Part shown: one piece after another, positions 1 to 39,252 of the stretch
Layout: every line of letters starts with the position of its first letter
How positions within the stretch are numbered: the first letter of the stretch is position 1
NCBI GenBank assembly: GCA_029932675.1
Contig: JAOZPP010000025.1
Span: 1-39,252 of the forward strand
Origin: a bacterium
Lineage (GTDB): Bacteria; SM23-81; DAOVCL01
Reading direction: 5' to 3'
DNA: 39,252 bases
The notes under the pieces: generated by a model
What the model saw: the letters and a program-made list of their open reading frames with translations, nothing else
Told to the model about the DNA's origin: nothing
The model's database searches: none
Translations under genes and position numbers: made by a program

Positions 1-26
1 TCTTCGCCTAAAGGCGAGGGTTTTTC
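1..26 (+). terminator. Rho-independent terminator of a gene left of the window
   Basis: A 7-bp stem (positions 2-8 with 13-19, one G-T pair) closes a TAAA loop and is followed by five T residues at 21-25. This is the classic intrinsic terminator layout on the plus strand. It most likely ends a transcript that starts outside the window. Confidence 0.7.
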
Positions 27-522
27 TCCCATTCCCCGAAGGGGACAATAAAACTCTTTAAAGGCGATCGATGATTGTCAAGATATATAAACTGCTTACA
101 GGTGTCTCCCATAGATTAGTAGGTGTATTCGCTCCAATTTCCCCATTATCTATCTGCTAGAATAAGTGAGGAATGGCTCAAAATAAAGAGCTATCCGCAG
201 TATTTTGAAGAGATTGGGTATCCATGGAAACCACTATTACTAATAGGTATAACCTCCTTGGGCAACAACTGGGAATTCATTAACCTTTAAGCACTTAGCT
301 GCCAACTCTTCAAATCTTCGGCACAGATTCCTGGGAGGAGCCGGTTTTTTAGATGCAGAGATGGTTGTAAGGTTGAGGAACTATACCAGGAATATCTCCT
401 TTAGGTCTTCACCCCCCTTCCCCCATAATTGTTGATCAGCTTTCTCCGCCTGGCCACAGCGGAGAGAATCTTTAAGGGTGGTTACCATCTGGGATCATCA
501 GCCGTGTTGCTCTGGAAAGTGG
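27..522. other. Gene-free leader region
   Basis: No convincing reading frame was found on either strand between the left-edge terminator and the upp promoter. The only structure I can support is a second terminator-like hairpin at 319-350. A short plus-strand non-coding transcript ending there is possible, but no clear promoter for it was seen. Confidence 0.5.
319..350 (+). terminator. Terminator-like hairpin in gene-free DNA
   Basis: CGGC at 319-322 pairs with GCCG at 340-343, an inner TCC (329-331) pairs with GGA (337-339), and six T residues follow at 345-350. No protein gene ends upstream of it, so it either backs up the terminator at 1-26 or ends an unrecognised small RNA. Confidence 0.45.
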
Positions 523-550
523 TTGACGAAAAGGAGAAAATGGTTATATT
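523..550 (+). promoter_or_regulatory. Predicted sigma-70-type promoter of upp
   Basis: TTGACG at 523-528 and TATATT at 545-550 are separated by 16 bp, about 120 bp before the upp start. Match by eye only. Confidence 0.45.
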
Positions 551-672
551 GAGCTCCTGAAACCCCACTGGTGATTAGACTTCGAACCGAAGATCTTCAA
601 TGGCCAATGATTTTTCTGGAGAGGTCAATTTGATTCCGATATGCTGCCAGCTATTTCAAGGAGAAACCAGCT

Positions 673-1296
673 ATGGAAGGATTCACTAAAGTCTGTCATC
701 CCCTTGTTGACCACTCGTTAACCGTCTTAAGAGATAGGAAGACAAGCATAGTTGAGTTCCGGAGACATACTGCTGTCCTTTCCAAAATCCTTCTCTTAGA
801 GGCCACAAAAGGGTTAAAGGTGGTCAAGAAACCAATAGAAACCCCCTTAAGCCGCGCAGAAGGGAAGGAACTTATGGATAAAGTCGTTGTCGTACCCGTT
901 CTGCGCGCCGGCCTTGCCATGCTCTTTGCGGTGCAGGATCTGGTGGAGGAAGCGGCAGTAGGATTTGTTGGGATTCAACGAGATGAAGAGACTGCTGAGG
1001 CAAAGGAATACTACCGGAAGCTACCTCCTATCTCCGGCTCGGACAAGGTGATCGTTCTTGATCCTATGCTGGCAACGGGGGGGTCACTGGAGGGAACCTT
1101 GACCGCGCTGAAGGAAGAAGGGGCCCAGGATATTACCTTGGTTTGTATCGTGGCTGCACCGGAGGGGATAGAACGAATCAGGAAAAACCATCCGGAGGTT
1201 TCTCTCGTTACTGCGGCGATTGATGAAAAGTTAGACGCACGAAAGTTTATTGTCCCCGGATTAGGCGATTTTGGCGACCGTTATTTTGGAACCTAA
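673..1296 (+). CDS. upp: Uracil phosphoribosyltransferase
   Basis: Cytosolic pyrimidine-salvage enzyme that joins uracil to PRPP to give UMP and pyrophosphate. At 207 residues it has the usual family length. The PRPP-binding loop VLDPMLATGGS lies at residues 128-138, the conserved VPVLRAGL at 75-82, and the C-terminal uracil-binding stretch PGLGDFGDRYFGT ends the protein at 195-207 as in other Upp enzymes. The ATG is preceded by AAGGAG at 658-663. The gene stands alone: the next plus-strand gene begins about 490 bp downstream and has its own predicted promoter. No uracil permease is next to it. Identification is secure from the motifs. Confidence 0.95.
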   Translation: MEGFTKVCHPLVDHSLTVLRDRKTSIVEFRRHTAVLSKILLLEATKGLKVVKKPIETPLSRAEGKELMDKVVVVPVLRAGLAMLFAVQDLVEEAAVGFVGIQRDEETAEAKEYYRKLPPISGSDKVIVLDPMLATGGSLEGTLTALKEEGAQDITLVCIVAAPEGIERIRKNHPEVSLVTAAIDEKLDARKFIVPGLGDFGDRYFGT

Positions 1297-1626
1297 GCGT
1301 TTCTCCCCCCCCCTGGATAATGCCCAATAGGTAACTTTTGAGAGGGTTGATCCCCCCTAAATTGCTTTGTGTTCAATGACTTTTTCAAGGTCATAATACG
1401 CAAACAGCCGCTCGTGCTTTGGGAGCAGAGAAGAAGCCCCTTTCCGTTAAATAGGATCAACTTAACTGCAAGGGGGAAGCTTCTCTACGTAGCCATCCAC
1501 AAGGTCACCCATTTCTCTTCGTCCTGTGGCTTCACCTACCCCCTCCTCTCTCAGATGAGGGCATAGATGGTTTACTGACGCCTTTCCTCCATAGGGACTC
1601 CTTATTTCTTGGCGGACAAAAAAACC

Positions 1627-1655
1627 TTGACTCTGAAGATAGAATCTGTTATTAA
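1627..1655 (+). promoter_or_regulatory. Predicted promoter of the sugar ABC operon
   Basis: TTGACT at 1627-1632 and TATTAA at 1650-1655 with a 17-bp spacer. A transcript from here would have a leader of roughly 125 nt before the first permease. Confidence 0.5.
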
Positions 1656-1686
1656 AGACGATGTGGCAGTTTGCAAGAATCAGTTG

Positions 1687-1733
1687 GAGTAGGGGGGGAA
1701 CAATTAACTCCCCTCAATAGAACCCTCCTACTC
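1687..1733 (+). promoter_or_regulatory. Leader hairpin before the ABC operon
   Basis: GAGTAGG at 1687-1693 is perfectly complementary to CCTACTC at 1727-1733, and an inner G-run (1694-1698) can pair with either of two C-runs between the arms. The structure sits between the predicted promoter and the first gene. No T-run follows, so it is not an ordinary terminator. It could protect the mRNA or regulate it. Confidence 0.4.
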
Positions 1734-1788
1734 ATCACTGATCAAGGAAGTGGGAAAGTTCTCTAAGGAATCAAGGAGATTCACGGAG

Positions 1789-2742
1789 ATGAAGGTAAGT
1801 GGCTATAGGAAGAGACTCTCCCCCCTCTTCTATCTTCTACCTGCTCTGGTTATTATTATTGCCTTCAGGCTATTGCCCATCCTCTACTCTTTCTTCGTCA
1901 GTTTCTTCGAGTGGAAGTTAAAGAGGGGAGCATTCGTCGGCTTAGGACAATACAAAACCCTTCTCCACGACCCAATTTTCTGGAAATCCCTCCTCAATAC
2001 GGCATATTTTGTCTTAGGGACTGTGCCCACAAGTCTATTGCTCTCGCTCTTCTTTGCCGTCTTGCTTAATCAGAGGATAAGAGCAATGGGAGCTTACAGG
2101 ACAACCTTTTTCCTCCCCGTAATCACCTCTTTGGTAGCAGTCTCTATGGTCTGGAAGTGGATTTATCACCCCAGATTAGGGTTGGCCAATTTCCTCTTAG
2201 GCCTAATCGGAATAAAACCCTTGGGGTGGTTAAATGAACCCACAGGTATCTTTAAGCTCACCGCCAACAGTATCGGCCTCTCCATTCCCAATTGGCTGGG
2301 TGGTCCCAGTTTGGCTCTGGTAGCTATCATCATAATGAGCGTCTGGAAGGGGTTGGGTTACAATATCGTTCTCTTTTTGGCTGGCCTGCAGAACATCCCT
2401 AAGCAACTCTATGAGGCAGCCCGGATAGATGGGGCAGGGCCCTTCCGTTCCTTCAGGAGGATAACCTGGCCTCTACTTTCCCCAACGACATTTTATGTGC
2501 TCTTAATGACCACCATCGTCTCCTTTCAGGTCTTTACTCAGATCTACCTGATGACTGGCCCACCTGTAGGGGGGCCTCAGGGAACGACTAAGGTGATTGT
2601 CTATTACCTATTCGAGAAAGGGTTTGATGCTGGATTTGACAGGGGATATGCCAGTGCAATTGCCTTAGTGCTCTTTAGTATTATCCTCTCCCTTACCCTT
2701 TTGCAAAGGAAGTTAGTGGAAAGGAAAGTCCACTATGGATAG
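1789..2742 (+). CDS. Sugar ABC transporter permease, MalF/UgpA type
   Basis: Inner-membrane subunit of a carbohydrate-type ABC importer (binding-protein-dependent transport permease family). The protein is strongly hydrophobic with about six membrane segments. Near the C-terminal third it carries the EAA loop (EAARIDGAGPF, then WPLLSP) that docks on the ATPase. I place the start at the ATG at 1789, with AAGGAG at 1773-1778 ten bases upstream. An in-frame GTG at 1750 would add 13 charged residues and has its purine-rich box almost touching it. The stop overlaps the start of the next permease by 8 bp, indicating translational coupling. Substrate is not identifiable from sequence alone. Confidence 0.88.
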   Translation: MKVSGYRKRLSPLFYLLPALVIIIAFRLLPILYSFFVSFFEWKLKRGAFVGLGQYKTLLHDPIFWKSLLNTAYFVLGTVPTSLLLSLFFAVLLNQRIRAMGAYRTTFFLPVITSLVAVSMVWKWIYHPRLGLANFLLGLIGIKPLGWLNEPTGIFKLTANSIGLSIPNWLGGPSLALVAIIIMSVWKGLGYNIVLFLAGLQNIPKQLYEAARIDGAGPFRSFRRITWPLLSPTTFYVLLMTTIVSFQVFTQIYLMTGPPVGGPQGTTKVIVYYLFEKGFDAGFDRGYASAIALVLFSIILSLTLLQRKLVERKVHYG

Positions 2743-3559
2743 AGGCCAGTGGAGCAAAATTCCCATCCACCTTAGCTTGATCATCGGTGGAGTAGCTGCT
2801 ATTACACCCTTTCTCTGGATGGTTTCTACCTCCCTCAAACTCCCTCCAGAGGCCCTCAAATTCCCCCCCAGCCTCCTCCCCCATCTCCCCCAATGGGCAA
2901 ACTATCTGGAGGCATGGAGGGAGGCTCCATTTGCCAGGTATTTCCTGAATACCATATTCGTCTCTTCCTCGGTGGTCTGTTCTGTCCTCTTCACCTCTGC
3001 GCTTGCCGCCTTTGCCTTCTCCTGGCTGGAGTTCAAAGGAAGGGAGGCTCTTTTTGTGGGTTTCTTATCTATGATGATGGTCCCAATGGTCGTCTATCTC
3101 GTCCCTTCCTATATCATCCTTTACAAATTGAAGTGGTTGGATACCTATTGGGCTCTGATCATCCCTTGGGGGGCAAATGTCTTTAGTATCTTCCTTCTTC
3201 GACAGCATTTTAAGACCATCCCTCGGGATCTCTATGATGCGGCAATCATCGATGGCTGCAGCCCCTTCGGCTTCCTCTGGAGGGTTGTCCTCCCCCTCTC
3301 TAAGGCTGTCTTGGTCACCGTCGCTCTCTTCTCCCTTATTGGAAGCTGGAATAGTTTTATGTGGCCCCTGGTGGTTACTAATTCTGACAAGATGAGGGTC
3401 ATCCAAGTAGGATTAGCCAACTTCTCCCAGGAGTCAGGAACAAGGTGGACCCTCCTTATGGCTGCCTCCACCTTTTGTGTGGCTCCCCTCCTTCTGGTCT
3501 TCTTCTTTGCCCAAAAGAAGATAATCTCAAGCTTTGCCCGTTCTGGGCTAAAAGAATAG
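2735..3559 (+). CDS. Sugar ABC transporter permease, MalG/UgpE type
   Basis: Second inner-membrane subunit of the importer, 274 residues, the usual size for the MalG class. It has multiple hydrophobic segments and an EAA loop (DAAIIDGCSPF, then LPLSK) in the C-terminal half. It overlaps the upstream permease by 8 bp and is followed 9 bp later by the solute-binding protein, so the three genes form one operon. No ATP-binding subunit is encoded nearby. In many bacteria a shared MalK/MsmK-like ATPase from another locus serves such transporters, which I infer here. Confidence 0.88.
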   Translation: MDRGQWSKIPIHLSLIIGGVAAITPFLWMVSTSLKLPPEALKFPPSLLPHLPQWANYLEAWREAPFARYFLNTIFVSSSVVCSVLFTSALAAFAFSWLEFKGREALFVGFLSMMMVPMVVYLVPSYIILYKLKWLDTYWALIIPWGANVFSIFLLRQHFKTIPRDLYDAAIIDGCSPFGFLWRVVLPLSKAVLVTVALFSLIGSWNSFMWPLVVTNSDKMRVIQVGLANFSQESGTRWTLLMAASTFCVAPLLLVFFFAQKKIISSFARSGLKE

Positions 3560-3568
3560 GAGGCATCA

Positions 3569-4861
3569 ATGCTTAAACGATTACCCTATCTTCTCATTCT
3601 CCTCACTGTCCTTTCCTTGATTGGCTGTGGAAAGCGGCAAGAGAAGGGGAAAACGGAGATTACCTTCTGGCATGCTATGGGTGGGCCTTTAGGGAAGACA
3701 CTTAACGGCTTGATAGAGAAGTTCAACCAAGCCAACCCCGATGTAAGGATAAAGGCGGTGAGCATGGGGACCTACACGGCCTTAAGCCAGAAGATAATGG
3801 CCTCTGTCTCCGCTGGAAATCCTCCAACCATTGCTCAAGTTTACGAAAACTGGACAATAGGTTTGATAGAGGGCGGTGCTTTGGTTCCTCTACAAGAGCT
3901 CATGGATGAAGATCCATCCTTCGGCCCAGAGGAGCTTGCAGACTTTTTCCCAGTCTTCTTGAAGGGAAATACCTACCAGGATACCCTATGGACATTCCCC
4001 TTCAACAAGGGACTTCCCGCTCTCTATTACAACAGGGAGATGTTTCGCGAGGCCGGCCTTGACCCTAATACCCCTCCCCGAACCTGGCTGGAGTTTCTGA
4101 ACTATGCCCAGAAGCTAACCAAAGATAAAGATGGGGATGGAACCCCCGATCAGTGGGGAACAGCCTTCTCCATACCCACCTGTATGGCCATCTTTCAATC
4201 AATGCTTCTGCAAAACGGTGGTCGGATCCTCGATCTTCGGAAAAGAGAGGCCCTCTTTGCCAGCCCCATAGGAATAGACGCCTTGGAGTTCTTAGTTGAC
4301 CTGGTAAAAAGGTATAAAGTGGCCTATATCACCTCTGGTGCCTATGAGCATCAGACAGACTTTGCCGCCGGTCGGGTGGCAATGATCCAAGGCCACATTG
4401 TTTCTCTTACTTATATGAAACCCCAACTTACGTTTAGCCCCGGGATAGCTCCCATCCCTCAGGGGAAGAAAAAGGCAGTGATGGTCACCGGAACCAATAT
4501 AGCTGTCTTCAAATCTTCAACCCCTGCTCAGAGGAAAGCGGCCTGGAAGTTCATCAAGTGGTTCACCGACACTCCACAGACAGCTCAATGGTCTAAGGGC
4601 ACAAACTACGTCCCGGTGCGCCGCTCAGCCCTTCAGACACCAGCCCTGGGGGAGAGATTCCAAGAAATCCCTGGTTTGAGGGAGACGATGATGCAGATAG
4701 AATATGCAGTTGGTCAACCCAAATGCGCTGCTTGGTTTGAGGGGAGAAGATATTTAGAGGAGGATGCCATCGAAGGAGCGATGAGAGGGTACGTGAGCGC
4801 AGAGAAGGGCCTAAAAAAAGCAGCCAAGAAGCTTAATCGAGAGTTGCAGAAGAAAAAGTAA
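3569..4861 (+). CDS. Extracellular solute-binding lipoprotein (family 1) of the ABC importer
   Basis: Captures the substrate outside the inner membrane and delivers it to the two permeases. The 430-residue protein begins with a lipoprotein signal peptide whose lipobox LIGC ends at Cys20. The mature part starts with TEITFWHAMGG, typical of the family-1 (maltose/multiple sugar) class. A calcium-loop-like segment DKDGDGTPDQWG lies near residue 190, a feature seen in a number of sugar-binding proteins. GGAGG just before the ATG serves as ribosome binding site. Sugar or glycerol-phosphate-like substrates are likely, but which one cannot be read from sequence. Confidence 0.9.
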   Translation: MLKRLPYLLILLTVLSLIGCGKRQEKGKTEITFWHAMGGPLGKTLNGLIEKFNQANPDVRIKAVSMGTYTALSQKIMASVSAGNPPTIAQVYENWTIGLIEGGALVPLQELMDEDPSFGPEELADFFPVFLKGNTYQDTLWTFPFNKGLPALYYNREMFREAGLDPNTPPRTWLEFLNYAQKLTKDKDGDGTPDQWGTAFSIPTCMAIFQSMLLQNGGRILDLRKREALFASPIGIDALEFLVDLVKRYKVAYITSGAYEHQTDFAAGRVAMIQGHIVSLTYMKPQLTFSPGIAPIPQGKKKAVMVTGTNIAVFKSSTPAQRKAAWKFIKWFTDTPQTAQWSKGTNYVPVRRSALQTPALGERFQEIPGLRETMMQIEYAVGQPKCAAWFEGRRYLEEDAIEGAMRGYVSAEKGLKKAAKKLNRELQKKK

Positions 4862-5030
4862 ATCTTTATCCTCCTAAGATCTCTGACAATATGGGTGAGC
4901 AAAATGGATGATCCTGTGCTCCTTCCGTTGAACTTGTCCCCCTCGGTAAAATTTTCCAGATATTCTGCTTGACAGGGCAACTGAAATAAGTTTTCTTTTT
5001 GAAAATAAAATTCATATAGGGGAGGAAACT

Positions 5031-6488
5031 ATGAAAATTTGTACTTCTCTGGCTCTAATCCTTTTTACTTTCTTGGTTCCAGTGGGCAAGATATGGGGAG
5101 CTAATCCAGGGGATGTGATAATATCGGAAATCTATCCTGATCCACCGGGAAAATATGATGGAGCAGAATTTATCGAATTTTACAACACAACGGACAGCAC
5201 CATTGATCTAAGTGGCTGGCAAATTGCCGGAACGGAGTATGAAGGAACTTGTGGCGGGGAGGATTTCTGGGCATTCCCCCCGGGGACCGAAATTCAGGCT
5301 CACAGCTACTTGATTGTAGCCAAAGATGTAGATGACGATGGGTTCTCAGAGGAGTTTGGTTTCAACCCAGATTTCGAACTATATGACGAAAGCTTCTTCG
5401 CCGATAACGACAACCCCCAGGTGGCTAATATGATCCTCCTCACCCCCGATCCAGAGACCGGGTATAGCGATGAAATCGGCCTCATTCCCGGGAATGGATA
5501 TGGCGCCAGATGCGCCACCTACAATCAATATGATGCCCTCTACCTTTATGATGGAACAGGGGGAAACCATGGCAACCTAATCGACGCCATCGAGTATTGG
5601 GATTCATACAACTGCACCACCGAACCGTGTACCGATGTGCCCGGCCTTCCCTTTGATTACCTTCCACCAACAGGTATGGCCCTAAGCCGGGATGCACTAA
5701 ATACCGATATGGATAACTCCAGTATCGATTTCACCATCCGGGAACCTTCGCCCGGAGGCCCCCCCGCTCAAGGGGTGGGAGTGGCCACAATCGAGCCGAA
5801 GACGGTTGATTTCGCTACTTCCGGAATTGCCGAAAGGATAACCATCTATAGCGATAGTGTAGGAATAACTCTCACCCAAATAGAGGTTGAGATCCCCAAT
5901 GGATGGACCTGGCAAACTCCTGGGGAGATGGGAATTAACCTCTCCGGACCAGGATTCCCAGATACCACATTCTTTGATACCACACTCAGCGACTCTTCGA
6001 GGATCGTAATTGGGGGAGCATCGATTACGGACATCAATTATGGGAAGATAGAGATTTTAGACTTGACCTCGTCCAATTATCCTGGTTATTACAACTTTCA
6101 GGTAAGGACAGCTTATAACGAACACAAACTCACCCCTATAAAGTCCTCCCCAAAGGTATACGTTAAGGGCGTGACGAAAGCCGCTTTGTCTGTCCCCCCT
6201 CATCCCTTTGTTCCAGATTTAGGGGAAAGGCTCGAGGTCAAATTCTCCTCCCCTCCCGGGAATGATATGGTTCTTAAACTCTTTGATTTGGAAGGGAGGG
6301 TGGTGGTCACCTTGTTTGATGGTTTATCCTCGGGGGGAATGGAAACCATCCATTGGGATGGACGCAATGAGCTCTTCGAACAAGTACCCATCGGGGTATA
6401 TATCCTTTACCTTGAGGCCACAGATGCCAAGACAGGGGAGACCACCACGGCCAAGGCCCCAGTGGTGGTGGCTACGAGATTGGATTGA
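5031..6488 (+). CDS. Secreted lamin-tail-domain protein with FlgD-like C-terminal Ig domain
   Basis: Exported protein of 485 residues. A signal peptide covers about residues 1-24 (hydrophobic core, then GKIWGA). A lamin-tail domain follows, with the diagnostic start DVIISEIYPDP and the motif GAEFIEFYN...IDLSGWQI, at about 27-110 and probably extending to 230. The middle is beta-rich. The last roughly 90 residues resemble a FlgD-type Ig-like domain (KLFDLEGRVV, IHWDGRN, PIGVYILYLEA) found at the C-terminus of many secreted proteins in FCB-group bacteria. Lamin-tail domains often occur in secreted nucleases, phosphatases and surface proteins; no catalytic motif is visible here. The start has a strong GGGGAGGAAACT-ATG context. 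Confidence 0.78.
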   Translation: MKICTSLALILFTFLVPVGKIWGANPGDVIISEIYPDPPGKYDGAEFIEFYNTTDSTIDLSGWQIAGTEYEGTCGGEDFWAFPPGTEIQAHSYLIVAKDVDDDGFSEEFGFNPDFELYDESFFADNDNPQVANMILLTPDPETGYSDEIGLIPGNGYGARCATYNQYDALYLYDGTGGNHGNLIDAIEYWDSYNCTTEPCTDVPGLPFDYLPPTGMALSRDALNTDMDNSSIDFTIREPSPGGPPAQGVGVATIEPKTVDFATSGIAERITIYSDSVGITLTQIEVEIPNGWTWQTPGEMGINLSGPGFPDTTFFDTTLSDSSRIVIGGASITDINYGKIEILDLTSSNYPGYYNFQVRTAYNEHKLTPIKSSPKVYVKGVTKAALSVPPHPFVPDLGERLEVKFSSPPGNDMVLKLFDLEGRVVVTLFDGLSSGGMETIHWDGRNELFEQVPIGVYILYLEATDAKTGETTTAKAPVVVATRLD

Positions 6489-6508
6489 GGGTATAAAAAA
6501 TTATACCC
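6489..6508 (+). promoter_or_regulatory. Perfect 8-bp hairpin between two genes
   Basis: GGGTATAA (6489-6496) and TTATACCC (6501-6508) are exact complements around an AAAA loop. The stem begins at the base after the upstream stop codon and ends 8 bases before the next ATG. There is no T-run after it. It may act as a weak terminator, a processing site or a control on translation of the downstream gene, which lacks a good ribosome binding site. Confidence 0.45.
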
Positions 6509-6516
6509 TAATAGGG

Positions 6517-7128
6517 ATGAGAATTGAATTCCTTGTCTCAATCGTTGCCCTCCTGGCCATTTGTTCAAGTGAGGTAGAAGCGGCGCCAGCCAGAGAGGTA
6601 AACCTGGGATTAGGTAAGCAAGTAGCGATCTCTTATTTAGGTGGATTTGGAGGGGCAATGATGGGAGGAATGATGGGAGGTCTGACCTATTGGATAACAG
6701 CAACAGAGAAGCAAAAGAGGGAGGATAAACATAGTTGGTTCCCCTCATCGGTGGTCTATTTCTTTGCTGGAGTTGCACTGGGTTACCCCACAGGCAGTGC
6801 AACCCTATTACATCTAAACGACAGGAGTTCCTCATTCCCCTGGATGATGGCTGGAGCCCTAGGGACTGAGCTCGGTGTCACCGGATTTGTTGCCCTTGCT
6901 GCTCATTACGACCACCCTACCCTGGCTAAAGTCTCTTTGTGGGGTTATCTCCTCGTCCCTTTAGGCGGGGTGATAGCCTTCAACCGAACAAGGGGAAGGG
7001 CCTTAAGATACGGTGATGCTATCTTAGAGATTAGGAACGGTGGGTTAAACCTTTGTTTCCCTAAGATTATTGTTAAACCGAAAACCGTTCAACGCTTAGG
7101 CCTCGATTTGATCAGGTTGAAATTCTAA
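6517..7128 (+). CDS. Exported or membrane protein of unknown function
   Basis: I do not recognise this 203-residue protein. It starts with a probable signal peptide (MRIEFLVSIVALLAICSSEVEA) followed by a glycine- and methionine-rich hydrophobic stretch GGFGGAMMGGMMGG and two or three further hydrophobic segments (around FFAGVALGYPTGSATLL and YLLVPLGGVIAF). This suggests a small membrane protein in the envelope. An upstream in-frame start at 6262 would run through the preceding gene in another frame. The ATG at 6517, right before the signal peptide, is the only start that makes biological sense. The gene lies between two other envelope proteins. A short hairpin (TGGCTT-AG-AAGCCA) follows at 7148-7161. 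Confidence 0.65.
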   Translation: MRIEFLVSIVALLAICSSEVEAAPAREVNLGLGKQVAISYLGGFGGAMMGGMMGGLTYWITATEKQKREDKHSWFPSSVVYFFAGVALGYPTGSATLLHLNDRSSSFPWMMAGALGTELGVTGFVALAAHYDHPTLAKVSLWGYLLVPLGGVIAFNRTRGRALRYGDAILEIRNGGLNLCFPKIIVKPKTVQRLGLDLIRLKF

Positions 7129-7233
7129 GGTTATTTACAACTCCTGATGGCTTAGAAGCCAATTCTTGGACCTATTAACTATTGCCGCTGAGAGCTGGAT
7201 AAAAGCACAAACACTTAAAAAGGAGGCTTATAA

Positions 7234-8109
7234 TTGAAAAGGATGATCATTCTGGGGACAGTTGTTCTTACCCTGCTTTTCGCCGAGCAGGGATTGGCCA
7301 TCTTCCCTGATTTAGGGCCCAGCGCGCGCGCAAAGGCTATGGGGGGCTCATTTGTAGCCCTGGCAGATGATGGGTTTGCTATCCACTACAATCCTGCTGG
7401 TCTCTGTCAGGTAACCGATTATCAGTTCCACTCTTCTTACCAGAGGCCATTTGGCCTTAACTTCCTCTCCCATAGTTGGTTCGACCTGACTATTCCCATT
7501 GGTCGGTATGGGACCCTGGGGTTCTCCTTTCAAAAGCAGGGGGTGGAATATAGGGGAGTGGCTATGGAGGCGGAGAAAACTCTCCAATTCGGGCATGGCT
7601 TCAGGTTAATGGGAGATATCCACAGTTGGCTCTCCTTGGGATATACCCTTAACCTTTATTCCTTAGAGTTCGGAAAGTCTGTGGGGGGAGTGGAACTAGG
7701 CTCTGCCCACACCTTCGGCATAAATATCGGGGGTTTAGCAGGGCTATGGAGGAGGACAAGATTGGGGTTTCTGGCCCGCAACATCAACAATCCCCAGATG
7801 GGGAAGAATACCAAATTTGACCTCCCTCAAAGCATTGTTGTCGGGGTTTGCTACTCCCCCTACAAGGGAGTGGAGACCAACTGGGATGTGGTGAAAGAAC
7901 TAAACCAAGAGACCCAACTCCACTTTGGGGTGGAAAGCATGGTAACCAAATCCCTTATCCTCAGGGTTGGGCTTCAGAACAACCCTAACCTCTATACCTT
8001 GGGGATGGGCATCAACTACCAGGGCATCTCCTTCGATTATGGCTTCTCTTACAATTCCCAGCCAGGTTCTACCCATCAGTTGACCTTGGGTTACCGGATC
8101 GAGAGATAG
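7234..8109 (+). CDS. Outer-membrane beta-barrel protein, PorV/UPF0164 family
   Basis: Predicted outer-membrane barrel of 291 residues. After a signal peptide it carries the family hallmark ARAKAMGGSFVALADDGFAIHYNPAGL-type start near residues 30-58, with alternating polar/aromatic strands to the end and a C-terminal strand ending YRIER. PorV-like proteins include a type IX secretion component in Bacteroidota and other transport barrels; the exact role here is unknown. The start is a TTG at 7234, supported by AAAAAGGAGG at 7217-7226. It opens a compact run of four genes (gaps 9, 15 and 12 bp) with the helix-hairpin-helix barrel, a second barrel and a 5'-nucleotidase, so these products probably function together at the envelope. 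Confidence 0.78.
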   Translation: MKRMIILGTVVLTLLFAEQGLAIFPDLGPSARAKAMGGSFVALADDGFAIHYNPAGLCQVTDYQFHSSYQRPFGLNFLSHSWFDLTIPIGRYGTLGFSFQKQGVEYRGVAMEAEKTLQFGHGFRLMGDIHSWLSLGYTLNLYSLEFGKSVGGVELGSAHTFGINIGGLAGLWRRTRLGFLARNINNPQMGKNTKFDLPQSIVVGVCYSPYKGVETNWDVVKELNQETQLHFGVESMVTKSLILRVGLQNNPNLYTLGMGINYQGISFDYGFSYNSQPGSTHQLTLGYRIER

Positions 8110-8118
8110 GAGGGGCAG

Positions 8119-10632
8119 ATGGGAAATCTTATCAAGATATGGATCATAGTTTTCTTCTTCCTTTTGCCCCTTCCTCTTTTAGGGGAGGGATATACCCCGG
8201 AGAACCAACTGGATATAAACCACGCTACCCTTCTGGAGATAGAGAGGCTCCCCCTTAGCAAGCAGGATGCCCTTTCCATTTATAACTACATCTACTACCG
8301 TTCATATCTGAAGAGCATTTATGATTTGCGCAAATTGCCTCAGATCGACCAAGAGGAGTTTAACCGGATCAAACCCTTGATTAAGATAATCCCAGTAGAA
8401 GAAGGCAGCGAAGAATTACGCAGGAGAAATGCCATCTACTATCGCATCTCCCAATGGGCCTCAACCGAAGGGACAAATGAAGGCTTGGTTGATACTTGGA
8501 CAGATATCGCTCTCTCCCCATTGAATGTGAATACTGCCTCCCTCTATGATCTGATGAACTTACAGAACGTCTCCCCCGTGGATGCATTGGCTATCATCAA
8601 GCACCGTCAGAGGGCGGGAAGGATAGCCAGTCGCAGTGAGTTACGAAGGGTCCCCGGACTCTCCGGTTGGGGCTATTCCAACGCAAGGTATTTTCTAAGA
8701 TATACACCCAAGGAAAAAGGAAGGGAGATCCATGGCGACTATCAGGTGAGGCTCTACAATACCCCTTTGGATAATGACCTGATGGACATCTTCCATGAGG
8801 ATATCGTGGCAAAAAGCGGTGAACATGAGTCCTGGTACAACCGGCTAAAGCTATATCAGCAAAGACCTGCCTTCACCAACAAACTGAGGCTAAGGTGGGG
8901 AAACCACTTCAAACTTGGCCTACTTACCCATAGAAGCCAAGGCGAGAAGGAGGAGGCCAAAATTCAATACATAAAAGAGGGAGGGCCTACACTTGGTAAT
9001 AGGACAATCTTCAGCTTACGAATTCCCCCTACTTTAAAGTGGTATGTAAGTTTAGAGGGGTTAAAGTGGAGAGGATTTTCCCTCCAGAGGGTGGTTTTGG
9101 GCAACTATATGCTTGCCTTCGGCCAAGGTCTGGTAATGGAAAATACTGATTTCTTTAAACCCCGCAAGTCCGGTTTCTCCTGGGACAAAAGATATATCGG
9201 TGTCTTGGGTGACCTTTCTCGCACTGAAGAGTTCGCCCTGCGGGGGGTAGCTCTCCAAGGGTCCTGGCGGACCATAGATGGCATCTTCTTCTACTCCAAT
9301 GATCGAAAGGACGCCGTCCTTAACCCAGATGGAAGCGTCTACTCCTACATCATTATGACCCCAAAGATGGAGAATAAAGAAAGGGAGAGATACGGCCTCC
9401 TCCCGATGAGGGACGTCCTCAAGGAAACTACATACGGAGGACATCTGAGATACAGCCCGATCTTGGGGAGCCACATCGGCCTAAGTTATTATGAGAGCTT
9501 ATACAATCGTTGGTTTGACCCCCAAACAGCGACCGTTGTCTCCCGCACAGATAAGCTTACTACTACGGATAGTGAAATCTATAGCCTTTATAAAAGCCCC
9601 GGGAAGTTCCGCCGTTTCTATGGGGCAGACTTCCAGACCATCTATAAGAACTTCTCCCTGCAGGGGGAGTATGCGGTAATGGATACTGCTGGATCGCCCT
9701 TCAAGCGAAACCCTTGGGCCATCGTCCTCAGTGGTTACCTCCAATATGAAAACCTCAACCTACTGATCCTCTATCGTAACTACGGTCTTTCCTATGACAA
9801 CCCCTATTGCCGGGCTTTCTCCAACTACCCCAGGTTCAAGGGAACTATTCTTGAAGATGAATACTACCTTAAAGACCCTTGGTATGGAAACCTCTACGAC
9901 AACTCAGTCACCCCCCAGCCAGAAGAGGGGATCTATCTCTCCTCCCGCTATCGGATAGCCGAAAGGCTTATTCCCCAGATAGAGTTCGACAACTGGGTGC
10001 GCAAGGCAGATCGAGCTCACTACTCAAGGGTGGTAGCCAAGTTGGAGTACAGGCTTATCTATCCCTTGAGATTTAAGCTGAGACAGAAATGGCAGTCCCG
10101 CAACTGGTCCAATGGGCTCACCCCGACAAGTTTTGAAGAGGTCTCCACTCGTCTCCATTTAGATGCCCGCCTTTCTGGCTATGATGACCTGGACTTCATC
10201 TATGTTTCTGGGCACACCAAGTGGCCACCCCGTCCCCGACTGGTGAACAACCCGGAAGCGGACGGGGGACATCCGGTCTCCGGTCAGGCATCCCAACCTA
10301 CTGAGGCCCTCGGAGCCATGTTTACTCATAACTTCAACGAGAACCTAACCCTAAAGGCTTTTATAGGTATATATAATGGCTTCTTCTGGACATTTGAGGA
10401 CAACGAGTTCTTGGTGCTCGATGGACATTCGTATCGTTACTGGTTTTCCATCGCTGATAGGCTATCGCCCAACCTATCGGTGAGGTTCAAATACACTTTG
10501 GATCGCTCCCTACCCCGAAGCTATGTGGATGCGCGGACATATAAAAATGAGCCCTGGGAAAAAGATCCGGATGCTTGGAATGTGAGGGAGTTCACCCCCT
10601 CCTTCCGGCTGCAGATTGATTATAACTGGTAA
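8119..10632 (+). CDS. Exported helix-hairpin-helix domain protein with large beta-barrel-like C-terminal part
   Basis: This 837-residue protein starts with a signal peptide (residues 1-23) and then has ComEA-like helix-hairpin-helix units. One covers about 30-95 (LDINHATLLEIERLPL, then SIYDLRKLPQI). The second covers about 132-192 (LNVNTASLYDLMNLQNV, then SRSELRRVPGL). From about residue 200 to the end the sequence is rich in Tyr, Trp, Arg and alternating polar/hydrophobic strands, like an outer-membrane barrel. Helix-hairpin-helix motifs usually bind DNA non-specifically, as in the competence protein ComEA. In this exported setting they could bind extracellular or periplasmic DNA, but a protein-binding use is equally possible. 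It begins 9 bp after the PorV-like gene. Confidence 0.72.
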   Translation: MGNLIKIWIIVFFFLLPLPLLGEGYTPENQLDINHATLLEIERLPLSKQDALSIYNYIYYRSYLKSIYDLRKLPQIDQEEFNRIKPLIKIIPVEEGSEELRRRNAIYYRISQWASTEGTNEGLVDTWTDIALSPLNVNTASLYDLMNLQNVSPVDALAIIKHRQRAGRIASRSELRRVPGLSGWGYSNARYFLRYTPKEKGREIHGDYQVRLYNTPLDNDLMDIFHEDIVAKSGEHESWYNRLKLYQQRPAFTNKLRLRWGNHFKLGLLTHRSQGEKEEAKIQYIKEGGPTLGNRTIFSLRIPPTLKWYVSLEGLKWRGFSLQRVVLGNYMLAFGQGLVMENTDFFKPRKSGFSWDKRYIGVLGDLSRTEEFALRGVALQGSWRTIDGIFFYSNDRKDAVLNPDGSVYSYIIMTPKMENKERERYGLLPMRDVLKETTYGGHLRYSPILGSHIGLSYYESLYNRWFDPQTATVVSRTDKLTTTDSEIYSLYKSPGKFRRFYGADFQTIYKNFSLQGEYAVMDTAGSPFKRNPWAIVLSGYLQYENLNLLILYRNYGLSYDNPYCRAFSNYPRFKGTILEDEYYLKDPWYGNLYDNSVTPQPEEGIYLSSRYRIAERLIPQIEFDNWVRKADRAHYSRVVAKLEYRLIYPLRFKLRQKWQSRNWSNGLTPTSFEEVSTRLHLDARLSGYDDLDFIYVSGHTKWPPRPRLVNNPEADGGHPVSGQASQPTEALGAMFTHNFNENLTLKAFIGIYNGFFWTFEDNEFLVLDGHSYRYWFSIADRLSPNLSVRFKYTLDRSLPRSYVDARTYKNEPWEKDPDAWNVREFTPSFRLQIDYNW

Positions 10633-10647
10633 GTCATGGAGGCCAAG

Positions 10648-11901
10648 ATGAAAAAAAGATCCTTGCTTTTCTTGTCTGTATTTTCTCTACTTCTTCCCTT
10701 AGGCAGGACTATGGGTTACACCTTCTACGACACCTATTATGGGGAAAGGATTACCGCCCTAAATGCTCGGTCCTTATCTTTAGGACATACAGGAGTATTG
10801 AGTGAACCATTGGCCATAGGCCTAAATCCTGCGCTCTCCTCCGAGGTAAAGAACTTACGCTTAGCCACTTCCCTGAGGATTACTCAAGCATCCGAAGATA
10901 GGGCATTCCCTGTGCATGACAGCTTCGAGGGCTTTCTCACCTACAACACCTATGCGATGAACACCAACTACTACAATGACTTCTCCCTCGCAGTGGTTAA
11001 AGGGTCCACCCTCCCATACATCCCCACCATCGGCTTAGCTTGGTATCCATTTTCTAATTTCAGATATAAATATGGGGAGGAAATAAGGGGGCTGAAAGAC
11101 CCTAACAAGGACAAACTCTTAGCCCGGAATTTGATCAAGTCCTCTGGTGAAATAGACGCCCTTTCCTTTAGCCTTTCCCAGGGGGTTACTCCCTGGTTGG
11201 GAGTGGGAGTCTCCCTGAATATCCTGCGGGGAACGGCAAAGAAATCCAGGGAAACAGATTCTTTAAATACCCCTCAGACCGACCGAAGGGAGGTATGGAA
11301 GAATAGAGCCCTTAAGGGAAGCAACATCTCCTTAGGTCTCACCTATAAGGCCTCGGGCAGATTCAGGTTTGGCCTCTCCTACGGGTCAAAGCCGACCATC
11401 AAGGGTGACCATTACTATCAGGATTTTTTGGGGGATTCCCTTATAGCCGACACCACCCTTAGTTATAAACTTACCTACCCTTGGGAGGTTAACTTTGGGG
11501 TGGAATATAGGCCGAGGAGTATACTTCAAACCAGAATATACTTGGAGACGGCCTTCACCAGATGGTCTAAGCTGCGAACATCGCTACCAGACACCTCCCT
11601 CCCCAAATTGCGAGATGTCTGGGAGATAAAGGGAGGTGTTGAACACATCTTCTTCAACCAAATTCGGGCGAGGTTCGGATTCCTCTATCAGCCATCCCCC
11701 TTTGGCCAGGGCATGGCCAGATCGGCCTTCACCTTCGGTACAGGATTTAAGAGCAAGGGGATGGATATAGACTTTGGAGGGGAGGTGGGGAATAGGGAAT
11801 ATAGGCAGGAGGACCTCTTCCCGGAAAGTGTACCACCGAGAAAGGATCGAATAAAGGAATCCTTGATTAAATTTATAGTAACGATAAGCTATCAAACTTA
11901 G
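10648..11901 (+). CDS. Outer-membrane beta-barrel protein, PorV/FadL-like
   Basis: A second barrel-type outer-membrane protein of 417 residues. The signal peptide is KKRSLLFLSVFSLLLPLGRTMG. The mature start (NARSLSLGHTGVL, then GLNPALSS) repeats the pattern of the PorV/UPF0164 family, and the remainder is amphipathic strands. I use the ATG at 10648, five bases after GGAGG, rather than the ATG at 10636 that contains part of this ribosome binding site. Its stop codon is part of the ribosome binding site (TAGGAGG) of the following 5'-nucleotidase, indicating translational coupling. Function not identifiable beyond the fold. Confidence 0.7.
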   Translation: MKKRSLLFLSVFSLLLPLGRTMGYTFYDTYYGERITALNARSLSLGHTGVLSEPLAIGLNPALSSEVKNLRLATSLRITQASEDRAFPVHDSFEGFLTYNTYAMNTNYYNDFSLAVVKGSTLPYIPTIGLAWYPFSNFRYKYGEEIRGLKDPNKDKLLARNLIKSSGEIDALSFSLSQGVTPWLGVGVSLNILRGTAKKSRETDSLNTPQTDRREVWKNRALKGSNISLGLTYKASGRFRFGLSYGSKPTIKGDHYYQDFLGDSLIADTTLSYKLTYPWEVNFGVEYRPRSILQTRIYLETAFTRWSKLRTSLPDTSLPKLRDVWEIKGGVEHIFFNQIRARFGFLYQPSPFGQGMARSAFTFGTGFKSKGMDIDFGGEVGNREYRQEDLFPESVPPRKDRIKESLIKFIVTISYQT

Positions 11902-11913
11902 GAGGTATTTAAT

Positions 11914-13587
11914 TTGAAGCTACTACGATCTATCTATCTAACAACTGTTCTCTCCCTGCTGTGTATTCCTTCCCTTTGGGCCTTAGATGGACAAAGGATT
12001 GTGGTTATGCATACAAACGATGTCCATGGGGGCATTAATCCACAGAAGGCGACCTTTATGAGCCGCGAGTTTCCCCCTTCCTTGGGAGGAGGGGCCTCGC
12101 AGGCGACGATCATTCAGGCCGAAAGGGAGAAGGCCAAGGAAAATGGCTGGGGATTTTTGCTCATCGATGACGGGGACATCTTTCAAGGGACTCCCGTGGG
12201 GACAAAGACCAAAGGCAGGGCGGTAATCGAGTATATGAACAGGGTGGGCTATGACCTGCTCACCGTAGGGAATCATGACTTCGATAAAGGGGTGGATAAC
12301 CTCCGGGAATTAGCTGAAATGGCCAATTTTCCCTTCTTGGGAGCCAATGTCGTCAATGCAGAGACTGGGGAGATACTAAACTTCCTCAAACCATACCTCA
12401 TCAAGGAGGTGGGGGGAATAAAATTGGGGATAATTGGCCTCTGCACTACTGAGACCCAGCAGATGAGTTTTCCTGGGAATATAAAGGGAGTAAAGTTTCT
12501 CCCGGCAGCTCCAGTGATGGAAAAGTATATCAAGGAAGTAAAGGCTAAGGGGGCTGATCTTATCATCGGTTCGGTGCACTTAGGTATCCCTTGGGGGGTT
12601 AATGACGCCTACAAGAGGATGATAGAAAGGGAGAAAAAGGGAGAGAGAAGAACTTGGATGATCAATGCTATGGAACTTGCTCATCAAGTGCCAGGGATAG
12701 ATATCCTCTTCTGCGGACACATCCATGTGGGTTATCGCCAGCCCTGGGAGGAACCTTTTCACCACACCCTACTCTTCCAAACTTATGCCTATGGATCAAG
12801 CTTAGGGGAAGTTATCCTCATCGTGGATAGAAAGACGAAGACCTTGGCTGGATATGAACTAACCACTAAAGCAGGAGAACTCCTTACTCCCTTTTCCGAT
12901 GAGTTCTGGCCAGATCAAGATATCGCTCAGAGGATAAACGATGAGGTTGTCCGAGTAGAGAAAGGGATGAAGATTCCCATTGGCTACACAAAGGTGAACA
13001 TTACCCGGGGGGATGCCTCCAACAACCTAATGGGCTTTGTGGTGGTTGATGCGATGAGGGAAAGGATGGATGGAGACTTCGCCTTCATTAACTTGGGGGG
13101 AATAAGAAAGGAGATACCCGCCGGGCCCATAACCACCAAGGACATATTCGAGGTCCTTCCCTTTGGCAATCAAGCCGTAATCATCAAGATGGATGGCCGT
13201 TTTTTGAAGAAGATTATAGAAATCAGGGTGAGCGACGATCATCATGGCTTGATTACCTCTGGAGGGAAAATTGTATATAACCACAACCGACCGGATATGG
13301 ACCGTATAACCCACTTTGAGGTTGGCGGAAAAGTCCTGGACCCGGACAAGATATACAGAGTGGTGACCACCGACTTCATCGCCCAAGGGAACATCGGGTT
13401 GAACATCCTCACTACCGTGCCTCAGGATGATATCTACTACTCAGGGGTTCCGGTCAGGCTTATGGTAGTGGAGTATGTGAAAAATCACTCCCCCCTCTCC
13501 CCCGAGGTGGATGGAAGGTGGCTGAGGGATGATAGCTCTCAAATGGATGAAGAGCTAAGGAAGGCGTTTAAGAAAGAGGTATTCTAA
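11914..13587 (+). CDS. Periplasmic or secreted 5'-nucleotidase/UDP-sugar hydrolase family metallophosphatase
   Basis: Two-metal phosphohydrolase of the UshA/CpdB class that removes phosphate from nucleotides outside the cytoplasm. The 557-residue protein has a signal peptide (about 1-24). The catalytic domain carries the metal motifs HTNDVHGG (near 32-39), DDGDIFQG, GNHDFDKG and CGHIHVGY. The C-terminal 5'-nucleotidase domain includes NLGGIRKEI, then FEVLPFGN, which positions the nucleoside. The start is a TTG at 11914 behind GGAGG. It is the last gene of the barrel/helix-hairpin-helix operon. Nucleotide scavenging is the natural role, feeding salvage enzymes such as Upp. Confidence 0.88.
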   Translation: MKLLRSIYLTTVLSLLCIPSLWALDGQRIVVMHTNDVHGGINPQKATFMSREFPPSLGGGASQATIIQAEREKAKENGWGFLLIDDGDIFQGTPVGTKTKGRAVIEYMNRVGYDLLTVGNHDFDKGVDNLRELAEMANFPFLGANVVNAETGEILNFLKPYLIKEVGGIKLGIIGLCTTETQQMSFPGNIKGVKFLPAAPVMEKYIKEVKAKGADLIIGSVHLGIPWGVNDAYKRMIEREKKGERRTWMINAMELAHQVPGIDILFCGHIHVGYRQPWEEPFHHTLLFQTYAYGSSLGEVILIVDRKTKTLAGYELTTKAGELLTPFSDEFWPDQDIAQRINDEVVRVEKGMKIPIGYTKVNITRGDASNNLMGFVVVDAMRERMDGDFAFINLGGIRKEIPAGPITTKDIFEVLPFGNQAVIIKMDGRFLKKIIEIRVSDDHHGLITSGGKIVYNHNRPDMDRITHFEVGGKVLDPDKIYRVVTTDFIAQGNIGLNILTTVPQDDIYYSGVPVRLMVVEYVKNHSPLSPEVDGRWLRDDSSQMDEELRKAFKKEVF

Positions 13588-13687
13588 TTTTGAGAAAATA
13601 GCAGACAGACCGAAAGACCTATGGCCTACTCCCAATAGACAGATACATAATCATTAGATCGGGATTAAGTTCCACCCGGAGAAAAGA

Positions 13688-13720
13688 AACTGCCCTCCAA
13701 TTAAGGTCTGGAGGGCAGTT
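13688..13720 (-). terminator. Terminator between convergent genes
   Basis: A perfect 12-bp inverted repeat (AACTGCCCTCCA at 13688-13699 and TGGAGGGCAGTT at 13709-13720) with a 9-nt loop. Read on the minus strand it is followed by a T-rich stretch (TTTCTTTTC), so it best serves the protease gene, whose stop codon lies 12 bp before it. It may also stop the plus-strand nucleotidase operon. Confidence 0.75.
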
Positions 13721-13732
13721 TAGTTTCCAGTG

Positions 13733-16273
13733 CTATTTGAGCAAAACCATCTTTTTGGTTTCTGTATAAGTCCTTACCCTGATATGATATAGATAAACGC
13801 CTGAGGCAAATGGACCACCATCCCATCTTACGCTCTTGTATCCAGAGGTTTGCCTTTCATCCACTAAGGTGGCGATCCGCTGACCCAAAAGGTTGTAAAT
13901 CTCCAGCTTAACCTGAGCACTTTGGGGAAGGAAATATCTGATCTCCGTAACCTGATTGAATGGATCAGGGTAGTTTTGCATTAGAAGAAAGGATTCTGGA
14001 TGGTCCAGGAACTCCTCAGTTCTTAGCCCAGCGGGGATGGTGGCTTGAGCTTCCTCGGAATATTCTCCCTCATTTCCAGCGCTATCTATTGCTGAAACCC
14101 GATAATAATAGGTTATCCCCGGCCCCACCTTCAGATCAATAAAAGCGGTATCATAGGAAAATCCCAGGGAATCATCAGAATTCGGCGTGAAACCACTGGT
14201 TGTATCGCGGTAGATTAGGTAATGGTCAACACCGATGTTGTCCGTCGCCGGTAACCAAGTAAGCATTACAGTAGTGTCAGTTGCCGAGGCTTCCAAGTTG
14301 GTCACCTTGGACGGTGGAGTTCCATCGCTAAGGGTAAAGGGACCATCGCTCACATCCTGTGGATCACCATCTACAGCATCGGAGACCCGCACCAGACAGT
14401 CCGTAGAGGGAGTGGCCGGCACAGTCCAGGAATAGCTCCCATCATTGGCCGTGGAGGCCACCACAGTCACCCAATCCGTGCCCCCATTGATGCTGTATTC
14501 CAGCTTCACCTCGGCTATGGAACCTGTCCATGTCCAGCTAATCAGATGGCTACTCCCCACCTCCCAGTCCTCCCCCCCATTCGGGGAGATAAGGGTAAGA
14601 GTTGGCTGAGTGATTGTAAAGGGACCATCGCTCACATCCTGTGGATCACCATCTACAGCATCGGAGACCCGCACCAGACAGTCCGTAGAGGGAGTGGCCG
14701 GCACAGTCCAGGAATAGCTCCCATCATTGGCCGTGGAGGCCACCACAGTCGCCCAATCCGTGCCCCCATTGGTGCTGTATTCCAACTTCACCTCGGCTAT
14801 GGAACCTGTCCATGTCCAGCTAATCAGATGACTACTCCCCACCTCCCAGTCCTCCCCCCCATTCGGGGAGATAAGGGTAAGGGTAGGTAATCCACTGCTG
14901 CGCACCCTGATAGCCACATCATTTGCTTGGTTTGCCCCCAGGTCATACCAGGAACCGCTGCTCCCGTTGCTGCTGATGTAGGTAATTCCTGTCTCATTCG
15001 GCCCTTGATCATCGGCGGCAATTGGGTATGTCCCACTGGAGTTGGTAAACTTCACTACCACATAGATATCGTTTCCCGCGGCAACCGAAAGGGGGGAGTC
15101 CAAGGGAATCGAATGATACCCGGCTTCATCGAAGCTGCTATTTAGCTTGCTGGACAACAGGCCGCTTAAGGTGGATCCATCGAAACTGTCATAAATATAG
15201 ACATCGATATCGGTTGTGGCATCTGTTGTCCAAAACTCAACCCGAGTGAGGTTGAACGCTGAGGAGGGGACAAATTTACAGAGCCCCCAGGCTGTTGTTG
15301 ATCCATAGCCCCAACTATTCGTCCAGCCTCCCTCGTCATAGTAGAGAACCTCCCCGTTCTGGTCATAGTTCTGCCAATCGGCCATATAAGAAGACCACAT
15401 CCCAATATTAGCAGAGCCATAGGCAATGGTAAAATAGCCCCTTTCCGTCCCATAACCACAGGTTCCCCCCCAGTTGGTCCCCCAACTATTCTTCACGATC
15501 CAGGCCCCCGTTCCTCCCGCATGGGAGAGGGTGTCATCCCATCCCACAATTAAAACCGCATGATTGGGGTCCCAGTCTCCGGTATAATAAAGCGTATATG
15601 AACCGTCATAGCTGGAAAATTCACTCCGCCAACTGGGGTCGTTGTCGTCACCAGCATAAAAAGTGGTGTAAACTGGTCCATAGGTGTAAATGTAGTCCTT
15701 TAATACATTCGTAGCCGGAACGCTATTCCCAGATATTATCCTCCAATCCAAGAGGGTCTTTATATGGGAACAAGCGGAATTACAACTGACATCACTGGGC
15801 ACGTAAGGGTCGCATGATTCCGATACGGTTCCTTCTTTCGAAAACCAACTGGCCATTTGGTAGTAGCTACCACCTCCGCAGCTTGTCCCATACCAGTTGC
15901 ATTCCTTGGCATTATTCTCTGAAAAGTCATAAGTTCCCTCGTCATCCATCAACATCTTGGACTCGATATTGGCTACCGAAGCGAATGCATAACAAGAACC
16001 ACAGTTCCCCTGGTTTTTGACTGAAGTAACCTTACCCTGTTTTCGCCAGTCCCACTGAGCAGGGGGTTGTAAACTTTTGAACCGTTTAGGCAGTTTCTTC
16101 CCTGTCAAATGGGAAAGATCCATTGGGGGAGGGAGAAAACCTGTAGCTGGAGGTAATTCCGTATGCTTTCTTGGCAATTTTGGAGCCTTCTGGGGTAGTT
16201 CGGCCTTCGTCGATGGGACTACTAAACAAATAGATAAACTGAGCACAACGGCCATAGTGATGTTCCCTCTCAT
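13733..16273 (-). CDS. Secreted papain-family (C1A) cysteine protease with Ig-like repeats and FlgD/type-IX-like tail
   Basis: Exported protease of 846 residues. Order of parts: signal peptide (1-24); proline-rich short propeptide; papain domain at about 72-290; a carbohydrate-binding-like beta region to about 465; two nearly identical 94-residue Ig-like repeats beginning LTLISPNGGEDWEVG; a fibronectin-III domain (TPPSKVTNLEASATDT...); and a C-terminal tail with NYPDPFNQVTEI and SGVYLYHIR. Catalytic residues are visible: Gln88 (oxyanion hole), Cys94 in GNCGSCYAFA, His238 in DPNHAVLIVGW and Asn262 in KNSWGTNWG. The tail resembles FlgD-like or type IX sorting domains, suggesting surface attachment or secretion. 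It is transcribed alone from its own promoter at 16369-16397. Confidence 0.9.
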   Translation of the reverse strand: MRGNITMAVVLSLSICLVVPSTKAELPQKAPKLPRKHTELPPATGFLPPPMDLSHLTGKKLPKRFKSLQPPAQWDWRKQGKVTSVKNQGNCGSCYAFASVANIESKMLMDDEGTYDFSENNAKECNWYGTSCGGGSYYQMASWFSKEGTVSESCDPYVPSDVSCNSACSHIKTLLDWRIISGNSVPATNVLKDYIYTYGPVYTTFYAGDDNDPSWRSEFSSYDGSYTLYYTGDWDPNHAVLIVGWDDTLSHAGGTGAWIVKNSWGTNWGGTCGYGTERGYFTIAYGSANIGMWSSYMADWQNYDQNGEVLYYDEGGWTNSWGYGSTTAWGLCKFVPSSAFNLTRVEFWTTDATTDIDVYIYDSFDGSTLSGLLSSKLNSSFDEAGYHSIPLDSPLSVAAGNDIYVVVKFTNSSGTYPIAADDQGPNETGITYISSNGSSGSWYDLGANQANDVAIRVRSSGLPTLTLISPNGGEDWEVGSSHLISWTWTGSIAEVKLEYSTNGGTDWATVVASTANDGSYSWTVPATPSTDCLVRVSDAVDGDPQDVSDGPFTITQPTLTLISPNGGEDWEVGSSHLISWTWTGSIAEVKLEYSINGGTDWVTVVASTANDGSYSWTVPATPSTDCLVRVSDAVDGDPQDVSDGPFTLSDGTPPSKVTNLEASATDTTVMLTWLPATDNIGVDHYLIYRDTTSGFTPNSDDSLGFSYDTAFIDLKVGPGITYYYRVSAIDSAGNEGEYSEEAQATIPAGLRTEEFLDHPESFLLMQNYPDPFNQVTEIRYFLPQSAQVKLEIYNLLGQRIATLVDERQTSGYKSVRWDGGPFASGVYLYHIRVRTYTETKKMVLLK
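14318..14881 (-). repeat. Tandem duplication of a 282-bp Ig-like domain unit
   Basis: Two directly adjacent 282-bp copies (14600-14881 and 14318-14599) inside the protease gene encode the LTLISPNGGEDW domain. By eye they differ at only a handful of positions, mostly silent or conservative, which indicates a recent duplication or ongoing gene conversion. Confidence 0.92.
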
Positions 16274-16368
16274 CTTAATACCTCCGAAGTCTTTTCTAAA
16301 CTACAAGCAGAGAATCCTTTCTCTACCTAAATTAAGGCCAATAGCGGGTCGCTCTGGCTGCATTTTTC

Positions 16369-16397
16369 ATAATAGAATTAAAGAAGCCCGTTGTCAA
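16369..16397 (-). promoter_or_regulatory. Predicted promoter of the cysteine protease
   Basis: On the minus strand TTGACA (16397-16392) and TATTAT (16374-16369) are separated by exactly 17 bp. The leader before the ATG at 16273 would be about 90 nt and contains a small hairpin (AGAGAA-AGGA-TTCTCT). Confidence 0.65.
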
Positions 16398-16433
16398 CCA
16401 TTTACAACGAGCGATAGTAGAGGCGAACTTGTT

Positions 16434-16445
16434 GATATCGATATC
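16434..16445. promoter_or_regulatory. Perfect 12-bp palindrome upstream of the protease promoter
   Basis: GATATCGATATC is its own reverse complement and lies 36 bp upstream of the protease -35 box, just after the MerR gene. It is a candidate regulator-binding site; a chance palindrome cannot be excluded. Confidence 0.3.
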
Positions 16446-16479
16446 CAGTATTTCTGCCGGACAGAGATTTACCCTTCTT

Positions 16480-16761
16480 CTATTCCCCTTCATTCCCTTG
16501 ACCCATCTCTTCGTGCAAGATCCTCCTTGCCCCAGCCAGGCTATACATCTTCTCCTTGAGTAACTCCTTAATCCGGTAAATCACCTGAAGGTTCTCCCGG
16601 TCATATCTCCTCTGCCCCCCAGGGGTGCGTAAGGGATTTAATACACCGGGAAATATCCTCTCCCAATACCTAAGGGTATAGATGGGGACACCAGTGAGGC
16701 GAGCTACCTGACCTATCTTAAGCAGGGAATCTCCCCCTGGAGTGGATTGCTTAAGGACCAT
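16480..16761 (-). CDS. Short MerR-family transcriptional regulator
   Basis: A DNA-binding protein of 93 residues. It contains the MerR winged helix-turn-helix (LLKIGQVARLTGVPIYTLRYWE at about 13-34, with PLRTPGGQRRYDREN at 43-57) but ends soon after, without the dimerising helix and effector-binding domain of full MerR proteins. It begins 17 bp after flgL behind a GGAGG, so it is probably cotranscribed with flgN-flgK-flgL. This position suggests feedback control of flagellar or surface genes, or of the neighbouring protease, but the target is unknown. The family call is firm; the role is inference. Confidence 0.85.
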   Translation of the reverse strand: MVLKQSTPGGDSLLKIGQVARLTGVPIYTLRYWERIFPGVLNPLRTPGGQRRYDRENLQVIYRIKELLKEKMYSLAGARRILHEEMGQGNEGE

Positions 16762-16778
16762 GCCCCTACCTCCATCAT

Positions 16779-17690
16779 CTATCTGATGAAATCGATTAAG
16801 CTGGGGAGGAGTATCCTTCCCCCTAAGGCCAAAGTTGATTGGTAAATCATCTGTTGTTGTTGGAGGTCACCTATTTCTTTGATCATATCAGCGTCTTCAG
16901 TTTCGGAGAGAAGTTTGACGAGGTTCAAGTTCTCATCCTGAAGCCAGGAGAGGGCACCTTCCACCCTATTTGCCTTGGCTCCGATCTCACTTTGGGCAGT
17001 GATCACCTGATTAGCAGAGGTCTCCAACTCGTCCAAGAGATCGTTCACTTGATCTGGATCGTTCCCATTCAAGGCATCCCTCAAATCAATAAGGGTCTGG
17101 AATACGTCCACATCTTTGGTGAAGACATCATTCCCGGAGATGTTGATGGAGAGGGTAACCCCAGGCTCGATCTCCCGGAGGATCTCACCATCAAGCCCAA
17201 CTGGGTTGGAGGTGATGGCGGTGATCTCCCCGGTTACCGCATCCCGCGTGGCCATGTAGGGTTGGGTAGTAGTCTCCGTTCCCCCAAAGATGAATTTACC
17301 CTTAAATTTGGAATTGGAAATGGAGAGTACTGTCTCCAAGATTTGATTGACCTCTTGAGCCAAAGCCTTTCTGTCCTGGTCATTGAGGGTGCTGTCTGAA
17401 CCTTGAATTGCTATCCCCTTAGCTCGAGTGATGCCGGTCTGGAGGTTGTTTAGAACCGCATCGTTAAAATTTAACCAACTGCTGGCATCCTCTACGTTCC
17501 TTTGATATTGTTCATTTTGTTTCTCCAATAACCGGAGATGCAGTGCCTTAGTGGTGCCAATTGGATCATCTGAAGGGCGGTTTAACCTCCTTCCGGTAGA
17601 GAGCTTTTCCTGGATTTGGAGAAGCCTGGTCGCGCTCTTCTCCAAGTTAAGGAGAAATATTCGGGAGATCATATTGTTGGTAATTCGCAT
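16779..17690 (-). CDS. flgL: Flagellar hook-associated protein 3 (FlgL)
   Basis: Hook-filament junction protein, 303 residues. The N-terminus (MRITNNMISRIFLLNLEKS, then KLSTGRRLNRPSDDP) is the flagellin-type D0/D1 coiled-coil signature of FlgL, and the C-terminal helices (EVNQILETVLSISNS upstream; EIGDLQQQQMIYQSTLALG near the end) complete the coiled coil. It is exported by the flagellar type III apparatus and joins FlgK to the filament. It follows flgK after a 118-bp spacer with no clear terminator, so it is likely in the same transcript as flgN-flgK. The following MerR gene is 17 bp away. Confidence 0.93.
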   Translation of the reverse strand: MRITNNMISRIFLLNLEKSATRLLQIQEKLSTGRRLNRPSDDPIGTTKALHLRLLEKQNEQYQRNVEDASSWLNFNDAVLNNLQTGITRAKGIAIQGSDSTLNDQDRKALAQEVNQILETVLSISNSKFKGKFIFGGTETTTQPYMATRDAVTGEITAITSNPVGLDGEILREIEPGVTLSINISGNDVFTKDVDVFQTLIDLRDALNGNDPDQVNDLLDELETSANQVITAQSEIGAKANRVEGALSWLQDENLNLVKLLSETEDADMIKEIGDLQQQQMIYQSTLALGGRILLPSLIDFIR

Positions 17691-17808
17691 ATATACCTCC
17701 TCAAGGGGTTGTGGTCAATTCGTTGAGAACCGCCTCACGAGGGCTTATTCTAACAGGGGCTCCAAAGGATTTCACCCCCTCAATTCTTCATTCTCAATCC
17801 CTCTTCCC

Positions 17809-19191
17809 CTATACCCCCATCTGGTTTATGATCGTGTTCATCATCTCGTCCACTGTATTGATGATCCGGGCAGCCGCCTCAAAGGAGTGTTGGTAGTTTA
17901 TCATATTGGCCATCTCCTCATCTAAGGAGACTCCAGCTACAGATTGTCTATGGTTTTCCAGTTGGTTTTGCAACAATGAGGCATTTGTATAGTTTTGAGA
18001 TGCCTCCTGGCTAAGGATGCCCAAGTTTCCCATCATAGATTGATAGAAATCCCCAAAGGTGGCCGAGTTATCGTTCATAGTAAGCTGATTAGCCAGGTCG
18101 GAGATTGCTAAGGCATTGCTCCCGTTTCCGGGTGAACCATCGGTGGAGGCTGCTATGAGGGAAACGTCCTCATCAATTGTCTGTTCTACACCTATATCTG
18201 AGGAGTTGCTTCCTGAGAAGAAGTTCAGCCCTGTAGTCGAACCATCTAAGCCATAACCGGCAGAGTGTAGTGTGTTCACCTTGGAGATCAGGGTAGAGGC
18301 AAGGTTGTCTAAGTCCCCAATATATTCAGGTATCACCTCATCCCTTAGATCAATGAGCCCCTTGAGCTCCCCATCTGTAAGGCTGAGGACCTGCCCACCT
18401 CGACCATAGGAGACATCGAGAACCGCACCATAAGGGGTGGAACGAACAGATGTCCTCAGGCTTACGGTATTTACCCTCTCCACCAGGGAGTTCCCCGCTA
18501 GGGAGATGCTCACTGATCCATCATCAAGTTCTATAGTAGATATATCAGCTATCTTGGAAAGCTTGTCTATGAGGAGATCCCTCTGATCCCTTAAGTCATT
18601 GGCATTCTCCCCCCGGATCTCTATTCTGACAATTTGGCCATTTAGTTTAGCTATTCTTTGAGCCAATGAATTTATCTCCTCTACCCTCCCCGATATGGAC
18701 TGATTTATATCCTCCTGAACTCTCCTCAGCTTAGACCTCAAAAGATGGAAAGTGTTACAAAGGACTTTGGCCTTCTCCTTCACGTTCACCCTAGCCGCCA
18801 TATTCTCCGGATCGTTGGCCAGATCCTGCCAACTGCCCCAAAACTCAGCGAGGGCATTGTTCAAGCTGTTATCGGAGGGTTCATTGAAGATGGTCTCTAT
18901 TTCACTCAGAAACTTCTGCCGCTCCTCCCATTGCCCTACAGAGCTCATCTCCTCTCTCACCTGAAGATCAAGAAACTGATCCCGCATCCTCTGGATTTGG
19001 TCAACCTTTACTCCAGTGCCCAGTTGTCCAGGATTGAAATCAATGGGCAAGGTTGTAGTGAGGATCGGCCTCTGGCGAGAAAAGCCCGGCGTATTGGCGT
19101 TGGCCACATTGTGTCCAGTGACATTCATAGCCAGCCTATAGGCGATCAGGGCTCTCTTTCCGATGTCGAGTATACCCACCAGACCGCTCAT
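17809..19191 (-). CDS. flgK: Flagellar hook-associated protein 1 (FlgK)
   Basis: First hook-filament junction protein, 460 residues from the chosen start. The N-terminus MSGLVGILDIGKRALIAYRL, then NVTGHNVANANTPGFSRQRP is the FlgK/flagellar rod-hook signature, and the C-terminus (MANMINYQHSFEAAARIINT) is the matching D0 helix. A longer frame starting at 19281 adds 30 residues that are not FlgK-like and lie inside an inverted repeat. The ATG at 19191 has GAGGAG upstream and begins the conserved protein. Order flgN-flgK-flgL is standard, with FlgN as the export chaperone of FlgK and FlgL. Confidence 0.93.
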   Translation of the reverse strand: MSGLVGILDIGKRALIAYRLAMNVTGHNVANANTPGFSRQRPILTTTLPIDFNPGQLGTGVKVDQIQRMRDQFLDLQVREEMSSVGQWEERQKFLSEIETIFNEPSDNSLNNALAEFWGSWQDLANDPENMAARVNVKEKAKVLCNTFHLLRSKLRRVQEDINQSISGRVEEINSLAQRIAKLNGQIVRIEIRGENANDLRDQRDLLIDKLSKIADISTIELDDGSVSISLAGNSLVERVNTVSLRTSVRSTPYGAVLDVSYGRGGQVLSLTDGELKGLIDLRDEVIPEYIGDLDNLASTLISKVNTLHSAGYGLDGSTTGLNFFSGSNSSDIGVEQTIDEDVSLIAASTDGSPGNGSNALAISDLANQLTMNDNSATFGDFYQSMMGNLGILSQEASQNYTNASLLQNQLENHRQSVAGVSLDEEMANMINYQHSFEAAARIINTVDEMMNTIINQMGV

Positions 19192-19214
19192 CTTTCTCTC
19201 CTCTTTAAAGCCAG

Positions 19215-19300
19215 GCCCAAAGTCCGCAGGGGGCTCCTTTATAGAGGGGCCTAACCTTCGCAGTTTTTCCCCTGAATCCACGGGCCCCAGGACTTTGGGC
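19215..19300 (-). repeat. Long inverted repeat in the flgN-flgK gap
   Basis: GCCCAAAGTCC at 19215-19225 and GGACTTTGGGC at 19290-19300 are perfect 11-bp complements that enclose 64 bases. Inside, GGGGCC and GGCCCC arms can extend the fold. The structure begins at the base after the flgN stop and ends before the flgK ribosome binding site, so in the mRNA it forms the flgK leader. Confidence 0.6.
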
Positions 19301-19801
19301 CTAAGCTCTTCTATCTACAATTCTTCTCTTCACCCCCCTTGGGCTGATCCTCCCCTCTTGGCAGTAGAGGGTATCATCCCCCTCCCCAATCTTGGTCAAA
19401 AAGCTCACCTTTTTCTGAATAATCCTCAGAGAATTGGCCAAAAGAAGGGCATTGGTCCTATTTATGCTCTTTATCCTTTCCAGATATTGACGCAGCCTAT
19501 CCCCCATTTGCTTTAGCCTCGTGGAGTAAGGCTCTTCAAGATGGGGCAACAATTCTGAAAGGCTAAACCCCTCCCCCGGCAAATCCAGACTTTTACCTAT
19601 CTCTTCGGTGACCTTCACCCGTGCCCGCTCTACCTCCCTCAGTCGAGAAATCAGCTCCTCCTGTGCCCTGTTTTCCCGATTTAGGGAGTGGATATCCTCC
19701 GCAACCAGGGACTTCTTCTCCTCTTCGCAGAGAAGGAGAAGCCCTTTTAGCCTTTCTATCTCCTCCCCTAAGAGGTTGGTCAGATTCTCCAGTGGATCCA
19801 T
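19301..19801 (-). CDS. flgN: FlgN-like flagellar export chaperone
   Basis: Cytosolic protein of 166 residues, largely heptad-rich helix (ENLTNLLGEEIERLKGLLLL, then ISRLREVERARVKVTEEIG), matching the FlgN family in size, character and position directly before flgK and flgL, whose products it chaperones. Sequence motifs in this family are weak, so context carries much of the call. The ATG at 19801 has no Shine-Dalgarno sequence. It lies only about 8 bases after the -10 box of a sigma-28 promoter, so the mRNA may be leaderless. The conserved helical start supports this ATG. Confidence 0.8.
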   Translation of the reverse strand: MDPLENLTNLLGEEIERLKGLLLLCEEEKKSLVAEDIHSLNRENRAQEELISRLREVERARVKVTEEIGKSLDLPGEGFSLSELLPHLEEPYSTRLKQMGDRLRQYLERIKSINRTNALLLANSLRIIQKKVSFLTKIGEGDDTLYCQEGRISPRGVKRRIVDRRA

Positions 19802-19809
19802 CTTATTTT

Positions 19810-19837
19810 ATATCGGCAAAGTTAAAGGTTTCCTTTA
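19810..19837 (-). promoter_or_regulatory. Sigma-28 (FliA) promoter of flgN-flgK-flgL
   Basis: On the minus strand TAAA (19837-19834) and GCCGATAT (19817-19810) are separated by 16 bp. GCCGATAT is the sigma-28/sigma-D -10 element; the usual spacing is 15 bp from TAAA, so this is one base longer. The same 16-bp spacing occurs before the CheY-like gene, which supports both sites. Confidence 0.72.
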
Positions 19838-19903
19838 GACGTTTTTTGCTTTTCATAGAGAGAGCAAAGGGCTAATTTGGACCCTTCGCCTAACCAATAG
19901 ATC

Positions 19904-20017
19904 TTCCCTCCTGGGAGGGAAAGGAGGGCGAGGACCGGGGAGCAATCCCCCCAAGGGGAGGACTGCTGAGTACCGGAGGGGTGAAAGCCACTCTGGGGAA
20001 CTTGGCGAGCTGAGTTC
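19904..20017 (+). ncRNA. Structured intergenic element, copy A
   Basis: One of three related elements. Shared core, in order: CAATCC, 3 nt, CAAG, 3 nt, AGGA (19943-19962), then GAG and a CC...AGGG hairpin. In this copy the hairpins are TTCCCTCC/GGAGGGAA (19904-19921), CAATCC...GGACTG, CCGGAG...CTCTGG with an inner GGT-GAAA-GCC cap (19973-19996), and GAACT...AGTTC (19998-20017). The orientation matching the other copies is plus, opposite to flgJ and flgN, so it is not a leader of those genes if strand matters. Function and class unknown. Confidence 0.55.
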
Positions 20018-20052
20018 AATTATGGCTTCCTGCCGGTTCGCTCACAGAAGGG

Positions 20053-20082
20053 CCCTTGACAAAAGGTATGTAAAGTCAAGGG
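20053..20082 (-). other. Hairpin across the flgJ stop codon
   Basis: CCCTTGAC (20053-20060) and GTCAAGGG (20075-20082) form a perfect 8-bp inverted repeat, and the flgJ stop codon lies in one arm. No T-run follows, so it is more likely to stabilise the end of the upstream flagellar mRNA than to terminate strongly. Confidence 0.4.
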
Positions 20083-20873
20083 GATGGATAGATCAGATCA
20101 AAGAGAGTTTTGTAGTTCAATACCCCCTTCACATATTCCCTTGTTTCCTTTATGGGGGGGAGGGAACCATACTTTTTCACCACCTGAGGACCGGCATTAT
20201 AGGCTGCTAAGGCCTTCTGGAGATCCCCGTCAAATCCATCGATGAGCAGCCTTAGGTATTTACATCCGCCTCTTATATTCTCTTCAGGGTTGAAAGGATC
20301 AATCACCCCTAACTCCTTGCTTGTCCCGTCCAAAAGTTGCATAAGTCCCTTAGCTCCTTTGGGAGATAAGGCCCGCGGCTCTCCCCCGGATTCCTGGACT
20401 ATAATTGCCCTTATTAGATTGGGGCTCAGATTATGAGATGTAGCAGTATCAATGATCAGATGGTCATACCTCCTCAGCCTATTGAGAGCCCCCAATGGGA
20501 TCTTTGACTCAAGGGGTTCCCTATACGCCTGAAGAAGGACTCCTTGTGACCAGAGGGGGAGATTGCTCCTTTTTACCCCAACCACCCCCTCTCCCCTCAT
20601 GGTTTCCCTGAGGAGGGAAGAAAGGCCTAAACCTTCCCTTTTAGATAGTTCAATAGCCAGATTTTGATCGATAATATCAGTGAGGATCCCCTCCCCAATT
20701 CCACCTTCCAGAAGGCCGGATTTGGGTATGGTTTTCCTCATAATTTTCAGTAGATAGGAGAGAAAAAGTGAGTCAAACTCCTTACAGACACTCTCTATTT
20801 TTCCTTCATTTCTTCCTTTCCAGGCAGGTGGTGAAGTATGGAAAGAAGCTATATGATTCACTCCCTTGTTCAT
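20076..20873 (-). CDS. flgJ: FlgJ-like rod protein fused to a lytic transglycosylase
   Basis: A 265-residue protein with two parts. Residues about 25-95 match the rod-binding FlgJ domain (EFDSLFLSYLLKIMRKTI, then GEGILTDIIDQNLAIELSKR). Residues about 140-262 are an SLT lytic transglycosylase with catalytic Glu in IIVQESGGEP, then GAKGLMQL and ALAAYNAGP. It would open peptidoglycan so that the rod can pass. Classic enterobacterial FlgJ carries an unrelated glucosaminidase domain instead; the SLT fusion is known in several other phyla. Its ATG overlaps the flgI stop (ATGA), and a hairpin covers its own stop codon. Confidence 0.88.
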   Translation of the reverse strand: MNKGVNHIASFHTSPPAWKGRNEGKIESVCKEFDSLFLSYLLKIMRKTIPKSGLLEGGIGEGILTDIIDQNLAIELSKREGLGLSSLLRETMRGEGVVGVKRSNLPLWSQGVLLQAYREPLESKIPLGALNRLRRYDHLIIDTATSHNLSPNLIRAIIVQESGGEPRALSPKGAKGLMQLLDGTSKELGVIDPFNPEENIRGGCKYLRLLIDGFDGDLQKALAAYNAGPQVVKKYGSLPPIKETREYVKGVLNYKTLFDLIYPSP

Positions 20874-22000
20874 ATTATCACCAGCTTGGCATGTAAGGCT
20901 CCCGCTTTTTTTAAAGCTTGAAAAATAGTAATTATATCCCTGGGGCTTAGACCCAAGGTATTCAAAGCGTCCGCTACCTCCCCTACTGTTGTGCTTGGTG
21001 GAAGGGAGTATAGCTTCCCTCCCTGCTCAGAAAGGGCACCTTGCGGTTGAGTAAATATGGCAGTCTGACCCAGAGAAAACGGTTTCGGCTGGGAGACAAG
21101 GGTCTGGGAAGCTATCTCAATCTTTAAGCCCTTATGGGCTATGGCAACTGGTGAAATTTCCACATTTTCTCCCACCACCACTGTCCCCGTTCGCTCATCT
21201 ATAACAACCTTGGCCGGGGCATCAGGAACGACCCGCAAATTCTCCAGTTGGGAGACAAAGCCAACCACTATCTTCCCCCTGGTAGAATCTTGGGGAACCT
21301 TCACCTCCACTGAACAAGCATCCTGGGGGGTTGCCGTTCCCTCTCCCATCTGCTTGTTGATTGCCTGAGCTACCCGGTATGCTGAGGTAAAGTCAGGCTG
21401 ATATAGGCAGATATAGATCACCCCTTCTTTATAGAAACCTTCTGGTGGGCTTTTCCTCACTAATCCCCCATTGGGAATCCTTCCCACAGTAGCTAACCTA
21501 TACCTATAAGGAAGATGAACCAGAGAGACCGGTCCCACCCGGCCTGTGGAGATGGGCCCCTGTGCAGTGATCCATACCTCTCCGTCCGGCCCACGCAACG
21601 GGGTGAGCAACAAGGTGCCTCCATCAAGCCCTTTGGCATCTCCCAGGGAAGATACGGTCACATCCACCCTATTCCCCTTCTTCACATAGGGAGGAAGGGT
21701 GGCAGTAACCATAACCGCGGCTACATTCTTAGCCTCCAGGTTGGGTTGCGAGATACTTATCCCCATTCGTTTCAACATATTGATTATGGTCTGGACAGTA
21801 AATACTGTTCTCCGGCTATCCCCTGTCCCCTTAAGGCCGACCACCAAGCCATAACCAATCAACTGCTCCTCATCCGGCCCTCTGATCTCCGCTATATCCT
21901 TTATCCTGGTAGAGTAAGTCAGAGAAGAGAAGGCAAAGAGGGATAACCATATCAAGAGAGACATTCTCAGAAAGTAATTTTTCCTCTTAGTATTCAACAT
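20870..22000 (-). CDS. flgI: Flagellar P-ring protein FlgI
   Basis: Periplasmic P-ring subunit, 376 residues, normal length. After a signal peptide (ending near SLTYS) comes the conserved start TRIKDIAEIRGPDEEQLIGYGLVVGL-like block, GTGDSRRT, VAAVMVTATLPPYVKKGNRVDVTVSSLGDA and the C-terminal GEVADALNTLGLSPRDIITIFQALKKAGAL. All are hallmarks of FlgI. It sits in the order flgA-flgH-flgI-flgJ with a 4-bp overlap with flgJ. A P ring implies a periplasm and peptidoglycan of the Gram-negative type. Confidence 0.96.
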   Translation of the reverse strand: MLNTKRKNYFLRMSLLIWLSLFAFSSLTYSTRIKDIAEIRGPDEEQLIGYGLVVGLKGTGDSRRTVFTVQTIINMLKRMGISISQPNLEAKNVAAVMVTATLPPYVKKGNRVDVTVSSLGDAKGLDGGTLLLTPLRGPDGEVWITAQGPISTGRVGPVSLVHLPYRYRLATVGRIPNGGLVRKSPPEGFYKEGVIYICLYQPDFTSAYRVAQAINKQMGEGTATPQDACSVEVKVPQDSTRGKIVVGFVSQLENLRVVPDAPAKVVIDERTGTVVVGENVEISPVAIAHKGLKIEIASQTLVSQPKPFSLGQTAIFTQPQGALSEQGGKLYSLPPSTTVGEVADALNTLGLSPRDIITIFQALKKAGALHAKLVII

Positions 22001-22038
22001 TTCTGCCTTTAAACCTGTGTCACAAATGAATTATCCAA

Positions 22039-22617
22039 CTAAAAGAACCAATCGAGGATCCTGAGGAATATACCCTTCTTTTGCCCAGCGTCGATTGCCC
22101 CTTTCCCCTTGTATCCAATTTGAGCATCGGCTACATAGATGGAGAGGACTGTGTTATCTGGTCCTATATCCTCAGGTCTCACTAACCCTTTAAGGGTTAT
22201 CTCCTCCTTATCCTGATTCACCTGAACCGTCTTCTTCCCCTCAATCCGCAAATCTCCATTGGGCAGGATCTCCACTACGCGGGTAGTTATTGTGGCCCAG
22301 AGTTTTCCCTGACGCGAGGTTCTGCCCACCCCATCATGCCTATTCTTGTAGTCCACCCCCCCGGAGAAGAGGGGGATGAAATCCAAAACCCCTGTCCCTC
22401 CACCGGAGGCAGAGATCTCGTCCTTCTTTTGCGTGTAGGTTCTTGCCGTTCTGGAGGCCGAAGATTGTTCAGTGATCAAGACAGTAAGGATATCCCCCAC
22501 CCTCTGTGCCCTCCTATCGGTGTAGAGGGAATATGAGGGAACAGTAAGGGAATCCCCTTTCCCCAATTGGGGTAAGAGGAGGAGGAAAGTCAAAATTATG
22601 GGTAAAAATCTACTCAC
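22039..22617 (-). CDS. flgH: Flagellar L-ring protein FlgH lacking a lipobox
   Basis: Outer-membrane L-ring subunit of 192 residues, near the shorter end of the family. The conserved core is present: SLYTDRRAQRVGDILTVLITEQSSAS, then GKLWATITTRVVEILPNGDLRIEGKKTVQVN and LVRPEDIGPDNTV. Most FlgH proteins are lipoproteins with a cysteine at the signal cleavage site. Here the signal peptide reads LLLLPQLGKGDS with no cysteine, so acylation is unlikely. The gene begins 12 bp after flgA and ends 38 bp before flgI. Confidence 0.94.
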   Translation of the reverse strand: MSRFLPIILTFLLLLPQLGKGDSLTVPSYSLYTDRRAQRVGDILTVLITEQSSASRTARTYTQKKDEISASGGGTGVLDFIPLFSGGVDYKNRHDGVGRTSRQGKLWATITTRVVEILPNGDLRIEGKKTVQVNQDKEEITLKGLVRPEDIGPDNTVLSIYVADAQIGYKGKGAIDAGQKKGIFLRILDWFF

Positions 22618-22629
22618 CCCATCTCCTAA

Positions 22630-23319
22630 TCAATTGAGGATTTGAACCTCGCCCTTCTCAATCCTGGCTGAAAGCCTCTTACCAGAAGCTAAGACCCTAA
22701 CCCTAATTACATCCCCTTCCCAACCATCCTCCAGCGCTTTGCCCTTCGTCCTTAGAGAAAAACCTGGATGTTTCAAGCTGAGTTCTACTACTTGCCCTTT
22801 CCCTACCAACGGGGGAACCTCCACCAAATCGGCGGTAACGACTTCCCCCCGATTGATACCTCTTTTTGCCCTCTTGCCAACAACTTCCTCCAAATTTCTC
22901 AAAGGATGCCGAATGAAGGGAGGTATCTCCCTCTCCTCCCAAGCCACCTTATCCTCGGTAAGGACCTCGTATCTCTTGATCAACTTAGTAGCCACCAGGA
23001 CCTTCCCCACCTCCCTTACTCTCACAATCAGTGGAACCTCCTTGACCAGCACCCCCTGAGAAAAGGCTCTCAATTTCACCAGATAGGTACCCAGGTAACT
23101 CTTCCGGGAGGAAGGAACAACCTGTAACTCCCATCCCGTATCGATATCTTGGGGGATATTTAAAACCTCCACCTGGAACTTATCCTCCCCTCCACCAAGT
23201 CGATTCATGATATAAGTCCTTACCAACGAGGCTATTTGCCCCTGAGGGAGATAACTCGCCTGGACCGTAAGGCCTGGAGAAAGGAGAACAAAAAGAATGA
23301 TACTAAAAAATTTCCTCAT
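22630..23319 (-). CDS. flgA: Flagellar P-ring assembly chaperone FlgA
   Basis: Periplasmic chaperone for P-ring formation, 229 residues. A signal peptide (1-21) is followed by a variable N-terminal half and a SAF domain at about 105-165 (VLVATKLIKRYEVLTEDKVAWEE, then LEEVVGKRAKRGINRGEVV) and the C-terminal barrel (GQVVELSLKHPGFSLRTKGKALEDG). These are the FlgA features. The ATG overlaps the flgG stop codon by 4 bp, so it is translationally coupled to flgG. Confidence 0.92.
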   Translation of the reverse strand: MRKFFSIILFVLLSPGLTVQASYLPQGQIASLVRTYIMNRLGGGEDKFQVEVLNIPQDIDTGWELQVVPSSRKSYLGTYLVKLRAFSQGVLVKEVPLIVRVREVGKVLVATKLIKRYEVLTEDKVAWEEREIPPFIRHPLRNLEEVVGKRAKRGINRGEVVTADLVEVPPLVGKGQVVELSLKHPGFSLRTKGKALEDGWEGDVIRVRVLASGKRLSARIEKGEVQILN

Positions 23320-24095
23320 CTGGAAAGCCTATTGATAAGGGAGAGCATAGTGTCGGAGGCTTGGATGACCTTACTGTTTATCTCATAGGCTCTTTGTGCC
23401 ATTATCATAGCCACCATCTCATCCACTATATCCACATTGGATGCCTCCAGTTGTCCCTGAGATAGCTGACCCATCCCCTCCTGGGTAGGTTCCTCCAGAA
23501 AGGCTTCCCCAGAAGCAACAGTGGGCAGGTAAAGGTTTCTCCCAATAGACTGGAGGCCCCCTGGGTTGATGAATTTGGCCAAAGTAATTTGCCCTAATTC
23601 TTCAGGTTCTGACTCTCCCACTAAGGTAACTGAGACCTTCCCATCAGGTGAGATAGAGATCCCCGCAGCCTCTGGAGGTATGGTGAGCTCAGGGTAAAGG
23701 AGGTAACCATCAGAGGTAACGATCCGCCCCTCTCCATCGAGTTTAAAGGAACCATCCCTGGTATAGGCTAAGGAACCATCAGGCATAAGCACCTGAAAGA
23801 ACCCCCTCCCTTCTATCATCAAATCCAGGGGATTCCCAGTTTGAACTATCTTCCCCTGAGAGAAGTCACGGGTAGTGGCACTCACCCTGGTCCCATTTCC
23901 TACCTGAATTAAAAAGGGACCCCTTTCGCCTTCTTGTCCCCCCTGGCCATAGTGCTGGTAGAAGAGGTCCTCAAAGCTAACCCGGCTCTTCTTGAAACCC
24001 GTTGTGTTCACATTGGCCAGGTTGTTGGCCACAACATCTACACAGAGCTCTTGAGCGGACATTCCGGTTGCCGCTGTTAACATTGCCTTTAACAT
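23316..24095 (-). CDS. flgG: Flagellar distal rod protein FlgG
   Basis: Axial distal-rod subunit, 259 residues, typical length. The N-terminal motif LTAATGMSAQELCVDVVANNLANVNTTGFKK, the central NPLDLMIEGRGFFQVLMPDG and the C-terminal LEASNVDIVDEMVAMIMAQRAYEINSKVIQ are diagnostic for FlgG rather than other rod or hook proteins. It is the first gene of a five-gene rod and ring operon (flgG-A-H-I-J) and follows a sigma-54 promoter at 24161-24176. A GGAGG lies upstream of the ATG. Confidence 0.95.
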   Translation of the reverse strand: MLKAMLTAATGMSAQELCVDVVANNLANVNTTGFKKSRVSFEDLFYQHYGQGGQEGERGPFLIQVGNGTRVSATTRDFSQGKIVQTGNPLDLMIEGRGFFQVLMPDGSLAYTRDGSFKLDGEGRIVTSDGYLLYPELTIPPEAAGISISPDGKVSVTLVGESEPEELGQITLAKFINPGGLQSIGRNLYLPTVASGEAFLEEPTQEGMGQLSQGQLEASNVDIVDEMVAMIMAQRAYEINSKVIQASDTMLSLINRLSR

Positions 24096-24160
24096 AACCC
24101 ATCCTCCTGCTGATCTTTGACCTTAACCCTCCCTTGCGGGTTGAACTCATCAGGAGATTT

Positions 24161-24176
24161 AGCAAATCTTATGCCA
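24161..24176 (-). promoter_or_regulatory. Sigma-54 (RpoN) promoter of the flgG operon
   Basis: The minus strand reads TGGCATAAGATTTGCT, which keeps the -24 TGGCA and the -12 TTGCT with the invariant GG-to-GC spacing of sigma-54 promoters. Transcription would start about 12 bases after the GC, giving a leader of roughly 55 nt before flgG. Sigma-54 with a bacterial enhancer-binding protein controls middle flagellar genes in many bacteria. Only about 30 bp separate it from the upstream terminator, so enhancer sites must be elsewhere. Confidence 0.75.
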
Positions 24177-24201
24177 CTTAAGATGGTGGTCCCTAAAAGA
24201 C

Positions 24202-24236
24202 AAAAAAGGGGATGAAATCCTATCGATTCCATCCCC
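24202..24236 (-). terminator. Terminator after cheX
   Basis: GGGGATGAAATC (24208-24219) and GATTCCATCCCC (24225-24236) form a 12-bp stem with one A-C mismatch and a 5-nt loop. On the minus strand the stem is followed by six T residues (24207-24202). It separates the CheY/CheX transcript from the flgG operon. Confidence 0.85.
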
Positions 24237-24308
24237 TACAAAATCTTAGGCAAGGGTAAAAGGTCACTTCCTGAGGAAAGCTTTTCCTAAAGAGGAACTT
24301 TTTTCCGT

Positions 24309-24770
24309 TTATCTCTGCAGGCTAACCTCAACAAAGAACTTCTCCTTTCCTACTGTAAATGGAAGTAAGGCTGCTTCTCCGTCCATTTTCGTCTCCATAG
24401 TATAGTCCTCCCCGGCAATTACGGCGGGTATAGAGATATCGAAGGCAATACCGCTCTTGAATAGCTTAGTCTTTGCCCCTCCGGCCACCATATTGGCTAT
24501 CTCCCCAACTGCATCTTCCACATCTTCATTGATCTCTTCTATATCCTCCTCCAGGATATTTGAGGCAACCTTAGCAGCCATCTTCTTGTCAAAGTGAATG
24601 GTAATGGTCCCTTTTACCTTCCCCGCTATTCCCACAATCCCCGAAATGCCGCCATTTAGAGGAGCCTTGTCACCGTGAATTGGCTCATCGGGTACTGGAT
24701 CCATGGAGACCATCGTTTGAAATACATCTAAGGTCGTATCTCTAACTGCTTGAATGAGTTTGTTATCCAT
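24309..24770 (-). CDS. cheX: CheX-type chemotaxis phosphatase
   Basis: Probable CheY-P phosphatase of the CheC/CheX family, 153 residues, the usual CheX length. The catalytic E-x2-N signature is visible as GEIANMVAGGAK near residues 86-97. The flanking fold matches the family: GISGIVGIAGKVKGTITIHF at the N-terminal half and FDISIPAVIAGEDY later. It starts 13 bp after the double-REC gene behind GGAGG, in the same transcript, so its substrate is likely that CheY-like protein or the cell's main CheY. No CheA, CheW or receptor gene is in the window. Confidence 0.85.
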   Translation of the reverse strand: MDNKLIQAVRDTTLDVFQTMVSMDPVPDEPIHGDKAPLNGGISGIVGIAGKVKGTITIHFDKKMAAKVASNILEEDIEEINEDVEDAVGEIANMVAGGAKTKLFKSGIAFDISIPAVIAGEDYTMETKMDGEAALLPFTVGKEKFFVEVSLQR

Positions 24771-24783
24771 ATAAGCCTCCGTC

Positions 24784-25530
24784 TTATCGGCCTAAAAGCT
24801 TCCTAATTTTCTGCTGAATCACCTGGGGGGTGAATGGCTTAGCCACATAGTCTGAGGCTCCAGCTTGTAAAGCTTGAATTATCTCCTCTTTTGCTGCATT
24901 GGTGGTAACCATCAGAATGGGGATGTTCCCATAAGTCTTCATGCTCCGAAGAGACTTCACAAATTGCAACCCATTCATATTAGGCATATTCCAATCGCAG
25001 AGGATTAGATCGACCCTATTCTGGGCAAGTTTGGCCAAGGCATCTATCCCATTTTCTGCCTCTATAATGTCCTTATGTCCGATCTGCCCTAAGATGTTCG
25101 TGATCACCTTTCTGGTGGTTGAAGAATCATCTATGACCATTATCTTGTATCCAGATATGACCTTATCTATCTTTTCCTTCAAAGCCTCGGCGGTAAACGG
25201 CCTAACGATGTAATTGTTGGTATTTACCCTTGCCGCCTTTAAAGCCTCTTGAGCCTCGCTCTTAGTTGCTTCACTGGTCACCAAGATAATGGGTATCCGG
25301 GTAGGGATATCACTATTCTTTACCAACTGAATGAACTTCGTTCCATCGTCTTCGTTGATGTTCCAATCACTGATGATCAGTTGGAAATCCTCCTTGGCTA
25401 TCTTGCCTAAAGCGTCAACCCCACTTTCCGCCTCCACAACGTTGGTATAACCGATTTGATTGAGCGTATTTTTTAAGAGGCCCTTTCCCACATAAGGGTC
25501 GGTAATTATCATAACCTTTGCTTCAGGCAT
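24784..25530 (-). CDS. Double receiver-domain CheY-like protein
   Basis: A 248-residue protein made only of two response-regulator receiver domains. The second (about 128-248) is canonical: acidic pair in MVIDDSSTTRK, phosphorylated Asp in LILCDWNMPNMNG, switch Thr in MVTTNA and Lys in VAKPFTP. The first (1-125) keeps the Asp in LIISDWNINEDDG and Thr in LVTSEA. However, the acidic pair is reduced to TD (IITDPY) and the conserved Lys is Arg (YIVRPFT), so it may be poorly phosphorylated. No output domain is present, which fits a CheY-type motor or adaptor protein. Its start has a GAGGAGGG site and it is preceded by a sigma-28 promoter. Confidence 0.85.
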   Translation of the reverse strand: MPEAKVMIITDPYVGKGLLKNTLNQIGYTNVVEAESGVDALGKIAKEDFQLIISDWNINEDDGTKFIQLVKNSDIPTRIPIILVTSEATKSEAQEALKAARVNTNNYIVRPFTAEALKEKIDKVISGYKIMVIDDSSTTRKVITNILGQIGHKDIIEAENGIDALAKLAQNRVDLILCDWNMPNMNGLQFVKSLRSMKTYGNIPILMVTTNAAKEEIIQALQAGASDYVAKPFTPQVIQQKIRKLLGR

Positions 25531-25611
25531 TTCAATCCCTCCTCGATGATAATGCCTTCTCCTTGAGGGCTTCTCCCTGTCAACCGGGATTAGAACCAGT
25601 GCTATTTTTAT

Positions 25612-25639
25612 ATATCGGCAATATCAACAAAGAACTTTA
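25612..25639 (-). promoter_or_regulatory. Sigma-28 (FliA) promoter of the CheY-like/cheX pair
   Basis: On the minus strand TAAAG (TAAA at 25639-25636) and GCCGATAT (25619-25612) are spaced 16 bp apart, the same unusual spacing as at flgN. The leader to the ATG at 25530 would be about 75 nt. Confidence 0.72.
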
Positions 25640-25690
25640 ATTGAAAGTGATAAATTTTTAAAAAATCCGAATCCAGAGGATACGCCCTTT

Positions 25691-25724
25691 TCCCCTTGAC
25701 AAAAAGGGGAGGAATTATTATTTT
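25691..25724 (+). promoter_or_regulatory. hrcA promoter with overlapping palindromic operator candidate
   Basis: TTGACA (25696-25701) and TATTTT (25719-25724) have a 17-bp spacer. An inverted repeat TCCCCTT-N6-AAGGGGA (25691-25697 with 25704-25710) overlaps the -35 box. It is not the CIRCE sequence that HrcA normally binds (TTAGCACTC-N9-GAGTGCTAA), which I do not see here or before grpE. The palindrome is therefore a candidate alternative operator. Confidence 0.45.
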
Positions 25725-25745
25725 TCCTTCCGAGGTGATCAAGGG

Positions 25746-26780
25746 ATGGATTCACGATCCTTTTCTCTTTCTTCCCGGGAGAGGTATGTCCTGGAGTCAG
25801 TTGTCCGCCACCACATTCTCACTGCCCAACCAGTAGGGTCAAAGGTTCTGGTTGAGCACTACAACCCGGGCGTGGCCTCTTCAACTGTGAGAAATATCTT
25901 CACTAAACTGGAAAACTTAGGGCTTCTCAGCCAGCCCCATACCTCTGCAGGCAGGGTCCCTACGGAGGCAGGGTATAGGTATTACATTGACGAGTTAATG
26001 AAACCAACTGGACTACCTCCTGAGGAGAGAAAAAAGATAGAGGTGGAGCTTTCCTCCGCTGAAGATGATGTGGAGGCAATTTTGGAACATGCTTCACGAG
26101 CCTTAAGCTACCTCTCTCGCCAGCTTGGTATCTCATTAGCTCTCAAATTCGACCAGGCAATCCTGGAAAAGTTGGAGCTTGTCTCAGCTTCATCCAACCG
26201 GGTGATGCTCATTCTCTTTGTAAAATCTGGACTGATCAAGACAGTACTTTTAGAGATTGACTTTGAAGTCAGTTTGGAAAAACTCAGCTTAACTTCTTCC
26301 ATCCTCAATGAGAGACTGTGTGGTCTATCCCTTCGTCAGATTAGGGAAACAGGAAGAGATAGGTTAAGGGAAATTCAGGATGCCCCCCCATTGGTTGGTT
26401 TCATCCTGAACAGGGCGGGAGAACTCTTTGACTTCTCCAGTGAGGAACATCTTTACTGTGATGGGGCAGCAAACATTACCAGATACCCAGAGTTTCAGAG
26501 TGTGGAGAGGCTGCGCCCCCTTTTGGAGTTCATCGAAGACAGCAGTAGCCTCACCAGGGCCCTCACTTCCGGGATGAAACAGGAAGGCTTCAAGGTTACC
26601 CTTGGACGAGAGAACGCCTATGGTCAGCTTCAAAATTGCAGCCTAATTACCTCCACCTTCCAAAGCACAGCCATGAAGGGGATGGTAGCTGTCATTGGTC
26701 CAATTAGAATGCGATATTCTGTGATTATTCCCTTAGTCAAATATACTTCAAAATTAATCGCTCGGGTATTATCCAAGTAA
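25746..26780 (+). CDS. hrcA: Heat-inducible transcription repressor HrcA
   Basis: Repressor of heat-shock chaperone operons, 344 residues, normal length. The N-terminal winged helix is clear (SSRERYVLESVVRHHILTAQ, PVGSKVLVEHYNPGVASSTVRN, LENLGLLSQPHTSAGRVPTE). The GYRYYID box that follows is diagnostic. The C-terminal part includes GPIRMRYS and VKYTSKLI near the end, as in the family. It is the first gene of the set hrcA-grpE-dnaJ-rsmE, but a terminator lies between it and grpE. It faces away from the chemotaxis genes. Confidence 0.95.
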   Translation: MDSRSFSLSSRERYVLESVVRHHILTAQPVGSKVLVEHYNPGVASSTVRNIFTKLENLGLLSQPHTSAGRVPTEAGYRYYIDELMKPTGLPPEERKKIEVELSSAEDDVEAILEHASRALSYLSRQLGISLALKFDQAILEKLELVSASSNRVMLILFVKSGLIKTVLLEIDFEVSLEKLSLTSSILNERLCGLSLRQIRETGRDRLREIQDAPPLVGFILNRAGELFDFSSEEHLYCDGAANITRYPEFQSVERLRPLLEFIEDSSSLTRALTSGMKQEGFKVTLGRENAYGQLQNCSLITSTFQSTAMKGMVAVIGPIRMRYSVIIPLVKYTSKLIARVLSK

Positions 26781-26811
26781 ACAATCTTTGCTCTCATAGG
26801 CAACTGGAACT

Positions 26812-26887
26812 CCGCCGGGAGGACAACAGCTTGGATAGAGCAATGAGTTGGGGTCTTATCCAAAACTCTCCCTTAAGGCGGTTTTTT
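26812..26887 (+). terminator. Composite terminator or attenuator between hrcA and grpE
   Basis: CCGCCGGGAG (26812-26821) pairs with CTCCC (26868-26872) and GGCGG (26877-26881), with TTAA bulged out. Nested inside, TTGGATA (26831-26837) pairs exactly with TATCCAA (26857-26863). Six T residues follow at 26882-26887. This is an intrinsic terminator with an unusually elaborate stem and probably ends the hrcA mRNA. Confidence 0.7.
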
Positions 26888-27020
26888 CTTAATGGTTGAG
26901 GGAGCAAGGGTTTACATTCTTAGTAAAGCTGCTAATTAGGGTCACTGATTACACCGAGATTCTCTGTTGCTGCTTATCTCACCGGGGGGAACTTCCCACT
27001 CATGGAACCGGCGCGGAGGG
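26888..27020 (+). other. grpE upstream region with candidate promoter
   Basis: A plausible promoter is TTTACA at 26911-26916 and TAATTA at 26933-26938 with 16-bp spacing. It would give a leader of about 220 nt that contains element B. GGAACTT at 26988-26994 is complementary to AAGTTCC at 27148-27154, so the leader could close into one long domain. No CIRCE operator is visible. Confidence 0.4.
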
Positions 27021-27153
27021 CACCCTTGGACAGGTTTAAAGGCTCTCTGTCCCGAAGGGTGAGGATGGGGCAATCCCAGCAAGGGCAGGATGACGAGCGC
27101 CATAGGGTGGTAAGAGCATCTGGAGAAGTTAGCGATCGAAGGGAGCTAAGTTC
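27021..27153 (+). ncRNA. Structured intergenic element, copy B, in the grpE leader
   Basis: Second member of the three-copy family. The core CAATCC-N3-CAAG-N3-AGGA is at 27071-27090. A strong first hairpin joins CACCCTT plus GGACAG (27021-27033) to CTGTCC and AAGGGTG (27047-27061). A last hairpin GAAGTTAGC/GCTAAGTTC (27125-27153, one mismatch) ends 2 bases before the AAGGAGG ribosome binding site of grpE. Its 3' arm could pair instead with GGAACTT at 26988-26994, so two exclusive folds are possible. It is the only copy directly placed in a gene leader. Confidence 0.55.
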
Positions 27154-27168
27154 CTAAGGAGGTGATCT

Positions 27169-27657
27169 ATGGCGGAAAAGAGAACAAGCTACAAAAAGCT
27201 CTCCGAAGAACTAACCTCTCGACTTAAGGAGAAGGAAAAAGAACTTGCCGAATTGAAGGACAGGTATCTTCGCCTGGCCGCGGAGTGGGAAAATTTCAAA
27301 AAGAGGACGGAGAAGAGAATGGGTGAAGTTTTGGAGACAGCCAATCAAGAGCTTGTCTCTCAGCTTCTACCGATCCTCGATGACCTGAGAAGGGCCTCCA
27401 ATAGCAAGGGTAAAGGGCTAAAAAGGGGGGTGAGCCTCATCTACAACAACCTGAATTCCCTTTTAGAGAGGGAAGGGCTAAAGGAGATTGAGGCAGAAGG
27501 AAAGAAGTTTGATCCTCTCTATCACCAAGCCCTACTCCATACTGAGAATAGCCAGGTCCCTGCAGACTGGGTTGCCCAGGAATTAGAGAAGGGCTATACC
27601 TTTCGAGGGAGGCTCTTGCGGCCAGCTAAGGTGGCTGTCTCCAAAGGAGGCAAATGA
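27169..27657 (+). CDS. grpE: Nucleotide exchange factor GrpE
   Basis: Cytosolic cochaperone that releases ADP from DnaK. The 162-residue protein has the long N-terminal coiled coil ([20 protein letters not shown], then [19 protein letters not shown]) and the C-terminal beta wing ([16 protein letters not shown], then [18 protein letters not shown]). AAGGAGG precedes the ATG by 6 bases. The stop overlaps the dnaJ start (ATGA). In most bacteria dnaK lies between grpE and dnaJ; here it is absent and must be encoded elsewhere. Confidence 0.94.
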
Positions 27658-28784
27658 CTAAAAGAGATTATTATGAGATCTTAGGGGTGGCGAAGGATGC
27701 CAGCGAGGAAGAGATAAAGAAGGCATACAGAAAGTTAGCGCTAAAATACCATCCAGATAAGAACCCGGGAGATAAGGAAGCGGAGGAGAAGTTTAAAGAG
27801 GCCACGGAGGCCTACGAGGTCCTTAGGGATCCCCAAAAGAGAGCACAATACGATCGCTTTGGCCATAGCGGGTTAAAGGGTGGCTTCCAGGGTTTTGACT
27901 TTCAAGGGTTTGATCTCTCCGATGCCCTGCGTGCCTTTATGCGGGACTTTAGCGACTTCGGCTTCGGCGATCTCTTCGGGGAGAGGAGAGCATCCCGTCA
28001 GAGAGCAAGGAGGGGCTCGGATCTCCAGGTAAAGCTAAAGCTCTCCTTAGAGGAAATAGCCACTGGAGTGGAAAAGACAATAAGGCTGAAACGGTTTCAA
28101 AGATGCTCCGCCTGTGGGGGAACCGGTGGCCGAATGCGTACCTGCCCTACCTGCCAAGGGAGGGGCGAGGTGAGAAGGGTCTCCCATGGTATCTTTGGCC
28201 AATTCGTCAATGTAAGCACCTGCCCTACTTGTGGAGGGGAGGGAAGGGTAATTGACCAGGCCTGTTCCGTCTGTGGGGGGGAAGGGAGGATAAAGGCATC
28301 TTCTACGGTAACGGTGAAAGTCCCCGCAGGGGTCACCACTGGTAACTATATCCCTATAAAAGGGGGAGGGGATATAGGACTCCGTGGAGGCCCCCCGGGG
28401 GATCTAATAGTCCTTATCGAGGAGAAGGAGCACCCGCACTTTCAGCGGCAGGGGGATGATATCCTCTTAGAACTGCCTATAAGTATCCCCCAAGCAGTCT
28501 TGGGTGATCAAGTAAGGATACCCACTCTGGAGGGAAGCGTCAACTTAAAGATACCCGGAGGGAGCCAATCAGGGATGGTTCTCCGGTTGCGGGGAAAAGG
28601 GTTACCCCATCTTCACGGCTATGGAAGGGGAGACCTTTTGGTAAAGATAATGGTTTGGATACCAACCCATTTGGGACCAGAGGAAAGGGCCCTCTTCCAA
28701 AAGCTCTCCCAGATGGAAGGGATAAAACCTCCGAAGGAGGATAAGGGATTCTTCAGCAAAATCAAAGAAGCTTTGGGAGTTTAG
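27654..28784 (+). CDS. dnaJ: Chaperone DnaJ (type I Hsp40)
   Basis: Cochaperone that delivers clients to DnaK and stimulates its ATPase. The 376-residue protein starts with a J domain with the HPD motif (KYHPDKNPG, near residue 32). A Gly/Phe-rich linker follows (about 75-120). The zinc domain has four CxxCxGxG motifs ([32 protein letters not shown]), and two C-terminal client-binding domains complete the protein. It overlaps grpE by 4 bp, so the pair is translationally coupled and shares whatever control element B provides. Confidence 0.96.
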
Positions 28785-28867
28785 CTGGCCCTATAAGCCA
28801 AGATCTTCCTTTGGGACTAAGGCCGAATCTGATTACCCGATTTTTGCACCTTTAATCTTCTATAAGA

Positions 28868-29584
28868 TTGGAGACATTTTACGTCCCTCCCCAGCTAATT
28901 AAGGGCAAGAAGGTTATTCTTGACCCGGAAGAGACCTGGCATGCCTCTCAGGTGCTTAGGTTGAGGCCGGGTGATGAGATCAGGGTGGTAGATGGCCAGG
29001 GAAGTTCCTATAAAGCTATCATCCGCAAGCTAAGCGACCAAGGATTGGAGGGTGAGATAGTCGATGCTCTTCAAACAACAAATGAACCTGGGGTAGAAAT
29101 CTCCCTTGCCTTCGCCCCCCCCAAGGGCAGAAGGGCAGAGATTCTGGTGGAGAAGGGAACAGAGTTGGGGGCTAACGTCTTCCTCCCCTTAATTACTGAA
29201 CGGACGGTGGTTCATCCCTCCCCTACGAAGGTCGATCGGTGGAGGAGAATAGCACAACAGGCAATGAAACAGTCAGGGCGTAGCCTTTGGCCAAAGGTAG
29301 CCAAGCCACAGAGCTTCGACCAGTTCCTCCAAAAAGCGGAACAATATGATCAGCTTTTCCTCTGCTGTCTCCATCCCGCTGCCCAACCGCTGAAGCTGGA
29401 GAACAATCTAACAAGTACAATCCTTCTCGCCTTGGGTCCGGAAGGGGGATTCTCTTCAGCCGAGGTGGAGAGGGCAAGGAGAAAGGGCTTCTATTTGGTA
29501 AGCTTGGGGAGGAGAAGGTTAAGAGTGGAGACGGCAGCAATCGTCTCCCTTGCCCTCCTCCTCCACAAGTTGAAGGAAATCTGA
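28868..29584 (+). CDS. rsmE: 16S rRNA m3U1498 methyltransferase RsmE
   Basis: SPOUT-class methyltransferase that methylates U1498 of 16S rRNA with S-adenosylmethionine, 238 residues. Family features: N-terminal METFYVPP, HASQVLRLRPGDEIRVVDGQG, then ILVEKGTELGANVFLPLITERTV and the knot region LALGPEGGFSSAEVERAR and LRVETAAIVSLALL. rsmE often follows dnaJ (or prmA) in bacteria. The start is a TTG at 28868 without a clear Shine-Dalgarno sequence; it is the most plausible because it places the conserved FYV at residues 4-6. The stop overlaps the next start (TGATG). Confidence 0.9.
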   Translation: METFYVPPQLIKGKKVILDPEETWHASQVLRLRPGDEIRVVDGQGSSYKAIIRKLSDQGLEGEIVDALQTTNEPGVEISLAFAPPKGRRAEILVEKGTELGANVFLPLITERTVVHPSPTKVDRWRRIAQQAMKQSGRSLWPKVAKPQSFDQFLQKAEQYDQLFLCCLHPAAQPLKLENNLTSTILLALGPEGGFSSAEVERARRKGFYLVSLGRRRLRVETAAIVSLALLLHKLKEI

Positions 29585-30858
29585 TGAATCAGAAAACATT
29601 TTTTTTCTTTATCCTCTTAAGCTGCTGCGTCTTTTCTTCTACTACCCGGGCAGATAAAATCCTAATCTATATGGATTTGGAGCAGGCCGATCACTTGAAG
29701 GCTTATGGCGTTGCCTATAAAGCCCTGGAGTGGGGTTACAAGGTGGAGTGGCTCTTAAACTACCGTGGTGGCTCATTTATGACCCCAGCGGTCCAAGATA
29801 TAGCCCACATTTGCCATCTACGGGGTGTATCCTTCACCATAGTTGGTGGAGACCAGATTGCTCAGATCTACAAGGAGATCGAGGAAAAGAATATGGAAAA
29901 CATCCTCTTAGAGAAGGCTCCTTCCATTGCCATCTATACACCACCCAACAAGGAACCTTGGGACGATGCAGTCACCTTAGCCCTCACCTATGCTCAAATA
30001 CCCTACACTACCCTTTGGGATGAGGGGGTATTAGCGGGGCAACTGGAAGACTTCGATTGGCTCCACCTCCACCACGAGGACTTCACCGGACAGTATGGCA
30101 AGTTCTATGGCCTCTATCGAAACGCCCTCTGGTATAAGAAGGAAGTGGCTATAAATCAAGAGATGGCCAAACATTTAGGTTTTTTTAAGGTCTCTGAGCT
30201 AAAAAAGGCCGTGGCCAGGGCAATAAAGGACTATGTGGCCAAGGGTGGGTTTCTTTTCTCTATGTGTTCGGCCACCGATACCTATGATATCGCCCTGGCG
30301 GCGGAAGGGGTAGATATCGTCGATACCCCCTTTGATGGGGATCCCCCTGATCCAGACTATCAGGCAAAGCTTGACTACTCAAAGACATTTGCCTTCACCA
30401 ACTTCAAGTTGATCACTAACCCCTTAGTCTATGAGTTCTCAGACATTGACATCAGCCCCCAGAACGGATATCCGCCTCTGGGGCCCCTTAAGAATTCTTT
30501 CACCCTCTTCGAGTTCTCTGCAAAATATGATCCAGTTCCTACTATGCTCACCCAAGACCATGTCTCGGTGATCAAGGGGTTTATGGGACAGACAACGGCA
30601 TTTAGGAAGGACCTAATTAAAAAACATGTGATCATTATGGGCGAAGAGATAGCCAACCCCGATGCAGTTAAATACCTACATGGGAACTATGGGCGGGGGA
30701 CATTCACCTATTTAGGGGGTCATGATCCGGAGGACTACGAACACTTTGTCTATGATCCTCCGACAAATTTGGCCCTTTATAAGAATTCCCCCGGTTACCG
30801 GCTTATCCTGAACAACATTCTCTTTCCGGCAGCAAAGAAGAAGGAGAGGAAGACTTGA
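29584..30858 (+). CDS. Secreted protein of unknown function, annotated in relatives as asparagine synthetase B-like
   Basis: Exported protein of 424 residues: a signal peptide (1-23, ending TTRA) and then KILIYMDLEQADHLKAYGVAY and KVEWLLNYRGGSF. To my recollection similar proteins in FCB-group genomes carry the name asparagine synthetase B, but I see none of the glutaminase or synthetase catalytic motifs, so I do not accept that function. The middle section GGFLFSMCSATDTYDIALAAEG and the final YLGGHDPEDYEHFVYDPP resemble a class-I amidotransferase-like alpha/beta fold with a Cys after a beta strand. It overlaps rsmE and is followed by the TIGR04076-like gene in TTGA overlap, so all are cotranscribed. 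Confidence 0.6.
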   Translation: MNQKTFFFFILLSCCVFSSTTRADKILIYMDLEQADHLKAYGVAYKALEWGYKVEWLLNYRGGSFMTPAVQDIAHICHLRGVSFTIVGGDQIAQIYKEIEEKNMENILLEKAPSIAIYTPPNKEPWDDAVTLALTYAQIPYTTLWDEGVLAGQLEDFDWLHLHHEDFTGQYGKFYGLYRNALWYKKEVAINQEMAKHLGFFKVSELKKAVARAIKDYVAKGGFLFSMCSATDTYDIALAAEGVDIVDTPFDGDPPDPDYQAKLDYSKTFAFTNFKLITNPLVYEFSDIDISPQNGYPPLGPLKNSFTLFEFSAKYDPVPTMLTQDHVSVIKGFMGQTTAFRKDLIKKHVIIMGEEIANPDAVKYLHGNYGRGTFTYLGGHDPEDYEHFVYDPPTNLALYKNSPGYRLILNNILFPAAKKKERKT

Positions 30859-31124
30859 GCAGCTTTAAGATAAAGGTGAGGGTAAAGGGAGTCTTGGAAG
30901 GAGGAACCTGTCCTTTCGGCCTCAAACCGGGTGACGAGTTCGTCTTTGAACATCTCCCCCCGCAGAATTTCTGTCATTGGGCCTTCTATGTGATCCTCCC
31001 CTTTGCTACTGCCCTCAGGTTTGGAGGGAATATCCCTTGGGAAAAGGAGGAGGGGAAGGCGACCCTTTGCTGCCCAGATGCCCAAAACCCCGTGGTCTTT
31101 GAGCTGGAGAGAATTAAACCCTAA
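30855..31124 (+). CDS. TIGR04076 family small protein
   Basis: An 89-residue cytosolic protein with the family pattern: a short beta start (FKIKVRVKGV), the GLKPGDEFVFE motif, a Cys-containing segment (PPQNFCHWAFYVILPFATAL), FGGNIPW and the ending CCPDAQNPVVFELERI. The family is widespread in anaerobes and has no established function. The conserved cysteines (CPFG, FCHW, CCPD) hint at metal binding. The TTG start overlaps the preceding stop codon by 3 bases, so translation is coupled. Confidence 0.8.
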   Translation: MSSFKIKVRVKGVLEGGTCPFGLKPGDEFVFEHLPPQNFCHWAFYVILPFATALRFGGNIPWEKEEGKATLCCPDAQNPVVFELERIKP

Positions 31125-31304
31125 TAGCCCTATGTGGTTTTTGCCAACTTGATTGGGATCCTCATAAAACGCGGGCTTCAAGGTTTACTCAAGAAATTCA
31201 TAAAACAAGACCTTGCCATAGCACAGATTAAACACTTATTATCGGTTGCGATTCCTCCGCTGTGATGTTATCTTAGTGTAAAATTAAAAGGGGAGCTGAC
31301 AAAA

Positions 31305-31508
31305 ATGAACGATATTACCCTCAAGATCCCTTCTGAAATAATCATAAAGATCTTACGACGGATTCCCCGGAAGCAACTAAGAGAGCTTCAGCAGAAAATC
31401 CAGAGAGAAGAAGTAAGATCAGTCCCAGCAGGTGATCTTCTTAAACTCGCTGGCATCGCTTCCATTGGAGGAGACGCAGTTAAAGATACGGAAGAAGTAT
31501 GGCAATGA
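31305..31508 (+). CDS. Putative antitoxin of a PIN-domain toxin pair
   Basis: A 67-residue protein that starts with a short beta-like stretch (NDITLKIPSEII) followed by a basic helix (KILRRIPRKQLRELQQKIQ) and a polar tail containing LLKLAGIASIGGDAVKDTEEVW. The tail resembles the neutralising tails of VapB-type antitoxins, where a GDAV-like segment often occurs. The gene overlaps the PIN toxin downstream by 10 bp, the classic antitoxin-then-toxin order. A GGGGAG site lies before the ATG. Antitoxin identity is inferred from context and tail. Confidence 0.7.
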   Translation: MNDITLKIPSEIIIKILRRIPRKQLRELQQKIQREEVRSVPAGDLLKLAGIASIGGDAVKDTEEVWQ

Positions 31509-31969
31509 ACAAAGCAATCATGGATGCTAATGTCCTGTTGGCCCTTATAGACAAAAAGGATAAGTGGCACCATGATGCTAAGACTATTGCAAGAGCTCTA
31601 AAGGAAAAAGATTGGGAGGTCATCTACCTCGATTGTGTATTAAATGAGGTGGTCTCAGTTCTTGGGAAAAGGCTCAAAGAGAAAAATAAGCTCCATTACT
31701 TTACCGAACTCATAGAAAAACTGGAGGAGATTGTAAGCGAAGAGGATATCGAATGGCTTTATCCCGAAGTGCCGGACCATTACGGCGAGATTATGAAATT
31801 AATTAAGGAAAAGGAAGGGAGGCTTAACTTCCACGATGCCCTAATAGCCCTATTTGCCAAAGAATACAGCATAGACTACATTGTGAGTTTTGATTTAGGC
31901 TTTGATGGAATAGAATGGATTGCAAGGATAGGAAATAAAAAGGATATAACCGCAAAAGGACATGCATAA
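31499..31969 (+). CDS. PIN-domain ribonuclease toxin, VapC-like
   Basis: Predicted metal-dependent RNase of 156 residues. Acidic active-site residues typical of PIN domains are visible: Asp in IMDANVLLALID, Glu in VLNEVVSVL, Asp in FHDALIALFA and Asp in IVSFDLGFDG. It overlaps the small upstream gene by 10 bp. VapC toxins cleave tRNA or rRNA to slow growth when the antitoxin is lost; the target here is unknown. ATG at 31505 is an alternative start two codons later. Confidence 0.82.
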   Translation: MAMNKAIMDANVLLALIDKKDKWHHDAKTIARALKEKDWEVIYLDCVLNEVVSVLGKRLKEKNKLHYFTELIEKLEEIVSEEDIEWLYPEVPDHYGEIMKLIKEKEGRLNFHDALIALFAKEYSIDYIVSFDLGFDGIEWIARIGNKKDITAKGHA

Positions 31970-32103
31970 ACCAGATAAACACGGTTTTTCAAATGAGATT
32001 ACCTTCAGTTTTAAAAAGCTCCTTATTTTGAATGTCTCGTGATACTCTGGTGAAATCTTGCGGTTTCTCAATGCATAATTTTGTTAAACCTAAGGAGGAA
32101 GCG

Positions 32104-32322
32104 ATGGCCAAGGTATGCGATATTTGTGGCAAGCGACCGATGTTTGGTAACCGAGTCAGCCATGCAAAGAATAGGACCAAGCGCAGGTGGTTCCCTAACC
32201 TACATAAGGTGAGGGTGATGGTGGACGGAACTTCCAAAAGGTTGAACGTCTGCACCCAATGCTTAAGGTCGGGCCGGGTGAAGAAAGCCGTTGGGCAGGT
32301 CAAAACCCCAGAGTTAACCTGA
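32104..32322 (+). CDS. rpmB: 50S ribosomal protein L28, zinc-binding form
   Basis: Large-subunit ribosomal protein of 72 residues. [20 protein letters not shown] and [13 protein letters not shown] are the family signature. The four cysteines (CDIC and CTQC) identify the zinc-ribbon (C+) form. The true start is the ATG at 32104, seven bases after TAAGGAGG-type spacing (AAGGAGG at 32093-32099). An in-frame upstream start at 32032 would add a non-L28 sequence. Structured element C begins about 35 bp after the stop. Confidence 0.95.
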
Positions 32323-32356
32323 TTTAACGTTTCGGAATTCCGAAAGATGGAGGGTA

Positions 32357-32479
32357 GGCTAAAGGGGCTAAGCCTTTTCAAGAAGTGAGGGCGGAGCAAT
32401 CCGCGCAAGCCCAGGATTGCGGAGCACCAGAGGGGCAGTGAAACCCCTTGGAGCATTTGGCCCCCCAGGGGGCTAAATG
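32357..32479 (+). ncRNA. Structured intergenic element, copy C
   Basis: Third member of the family, after rpmB. Core CAATCC-N3-CAAG-N3-AGGA at 32397-32416, with CAATCC pairing exactly to GGATTG. The second hairpin is CCA-AGGGG / CCCCT-TGG (32427-32451, loop containing GTGAAA). The last is a 12-bp stem (32454-32465 with 32468-32479, one G-T pair) on a two-base loop. That last stem could also help end the rpmB transcript, though no T-run follows. A separate very strong promoter starts 25 bp downstream. Confidence 0.55.
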
Positions 32480-32503
32480 TCTGTGAAGCCCGCCAGAAAT
32501 CCC

Positions 32504-32531
32504 TTGACACACCTGAACGGATGAATATAAT
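32504..32531 (+). promoter_or_regulatory. Consensus sigma-70 promoter before the transglycosylase gene
   Basis: TTGACA at 32504-32509 and TATAAT at 32526-32531 are both perfect consensus hexamers, 16 bp apart. It is the strongest promoter match in the window. The transcript would have a leader of about 235 nt before the ATG at 32773. Confidence 0.75.
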
Positions 32532-32648
32532 TAGGTAGGGCTGTGTCAGTCGGCAGATCCGATCTAATGGTAAAATTATCCCCTCTTACTTCCTGACCAG
32601 TCTGTATGAAACCACCGAAAAACCATCTGATTGTTGAGCGTTCAATAG

Positions 32649-32698
32649 GGTAAACCATTGCTTGCTCCCACCCACTGTTTTGAGGCTACAGGTTTACC
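32649..32698 (+). other. Hairpin in the transglycosylase leader
   Basis: GGTAAACC (32649-32656) is perfectly complementary to GGTTTACC (32691-32698) across a 34-nt loop. It lies in the long leader made by the promoter at 32504-32531 and ends about 75 bases before the start codon. No known riboswitch motif was recognised. Confidence 0.35.
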
Positions 32699-32772
32699 TC
32701 ATCCCCCAAGGATTGTTATTAGAATTTTTAAAAGGACCTCCCTATATCTGCATTATCTGTAAAGGAGGCAAA

Positions 32773-33942
32773 ATGGTAAGAAGATGGCTTATCATTTCCT
32801 GTCTGCTTCTTTCCCTCGTCCAGATCTCATACTCCCAACAAACATATGAAGAGTGGCTCCGTCAGGAGCAGAAGGAGTATGCCCAATTCACCGAAGAGGT
32901 AACCAAGGAATACGAGGCTTTCCTTAGAGCGGACAGCATTGCCTATGCCCAGTTCAGGTATGAGGTAGAGCAGAAATGGGACAAATTCGCTGGTTCAACT
33001 AAAAAGGACTGGGTGGAATATGGTGATAACCTAAATTCCCGCACCATAGTTGATTTCGAGAAAGGCGAAGCCAAAGTCGAGGTGATAGTGAGCGAGGAAC
33101 AAGCTAAGTCTCAGCCCCAGTTGGCAACGGAGAACCTGACCAAGGCGGTTGAGGAATTGGTTACCGATAAGGGCAAGACAATGGACTACCAAGTCAAGGA
33201 TCAAAAGCCTCAACCGTTAGGCTCTACGCCAGTCTTAGAAGGGCAACTGAAAGATGAAAAGGGAAAACCGGTAACAGCAAAAAACGCCCTCTCCTTTGCC
33301 AGGGAAATTGTCAAAAAAGTGAAGAAGAAGGTATTTCCATCAAAGGATGGGCTCAAACGGGTGAAGCTCACCGTCACCTTTCCCCTGGTTCCTAACCATA
33401 TTAGAATTCGTGCCCAACGATATCTGGAGACCGTGCGTAGATATGCACAGAAATACGAACTCGATCTCAGATTGGTCTTCGCCGTAATTCACACCGAATC
33501 CTACTTCAATCCCAAGGCCAGATCTAATGTCCCAGCCTATGGGCTGATGCAGTTGGTCCCTACTTCCGGGGCAAGGGAGGCTTACATATTTATTCACAAA
33601 CAAGATAGGTTACTCCCCCCCAATTATCTTTATAACCCCCAGAACAACATCGAACTGGGATGCGCCTATCTGCATATCCTGGGCAACAATTACTTTGGGA
33701 AGATAAGCGATCCAACCAGCAGACGCTACTGTATGATAAGTGCCTACAACACAGGCCCCGGAAATGTGAGCAAAGCCCTCATTGGTTCGAGAAAGCTAAA
33801 CCGAGCGATAGAACGGATAAATCAGATGGAGGCTAAAAAAGTATTTCAAAAGCTCAAACGGAATCTCCCTTATGAGGAAACCAGGAATTACCTGGTAAAG
33901 GTGGACAAACGGATGAACCTCTATGATGAGTGGAAAGAATAA
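32773..33942 (+). CDS. MltC-like lytic murein transglycosylase
   Basis: Exported peptidoglycan-cleaving enzyme of 389 residues. A signal peptide (1-23, ending ISYS) is followed by a charged coiled segment. An MltC N-terminal-like domain follows (WDKFAGSTKKDWVEYGDNLN, then RTIVDFEKGEAKVEVIV at about 70-110). An SLT domain occupies about 225-345, with catalytic Glu in VIHTESYFNPKA, AYGLMQLVP and MISAYNTGPGNV. E. coli MltC is a lipoprotein; here no lipobox cysteine follows the signal sequence. I use the ATG at 32773 (AAAGGAGG five bases before) instead of an in-frame TTG at 32662 that would put 37 residues before the signal peptide. Confidence 0.86.
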   Translation: MVRRWLIISCLLLSLVQISYSQQTYEEWLRQEQKEYAQFTEEVTKEYEAFLRADSIAYAQFRYEVEQKWDKFAGSTKKDWVEYGDNLNSRTIVDFEKGEAKVEVIVSEEQAKSQPQLATENLTKAVEELVTDKGKTMDYQVKDQKPQPLGSTPVLEGQLKDEKGKPVTAKNALSFAREIVKKVKKKVFPSKDGLKRVKLTVTFPLVPNHIRIRAQRYLETVRRYAQKYELDLRLVFAVIHTESYFNPKARSNVPAYGLMQLVPTSGAREAYIFIHKQDRLLPPNYLYNPQNNIELGCAYLHILGNNYFGKISDPTSRRYCMISAYNTGPGNVSKALIGSRKLNRAIERINQMEAKKVFQKLKRNLPYEETRNYLVKVDKRMNLYDEWKE

Positions 33943-34039
33943 ACGGTGACTATGATCGGGAACTTCCCTTAGCCGTAGTGAAATGATCGGTTTTAAAGAC
34001 TGACCATAAAGGGCATAAGCTTGATGGTATAGGAATTCC

Positions 34040-34135
34040 CATTTTGGACAGAGACAAACGCAGATTGTCATAACTTTAGTATAGATTTTCTGCAGCCATC
34101 TTAGAAAATCTGCGAACTACCATTTTAAGAGGCTC
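34040..34135. repeat. Palindromic CGCAGATT-type repeat before the second PIN gene
   Basis: CGCAGATT (34059-34066) and AATCTGCG (34107-34114) are exact complements. A nested AGATTTTCT / AGAAAATCT pair (34083-34091 and 34103-34111) adds a 9-bp hairpin. The words match the CAGATT/CTGCG repeats at 36838-37075 and 38036-38310. Confidence 0.6.
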
Positions 34136-34136
34136 T

Positions 34137-34589
34137 ATGATTACCATCTACTTAGATACATCCGTAATCAGTTCCTATTTTGATATGAGAAATCCGGAAC
34201 GCATGGAACTTACCCGTTATTTCTGGAAAGAGTTACCCAGATTCAAAAGCTACATATCTGACATCACCGCTGCGGAAGTTGCTGCCACTCCTGATGCTGA
34301 ACTACGCGAAAGTATGCGAGCCCTGATAACTCCGCTTCTCCCACCTCTCACTATTACTACTGAAGCCCTTGAATTAGCCGAGGAATACATAAAAGGAGGG
34401 GCAATCCCCAAGGGTTATCCTGAAGATGCTCAACATATTGCAGTGGCCACAGTGAAAGGGATTCGCTATTTGACTAGTTGGAATTTCAAACACATCGTCA
34501 GGGAAAGGACAAAAGCAGTGGTAAACCTGATAAATATTAGGTCCGGCTATGGGGAGTTGAAAATAGTTACTCCTCCGGAGTTGGTATAA
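34137..34589 (+). CDS. PIN-domain toxin, VapC family (second locus)
   Basis: Predicted RNase of 150 residues. Acidic residues fit the PIN fold: Asp in TIYLDTSVISSYFD, Glu in DITAAEVAAT, Asp in PEDAQHIAVATV, and the TSWNFKHI signature frequent in VapC toxins. Unlike the first PIN locus, no antitoxin lies upstream. A small gene follows 15 bp downstream and may be its partner. A palindromic repeat lies directly upstream, and the surrounding region is accessory in character. Start ATG at 34137 has no strong ribosome binding site. Confidence 0.8.
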   Translation: MITIYLDTSVISSYFDMRNPERMELTRYFWKELPRFKSYISDITAAEVAATPDAELRESMRALITPLLPPLTITTEALELAEEYIKGGAIPKGYPEDAQHIAVATVKGIRYLTSWNFKHIVRERTKAVVNLINIRSGYGELKIVTPPELV

Positions 34590-34604
34590 GGAGGTGAAAG
34601 TAAG

Positions 34605-34817
34605 GTGAAGAGAAGTTTTAAAATACCGGAAAAGATAAAGAGAAAAATTGAAAGGGAATTCCCCTCTGATTTCGCCCTTCAACAAGTCCATTTTGCCAGG
34701 GCAATCTTGAGAGAGGAAACCAAGGGGATGTCAAAGAACGAGCTTGTGGCCTTCTACAAAAGGAAAGCTTCTGACCTTAATCCACCAAAGAAGCCAAGAA
34801 GTAAAGTCGGATTTTAG
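34605..34817 (+). CDS. Small basic protein next to the PIN toxin, possible partner
   Basis: A 70-residue, lysine-rich protein starting at a GTG with AAGGAGG about ten bases upstream. It is almost all helix (KIPEKIKRKIEREF, then LQQVHFARAILREETKGMSK). I recognise no family. It starts 15 bp after the PIN gene, so it is likely cotranscribed. A toxin-first, antitoxin-second order occurs in some systems, which makes this a candidate antitoxin, but this is inference only. Confidence 0.5.
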   Translation: MKRSFKIPEKIKRKIEREFPSDFALQQVHFARAILREETKGMSKNELVAFYKRKASDLNPPKKPRSKVGF

Positions 34818-34977
34818 GTGGCCTCCTGGATCGACGATTGGTGGGGGAAAACTCTGTCAACGCAGAAACCTGACGGCACAAGTAGGAACTGTGCAAACCT
34901 GCGTCCCATAATGCTTGCGCCGAAGGTGTGTTAAGTTTTCGGTCGAAGAATTTGTAGGAAAAATGAGCAAGCAGGTC

Positions 34978-35314
34978 GAATGCTGATGGCCAGATCAAGT
35001 TGATCTTTCCCAACTGGTTTGACCAAGATAACTATATCCGAAAAAATCATGTGTATTCTATCGGTGATAAGAGCTACCCATTCAACTTCACTATTACCTC
35101 TCCCTATGGCACAGAGATTATCAAGGCAATAGCGTCAACTGTTCCCTTTGAGGGCACACAGGATAGGATTGCCCAATCCCCAAACCTCTATATAGTAGGC
35201 AAGGCTAACCGTGAAAACATCAGGGGAATTCTAAACCGTGGTTTGGCGGTGAAAGCTAAGAAGGGTAGAGTTGCTGAGGCAATGTGTGTTTATACGATTG
35301 TGAAGGGACTTTAG
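34978..35314 (+). pseudogene. Eroded C-terminal fragment of a DUF4384 protein
   Basis: The frame reads NADGQIKLIFPNWFDQDN, then TSPYGTEIIKAIASTVPFE and ends AMCVYTIVKGL. This matches the second half of a DUF4384 domain (compare LSNGQVRVLFPN in the intact gene at 37103-38023). Similarity begins abruptly at about 34978; no signal peptide, first half or ribosome binding site precedes it. An ATG at 35000 could start a 104-residue product but would cut into the domain. I therefore read it as a remnant of a larger gene, rather than an intact small protein. The DNA at 34818-34977 before it shows nothing else recognisable. Confidence 0.6.
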
Positions 35315-35371
35315 GATGATTTAGACCAGACCAATCACTGGTAGTAACTACTGCGGAAATCCAAAAATATG
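35315..35371. other. Spacer between the DUF4384 fragment and the LPP20 promoter
   Basis: No feature seen other than the promoter that follows directly. Confidence 0.3.
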
Positions 35372-35400
35372 TTGCCATTTTTGCTCCAGAGGTTTATAAT
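35372..35400 (+). promoter_or_regulatory. Predicted promoter of the LPP20-like gene cluster
   Basis: TTGCCA at 35372-35377 and a consensus TATAAT at 35395-35400, spaced 17 bp. Leader to the GTG at 35472 is about 65 nt. Confidence 0.65.
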
Positions 35401-35471
35401 TTTCACCAGGATCCTCTCTCAAATGAAGGCTTTTGCAAATAGACCTTAAAACCTTTAACCAAGGAGGGAAA

Positions 35472-36047
35472 GTGAGAGAGCTTAAGCTCTTTGTGGTTCT
35501 TCTGCTGGCCGGAATTCTAGCCTCCTGCGCCGGATCATCGCAGAAGGTCAAACCTGGTTCCAGTGGCCCCTGCCCTGAGTGGTTCTCTAACATTCCTGAG
35601 GACCCCAACTACTTCTTCGGTGCAGCCACAGCGGTCTCCCGTGATCTACAGATAGCCATTAACAAAGCCAAGACCGAAGGGACAGCCGAAATCGCCAAGC
35701 AGGTGGAACTGCACATTAGCGGATTAACCAAGAAATTTGACGAAGAGGTAGGCCTGGGCCAGGACGCTAACCTCTATGCAAAATATACGCAGGCCACCAA
35801 AATCGTCGTCGATCAAACCTTAAGAGGAGTGAAGGTCAGGTATCAGAACACCAAACAGGAGGGAACCGGGTGGAGAGCCTGTGTGCTTATGGAATGCAAC
35901 CTCAACGAAGTGGACAAAGGGCTTGTGGATGGCATTAGCAAAGATCGGGAGATGTATATCCGTTTCCGGGATTCTCAGACCTTTAAGGAACTGGAAAAGG
36001 AAATAGAAAAATATAGGCAATACAAGAAGGAGCAAAGGCTTCCCTAA
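35472..36047 (+). CDS. LPP20-family lipoprotein
   Basis: Predicted lipoprotein of 191 residues: signal peptide with lipobox LASC (Cys19), then the LPP20 domain (CPEWFSNIPEDPNYFFGAAT, then INKAKTEGTAEIAKQVELHI at about 33-110) and a charged C-terminal helix (KELEKEIEKYRQYKKEQ). The start is a GTG at 35472 behind AAGGAGGG. An earlier in-frame start at 35433 would add 13 residues before the signal peptide. LPP20 proteins are surface lipoproteins named from Helicobacter; their molecular role is unclear. It opens a cluster with a second LPP20-like protein and a DUF4384 protein, a combination I take as functionally linked. Confidence 0.8.
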   Translation: MRELKLFVVLLLAGILASCAGSSQKVKPGSSGPCPEWFSNIPEDPNYFFGAATAVSRDLQIAINKAKTEGTAEIAKQVELHISGLTKKFDEEVGLGQDANLYAKYTQATKIVVDQTLRGVKVRYQNTKQEGTGWRACVLMECNLNEVDKGLVDGISKDREMYIRFRDSQTFKELEKEIEKYRQYKKEQRLP

Positions 36048-36063
36048 ATCTCTTGATAGATAT

Positions 36064-36834
36064 GTGGTTAGGTGGATAAAGGGTTTCCTTCTTCTGGGGT
36101 TTGGTTTCCTTTTAATCTGCGGGTGTGGAAAGGTTTTGGTAAGGAGGGAGGCACCCCAAGGGGGCCAGGTTTATCCTCACTGGTTTATGGAGATGCCCCT
36201 CCGGCGAGGAGCGATCTTCGCCGTGGGGTATTCTCCAGTTTATATGAACATAAAGTCATCTTGGCAAGAGGCCAGGCGTAATGGCCTCTTGAACTTGGCC
36301 AAGGCATATTGGGTATCTATACGAGGGCAACAAGCATTTGTCTCTGGGCTGACGGGGACAGCTTACAGGGGCAGCACCCTCTCCGTGGAAGTTGACTCCA
36401 TCCAACTGAAAATGCTCAAGTCCAAGCTAACCTGCTTGGACAGTGCTCAGATAGGTGGGATGGTAATCGTCCTGGTAAGCACTAAGGAAATCGCTGTTGA
36501 CAACACTCCTGCCCCCTCGAAGTCTAAACCCACCTGGATAGAAAAATTACCTTTTAGTCCTGACTACGATTATGCCCGCGGCGTTTCCCCCAAATATCTT
36601 CACGAATCCAACTCCTGGCTGGAGGCTGAGCGGAGGGCCAGAATCCAACTTGCCTGGGAGCAGAGGACAAAACTACAACAGCTTCGGCAAAAAGGAAAGC
36701 TCAGCTTCCACCAGGTGACGGTGGAGAGCACTGGTGTGATCCTCCGGGAAGCTCAGATAGTGGCTCGCTGGATAGATCCAGAGACGGGGGTGCACTGGGT
36801 TTTAGCCCGTTGCCCAAAAAGGACAACCCCATAA
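36064..36834 (+). CDS. LPP20-like lipoprotein, possibly two-domain
   Basis: A 256-residue predicted lipoprotein with lipobox LICGC. Two segments resemble each other and the LPP20 start. YPHWFMEMPLRRGAIFAVGYSP is at about 37-58 and TWIEKLPFSPDYDYARGVSP at about 156-175. Each is followed by a WQEARRN or WLEAERRA helix. This suggests an internal duplication of the domain. It follows the first LPP20 gene by 16 bp. The GTG start at 36064 lacks a clear ribosome binding site, so the exact start is uncertain by a few codons. Confidence 0.68.
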   Translation: MVRWIKGFLLLGFGFLLICGCGKVLVRREAPQGGQVYPHWFMEMPLRRGAIFAVGYSPVYMNIKSSWQEARRNGLLNLAKAYWVSIRGQQAFVSGLTGTAYRGSTLSVEVDSIQLKMLKSKLTCLDSAQIGGMVIVLVSTKEIAVDNTPAPSKSKPTWIEKLPFSPDYDYARGVSPKYLHESNSWLEAERRARIQLAWEQRTKLQQLRQKGKLSFHQVTVESTGVILREAQIVARWIDPETGVHWVLARCPKRTTP

Positions 36835-36837
36835 AAG

Positions 36838-37075
36838 GGACACAGATTGCCGCAGATGAATGCCGATTAAGTCCTTCTTAATACTTTGACCAGAGAAAAT
36901 GCTGATTACCGGCTACTGACCACTGACATCTGTGCACATCTGCGTCATCAGCGTCCTATTTTAGAACACAGATTCCCGCTGATAAACGCTGATGGAATTC
37001 TCTCTAATCCCTTTGCCTGTTTGCTTGTCTCCATAATCTCTGCTTTTATCTGTGTGTATCTGCGTCCTATTTCAT
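36838..37075. repeat. Two palindromic ACACAGAT/CGCAGAT repeat units
   Basis: Unit one runs from GGACACAGATTGCCGCAGAT (36838 on) to ATCTGTGCACATCTGCGTC and CAGCGTCC (to about 36957). Unit two runs from AACACAGATTCCCGCTGAT (36965 on) to ATCTGTGTGTATCTGCGTCC (to 37068). Each unit has left-arm words whose reverse complements appear in its right arm. They fill the gap between the second LPP20-like gene and the DUF4384 gene. Confidence 0.7.
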
Positions 37076-37102
37076 AGCCTGTAAACCATCACCAAAGGGC
37101 TT

Positions 37103-38023
37103 ATGAAAAAGCTATTGTTTTCGATCTTAATGCTCTATTCCCTACCCTGTTGGCTTTTGATCACCGGCCAGGCAGCCCCGGCCAAAGATCAAGGATCAGG
37201 GGAATCCCAGGCAAGCAAGGGCTCTTCCTCCCTTGAGCCTGGGGAATGTAGGTGGGTGACGGTGACCTCTAAGATCTATGGCCTTGGTCGCACTCCAGAG
37301 GAGGCCAAGCAAGAGGCTCTACAAGAGGCAAGGAAGTTGGCCATAGAGCAGGTCTTAGGGGTAAAGATCCAAGAAGTGCAGCAGCTCTTCAAGGGCGAAA
37401 CTAACGAGAAGATTTATGACAACTTCTCCCAGCTAATCCACTCCGAGGTTTCGGGGAAAATTACCAAGGAAAAGGAACCCATATACAGATCCTTCTTTGA
37501 GAACCAGATACCCATCTACACCTGCCGATTGACGGCCAGGGTCTGTGCGGAGAAGGGGAAACTTAATCCTGGGTTTAAGGTCAACCTCATTTTGAACCAC
37601 AAGGACAATATCTACCGGGAAGGGGATGATCTCATCCTTAGGGTTCTCCCCTCCAAGGACTGTTATCTAACGATATTCAATGTCCTCTCCAATGGCCAGG
37701 TGAGGGTCTTATTCCCCAACGAGATGATGCCCGAAAATAGAGTCACCGCAAACAGGTGGTTTTCAATTCCCTCTGAGGCCGATCTTGCTCAGGGTATCCA
37801 TTTCCGTATGGGGCTTCTGCCTGACAAGGATGAGGATTTGGAAGAAATCTTAGTGGTGGCCACTCTTCGGGAATGCCCCTTCATCACCGGCACCAAATCA
37901 AGCGATGGCTTCAGCTTCATCCCTACCTATCAGGGAGCATTTGTCGAATTGAACAAGTGGCTAATAGGTATCCCCAGAGGGGAGCGTGCTGAAGCACAGG
38001 TGATCTATAGGATTATTCAATGA
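37103..38023 (+). CDS. Exported DUF4384 domain protein
   Basis: A 306-residue protein with a signal peptide (1-25) and an N-terminal domain with the pattern GLGRTPEEAKQEALQEARKLAIEQVLG, as in LPP20/FlgT-like N-terminal modules. A DUF4384 domain follows at about 165-285 (DLILRVLPSKDCYLTIFNVL, SNGQVRVLFPN). DUF4384 occurs in secreted or periplasmic proteins, often next to LPP20-like lipoproteins or peptidases, and its function is not established. It has the same domain as the broken fragment 2 kb upstream. Repeats lie on both sides of the gene. The ATG at 37103 directly begins the signal peptide. Confidence 0.78.
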   Translation: MKKLLFSILMLYSLPCWLLITGQAAPAKDQGSGESQASKGSSSLEPGECRWVTVTSKIYGLGRTPEEAKQEALQEARKLAIEQVLGVKIQEVQQLFKGETNEKIYDNFSQLIHSEVSGKITKEKEPIYRSFFENQIPIYTCRLTARVCAEKGKLNPGFKVNLILNHKDNIYREGDDLILRVLPSKDCYLTIFNVLSNGQVRVLFPNEMMPENRVTANRWFSIPSEADLAQGIHFRMGLLPDKDEDLEEILVVATLRECPFITGTKSSDGFSFIPTYQGAFVELNKWLIGIPRGERAEAQVIYRIIQ

Positions 38024-38035
38024 CTACAGGTTCAA

Positions 38036-38127
38036 TAGGACGCAGATTTTCACAGAAGAACACAGATTCTCAGGATTTACAAGAATTATCTGGCAAGATC
38101 AGCGTCCATCTGTGTTCAAAATGGGAG
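38036..38127. repeat. Palindromic repeat unit, copy 3
   Basis: Starts GGACGCAGATTTTCACAG and AACACAGATTCTCAGGATTT, ends ATCAGCGTCCATCTGTGTTC. The end is the reverse complement of words in the start. Closely resembles the unit at 38205-38310, including the shared TTTACAAGAATTATC middle. Confidence 0.75.
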
Positions 38128-38137
38128 TTCCCTTGTG

Positions 38138-38161
38138 CTGTCAGGGCTCCTGCCCTGACAG
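38138..38161. repeat. Perfect 10-bp hairpin between repeat units
   Basis: CTGTCAGGGC and GCCCTGACAG are exact complements on a TCCT loop. A second perfect hairpin, GCCACC-GA-GGTGGC, lies at 38178-38191. They resemble REP-type hairpins and separate the two palindromic repeat units. Confidence 0.7.
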
Positions 38162-38204
38162 AGTATTAGCCGAGGGTGCCACCGAGGTGGCGGAAAAACT
38201 ATTT

Positions 38205-38310
38205 ATGGAACGCAAATTTCACAGATCAACGCAGATTCTTGGAATTTACAAGAATTATCCGTTAAAATCAGCGTCTATCCGTGTCCAAAGTGGAAGTCTT
38301 GTTCCATGGA
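38205..38310. repeat. Palindromic repeat unit, copy 4
   Basis: GGAACGCAAATTTCACAGAT, CAACGCAGATTCTTGGAATT and a right arm with AATCAGCGTCTATCCGTGTCC. Same layout and shared middle as the unit at 38036-38127, so the two are diverged direct copies. Confidence 0.72.
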
Positions 38311-38483
38311 CTTAGCTGCTTCTGAGGGGTTGATTTTCCAACGGGATAAACAAGGTTTACAAGACTTCTATTTATCCTGATCATCCTGTCGATTCTGTCT
38401 AAAAGATGGTAGCCTCTTTCTACCAGGGCAAATCCCTACTGGCGTATACACAAATAATCGAGGGGAGGGATAGTATTTTACAT

Positions 38484-39252
38484 ATGGAGAAGGACACTAG
38501 ATTAGAAAAGAAAGCAAGAAGGTACGAGGAGAAGGGCAAATACGATAAGGCTATTAAGCTCTTCGAAGAAATTAAGGACTATAAGGAAATAGCGAAATGC
38601 TATGAAAAGCTGCAAAACTGGGAGAAGGCTGCCCAGATGTGGGAGAGGGCGGAGAATTATCTCTCAGCAGCCGCTGATTATGAAAAAGCGGACAATATAA
38701 TAAAAGCCTTTGAACTCTATGTTAGGGTTGGTGATGAAGACAGCACCCAAAGGCTTAAGTTAGCGTATATAGAGAAGCTTAAAGCTCTTCCCCCGTCGCA
38801 AAGGATTGCAGAAAAATTTAAAGAACTTGGGCTATTCAAGGAGGCGGCAAAAATCTATGAAAGCATTGGTGCTTTTGAGCCCAAGCCGCTTTGGGAATAT
38901 AAAACTGGGGGTGGAGTAACTAGTGTAGCCATTTCTGCGGATGGGAGTCGGGTTGTCGCTGGTTCCGGTGATCACAAGGTATATTTTTTTAATTCCGATG
39001 GTAAGCTACTCTGGAAGTATAAAACTGGGAATTCAGTAGATGGTGTAGCCATTACTGCGGATGGGAGTCGCATTGTAGCTGGCTCCCTGGATTATAAGGT
39101 ATATTTTTTTAATTCCAATGGTAAGCTACTCTGGAAGTATAAAACTGGGGATTCAGTAGATGGTGTAGCCATTACTGCGGATGGGAGTCGCATTGTAGCT
39201 GGCTCCCGGGATCACAAGGTATATCTTTTTAATTCCGATGGTAAGCTACTCT
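38484..39252 (+). CDS. TPR-like/beta-propeller repeat protein (partial, runs off the window)
   Basis: An open frame of 256 codons without a stop at the right edge. The first half is made of short helical repeats of TPR or SEL1 character (YEEKGKYDKAIKLFEEI, YKEIAKCYEKLQNWEKAAQM, ENYLSAAADYEKADNI). From about residue 135 it becomes a beta-propeller of the PQQ/WD40-like kind with 40-residue blades (LLWKYKTGDSVDGVAITADG, SRIVAGSRDHKVYLFNSDGK). A GGGGAGGG box lies about 14 bases before the ATG. The blades continue beyond the window. Such proteins are usually protein-interaction scaffolds and sometimes parts of signalling or defence systems; nothing here decides between these. Confidence 0.8.
   Translation, partial: MEKDTRLEKKARRYEEKGKYDKAIKLFEEIKDYKEIAKCYEKLQNWEKAAQMWERAENYLSAAADYEKADNIIKAFELYVRVGDEDSTQRLKLAYIEKLKALPPSQRIAEKFKELGLFKEAAKIYESIGAFEPKPLWEYKTGGGVTSVAISADGSRVVAGSGDHKVYFFNSDGKLLWKYKTGNSVDGVAITADGSRIVAGSLDYKVYFFNSNGKLLWKYKTGDSVDGVAITADGSRIVAGSRDHKVYLFNSDGKLL
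38893..39252 (+). repeat. 120-bp near-identical coding repeats
   Basis: Three units with an exact 120-bp (40-codon) period. The second and third differ at about six positions by eye, while the first is more diverged. They encode the beta-propeller blades and continue past the window edge. Confidence 0.92.

Follow-up and report, generated by a model that had tools for sequence, protein, structure and literature searches.

In ComEA-type helix-hairpin-helix (HhH) proteins, GhG hairpins contact the DNA backbone. In the nucleases ExeM and Xds, an LTD and an OB-fold make up the non-catalytic front half, and ExeM activity requires the OB-type region and, much less, the LTD (PMC6085458, PMC6746945). 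A study of Riemerella anatipestifer reports that transformation needs a DUF5689 surface protein and an HhH protein (PMC8459023). Compared at the level of domains, the Riemerella set (RA0C_RS04915/04920/02645), with its DUF5689 surface protein, outer-membrane barrel, HhH protein and ComEC, appears similar to the genes analyzed here, although in Riemerella two different proteins provide the barrel and the HhH, the latter at residues 236-301 (PMC8459023). We examined an envelope operon in which the two are fused, in a protein that we call HHB. Our search of the open-licence literature found no description of this operon and no paper linking HhH proteins to either PorV or the type IX system.

The stretch analyzed (the window) is a whole contig of 39,252 bases (C91) from a 3.03 Mb genome. 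A first-pass annotation had described open reading frames for a PorV-like protein, an HhH protein with a barrel part, a second barrel and a 5'-nucleotidase (here NT5), and we recovered all four on the same strand, separated by 9, 3 and 12 bp (the 3 bp gap becomes 15 bp if the FadL-like gene starts at its second ATG). It had also placed an LTD protein ahead of the PorV-like gene; that protein is there (Pfam LTD at 1.4e-17), but a small intervening gene had been overlooked. This small gene (open reading frame 6262-7128) had no Pfam or NCBIfam match and was present in the window only (1/81 loci, see below). The annotation had further cited the nearby upp gene as evidence. We rejected upp as a member of the system: a three-gene ABC transporter separates it from the operon, and it lies near the operon at 1/81 loci, that of the window. 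Downstream, the opposite strand encodes a papain-type protease (13733-16273) that carries a T9SS sorting tail.

Table 1. Positions of the operon genes, their neighbors and the parts of HHB in the window.
Feature	Positions	Strand	Length (aa)	Remarks
upp	673-1296	+		ahead of the ABC transporter
Three-gene ABC transporter	1750-4861	+		between upp and the operon; reads like a sugar-type transporter (putative)
LTD protein	5031-6488	+	485	signal peptide; LTD at 25-189; weak FlgD_ig-like C-terminal domain; putative partner at the surface
Small exported/membrane-like protein	about 6517-7128	+	~203	between the LTD and PorV-like genes
PorV/PorQ-like outer-membrane barrel	7234-8109	+	291	NF033709, 2.4e-21
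HHB, HhH domain plus predicted 24-strand outer-membrane barrel	8119-10632	+	837	
HHB, first HhH unit	8209-8391	+		residues ~31-91
HHB, second HhH unit	8521-8700	+		residues 135-194; Pfam HHH_3, 2.7e-15
HHB, predicted 24-strand barrel	8728-10626	+		residues 204-836; AlphaFold2 model
FadL/BamG-fold barrel	10636-11901	+	421	profile, model and Foldseek
NT5, secreted 5'-nucleotidase-type metallophosphoesterase	11914-13587	+	557	

We then surveyed operon conservation across 80 loci from named genomes plus the window (81 loci, which are not independent, some MAGs being near copies or apparently mislabelled). Each neighbor was counted at loci with room for it on the contig, the window included. Upstream of HHB, a PorV-like gene was found at 57/64 loci and an LTD gene at 51/60; downstream, a FadL-like gene was found at 64/72 and an NT5 gene at 46/56. 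The conserved order is LTD > PorV > HHB > FadL-like > NT5, with all five families together in 38/81 loci, and unbiased clustering of neighbors returned the same families as the commonest. The operon is therefore conserved, and since loci of many phyla show the same order (according to record titles, Zixibacteria, Eisenbacteria, Krumholzibacteria, Cloacimonadota, Gemmatimonadota, KSB1, Calditrichota, Latescibacterota, Edwardsbacteria and WOR-3), the arrangement is not due to chance. PorV-like and HHB genes overlap by 4 bp in 23/60 pairs. Partial versions also occur: NT5-FadL-HHB without PorV at 14/81 loci (some ended by a contig edge) and LTD-PorV-HHB without a FadL-like gene at 7/81. Most Cloacimonadota loci lack PorV and LTD beside HHB, and several KSB1/Calditrichota-type loci lack the FadL-like gene and NT5. 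The HHB tree mostly follows phyla (13 label changes; minimum possible 11, shuffled mean 27.7), indicating that the module is old, and the HHB of the window adjoins that of a Candidatus Zixiibacteriota MAG (83% identical). For residue-level comparisons, 11 of the 81 HHB rows (over-long or cut open reading frames) were dropped to leave 70, and 2 of 53 LTD rows to leave 51; three further alignments (44, 30 and 30 rows) are chosen subsets.

Structure prediction bore out the barrel proposed for HHB. An AlphaFold2 model based on the 70-row alignment (mean pLDDT 85.1, pTM 0.80) shows two HhH units whose helices reach to residue 192, followed by 24 strands of at least 9 residues each from 204 to 836, and 67/70 relatives end in F or W. 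HHB is exported and combines an even strand number with an aromatic last residue, as outer-membrane beta-barrels do. Its sole Pfam match over the cut-off was HHH_3 (two stretches), NCBIfam gave weak ComEA and GspK matches only (comE 9.7e-9), and profile searches found no curated Pfam or NCBIfam family for the barrel. No SprA model in Pfam or NCBIfam matched HHB. Identity as a TonB-dependent receptor was rejected: Plug and TonB_dep_Rec were without a Pfam match up to E 1, and the fold likeness seen with Foldseek was weak (TM about 0.3). A PDB sequence search with an alignment of long and short forms (see below) returned HhH proteins only (EEPD1, 9yi2, 4.7e-17; ComEA), the barrel region being without a match. 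With VIA-align, the longest good fits to the barrel were the 24-strand ushers FimD and PapC (362-386 residues at 4.1-5.3 A), and smaller porins reached similar or higher Z over shorter alignments. HHB resembles the ushers in the size of its modelled barrel, by structure fit and not by sequence, and no usher domains were found in it. Because Foldseek, too, returned many barrels at low TM-scores (about 0.3), we describe HHB as a large barrel and claim no close fold partner.

The N-terminal part of HHB resembles ComEA (TIGR01259, PF12836) in its exported tandem HhH fold, probably also in facing the periplasm, but differs in being fused to a barrel, in lacking GhG hairpins and in being mostly acidic; its comE score is 35.3 bits against a cut-off of 152.35. 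A domain that precedes the first strand of an even-stranded outer-membrane barrel lies in the periplasm or the barrel lumen. As the HhH units are N-terminal to the predicted 24 strands, we expect them in the periplasm or lumen, and the earlier proposal that they bind DNA at the cell surface was rejected as unlikely on the predicted topology. Across the 70 rows, hairpins 1a and 2a have no GhG and are instead of the types L-P-I-S and Q-N-V-S-P (position 45 is P in 66/70, position 46 is I, V or L, and positions 150-153 are mostly N-V-S-P), while in hairpins 1b and 2b no more than the first Gly is retained. The net charge of residues 32-200 has a median of -8 (range -13 to +3; window +3). Judged from this alignment, the HhH region has the fold of a DNA binder, yet the usual contact motif is altered in a conserved way, and the units may dock protein rather than DNA; they are also weakly similar to the pseudopilin GspK. 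The same genome encodes a ComEA-like protein, directly after sprA, with an N-terminal hydrophobic stretch and GIG in both hairpins. An HhH gene beside sprA is no general T9SS feature, being found at 2/17 sprA loci.

We next considered the proteins encoded beside HHB. The PorV-like protein scores 76.7 bits against NF033709, below the curated score of 90; it resembles T9SS PorV/PorQ, and SprA_N was found in 49/52 carrier genomes, including that of the window, but it is tied to HHB and not to a recognized T9SS gene. For the 421-aa barrel, the FadL fold was confirmed by its model (pLDDT 88.9) and by Foldseek (FadL at 6e-16; chain 9n2d_B of the F. johnsoniae BAM complex at TM 0.69/0.74). The BamG profile matches 32/44 of its relatives, whereas the window protein is far below the curated BamG score (58.1 bits, cut-off 250) and sits in the HHB operon. 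NT5 has both domains of UshA/CD73-type 5'-nucleotidases over their cut-offs (5_nucleotid_C 1.8e-31, Metallophos 2e-10), although it scores 186 bits against the UshA equivalog, for which the cut-off is 600. The metal-ligand positions of the family are kept in 30/30 rows (D36, D88, N120, H121, H222 and H269) or 29/30 (H38 and H271), and by this comparison the metal site is intact. NT5 also differs in a loop that reads GN[S/A]G in most of the 30 rows, with no D at position 494 in any, where the solved 5'-nucleotidases 3ivd, 2z1a and 1hp1 have GGDG; the Asp of GGDG is presumably the ribose-binding residue.

The LTD partners vary in their domains. Among the 51 aligned, Pfam found LTD in 33, the OB-fold PF01336 in 22, FlgD_ig in 22, CBM_56 in 9 and DUF5689 in 8; the window protein had LTD alone at E 1e-3, with no OB-fold match. 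LTD partners of HHB therefore share with ExeM and Xds the exported LTD plus OB-fold but have FlgD_ig at the C-terminus in place of an EEP nuclease domain. Pfam found no EEP domain in the window LTD protein, and EEP is absent from the 10 families listed for the 51 LTD partners. Neither the Pfam scan of the window nor the survey of LTD partners found a nuclease in the operon, and for this reason the degradation of extracellular nucleic acid that had been proposed for it is unsupported. Elsewhere in the genome of the window are two EEP proteins with lipoprotein-like starts.

Fusion of an HhH domain to an outer-membrane barrel had been called unusual, but a short form of HHB, with one HhH and about 650-700 aa, occurs in 147/198 of the genomes sampled from the phylum Bacteroidota. 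The finding is significant in that a five-gene envelope operon spans many phyla, while about three quarters of these Bacteroidota genomes carry a barrel family for which Pfam and NCBIfam have no curated family. Aligned by hhalign over barrel and HhH, long and short HHB gave E 9.7e-48 over 586 columns, 9.5e-93 over 650 and 2.4e-21 over 613, and on these alignments they are one family. A short copy is also encoded on contig C104 of the genome of the window, where it follows a PorV-like gene. In one Bacteroidota order, short HHB was found in 83/121 genomes and was directly followed by comEC on the same strand in 81/81 carriers, a count that leaves out 2/83 weak partial HHB matches and comes from a single lineage. 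In most of these loci, the Competence domain starts ~720 bp past the end of the HHB match, and in 9/12 loci read the following open reading frame overlaps HHB by 7-53 bp. This frame was checked in one locus, genome G109, where it is ComEC by NCBIfam (2.6e-35); the phylum of G109, to which the 147/198 count refers, was taken as Bacteroidota on the basis of at least 35 SusC-type matches in each of five members tested. A genome of another family has the order LTD-PorV-HHB-FadL-FAH-ComEC. Outside that genome and the one order, a general HHB-comEC linkage was rejected: ComEC was near HHB in 0/40 loci sampled from other Bacteroidota families, nor was it in the window, and the linkage was not general among the matches listed for a set of 290 genomes. 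A PorV-like gene lies upstream of short HHB, mostly touching it, in 26/40 of the loci from other families. The presence of ComEC in a genome was rejected as discriminating evidence: it is found in 48/52 carrier genomes (in that of the window on contig C60), and since 270/290 sampled genomes have it, it does not discriminate.

The computed results, namely the operon and its conservation, the HhH units and modelled 24-strand barrel of HHB, the FadL fold of the barrel encoded after it and the metal site of NT5, leave room for several readings. The envelope operon may handle extracellular DNA or nucleotides. We favor, at slightly less than even confidence, an ancient module in the outer membrane through which FCB-group bacteria with a T9SS would take in nucleic acid or fragments of it. 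Domain content and gene order favor the nucleic-acid theme through the HhH fold, the OB-folds (22/51) and DUF5689 (8/51) of LTD partners, the NT5 metal ligands and the 81/81 pairing of HHB with comEC in one order. Such a module would work as follows: the LTD/OB/FlgD_ig protein, partnered by the PorV-like protein, would reach the surface by type IX secretion and capture DNA or RNA there; HHB would be the conduit across the outer membrane, and its HhH units, beneath the pore on the periplasmic side, would act like ComEA in reception or docking; and NT5 would dephosphorylate nucleotides, after which nucleosides and phosphate would be taken up. In the one Bacteroidota order, short HHB would be coupled directly to comEC, and this coupling is consistent with the DNA itself being passed on to the channel in the inner membrane. 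Against an acquisition module are the GhG-less, mostly acidic HhH, the operon without a nuclease, the 0/40 ComEC linkage elsewhere and the single lineage behind the 81/81, as well as the window LTD protein without an OB-fold, the GN[S/A]G loop of NT5 and the incomplete operon in some phyla. Of the first-pass interpretation as a whole, the barrel with HhH and the conserved operon stand and the nucleic-acid theme is favored, whereas surface binding by the HhH, degradation, upp and unusualness do not hold.

Some of the same observations would also fit a type IX-linked module for secretion or surface anchoring, which we regard as rather unlikely. Here the PorV-like protein would act as a shuttle or plug, the HHB barrel would be dedicated to LTD/FlgD_ig proteins, the HhH would make protein-protein contacts and NT5 would be cargo or a mere neighbor. 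The PorV-like gene is indeed the most general neighbor of HHB (in both long-form and Bacteroidota short-form loci), FlgD_ig is found in 22/51 LTD partners, and hairpins unlike those of DNA binders, with weak similarity to GspK, would suit such contacts. Among the 290 sampled genomes, those with long HHB include 31 with SprA and 2 without, against 48 with and 209 without among the others; the genomes are related, which the Fisher test ignores, so we use this comparison descriptively and do not take its p-value at face value. However, G109, a member of the order in which HHB neighbors comEC, keeps HHB with no SprA match, no model recognizes HHB itself as SprA, and neither NT5 nor the OB-folds have an obvious role in secretion. 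The nucleic-acid and type IX themes are compatible, as type IX secretion could deliver a surface protein that serves a nucleic-acid conduit.

Scavenging of nucleotides or small phosphate esters, with a periplasmic NT5, the FadL-like barrel and HHB as small-molecule pores and no polymeric DNA involved, would account for the conserved NT5 metal ligands and for the HHB-FadL-NT5 core that persists without visible PorV or LTD at the 14 loci noted above. We consider it improbable, since a 24-strand barrel is far bigger than this role requires, NT5 is absent from 10/56 loci with room for it, and the HhH, the OB-folds and the comEC link are left unexplained. CBM_56 in 9/51 LTD partners and ABC transporter genes at 11-12/81 loci could point to carbohydrate, with an LTD/CBM surface protein, a large pore and the adjoining sugar-like transporter. 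That reading is very unlikely: the transporter is found in a minority of loci, NT5 and the OB-folds are unexplained, and inspection of the recurring neighbor clusters showed no glycoside hydrolase.

Within the favored nucleic-acid reading, a more specific and doubtful proposal is that FCB-group bacteria take up DNA across the outer membrane through HHB, which would combine an usher-sized pore and a periplasmic ComEA-like receiving domain in one protein. A PorV-like protein would gate it, an LTD/OB surface protein would feed it, and the DNA would go on either to ComEC or into NT5-dependent salvage. If true, HHB would do in this group what PilQ and type IV pili do in other Gram-negative bacteria. 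The HHB-comEC pairs of one Bacteroidota order make DNA passage across the outer membrane in transformable Bacteroidota addressable by gene deletion.

The genome containing the window (G000) carries a second PorV-like and short HhH-barrel gene pair, but genes for the LTD, FadL-like and NT5 proteins were not found adjoining this pair at its locus. At two further loci, L172 and L173 (genomes G395 and G371), where a short HhH-barrel gene adjoins comEC, an in-frame TGA interrupts the HhH-barrel gene. ComEA-like genes were also located beside sprA, an arrangement seen at 2 of 17 sprA loci; the hairpins of both encoded proteins carry GIG, and each protein has a hydrophobic stretch at its N-terminus.

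Features of the window and of related loci
Feature	Genome (contig)	Locus or position	Strand	Remark
PorV-like and short HhH-barrel gene pair	G000 (C104)	L162:6233-9245		second in genome
ComEA-like protein	G000 (C25)	L029:8197-8592		directly 3' of sprA
ComEA-like protein	G003	L114:7573-7989		directly 3' of sprA
EEP-family proteins, two (312 and 337 aa)	G000 (C14, C109)	L166, L167		lipoprotein-like N-termini
ABC transporter (two permeases, solute-binding protein)	G000	window 1750-4861		upstream side of operon
Papain-type cysteine protease	G000	window 13733-16273	minus	Lectin_like and Por_Secre_tail domains

The two EEP-family proteins are candidate envelope nucleases or phosphodiesterases, and the papain-type protease, from its predicted domains, is likely type IX secretion cargo. 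Genes of the ABC transporter recur at 11–12 of the 81 loci (window included).

Near-identical genes for the HhH-barrel protein occur across records titled Gemmatimonas, Fibrobacter and Latescibacterota; records titled Armatimonadota and Puniceispirillum were placed within other groups. The records concerned (L056, L057, L058, L084 and L109) are probably mislabelled or mixed MAGs.

Follow-up and report, generated by a model that had tools for sequence, protein, structure and literature searches.

Three intergenic sites in a bacterial genome are occupied by small, mobile, hairpin-rich DNA units of a hitherto uncatalogued family

Three intergenic sites in a 39,252-nt stretch of bacterial DNA (the whole of which is referred to as the window) carry copies of a small, mobile DNA unit, rich in hairpins, whose family had not been catalogued before. 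The three sites are best explained as insertions of a non-autonomous, target-selective element of ~167 nt, composed of five hairpins and moved in trans, an interpretation that we consider quite probable. Comparison within and between genomes demonstrates the family itself, its structure, ends, mobility and target preference, as well as its wide distribution over multiple bacterial families with a conserved core.

A motif scan of the window located the exact core CAATCC-N3-CAAG-N3-AGGA at 19943, 27071 and 32397, the only matches without a mismatch (about 6 are expected by chance at ≤3 mismatches), and alignment showed the hairpins to follow one another in the same order in all three copies, both as proposed in the initial annotation. 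Copies A, B and C scored 62, 83 and 107 bits (E = 7e-11, 1.5e-15 and 7e-21) against a covariance model made from 11 copies including themselves, so that these three scores are partly circular; those of ~30 further copies (E<1e-3) outside the training set are not. The annotation had recognised three real sites, but the true ends of the copies differ from those it gave. Copy A (19904..20017, forward strand; model match R1 19918-20020) is a degraded member lying between flagellar genes, antisense to both, and its 5' part (HP0) is eroded. Copy B extends over ~26984..27153 of the forward strand in the grpE leader (R1 27028-27156), with its 3' end directly before the Shine-Dalgarno sequence and its 5' boundary deduced from the size difference with the empty site. 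Within copy B, HP2 (27070..27095, forward) holds the CAATCC...AGGA core, as aligned with 10 other copies; HP3 (27100..27123, forward; CCATAGGG...TCTGG) is the family's best-conserved hairpin in alignments A3-A5; and HP4 (27125..27153, forward; GAAGTTAGC...GCTAAGTTC) is, from the alignments, the 3'-terminal hairpin of the unit, a limit set by the empty sites of other copies. Copy C, on the forward strand just downstream of rpmB, spans approximately 32327..32481 (R1 32352-32483), with HP0 shortened and HP4 changed yet complementary. The copies in the window have all diverged; others, better preserved and located elsewhere, have the core GCAATCCGAGCNRGCGNAGGATTGC and an extra fifth hairpin, the 5'-terminal HP0, which had been missed.

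The complete unit (~167 nt) is ordered HP0-HP1-HP2-HP3-HP4, starts with ACRTTTCGG and ends with AAGTTC. Its hairpins are swapped as modules: HP0 and HP4 are retained where HP2 is missing or replaced, or where HP1 is replaced, and solo HP0 and solo HP4 also exist. The proposal that the arms change but stay complementary holds quantitatively, as 25 double-change cells were counted in the 11 copies including A-C against 10.7 in shuffles, and 59 against 15.7 in 46 good copies, values that none of 500 shuffles reached. Compensatory changes occur within the genus and also between families, and mismatches in the stems are of the G-U rather than the A-C type. HP1-HP4 are preceded in many copies by GTAG or GGAG (HP1 also has ATG/TTG variants), a tag for which chance matches are likely in G-rich sequence. 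Conservation of the single-stranded core GGGGTGACAG and of the HP3 sequence suggests a function beyond simple end recognition.

The presence of three copies in 13 kb had led to the expectation of many more genome-wide, and a covariance-model search found them: the 3.0-Mb genome to which the window belongs has ~40 copies (E<1e-3), and that of a sister species has at least 54. No Rfam 15 family exceeded its gathering threshold in the window, the best sub-threshold matches being at chance level, in agreement with the initial view that the element belongs to no known RNA class. Five loci from other carriers matched Rfam only elsewhere in their sequence, at tRNA, RNase P and c-di-GMP-I, and the cores of two other carrier groups had no Rfam match.

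Precise empty sites support the option of a mobile structured element, which had been raised from the outset. Of the sister-species copies, 16 have flanks that can be aligned, and in every case the orthologous site in the window's genome lacks the element; all three window sites are without it in the sister genome: the grpE-leader interval measures 361 bp in the former and 191 bp in the latter, and neither the interval orthologous to copy A nor the position after rpmB contains an element. At the cleanest sites (L074, L106 and L114, compared with their empty counterparts) the insertion is precise and there is no target-site duplication. Some copies are old, since certain insertions are common to species of the same genus elsewhere (L310/L316 and L293/L295); the flanks at these shared sites, 94-97% identical, are too close for the rates of element and flank to be judged.

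The preferred target in this genus is TAACTnr^n6GG, with consensus p-values down to 4e-12, and it resembles the element's own 3' end followed by its 5' start (TAAGTTC^ACRTTTCGG). Among 99 copies, 26 end 4-23 nt upstream of a plausible start codon, a Shine-Dalgarno sequence accompanies most of these, and the copies before start codons are co-directional with the downstream gene; only 3 lie between convergent genes. The target preference explains this arrangement, because the Shine-Dalgarno sequence supplies the G-rich half of the target, and it replaces start-codon proximity as a function, the G-run at +7/+8 being present also in copies away from start codons. Insertion dictated by the replication strand was rejected as the cause of orientation, as element direction follows GC skew in only 20 of 42 cases. 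The copies before start codons, together with the conserved fold, are what a cis-regulatory leader (a riboswitch, an attenuator or a thermometer acting on the genes behind it) would also produce. However, the genes behind the copies are unrelated (grpE, mnmG, smpB, ftsK, mazG, ribBA, bactofilin and others), orthologous genes in the sister species, grpE among them, are without the element, and other copies are antisense or lie between other kinds of gene pair. With the position accounted for by target preference, we regard such a leader as highly improbable, and a riboswitch regulon is rejected on the unrelated genes and the empty orthologous sites, the riboswitch having been one of the options left open in the initial annotation. 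Independent small RNA genes spread by duplication would share the RNA-like conserved core, the covariation across families and the G-U rather than A-C mismatches; the copies, however, have nothing in common beyond the exact ends of the unit, and precise empty sites are unlike gene duplication, which makes this reading very unlikely.

A search of 60 relatives, together with a scan of 84,980 species for the exact pattern, had hinted at a genus-specific repeat, a view rejected after a covariance search of 386 genomes, which recovered the same core in 9 genomes from 6 families outside the phylum; the best of these matches, at 134 bits, lies in a single-contig genome. These unrelated bacteria carry the units in many copies, and neither this distribution nor the target preference had been noticed in the initial annotation. 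Phage, plasmid and viral collections gave no element match, and a pattern scan for split cores yielded mostly noise. In one carrier genome (G229), all 7 copies retrieved follow a tRNA gene, and a copy of the tRNA 3' end on the far side is clear in most of them (eroded in L324); no tRNA was found directly beside copies of other groups. In two groups whose elements end differently, the flanking sequence is similar to the 3' end of the element itself; in the single-contig genome G061 it is not.

No mobilising enzyme emerged among those sought in the window's and sister genomes (Y1, IS110 and Y2), and no autonomous copy enclosing an ORF turned up among the matches to HP0 or HP4 alone, all of these being solo hairpins, truncated copies or contig ends. 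The IS110 transposase PF02371 was absent from G000 and G001, with positive controls; the Y2 transposase PF04986 had no match in either genome, but none in any control genome either. Both genomes contain Y1 genes, and a REP/BIME-type repeat moved on single-stranded DNA by a REP-associated Y1 transposase (RAYT) would fit the hairpin units, whose HP1-HP4 have GGAG or GTAG at their 5' foot, the insertion without duplication, the solo hairpins and the Y1-linked REP hairpins seen inside some composite copies. At the 8 Y1 loci inspected, however, the hairpins flanking the gene, where present, are other REPs: every Y1 gene with good flanks has a distinct set of REPs, and HP0 and HP4 border none of these genes, on which ground RAYT mobilisation was set aside; the degraded Y1 fragments near two copies (L249 and L250) are not flanked units. 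Element direction moreover does not follow GC skew, and a five-hairpin composite with a core conserved in several families is unlike 20-40 bp REPs (PMC3733652), so that this origin is rather unlikely. A minimal integrative element served in trans by a tyrosine site-specific recombinase, with the similarity of flank and 3' end as recombination core, would agree with the tRNA-adjacent copies of G229 and their far-side repeats, with the likeness between flank and 3' end in two further groups, and with two copies standing in tandem behind an HP4 end (L034 and L062). In this genus, however, the core matches at only ~5 of 7 positions, and a recombinase does not by itself account for the conserved internal core; we retain it as a tentative explanation, on the unlikely side.

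For the preferred reading of a target-selective mobile element, we infer both that the unit is moved in trans and the kind of folded strand that would matter. An enzyme acting in trans would move the unit and insert it without target duplication, in this genus at TAACTnr^nnnnnnGG, which is like the 3' end of the element joined to its 5' start. Copies placed before start codons would, when transcribed, become a folded 5' leader. Hairpin complementarity would be kept by selection on the active lineage, and the handling of a folded single strand (RNA or single-stranded DNA) by the mobility machinery is the most plausible reason for the pairing. A more far-reaching and rather improbable reading is that of a new class of mobile structured RNA, whose core HP1-GGGGUGACAG-HP2-HP3 would have spread between phyla and whose terminal arm would pair with the insertion site as a changeable guide. 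The sequence matched by the arm would be TAACT in this genus and ATATCTTG in another group; in a third group the arm would match the T-arm of whichever tRNA hosts the copy, such arm-target pairing not being independent of the resemblance between flank and 3' end; by eye, HP4 arm variants showed no covariation with targets within G001. If true, the folded strand of the element would itself steer insertion.

In bacteria, small interspersed repeats are as a rule limited to one genus or host group, and to our knowledge have no agreed mobilisation mechanism. Here the ends of the unit are exact, as are its empty sites in a sister species, the target can be measured, and a single structured core recurs in several unrelated families; together these make the mechanism directly testable and provide a comparative set for an enzyme search. 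The family places potential folded leaders before housekeeping genes in some species and adjoins tRNA genes in another, and none of the current RNA libraries would annotate it.

Among known systems, HEARO-type mobile RNAs combine a structured RNA tied to mobility with insertion without target duplication. The same likeness holds for self-splicing mobile introns and IStrons (PMC4227781). Unlike these three, the present family had no Rfam match in the carriers scanned, no associated ORF was seen and its sequences give no sign of splicing. The units are short, non-autonomous, mobile and folded as MITEs are, but classical MITEs have terminal inverted repeats and target duplication (PMC3049150), whereas the ends ACRTTTCGG and AAGTTC are not mutual inverted repeats and clean sites have no target-site duplication. 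With REP, BIME and REPIN sequences the family shares palindromic hairpin units that are clustered, mosaic, intergenic and without a gene of their own (PMC2817692, PMC3733652, PMC3116915); REPs, however, measure 20-40 bp, and those of the GTAG type are linked to a RAYT gene that they themselves flank (PMC2817692, PMC3733652, PMC3116915), as against a unit of ~167 nt that flanks none of the Y1 genes inspected. Pneumococcal and streptococcal BOX elements, too, are non-autonomous interspersed repeats of modular build, present in many copies and with a predicted RNA fold, in which a module may be missing and orthologous sites are polymorphic between strains (PMC3049150), and the fixed outer and optional inner modules found here are a BOX-like feature. 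Compared by description, BOX elements are enriched between convergent genes and reported from streptococci (PMC3049150), whereas the present family is rare between convergent genes (3/99), accumulates before start codons and comes from six further families.

The core motif CAATCC-N3-CAAG-N3-AGGA lies exactly at the three positions reported in the initial annotation, within copies A (19904..20017), B (26984..27153, in the grpE leader) and C (32327..32481, after rpmB), all on the forward strand. The window is contig C91 of the 3.03 Mb, 116-contig genome G000, in which a motif search tolerating up to two mismatches recovered these three copies, one further exact match and a group of copies whose core takes a clearer form, CAATCCGAGC-NR-GCG-N-AGGA. 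The abundance supposed from three copies in 13 kb was borne out by a covariance model (R1; 11 aligned copies, 133 positions, 41 pairs), which retrieved 55 matches from G000 at E<=1, about 39 of them below E=1e-3 and the strongest at 1.8e-30; the three window copies, all among the 11 model sequences, score 62 (A), 83 (B) and 107 bits (C). Two window ORFs (31499-31969 and 34137-34589) appear by eye to resemble PIN-domain (VapC-type) proteins.

The anatomy of the full unit was read from copies better preserved than those of the window. Five hairpins follow one another: HP0, ACRTTTCGGAATTTCTAAGAAATTCCGAAAYGT; HP1, YTTGAAGGGGG-loop-CCCCCTTCAAG; then, after the linker GGTGACA, HP2, GC-GGA-GCAATCC-GA-GCNRGC-GNA-GGATTGC-GGA-GC; HP3, CCAkAGGGnC-loop-GnCCCTmTGG; and HP4, GAAGTTAGC-GA-CC-GAA-GG-GA-GCTAAGTTC, with an apparent tandem G.A pair step in 43 and 45 of 46 copies. 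Some copies lack HP2, which is missing between direct repeats GCGGAGC, others carry foreign hairpins within HP1 or HP2, and HP4 and HP0 each also occur solo. At one locus of the sister species G001 (L278, G001:C16), a solo HP4 at the end of a coding sequence provides the in-frame stop codon; the orthologous G000 site is devoid of HP4.

The element is mobile. G001 contains 54 R1 matches, and an exact-pattern scan found 17 matching stretches in records of Candidatus Zixiibacteriota CSMAG_1030, apparently the same genome. In a comparison covering about 1.5 Mb of G000, 16 G001 copies had flanks alignable to G000, and none of the 16 G000 sites held the element. The junction at L074 is exact (CTTG|element|TAGT versus the empty site CTTGTAGT), those at L106 and L114 are likewise defined within one to three bases, and no target duplication was seen at these three loci when filled and empty sites were compared. 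At L105, the G000 site has additional sequence including GCTAAGTT, which could be an element remnant. Reciprocally, the grpE interval spans 361 bp in the window versus 191 bp in G001, and in G001 the element is absent both downstream of rpmB and from the interval separating the flagellar genes, the latter having diverged such that its junction is not exact. Two copies about 1 kb apart in another genome (L308, G097:C45; 9983-10103 and 10997-11117) share an identical 352-bp flank and thus represent a tandem duplication including the element.

The target consensus TAACTnr^n6GG was derived from the sequences next to 66 left ends and 84 right ends (p values, left side: T-7, 3e-9; A-6, 4e-12; A-5, 3e-9; T-3, 2e-7; right side: G+7, 1.5e-11; G+8, 7e-11); the preference is common to start-proximal and other copies. 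Twenty-six of 99 copies end 4-23 nt upstream of a plausible start codon, compared with an approximate baseline of 2.7% of insertion positions 5-22 nt before a start (home-made gene finder; missed genes could double it). At start-proximal sites the G-rich half of the target is supplied by the Shine-Dalgarno sequence. The co-directional excess (46 ++ versus 18 --) disappears once start-proximal copies are removed (22 versus 18).

The target looks like the junction of the element itself, TAAGTTC^ACRTTTCGG. Copies of the group with the end ATATCTTG match that end in their 5' flank at 4.10 of 8 positions, compared with 2.17 (sd 0.26) when other offsets are taken; for G000 and G001, ending CTAAGTTC, the values are 3.34 versus 2.06 (sd 0.18). 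No such resemblance was found in G061 (2.25 versus 1.88, n=8). Each of the seven copies retrieved from G229 (L305, L320-L325) follows a tRNA gene (Ser twice, Gln twice, Cys, Leu twice) at a distance of about 67-76 nt, an adjacency not seen directly in copies of other groups. The 5' side of the G229 copies is complementary to the T-arm of the adjoining tRNA, and in most the 3' side copies the tRNA 3' part, e.g. TCCCTGCCTCTCCGCCA or ACTCCTTCCTCCCCAGCCA (eroded in L324). These patterns agree equally well with a recombination core that the element shares with its target and with a terminal arm that serves as a guide.

Restriction to one genus, suggested by 60 relatives and by an exact pattern run over 84,980 species, was overturned by an R1 search of 386 genomes: nine genomes from six families matched, all outside the window's phylum (G061; G097, G364 and G235; G211 and G341; G229; G288; G068). 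Copy numbers are minima, the best eight candidates being scored per genome; G061, a single contig of 5.04 Mb, has at least eight (best 134 bits). Rescoring of DNA retrieved from the carriers confirmed 43 matches. The groups share the core HP1-AAGGGGTGACAG-HP2-RCGCCAGAGGGGYGAAARCCCCTATGGAR; in three G211 copies (L296, L299, L300) an extra module, TCGCTGGAGCGACGAATAAGGAGCTCCGTGTTAGCGACGGGCGCGAGA..GAGCGCCCCGGAG, lies between AAGGGG and GACAG of this core. No Rfam family matches the element, which the initial annotation could assign to no known RNA class, and phage, plasmid and viral collections gave no match at the sensitivity used.

Selection on structure, proposed earlier from complementary but changing arms, agrees with compensatory changes above shuffled expectation. 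When 46 copies are aligned with plain MAFFT, paired cells reach 95.8%, and both sides changed at 14 pairs and in 59 cells versus 5.3 and 15.7 in shuffles, values attained by none of 500 shuffles, although such cells count sequences, not events, and are inflated by relatedness; the signal is lost when the partner is slid, and the 11-copy set including the window copies agrees. The cross-family alignment is a better argument than these within-genus counts: across 42 sequences, 14 of 21 predicted pairs show double changes, one HP2 pair occurs as C-G:16/U-A:15/G-C:8, and HP1 has changed almost wholly in sequence with its pairing kept. G-U mismatches outnumber A-C ones (93:23; 56:23 once one constantly G-U column is left out; ancestry uncorrected), an excess that speaks for this strand as the one that folds, whether as RNA or as ssDNA.

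The element is an exact unit with precise insertion, a target preference, conserved folding and a wide occurrence, and we infer that a protein acting in trans moves it. In G000 and G001, IS110 transposases are absent and a search for Y2 transposases, run without a positive control, gave no match. Both genomes encode Y1 transposases, and the REPs flanking these differ from the element. Several such RAYT-like genes (L238, L240, L242, L243, L245, L247) each have their own distinct REP-type hairpins, for example GTAG-GGACAGGGCTTTAGCCCTGTCC, GAGCCGTCAGAACCCCGATTCTGACGGC and GTGTCAGGAGGTAACTCCTGACAC, so that many REP systems coexist in one host genus. A dispersed repeat, GTGGCAGAATCGGGGTTCTGCC (L178 and the downstream flank of L097), has numerous copies in both G000 and G001 and is of the same hairpin type as the flanks of the Y1 gene in L243.

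The element is no classical MITE, since it lacks terminal inverted repeats and does not duplicate its target. REPs and BIMEs (PMC3733652, PMC2817692) have some features in common with it, but their defining transposase association is missing here. Closest in behaviour are the BOX elements of streptococci (PMC3049150), which differ from the present element in gene context and range.
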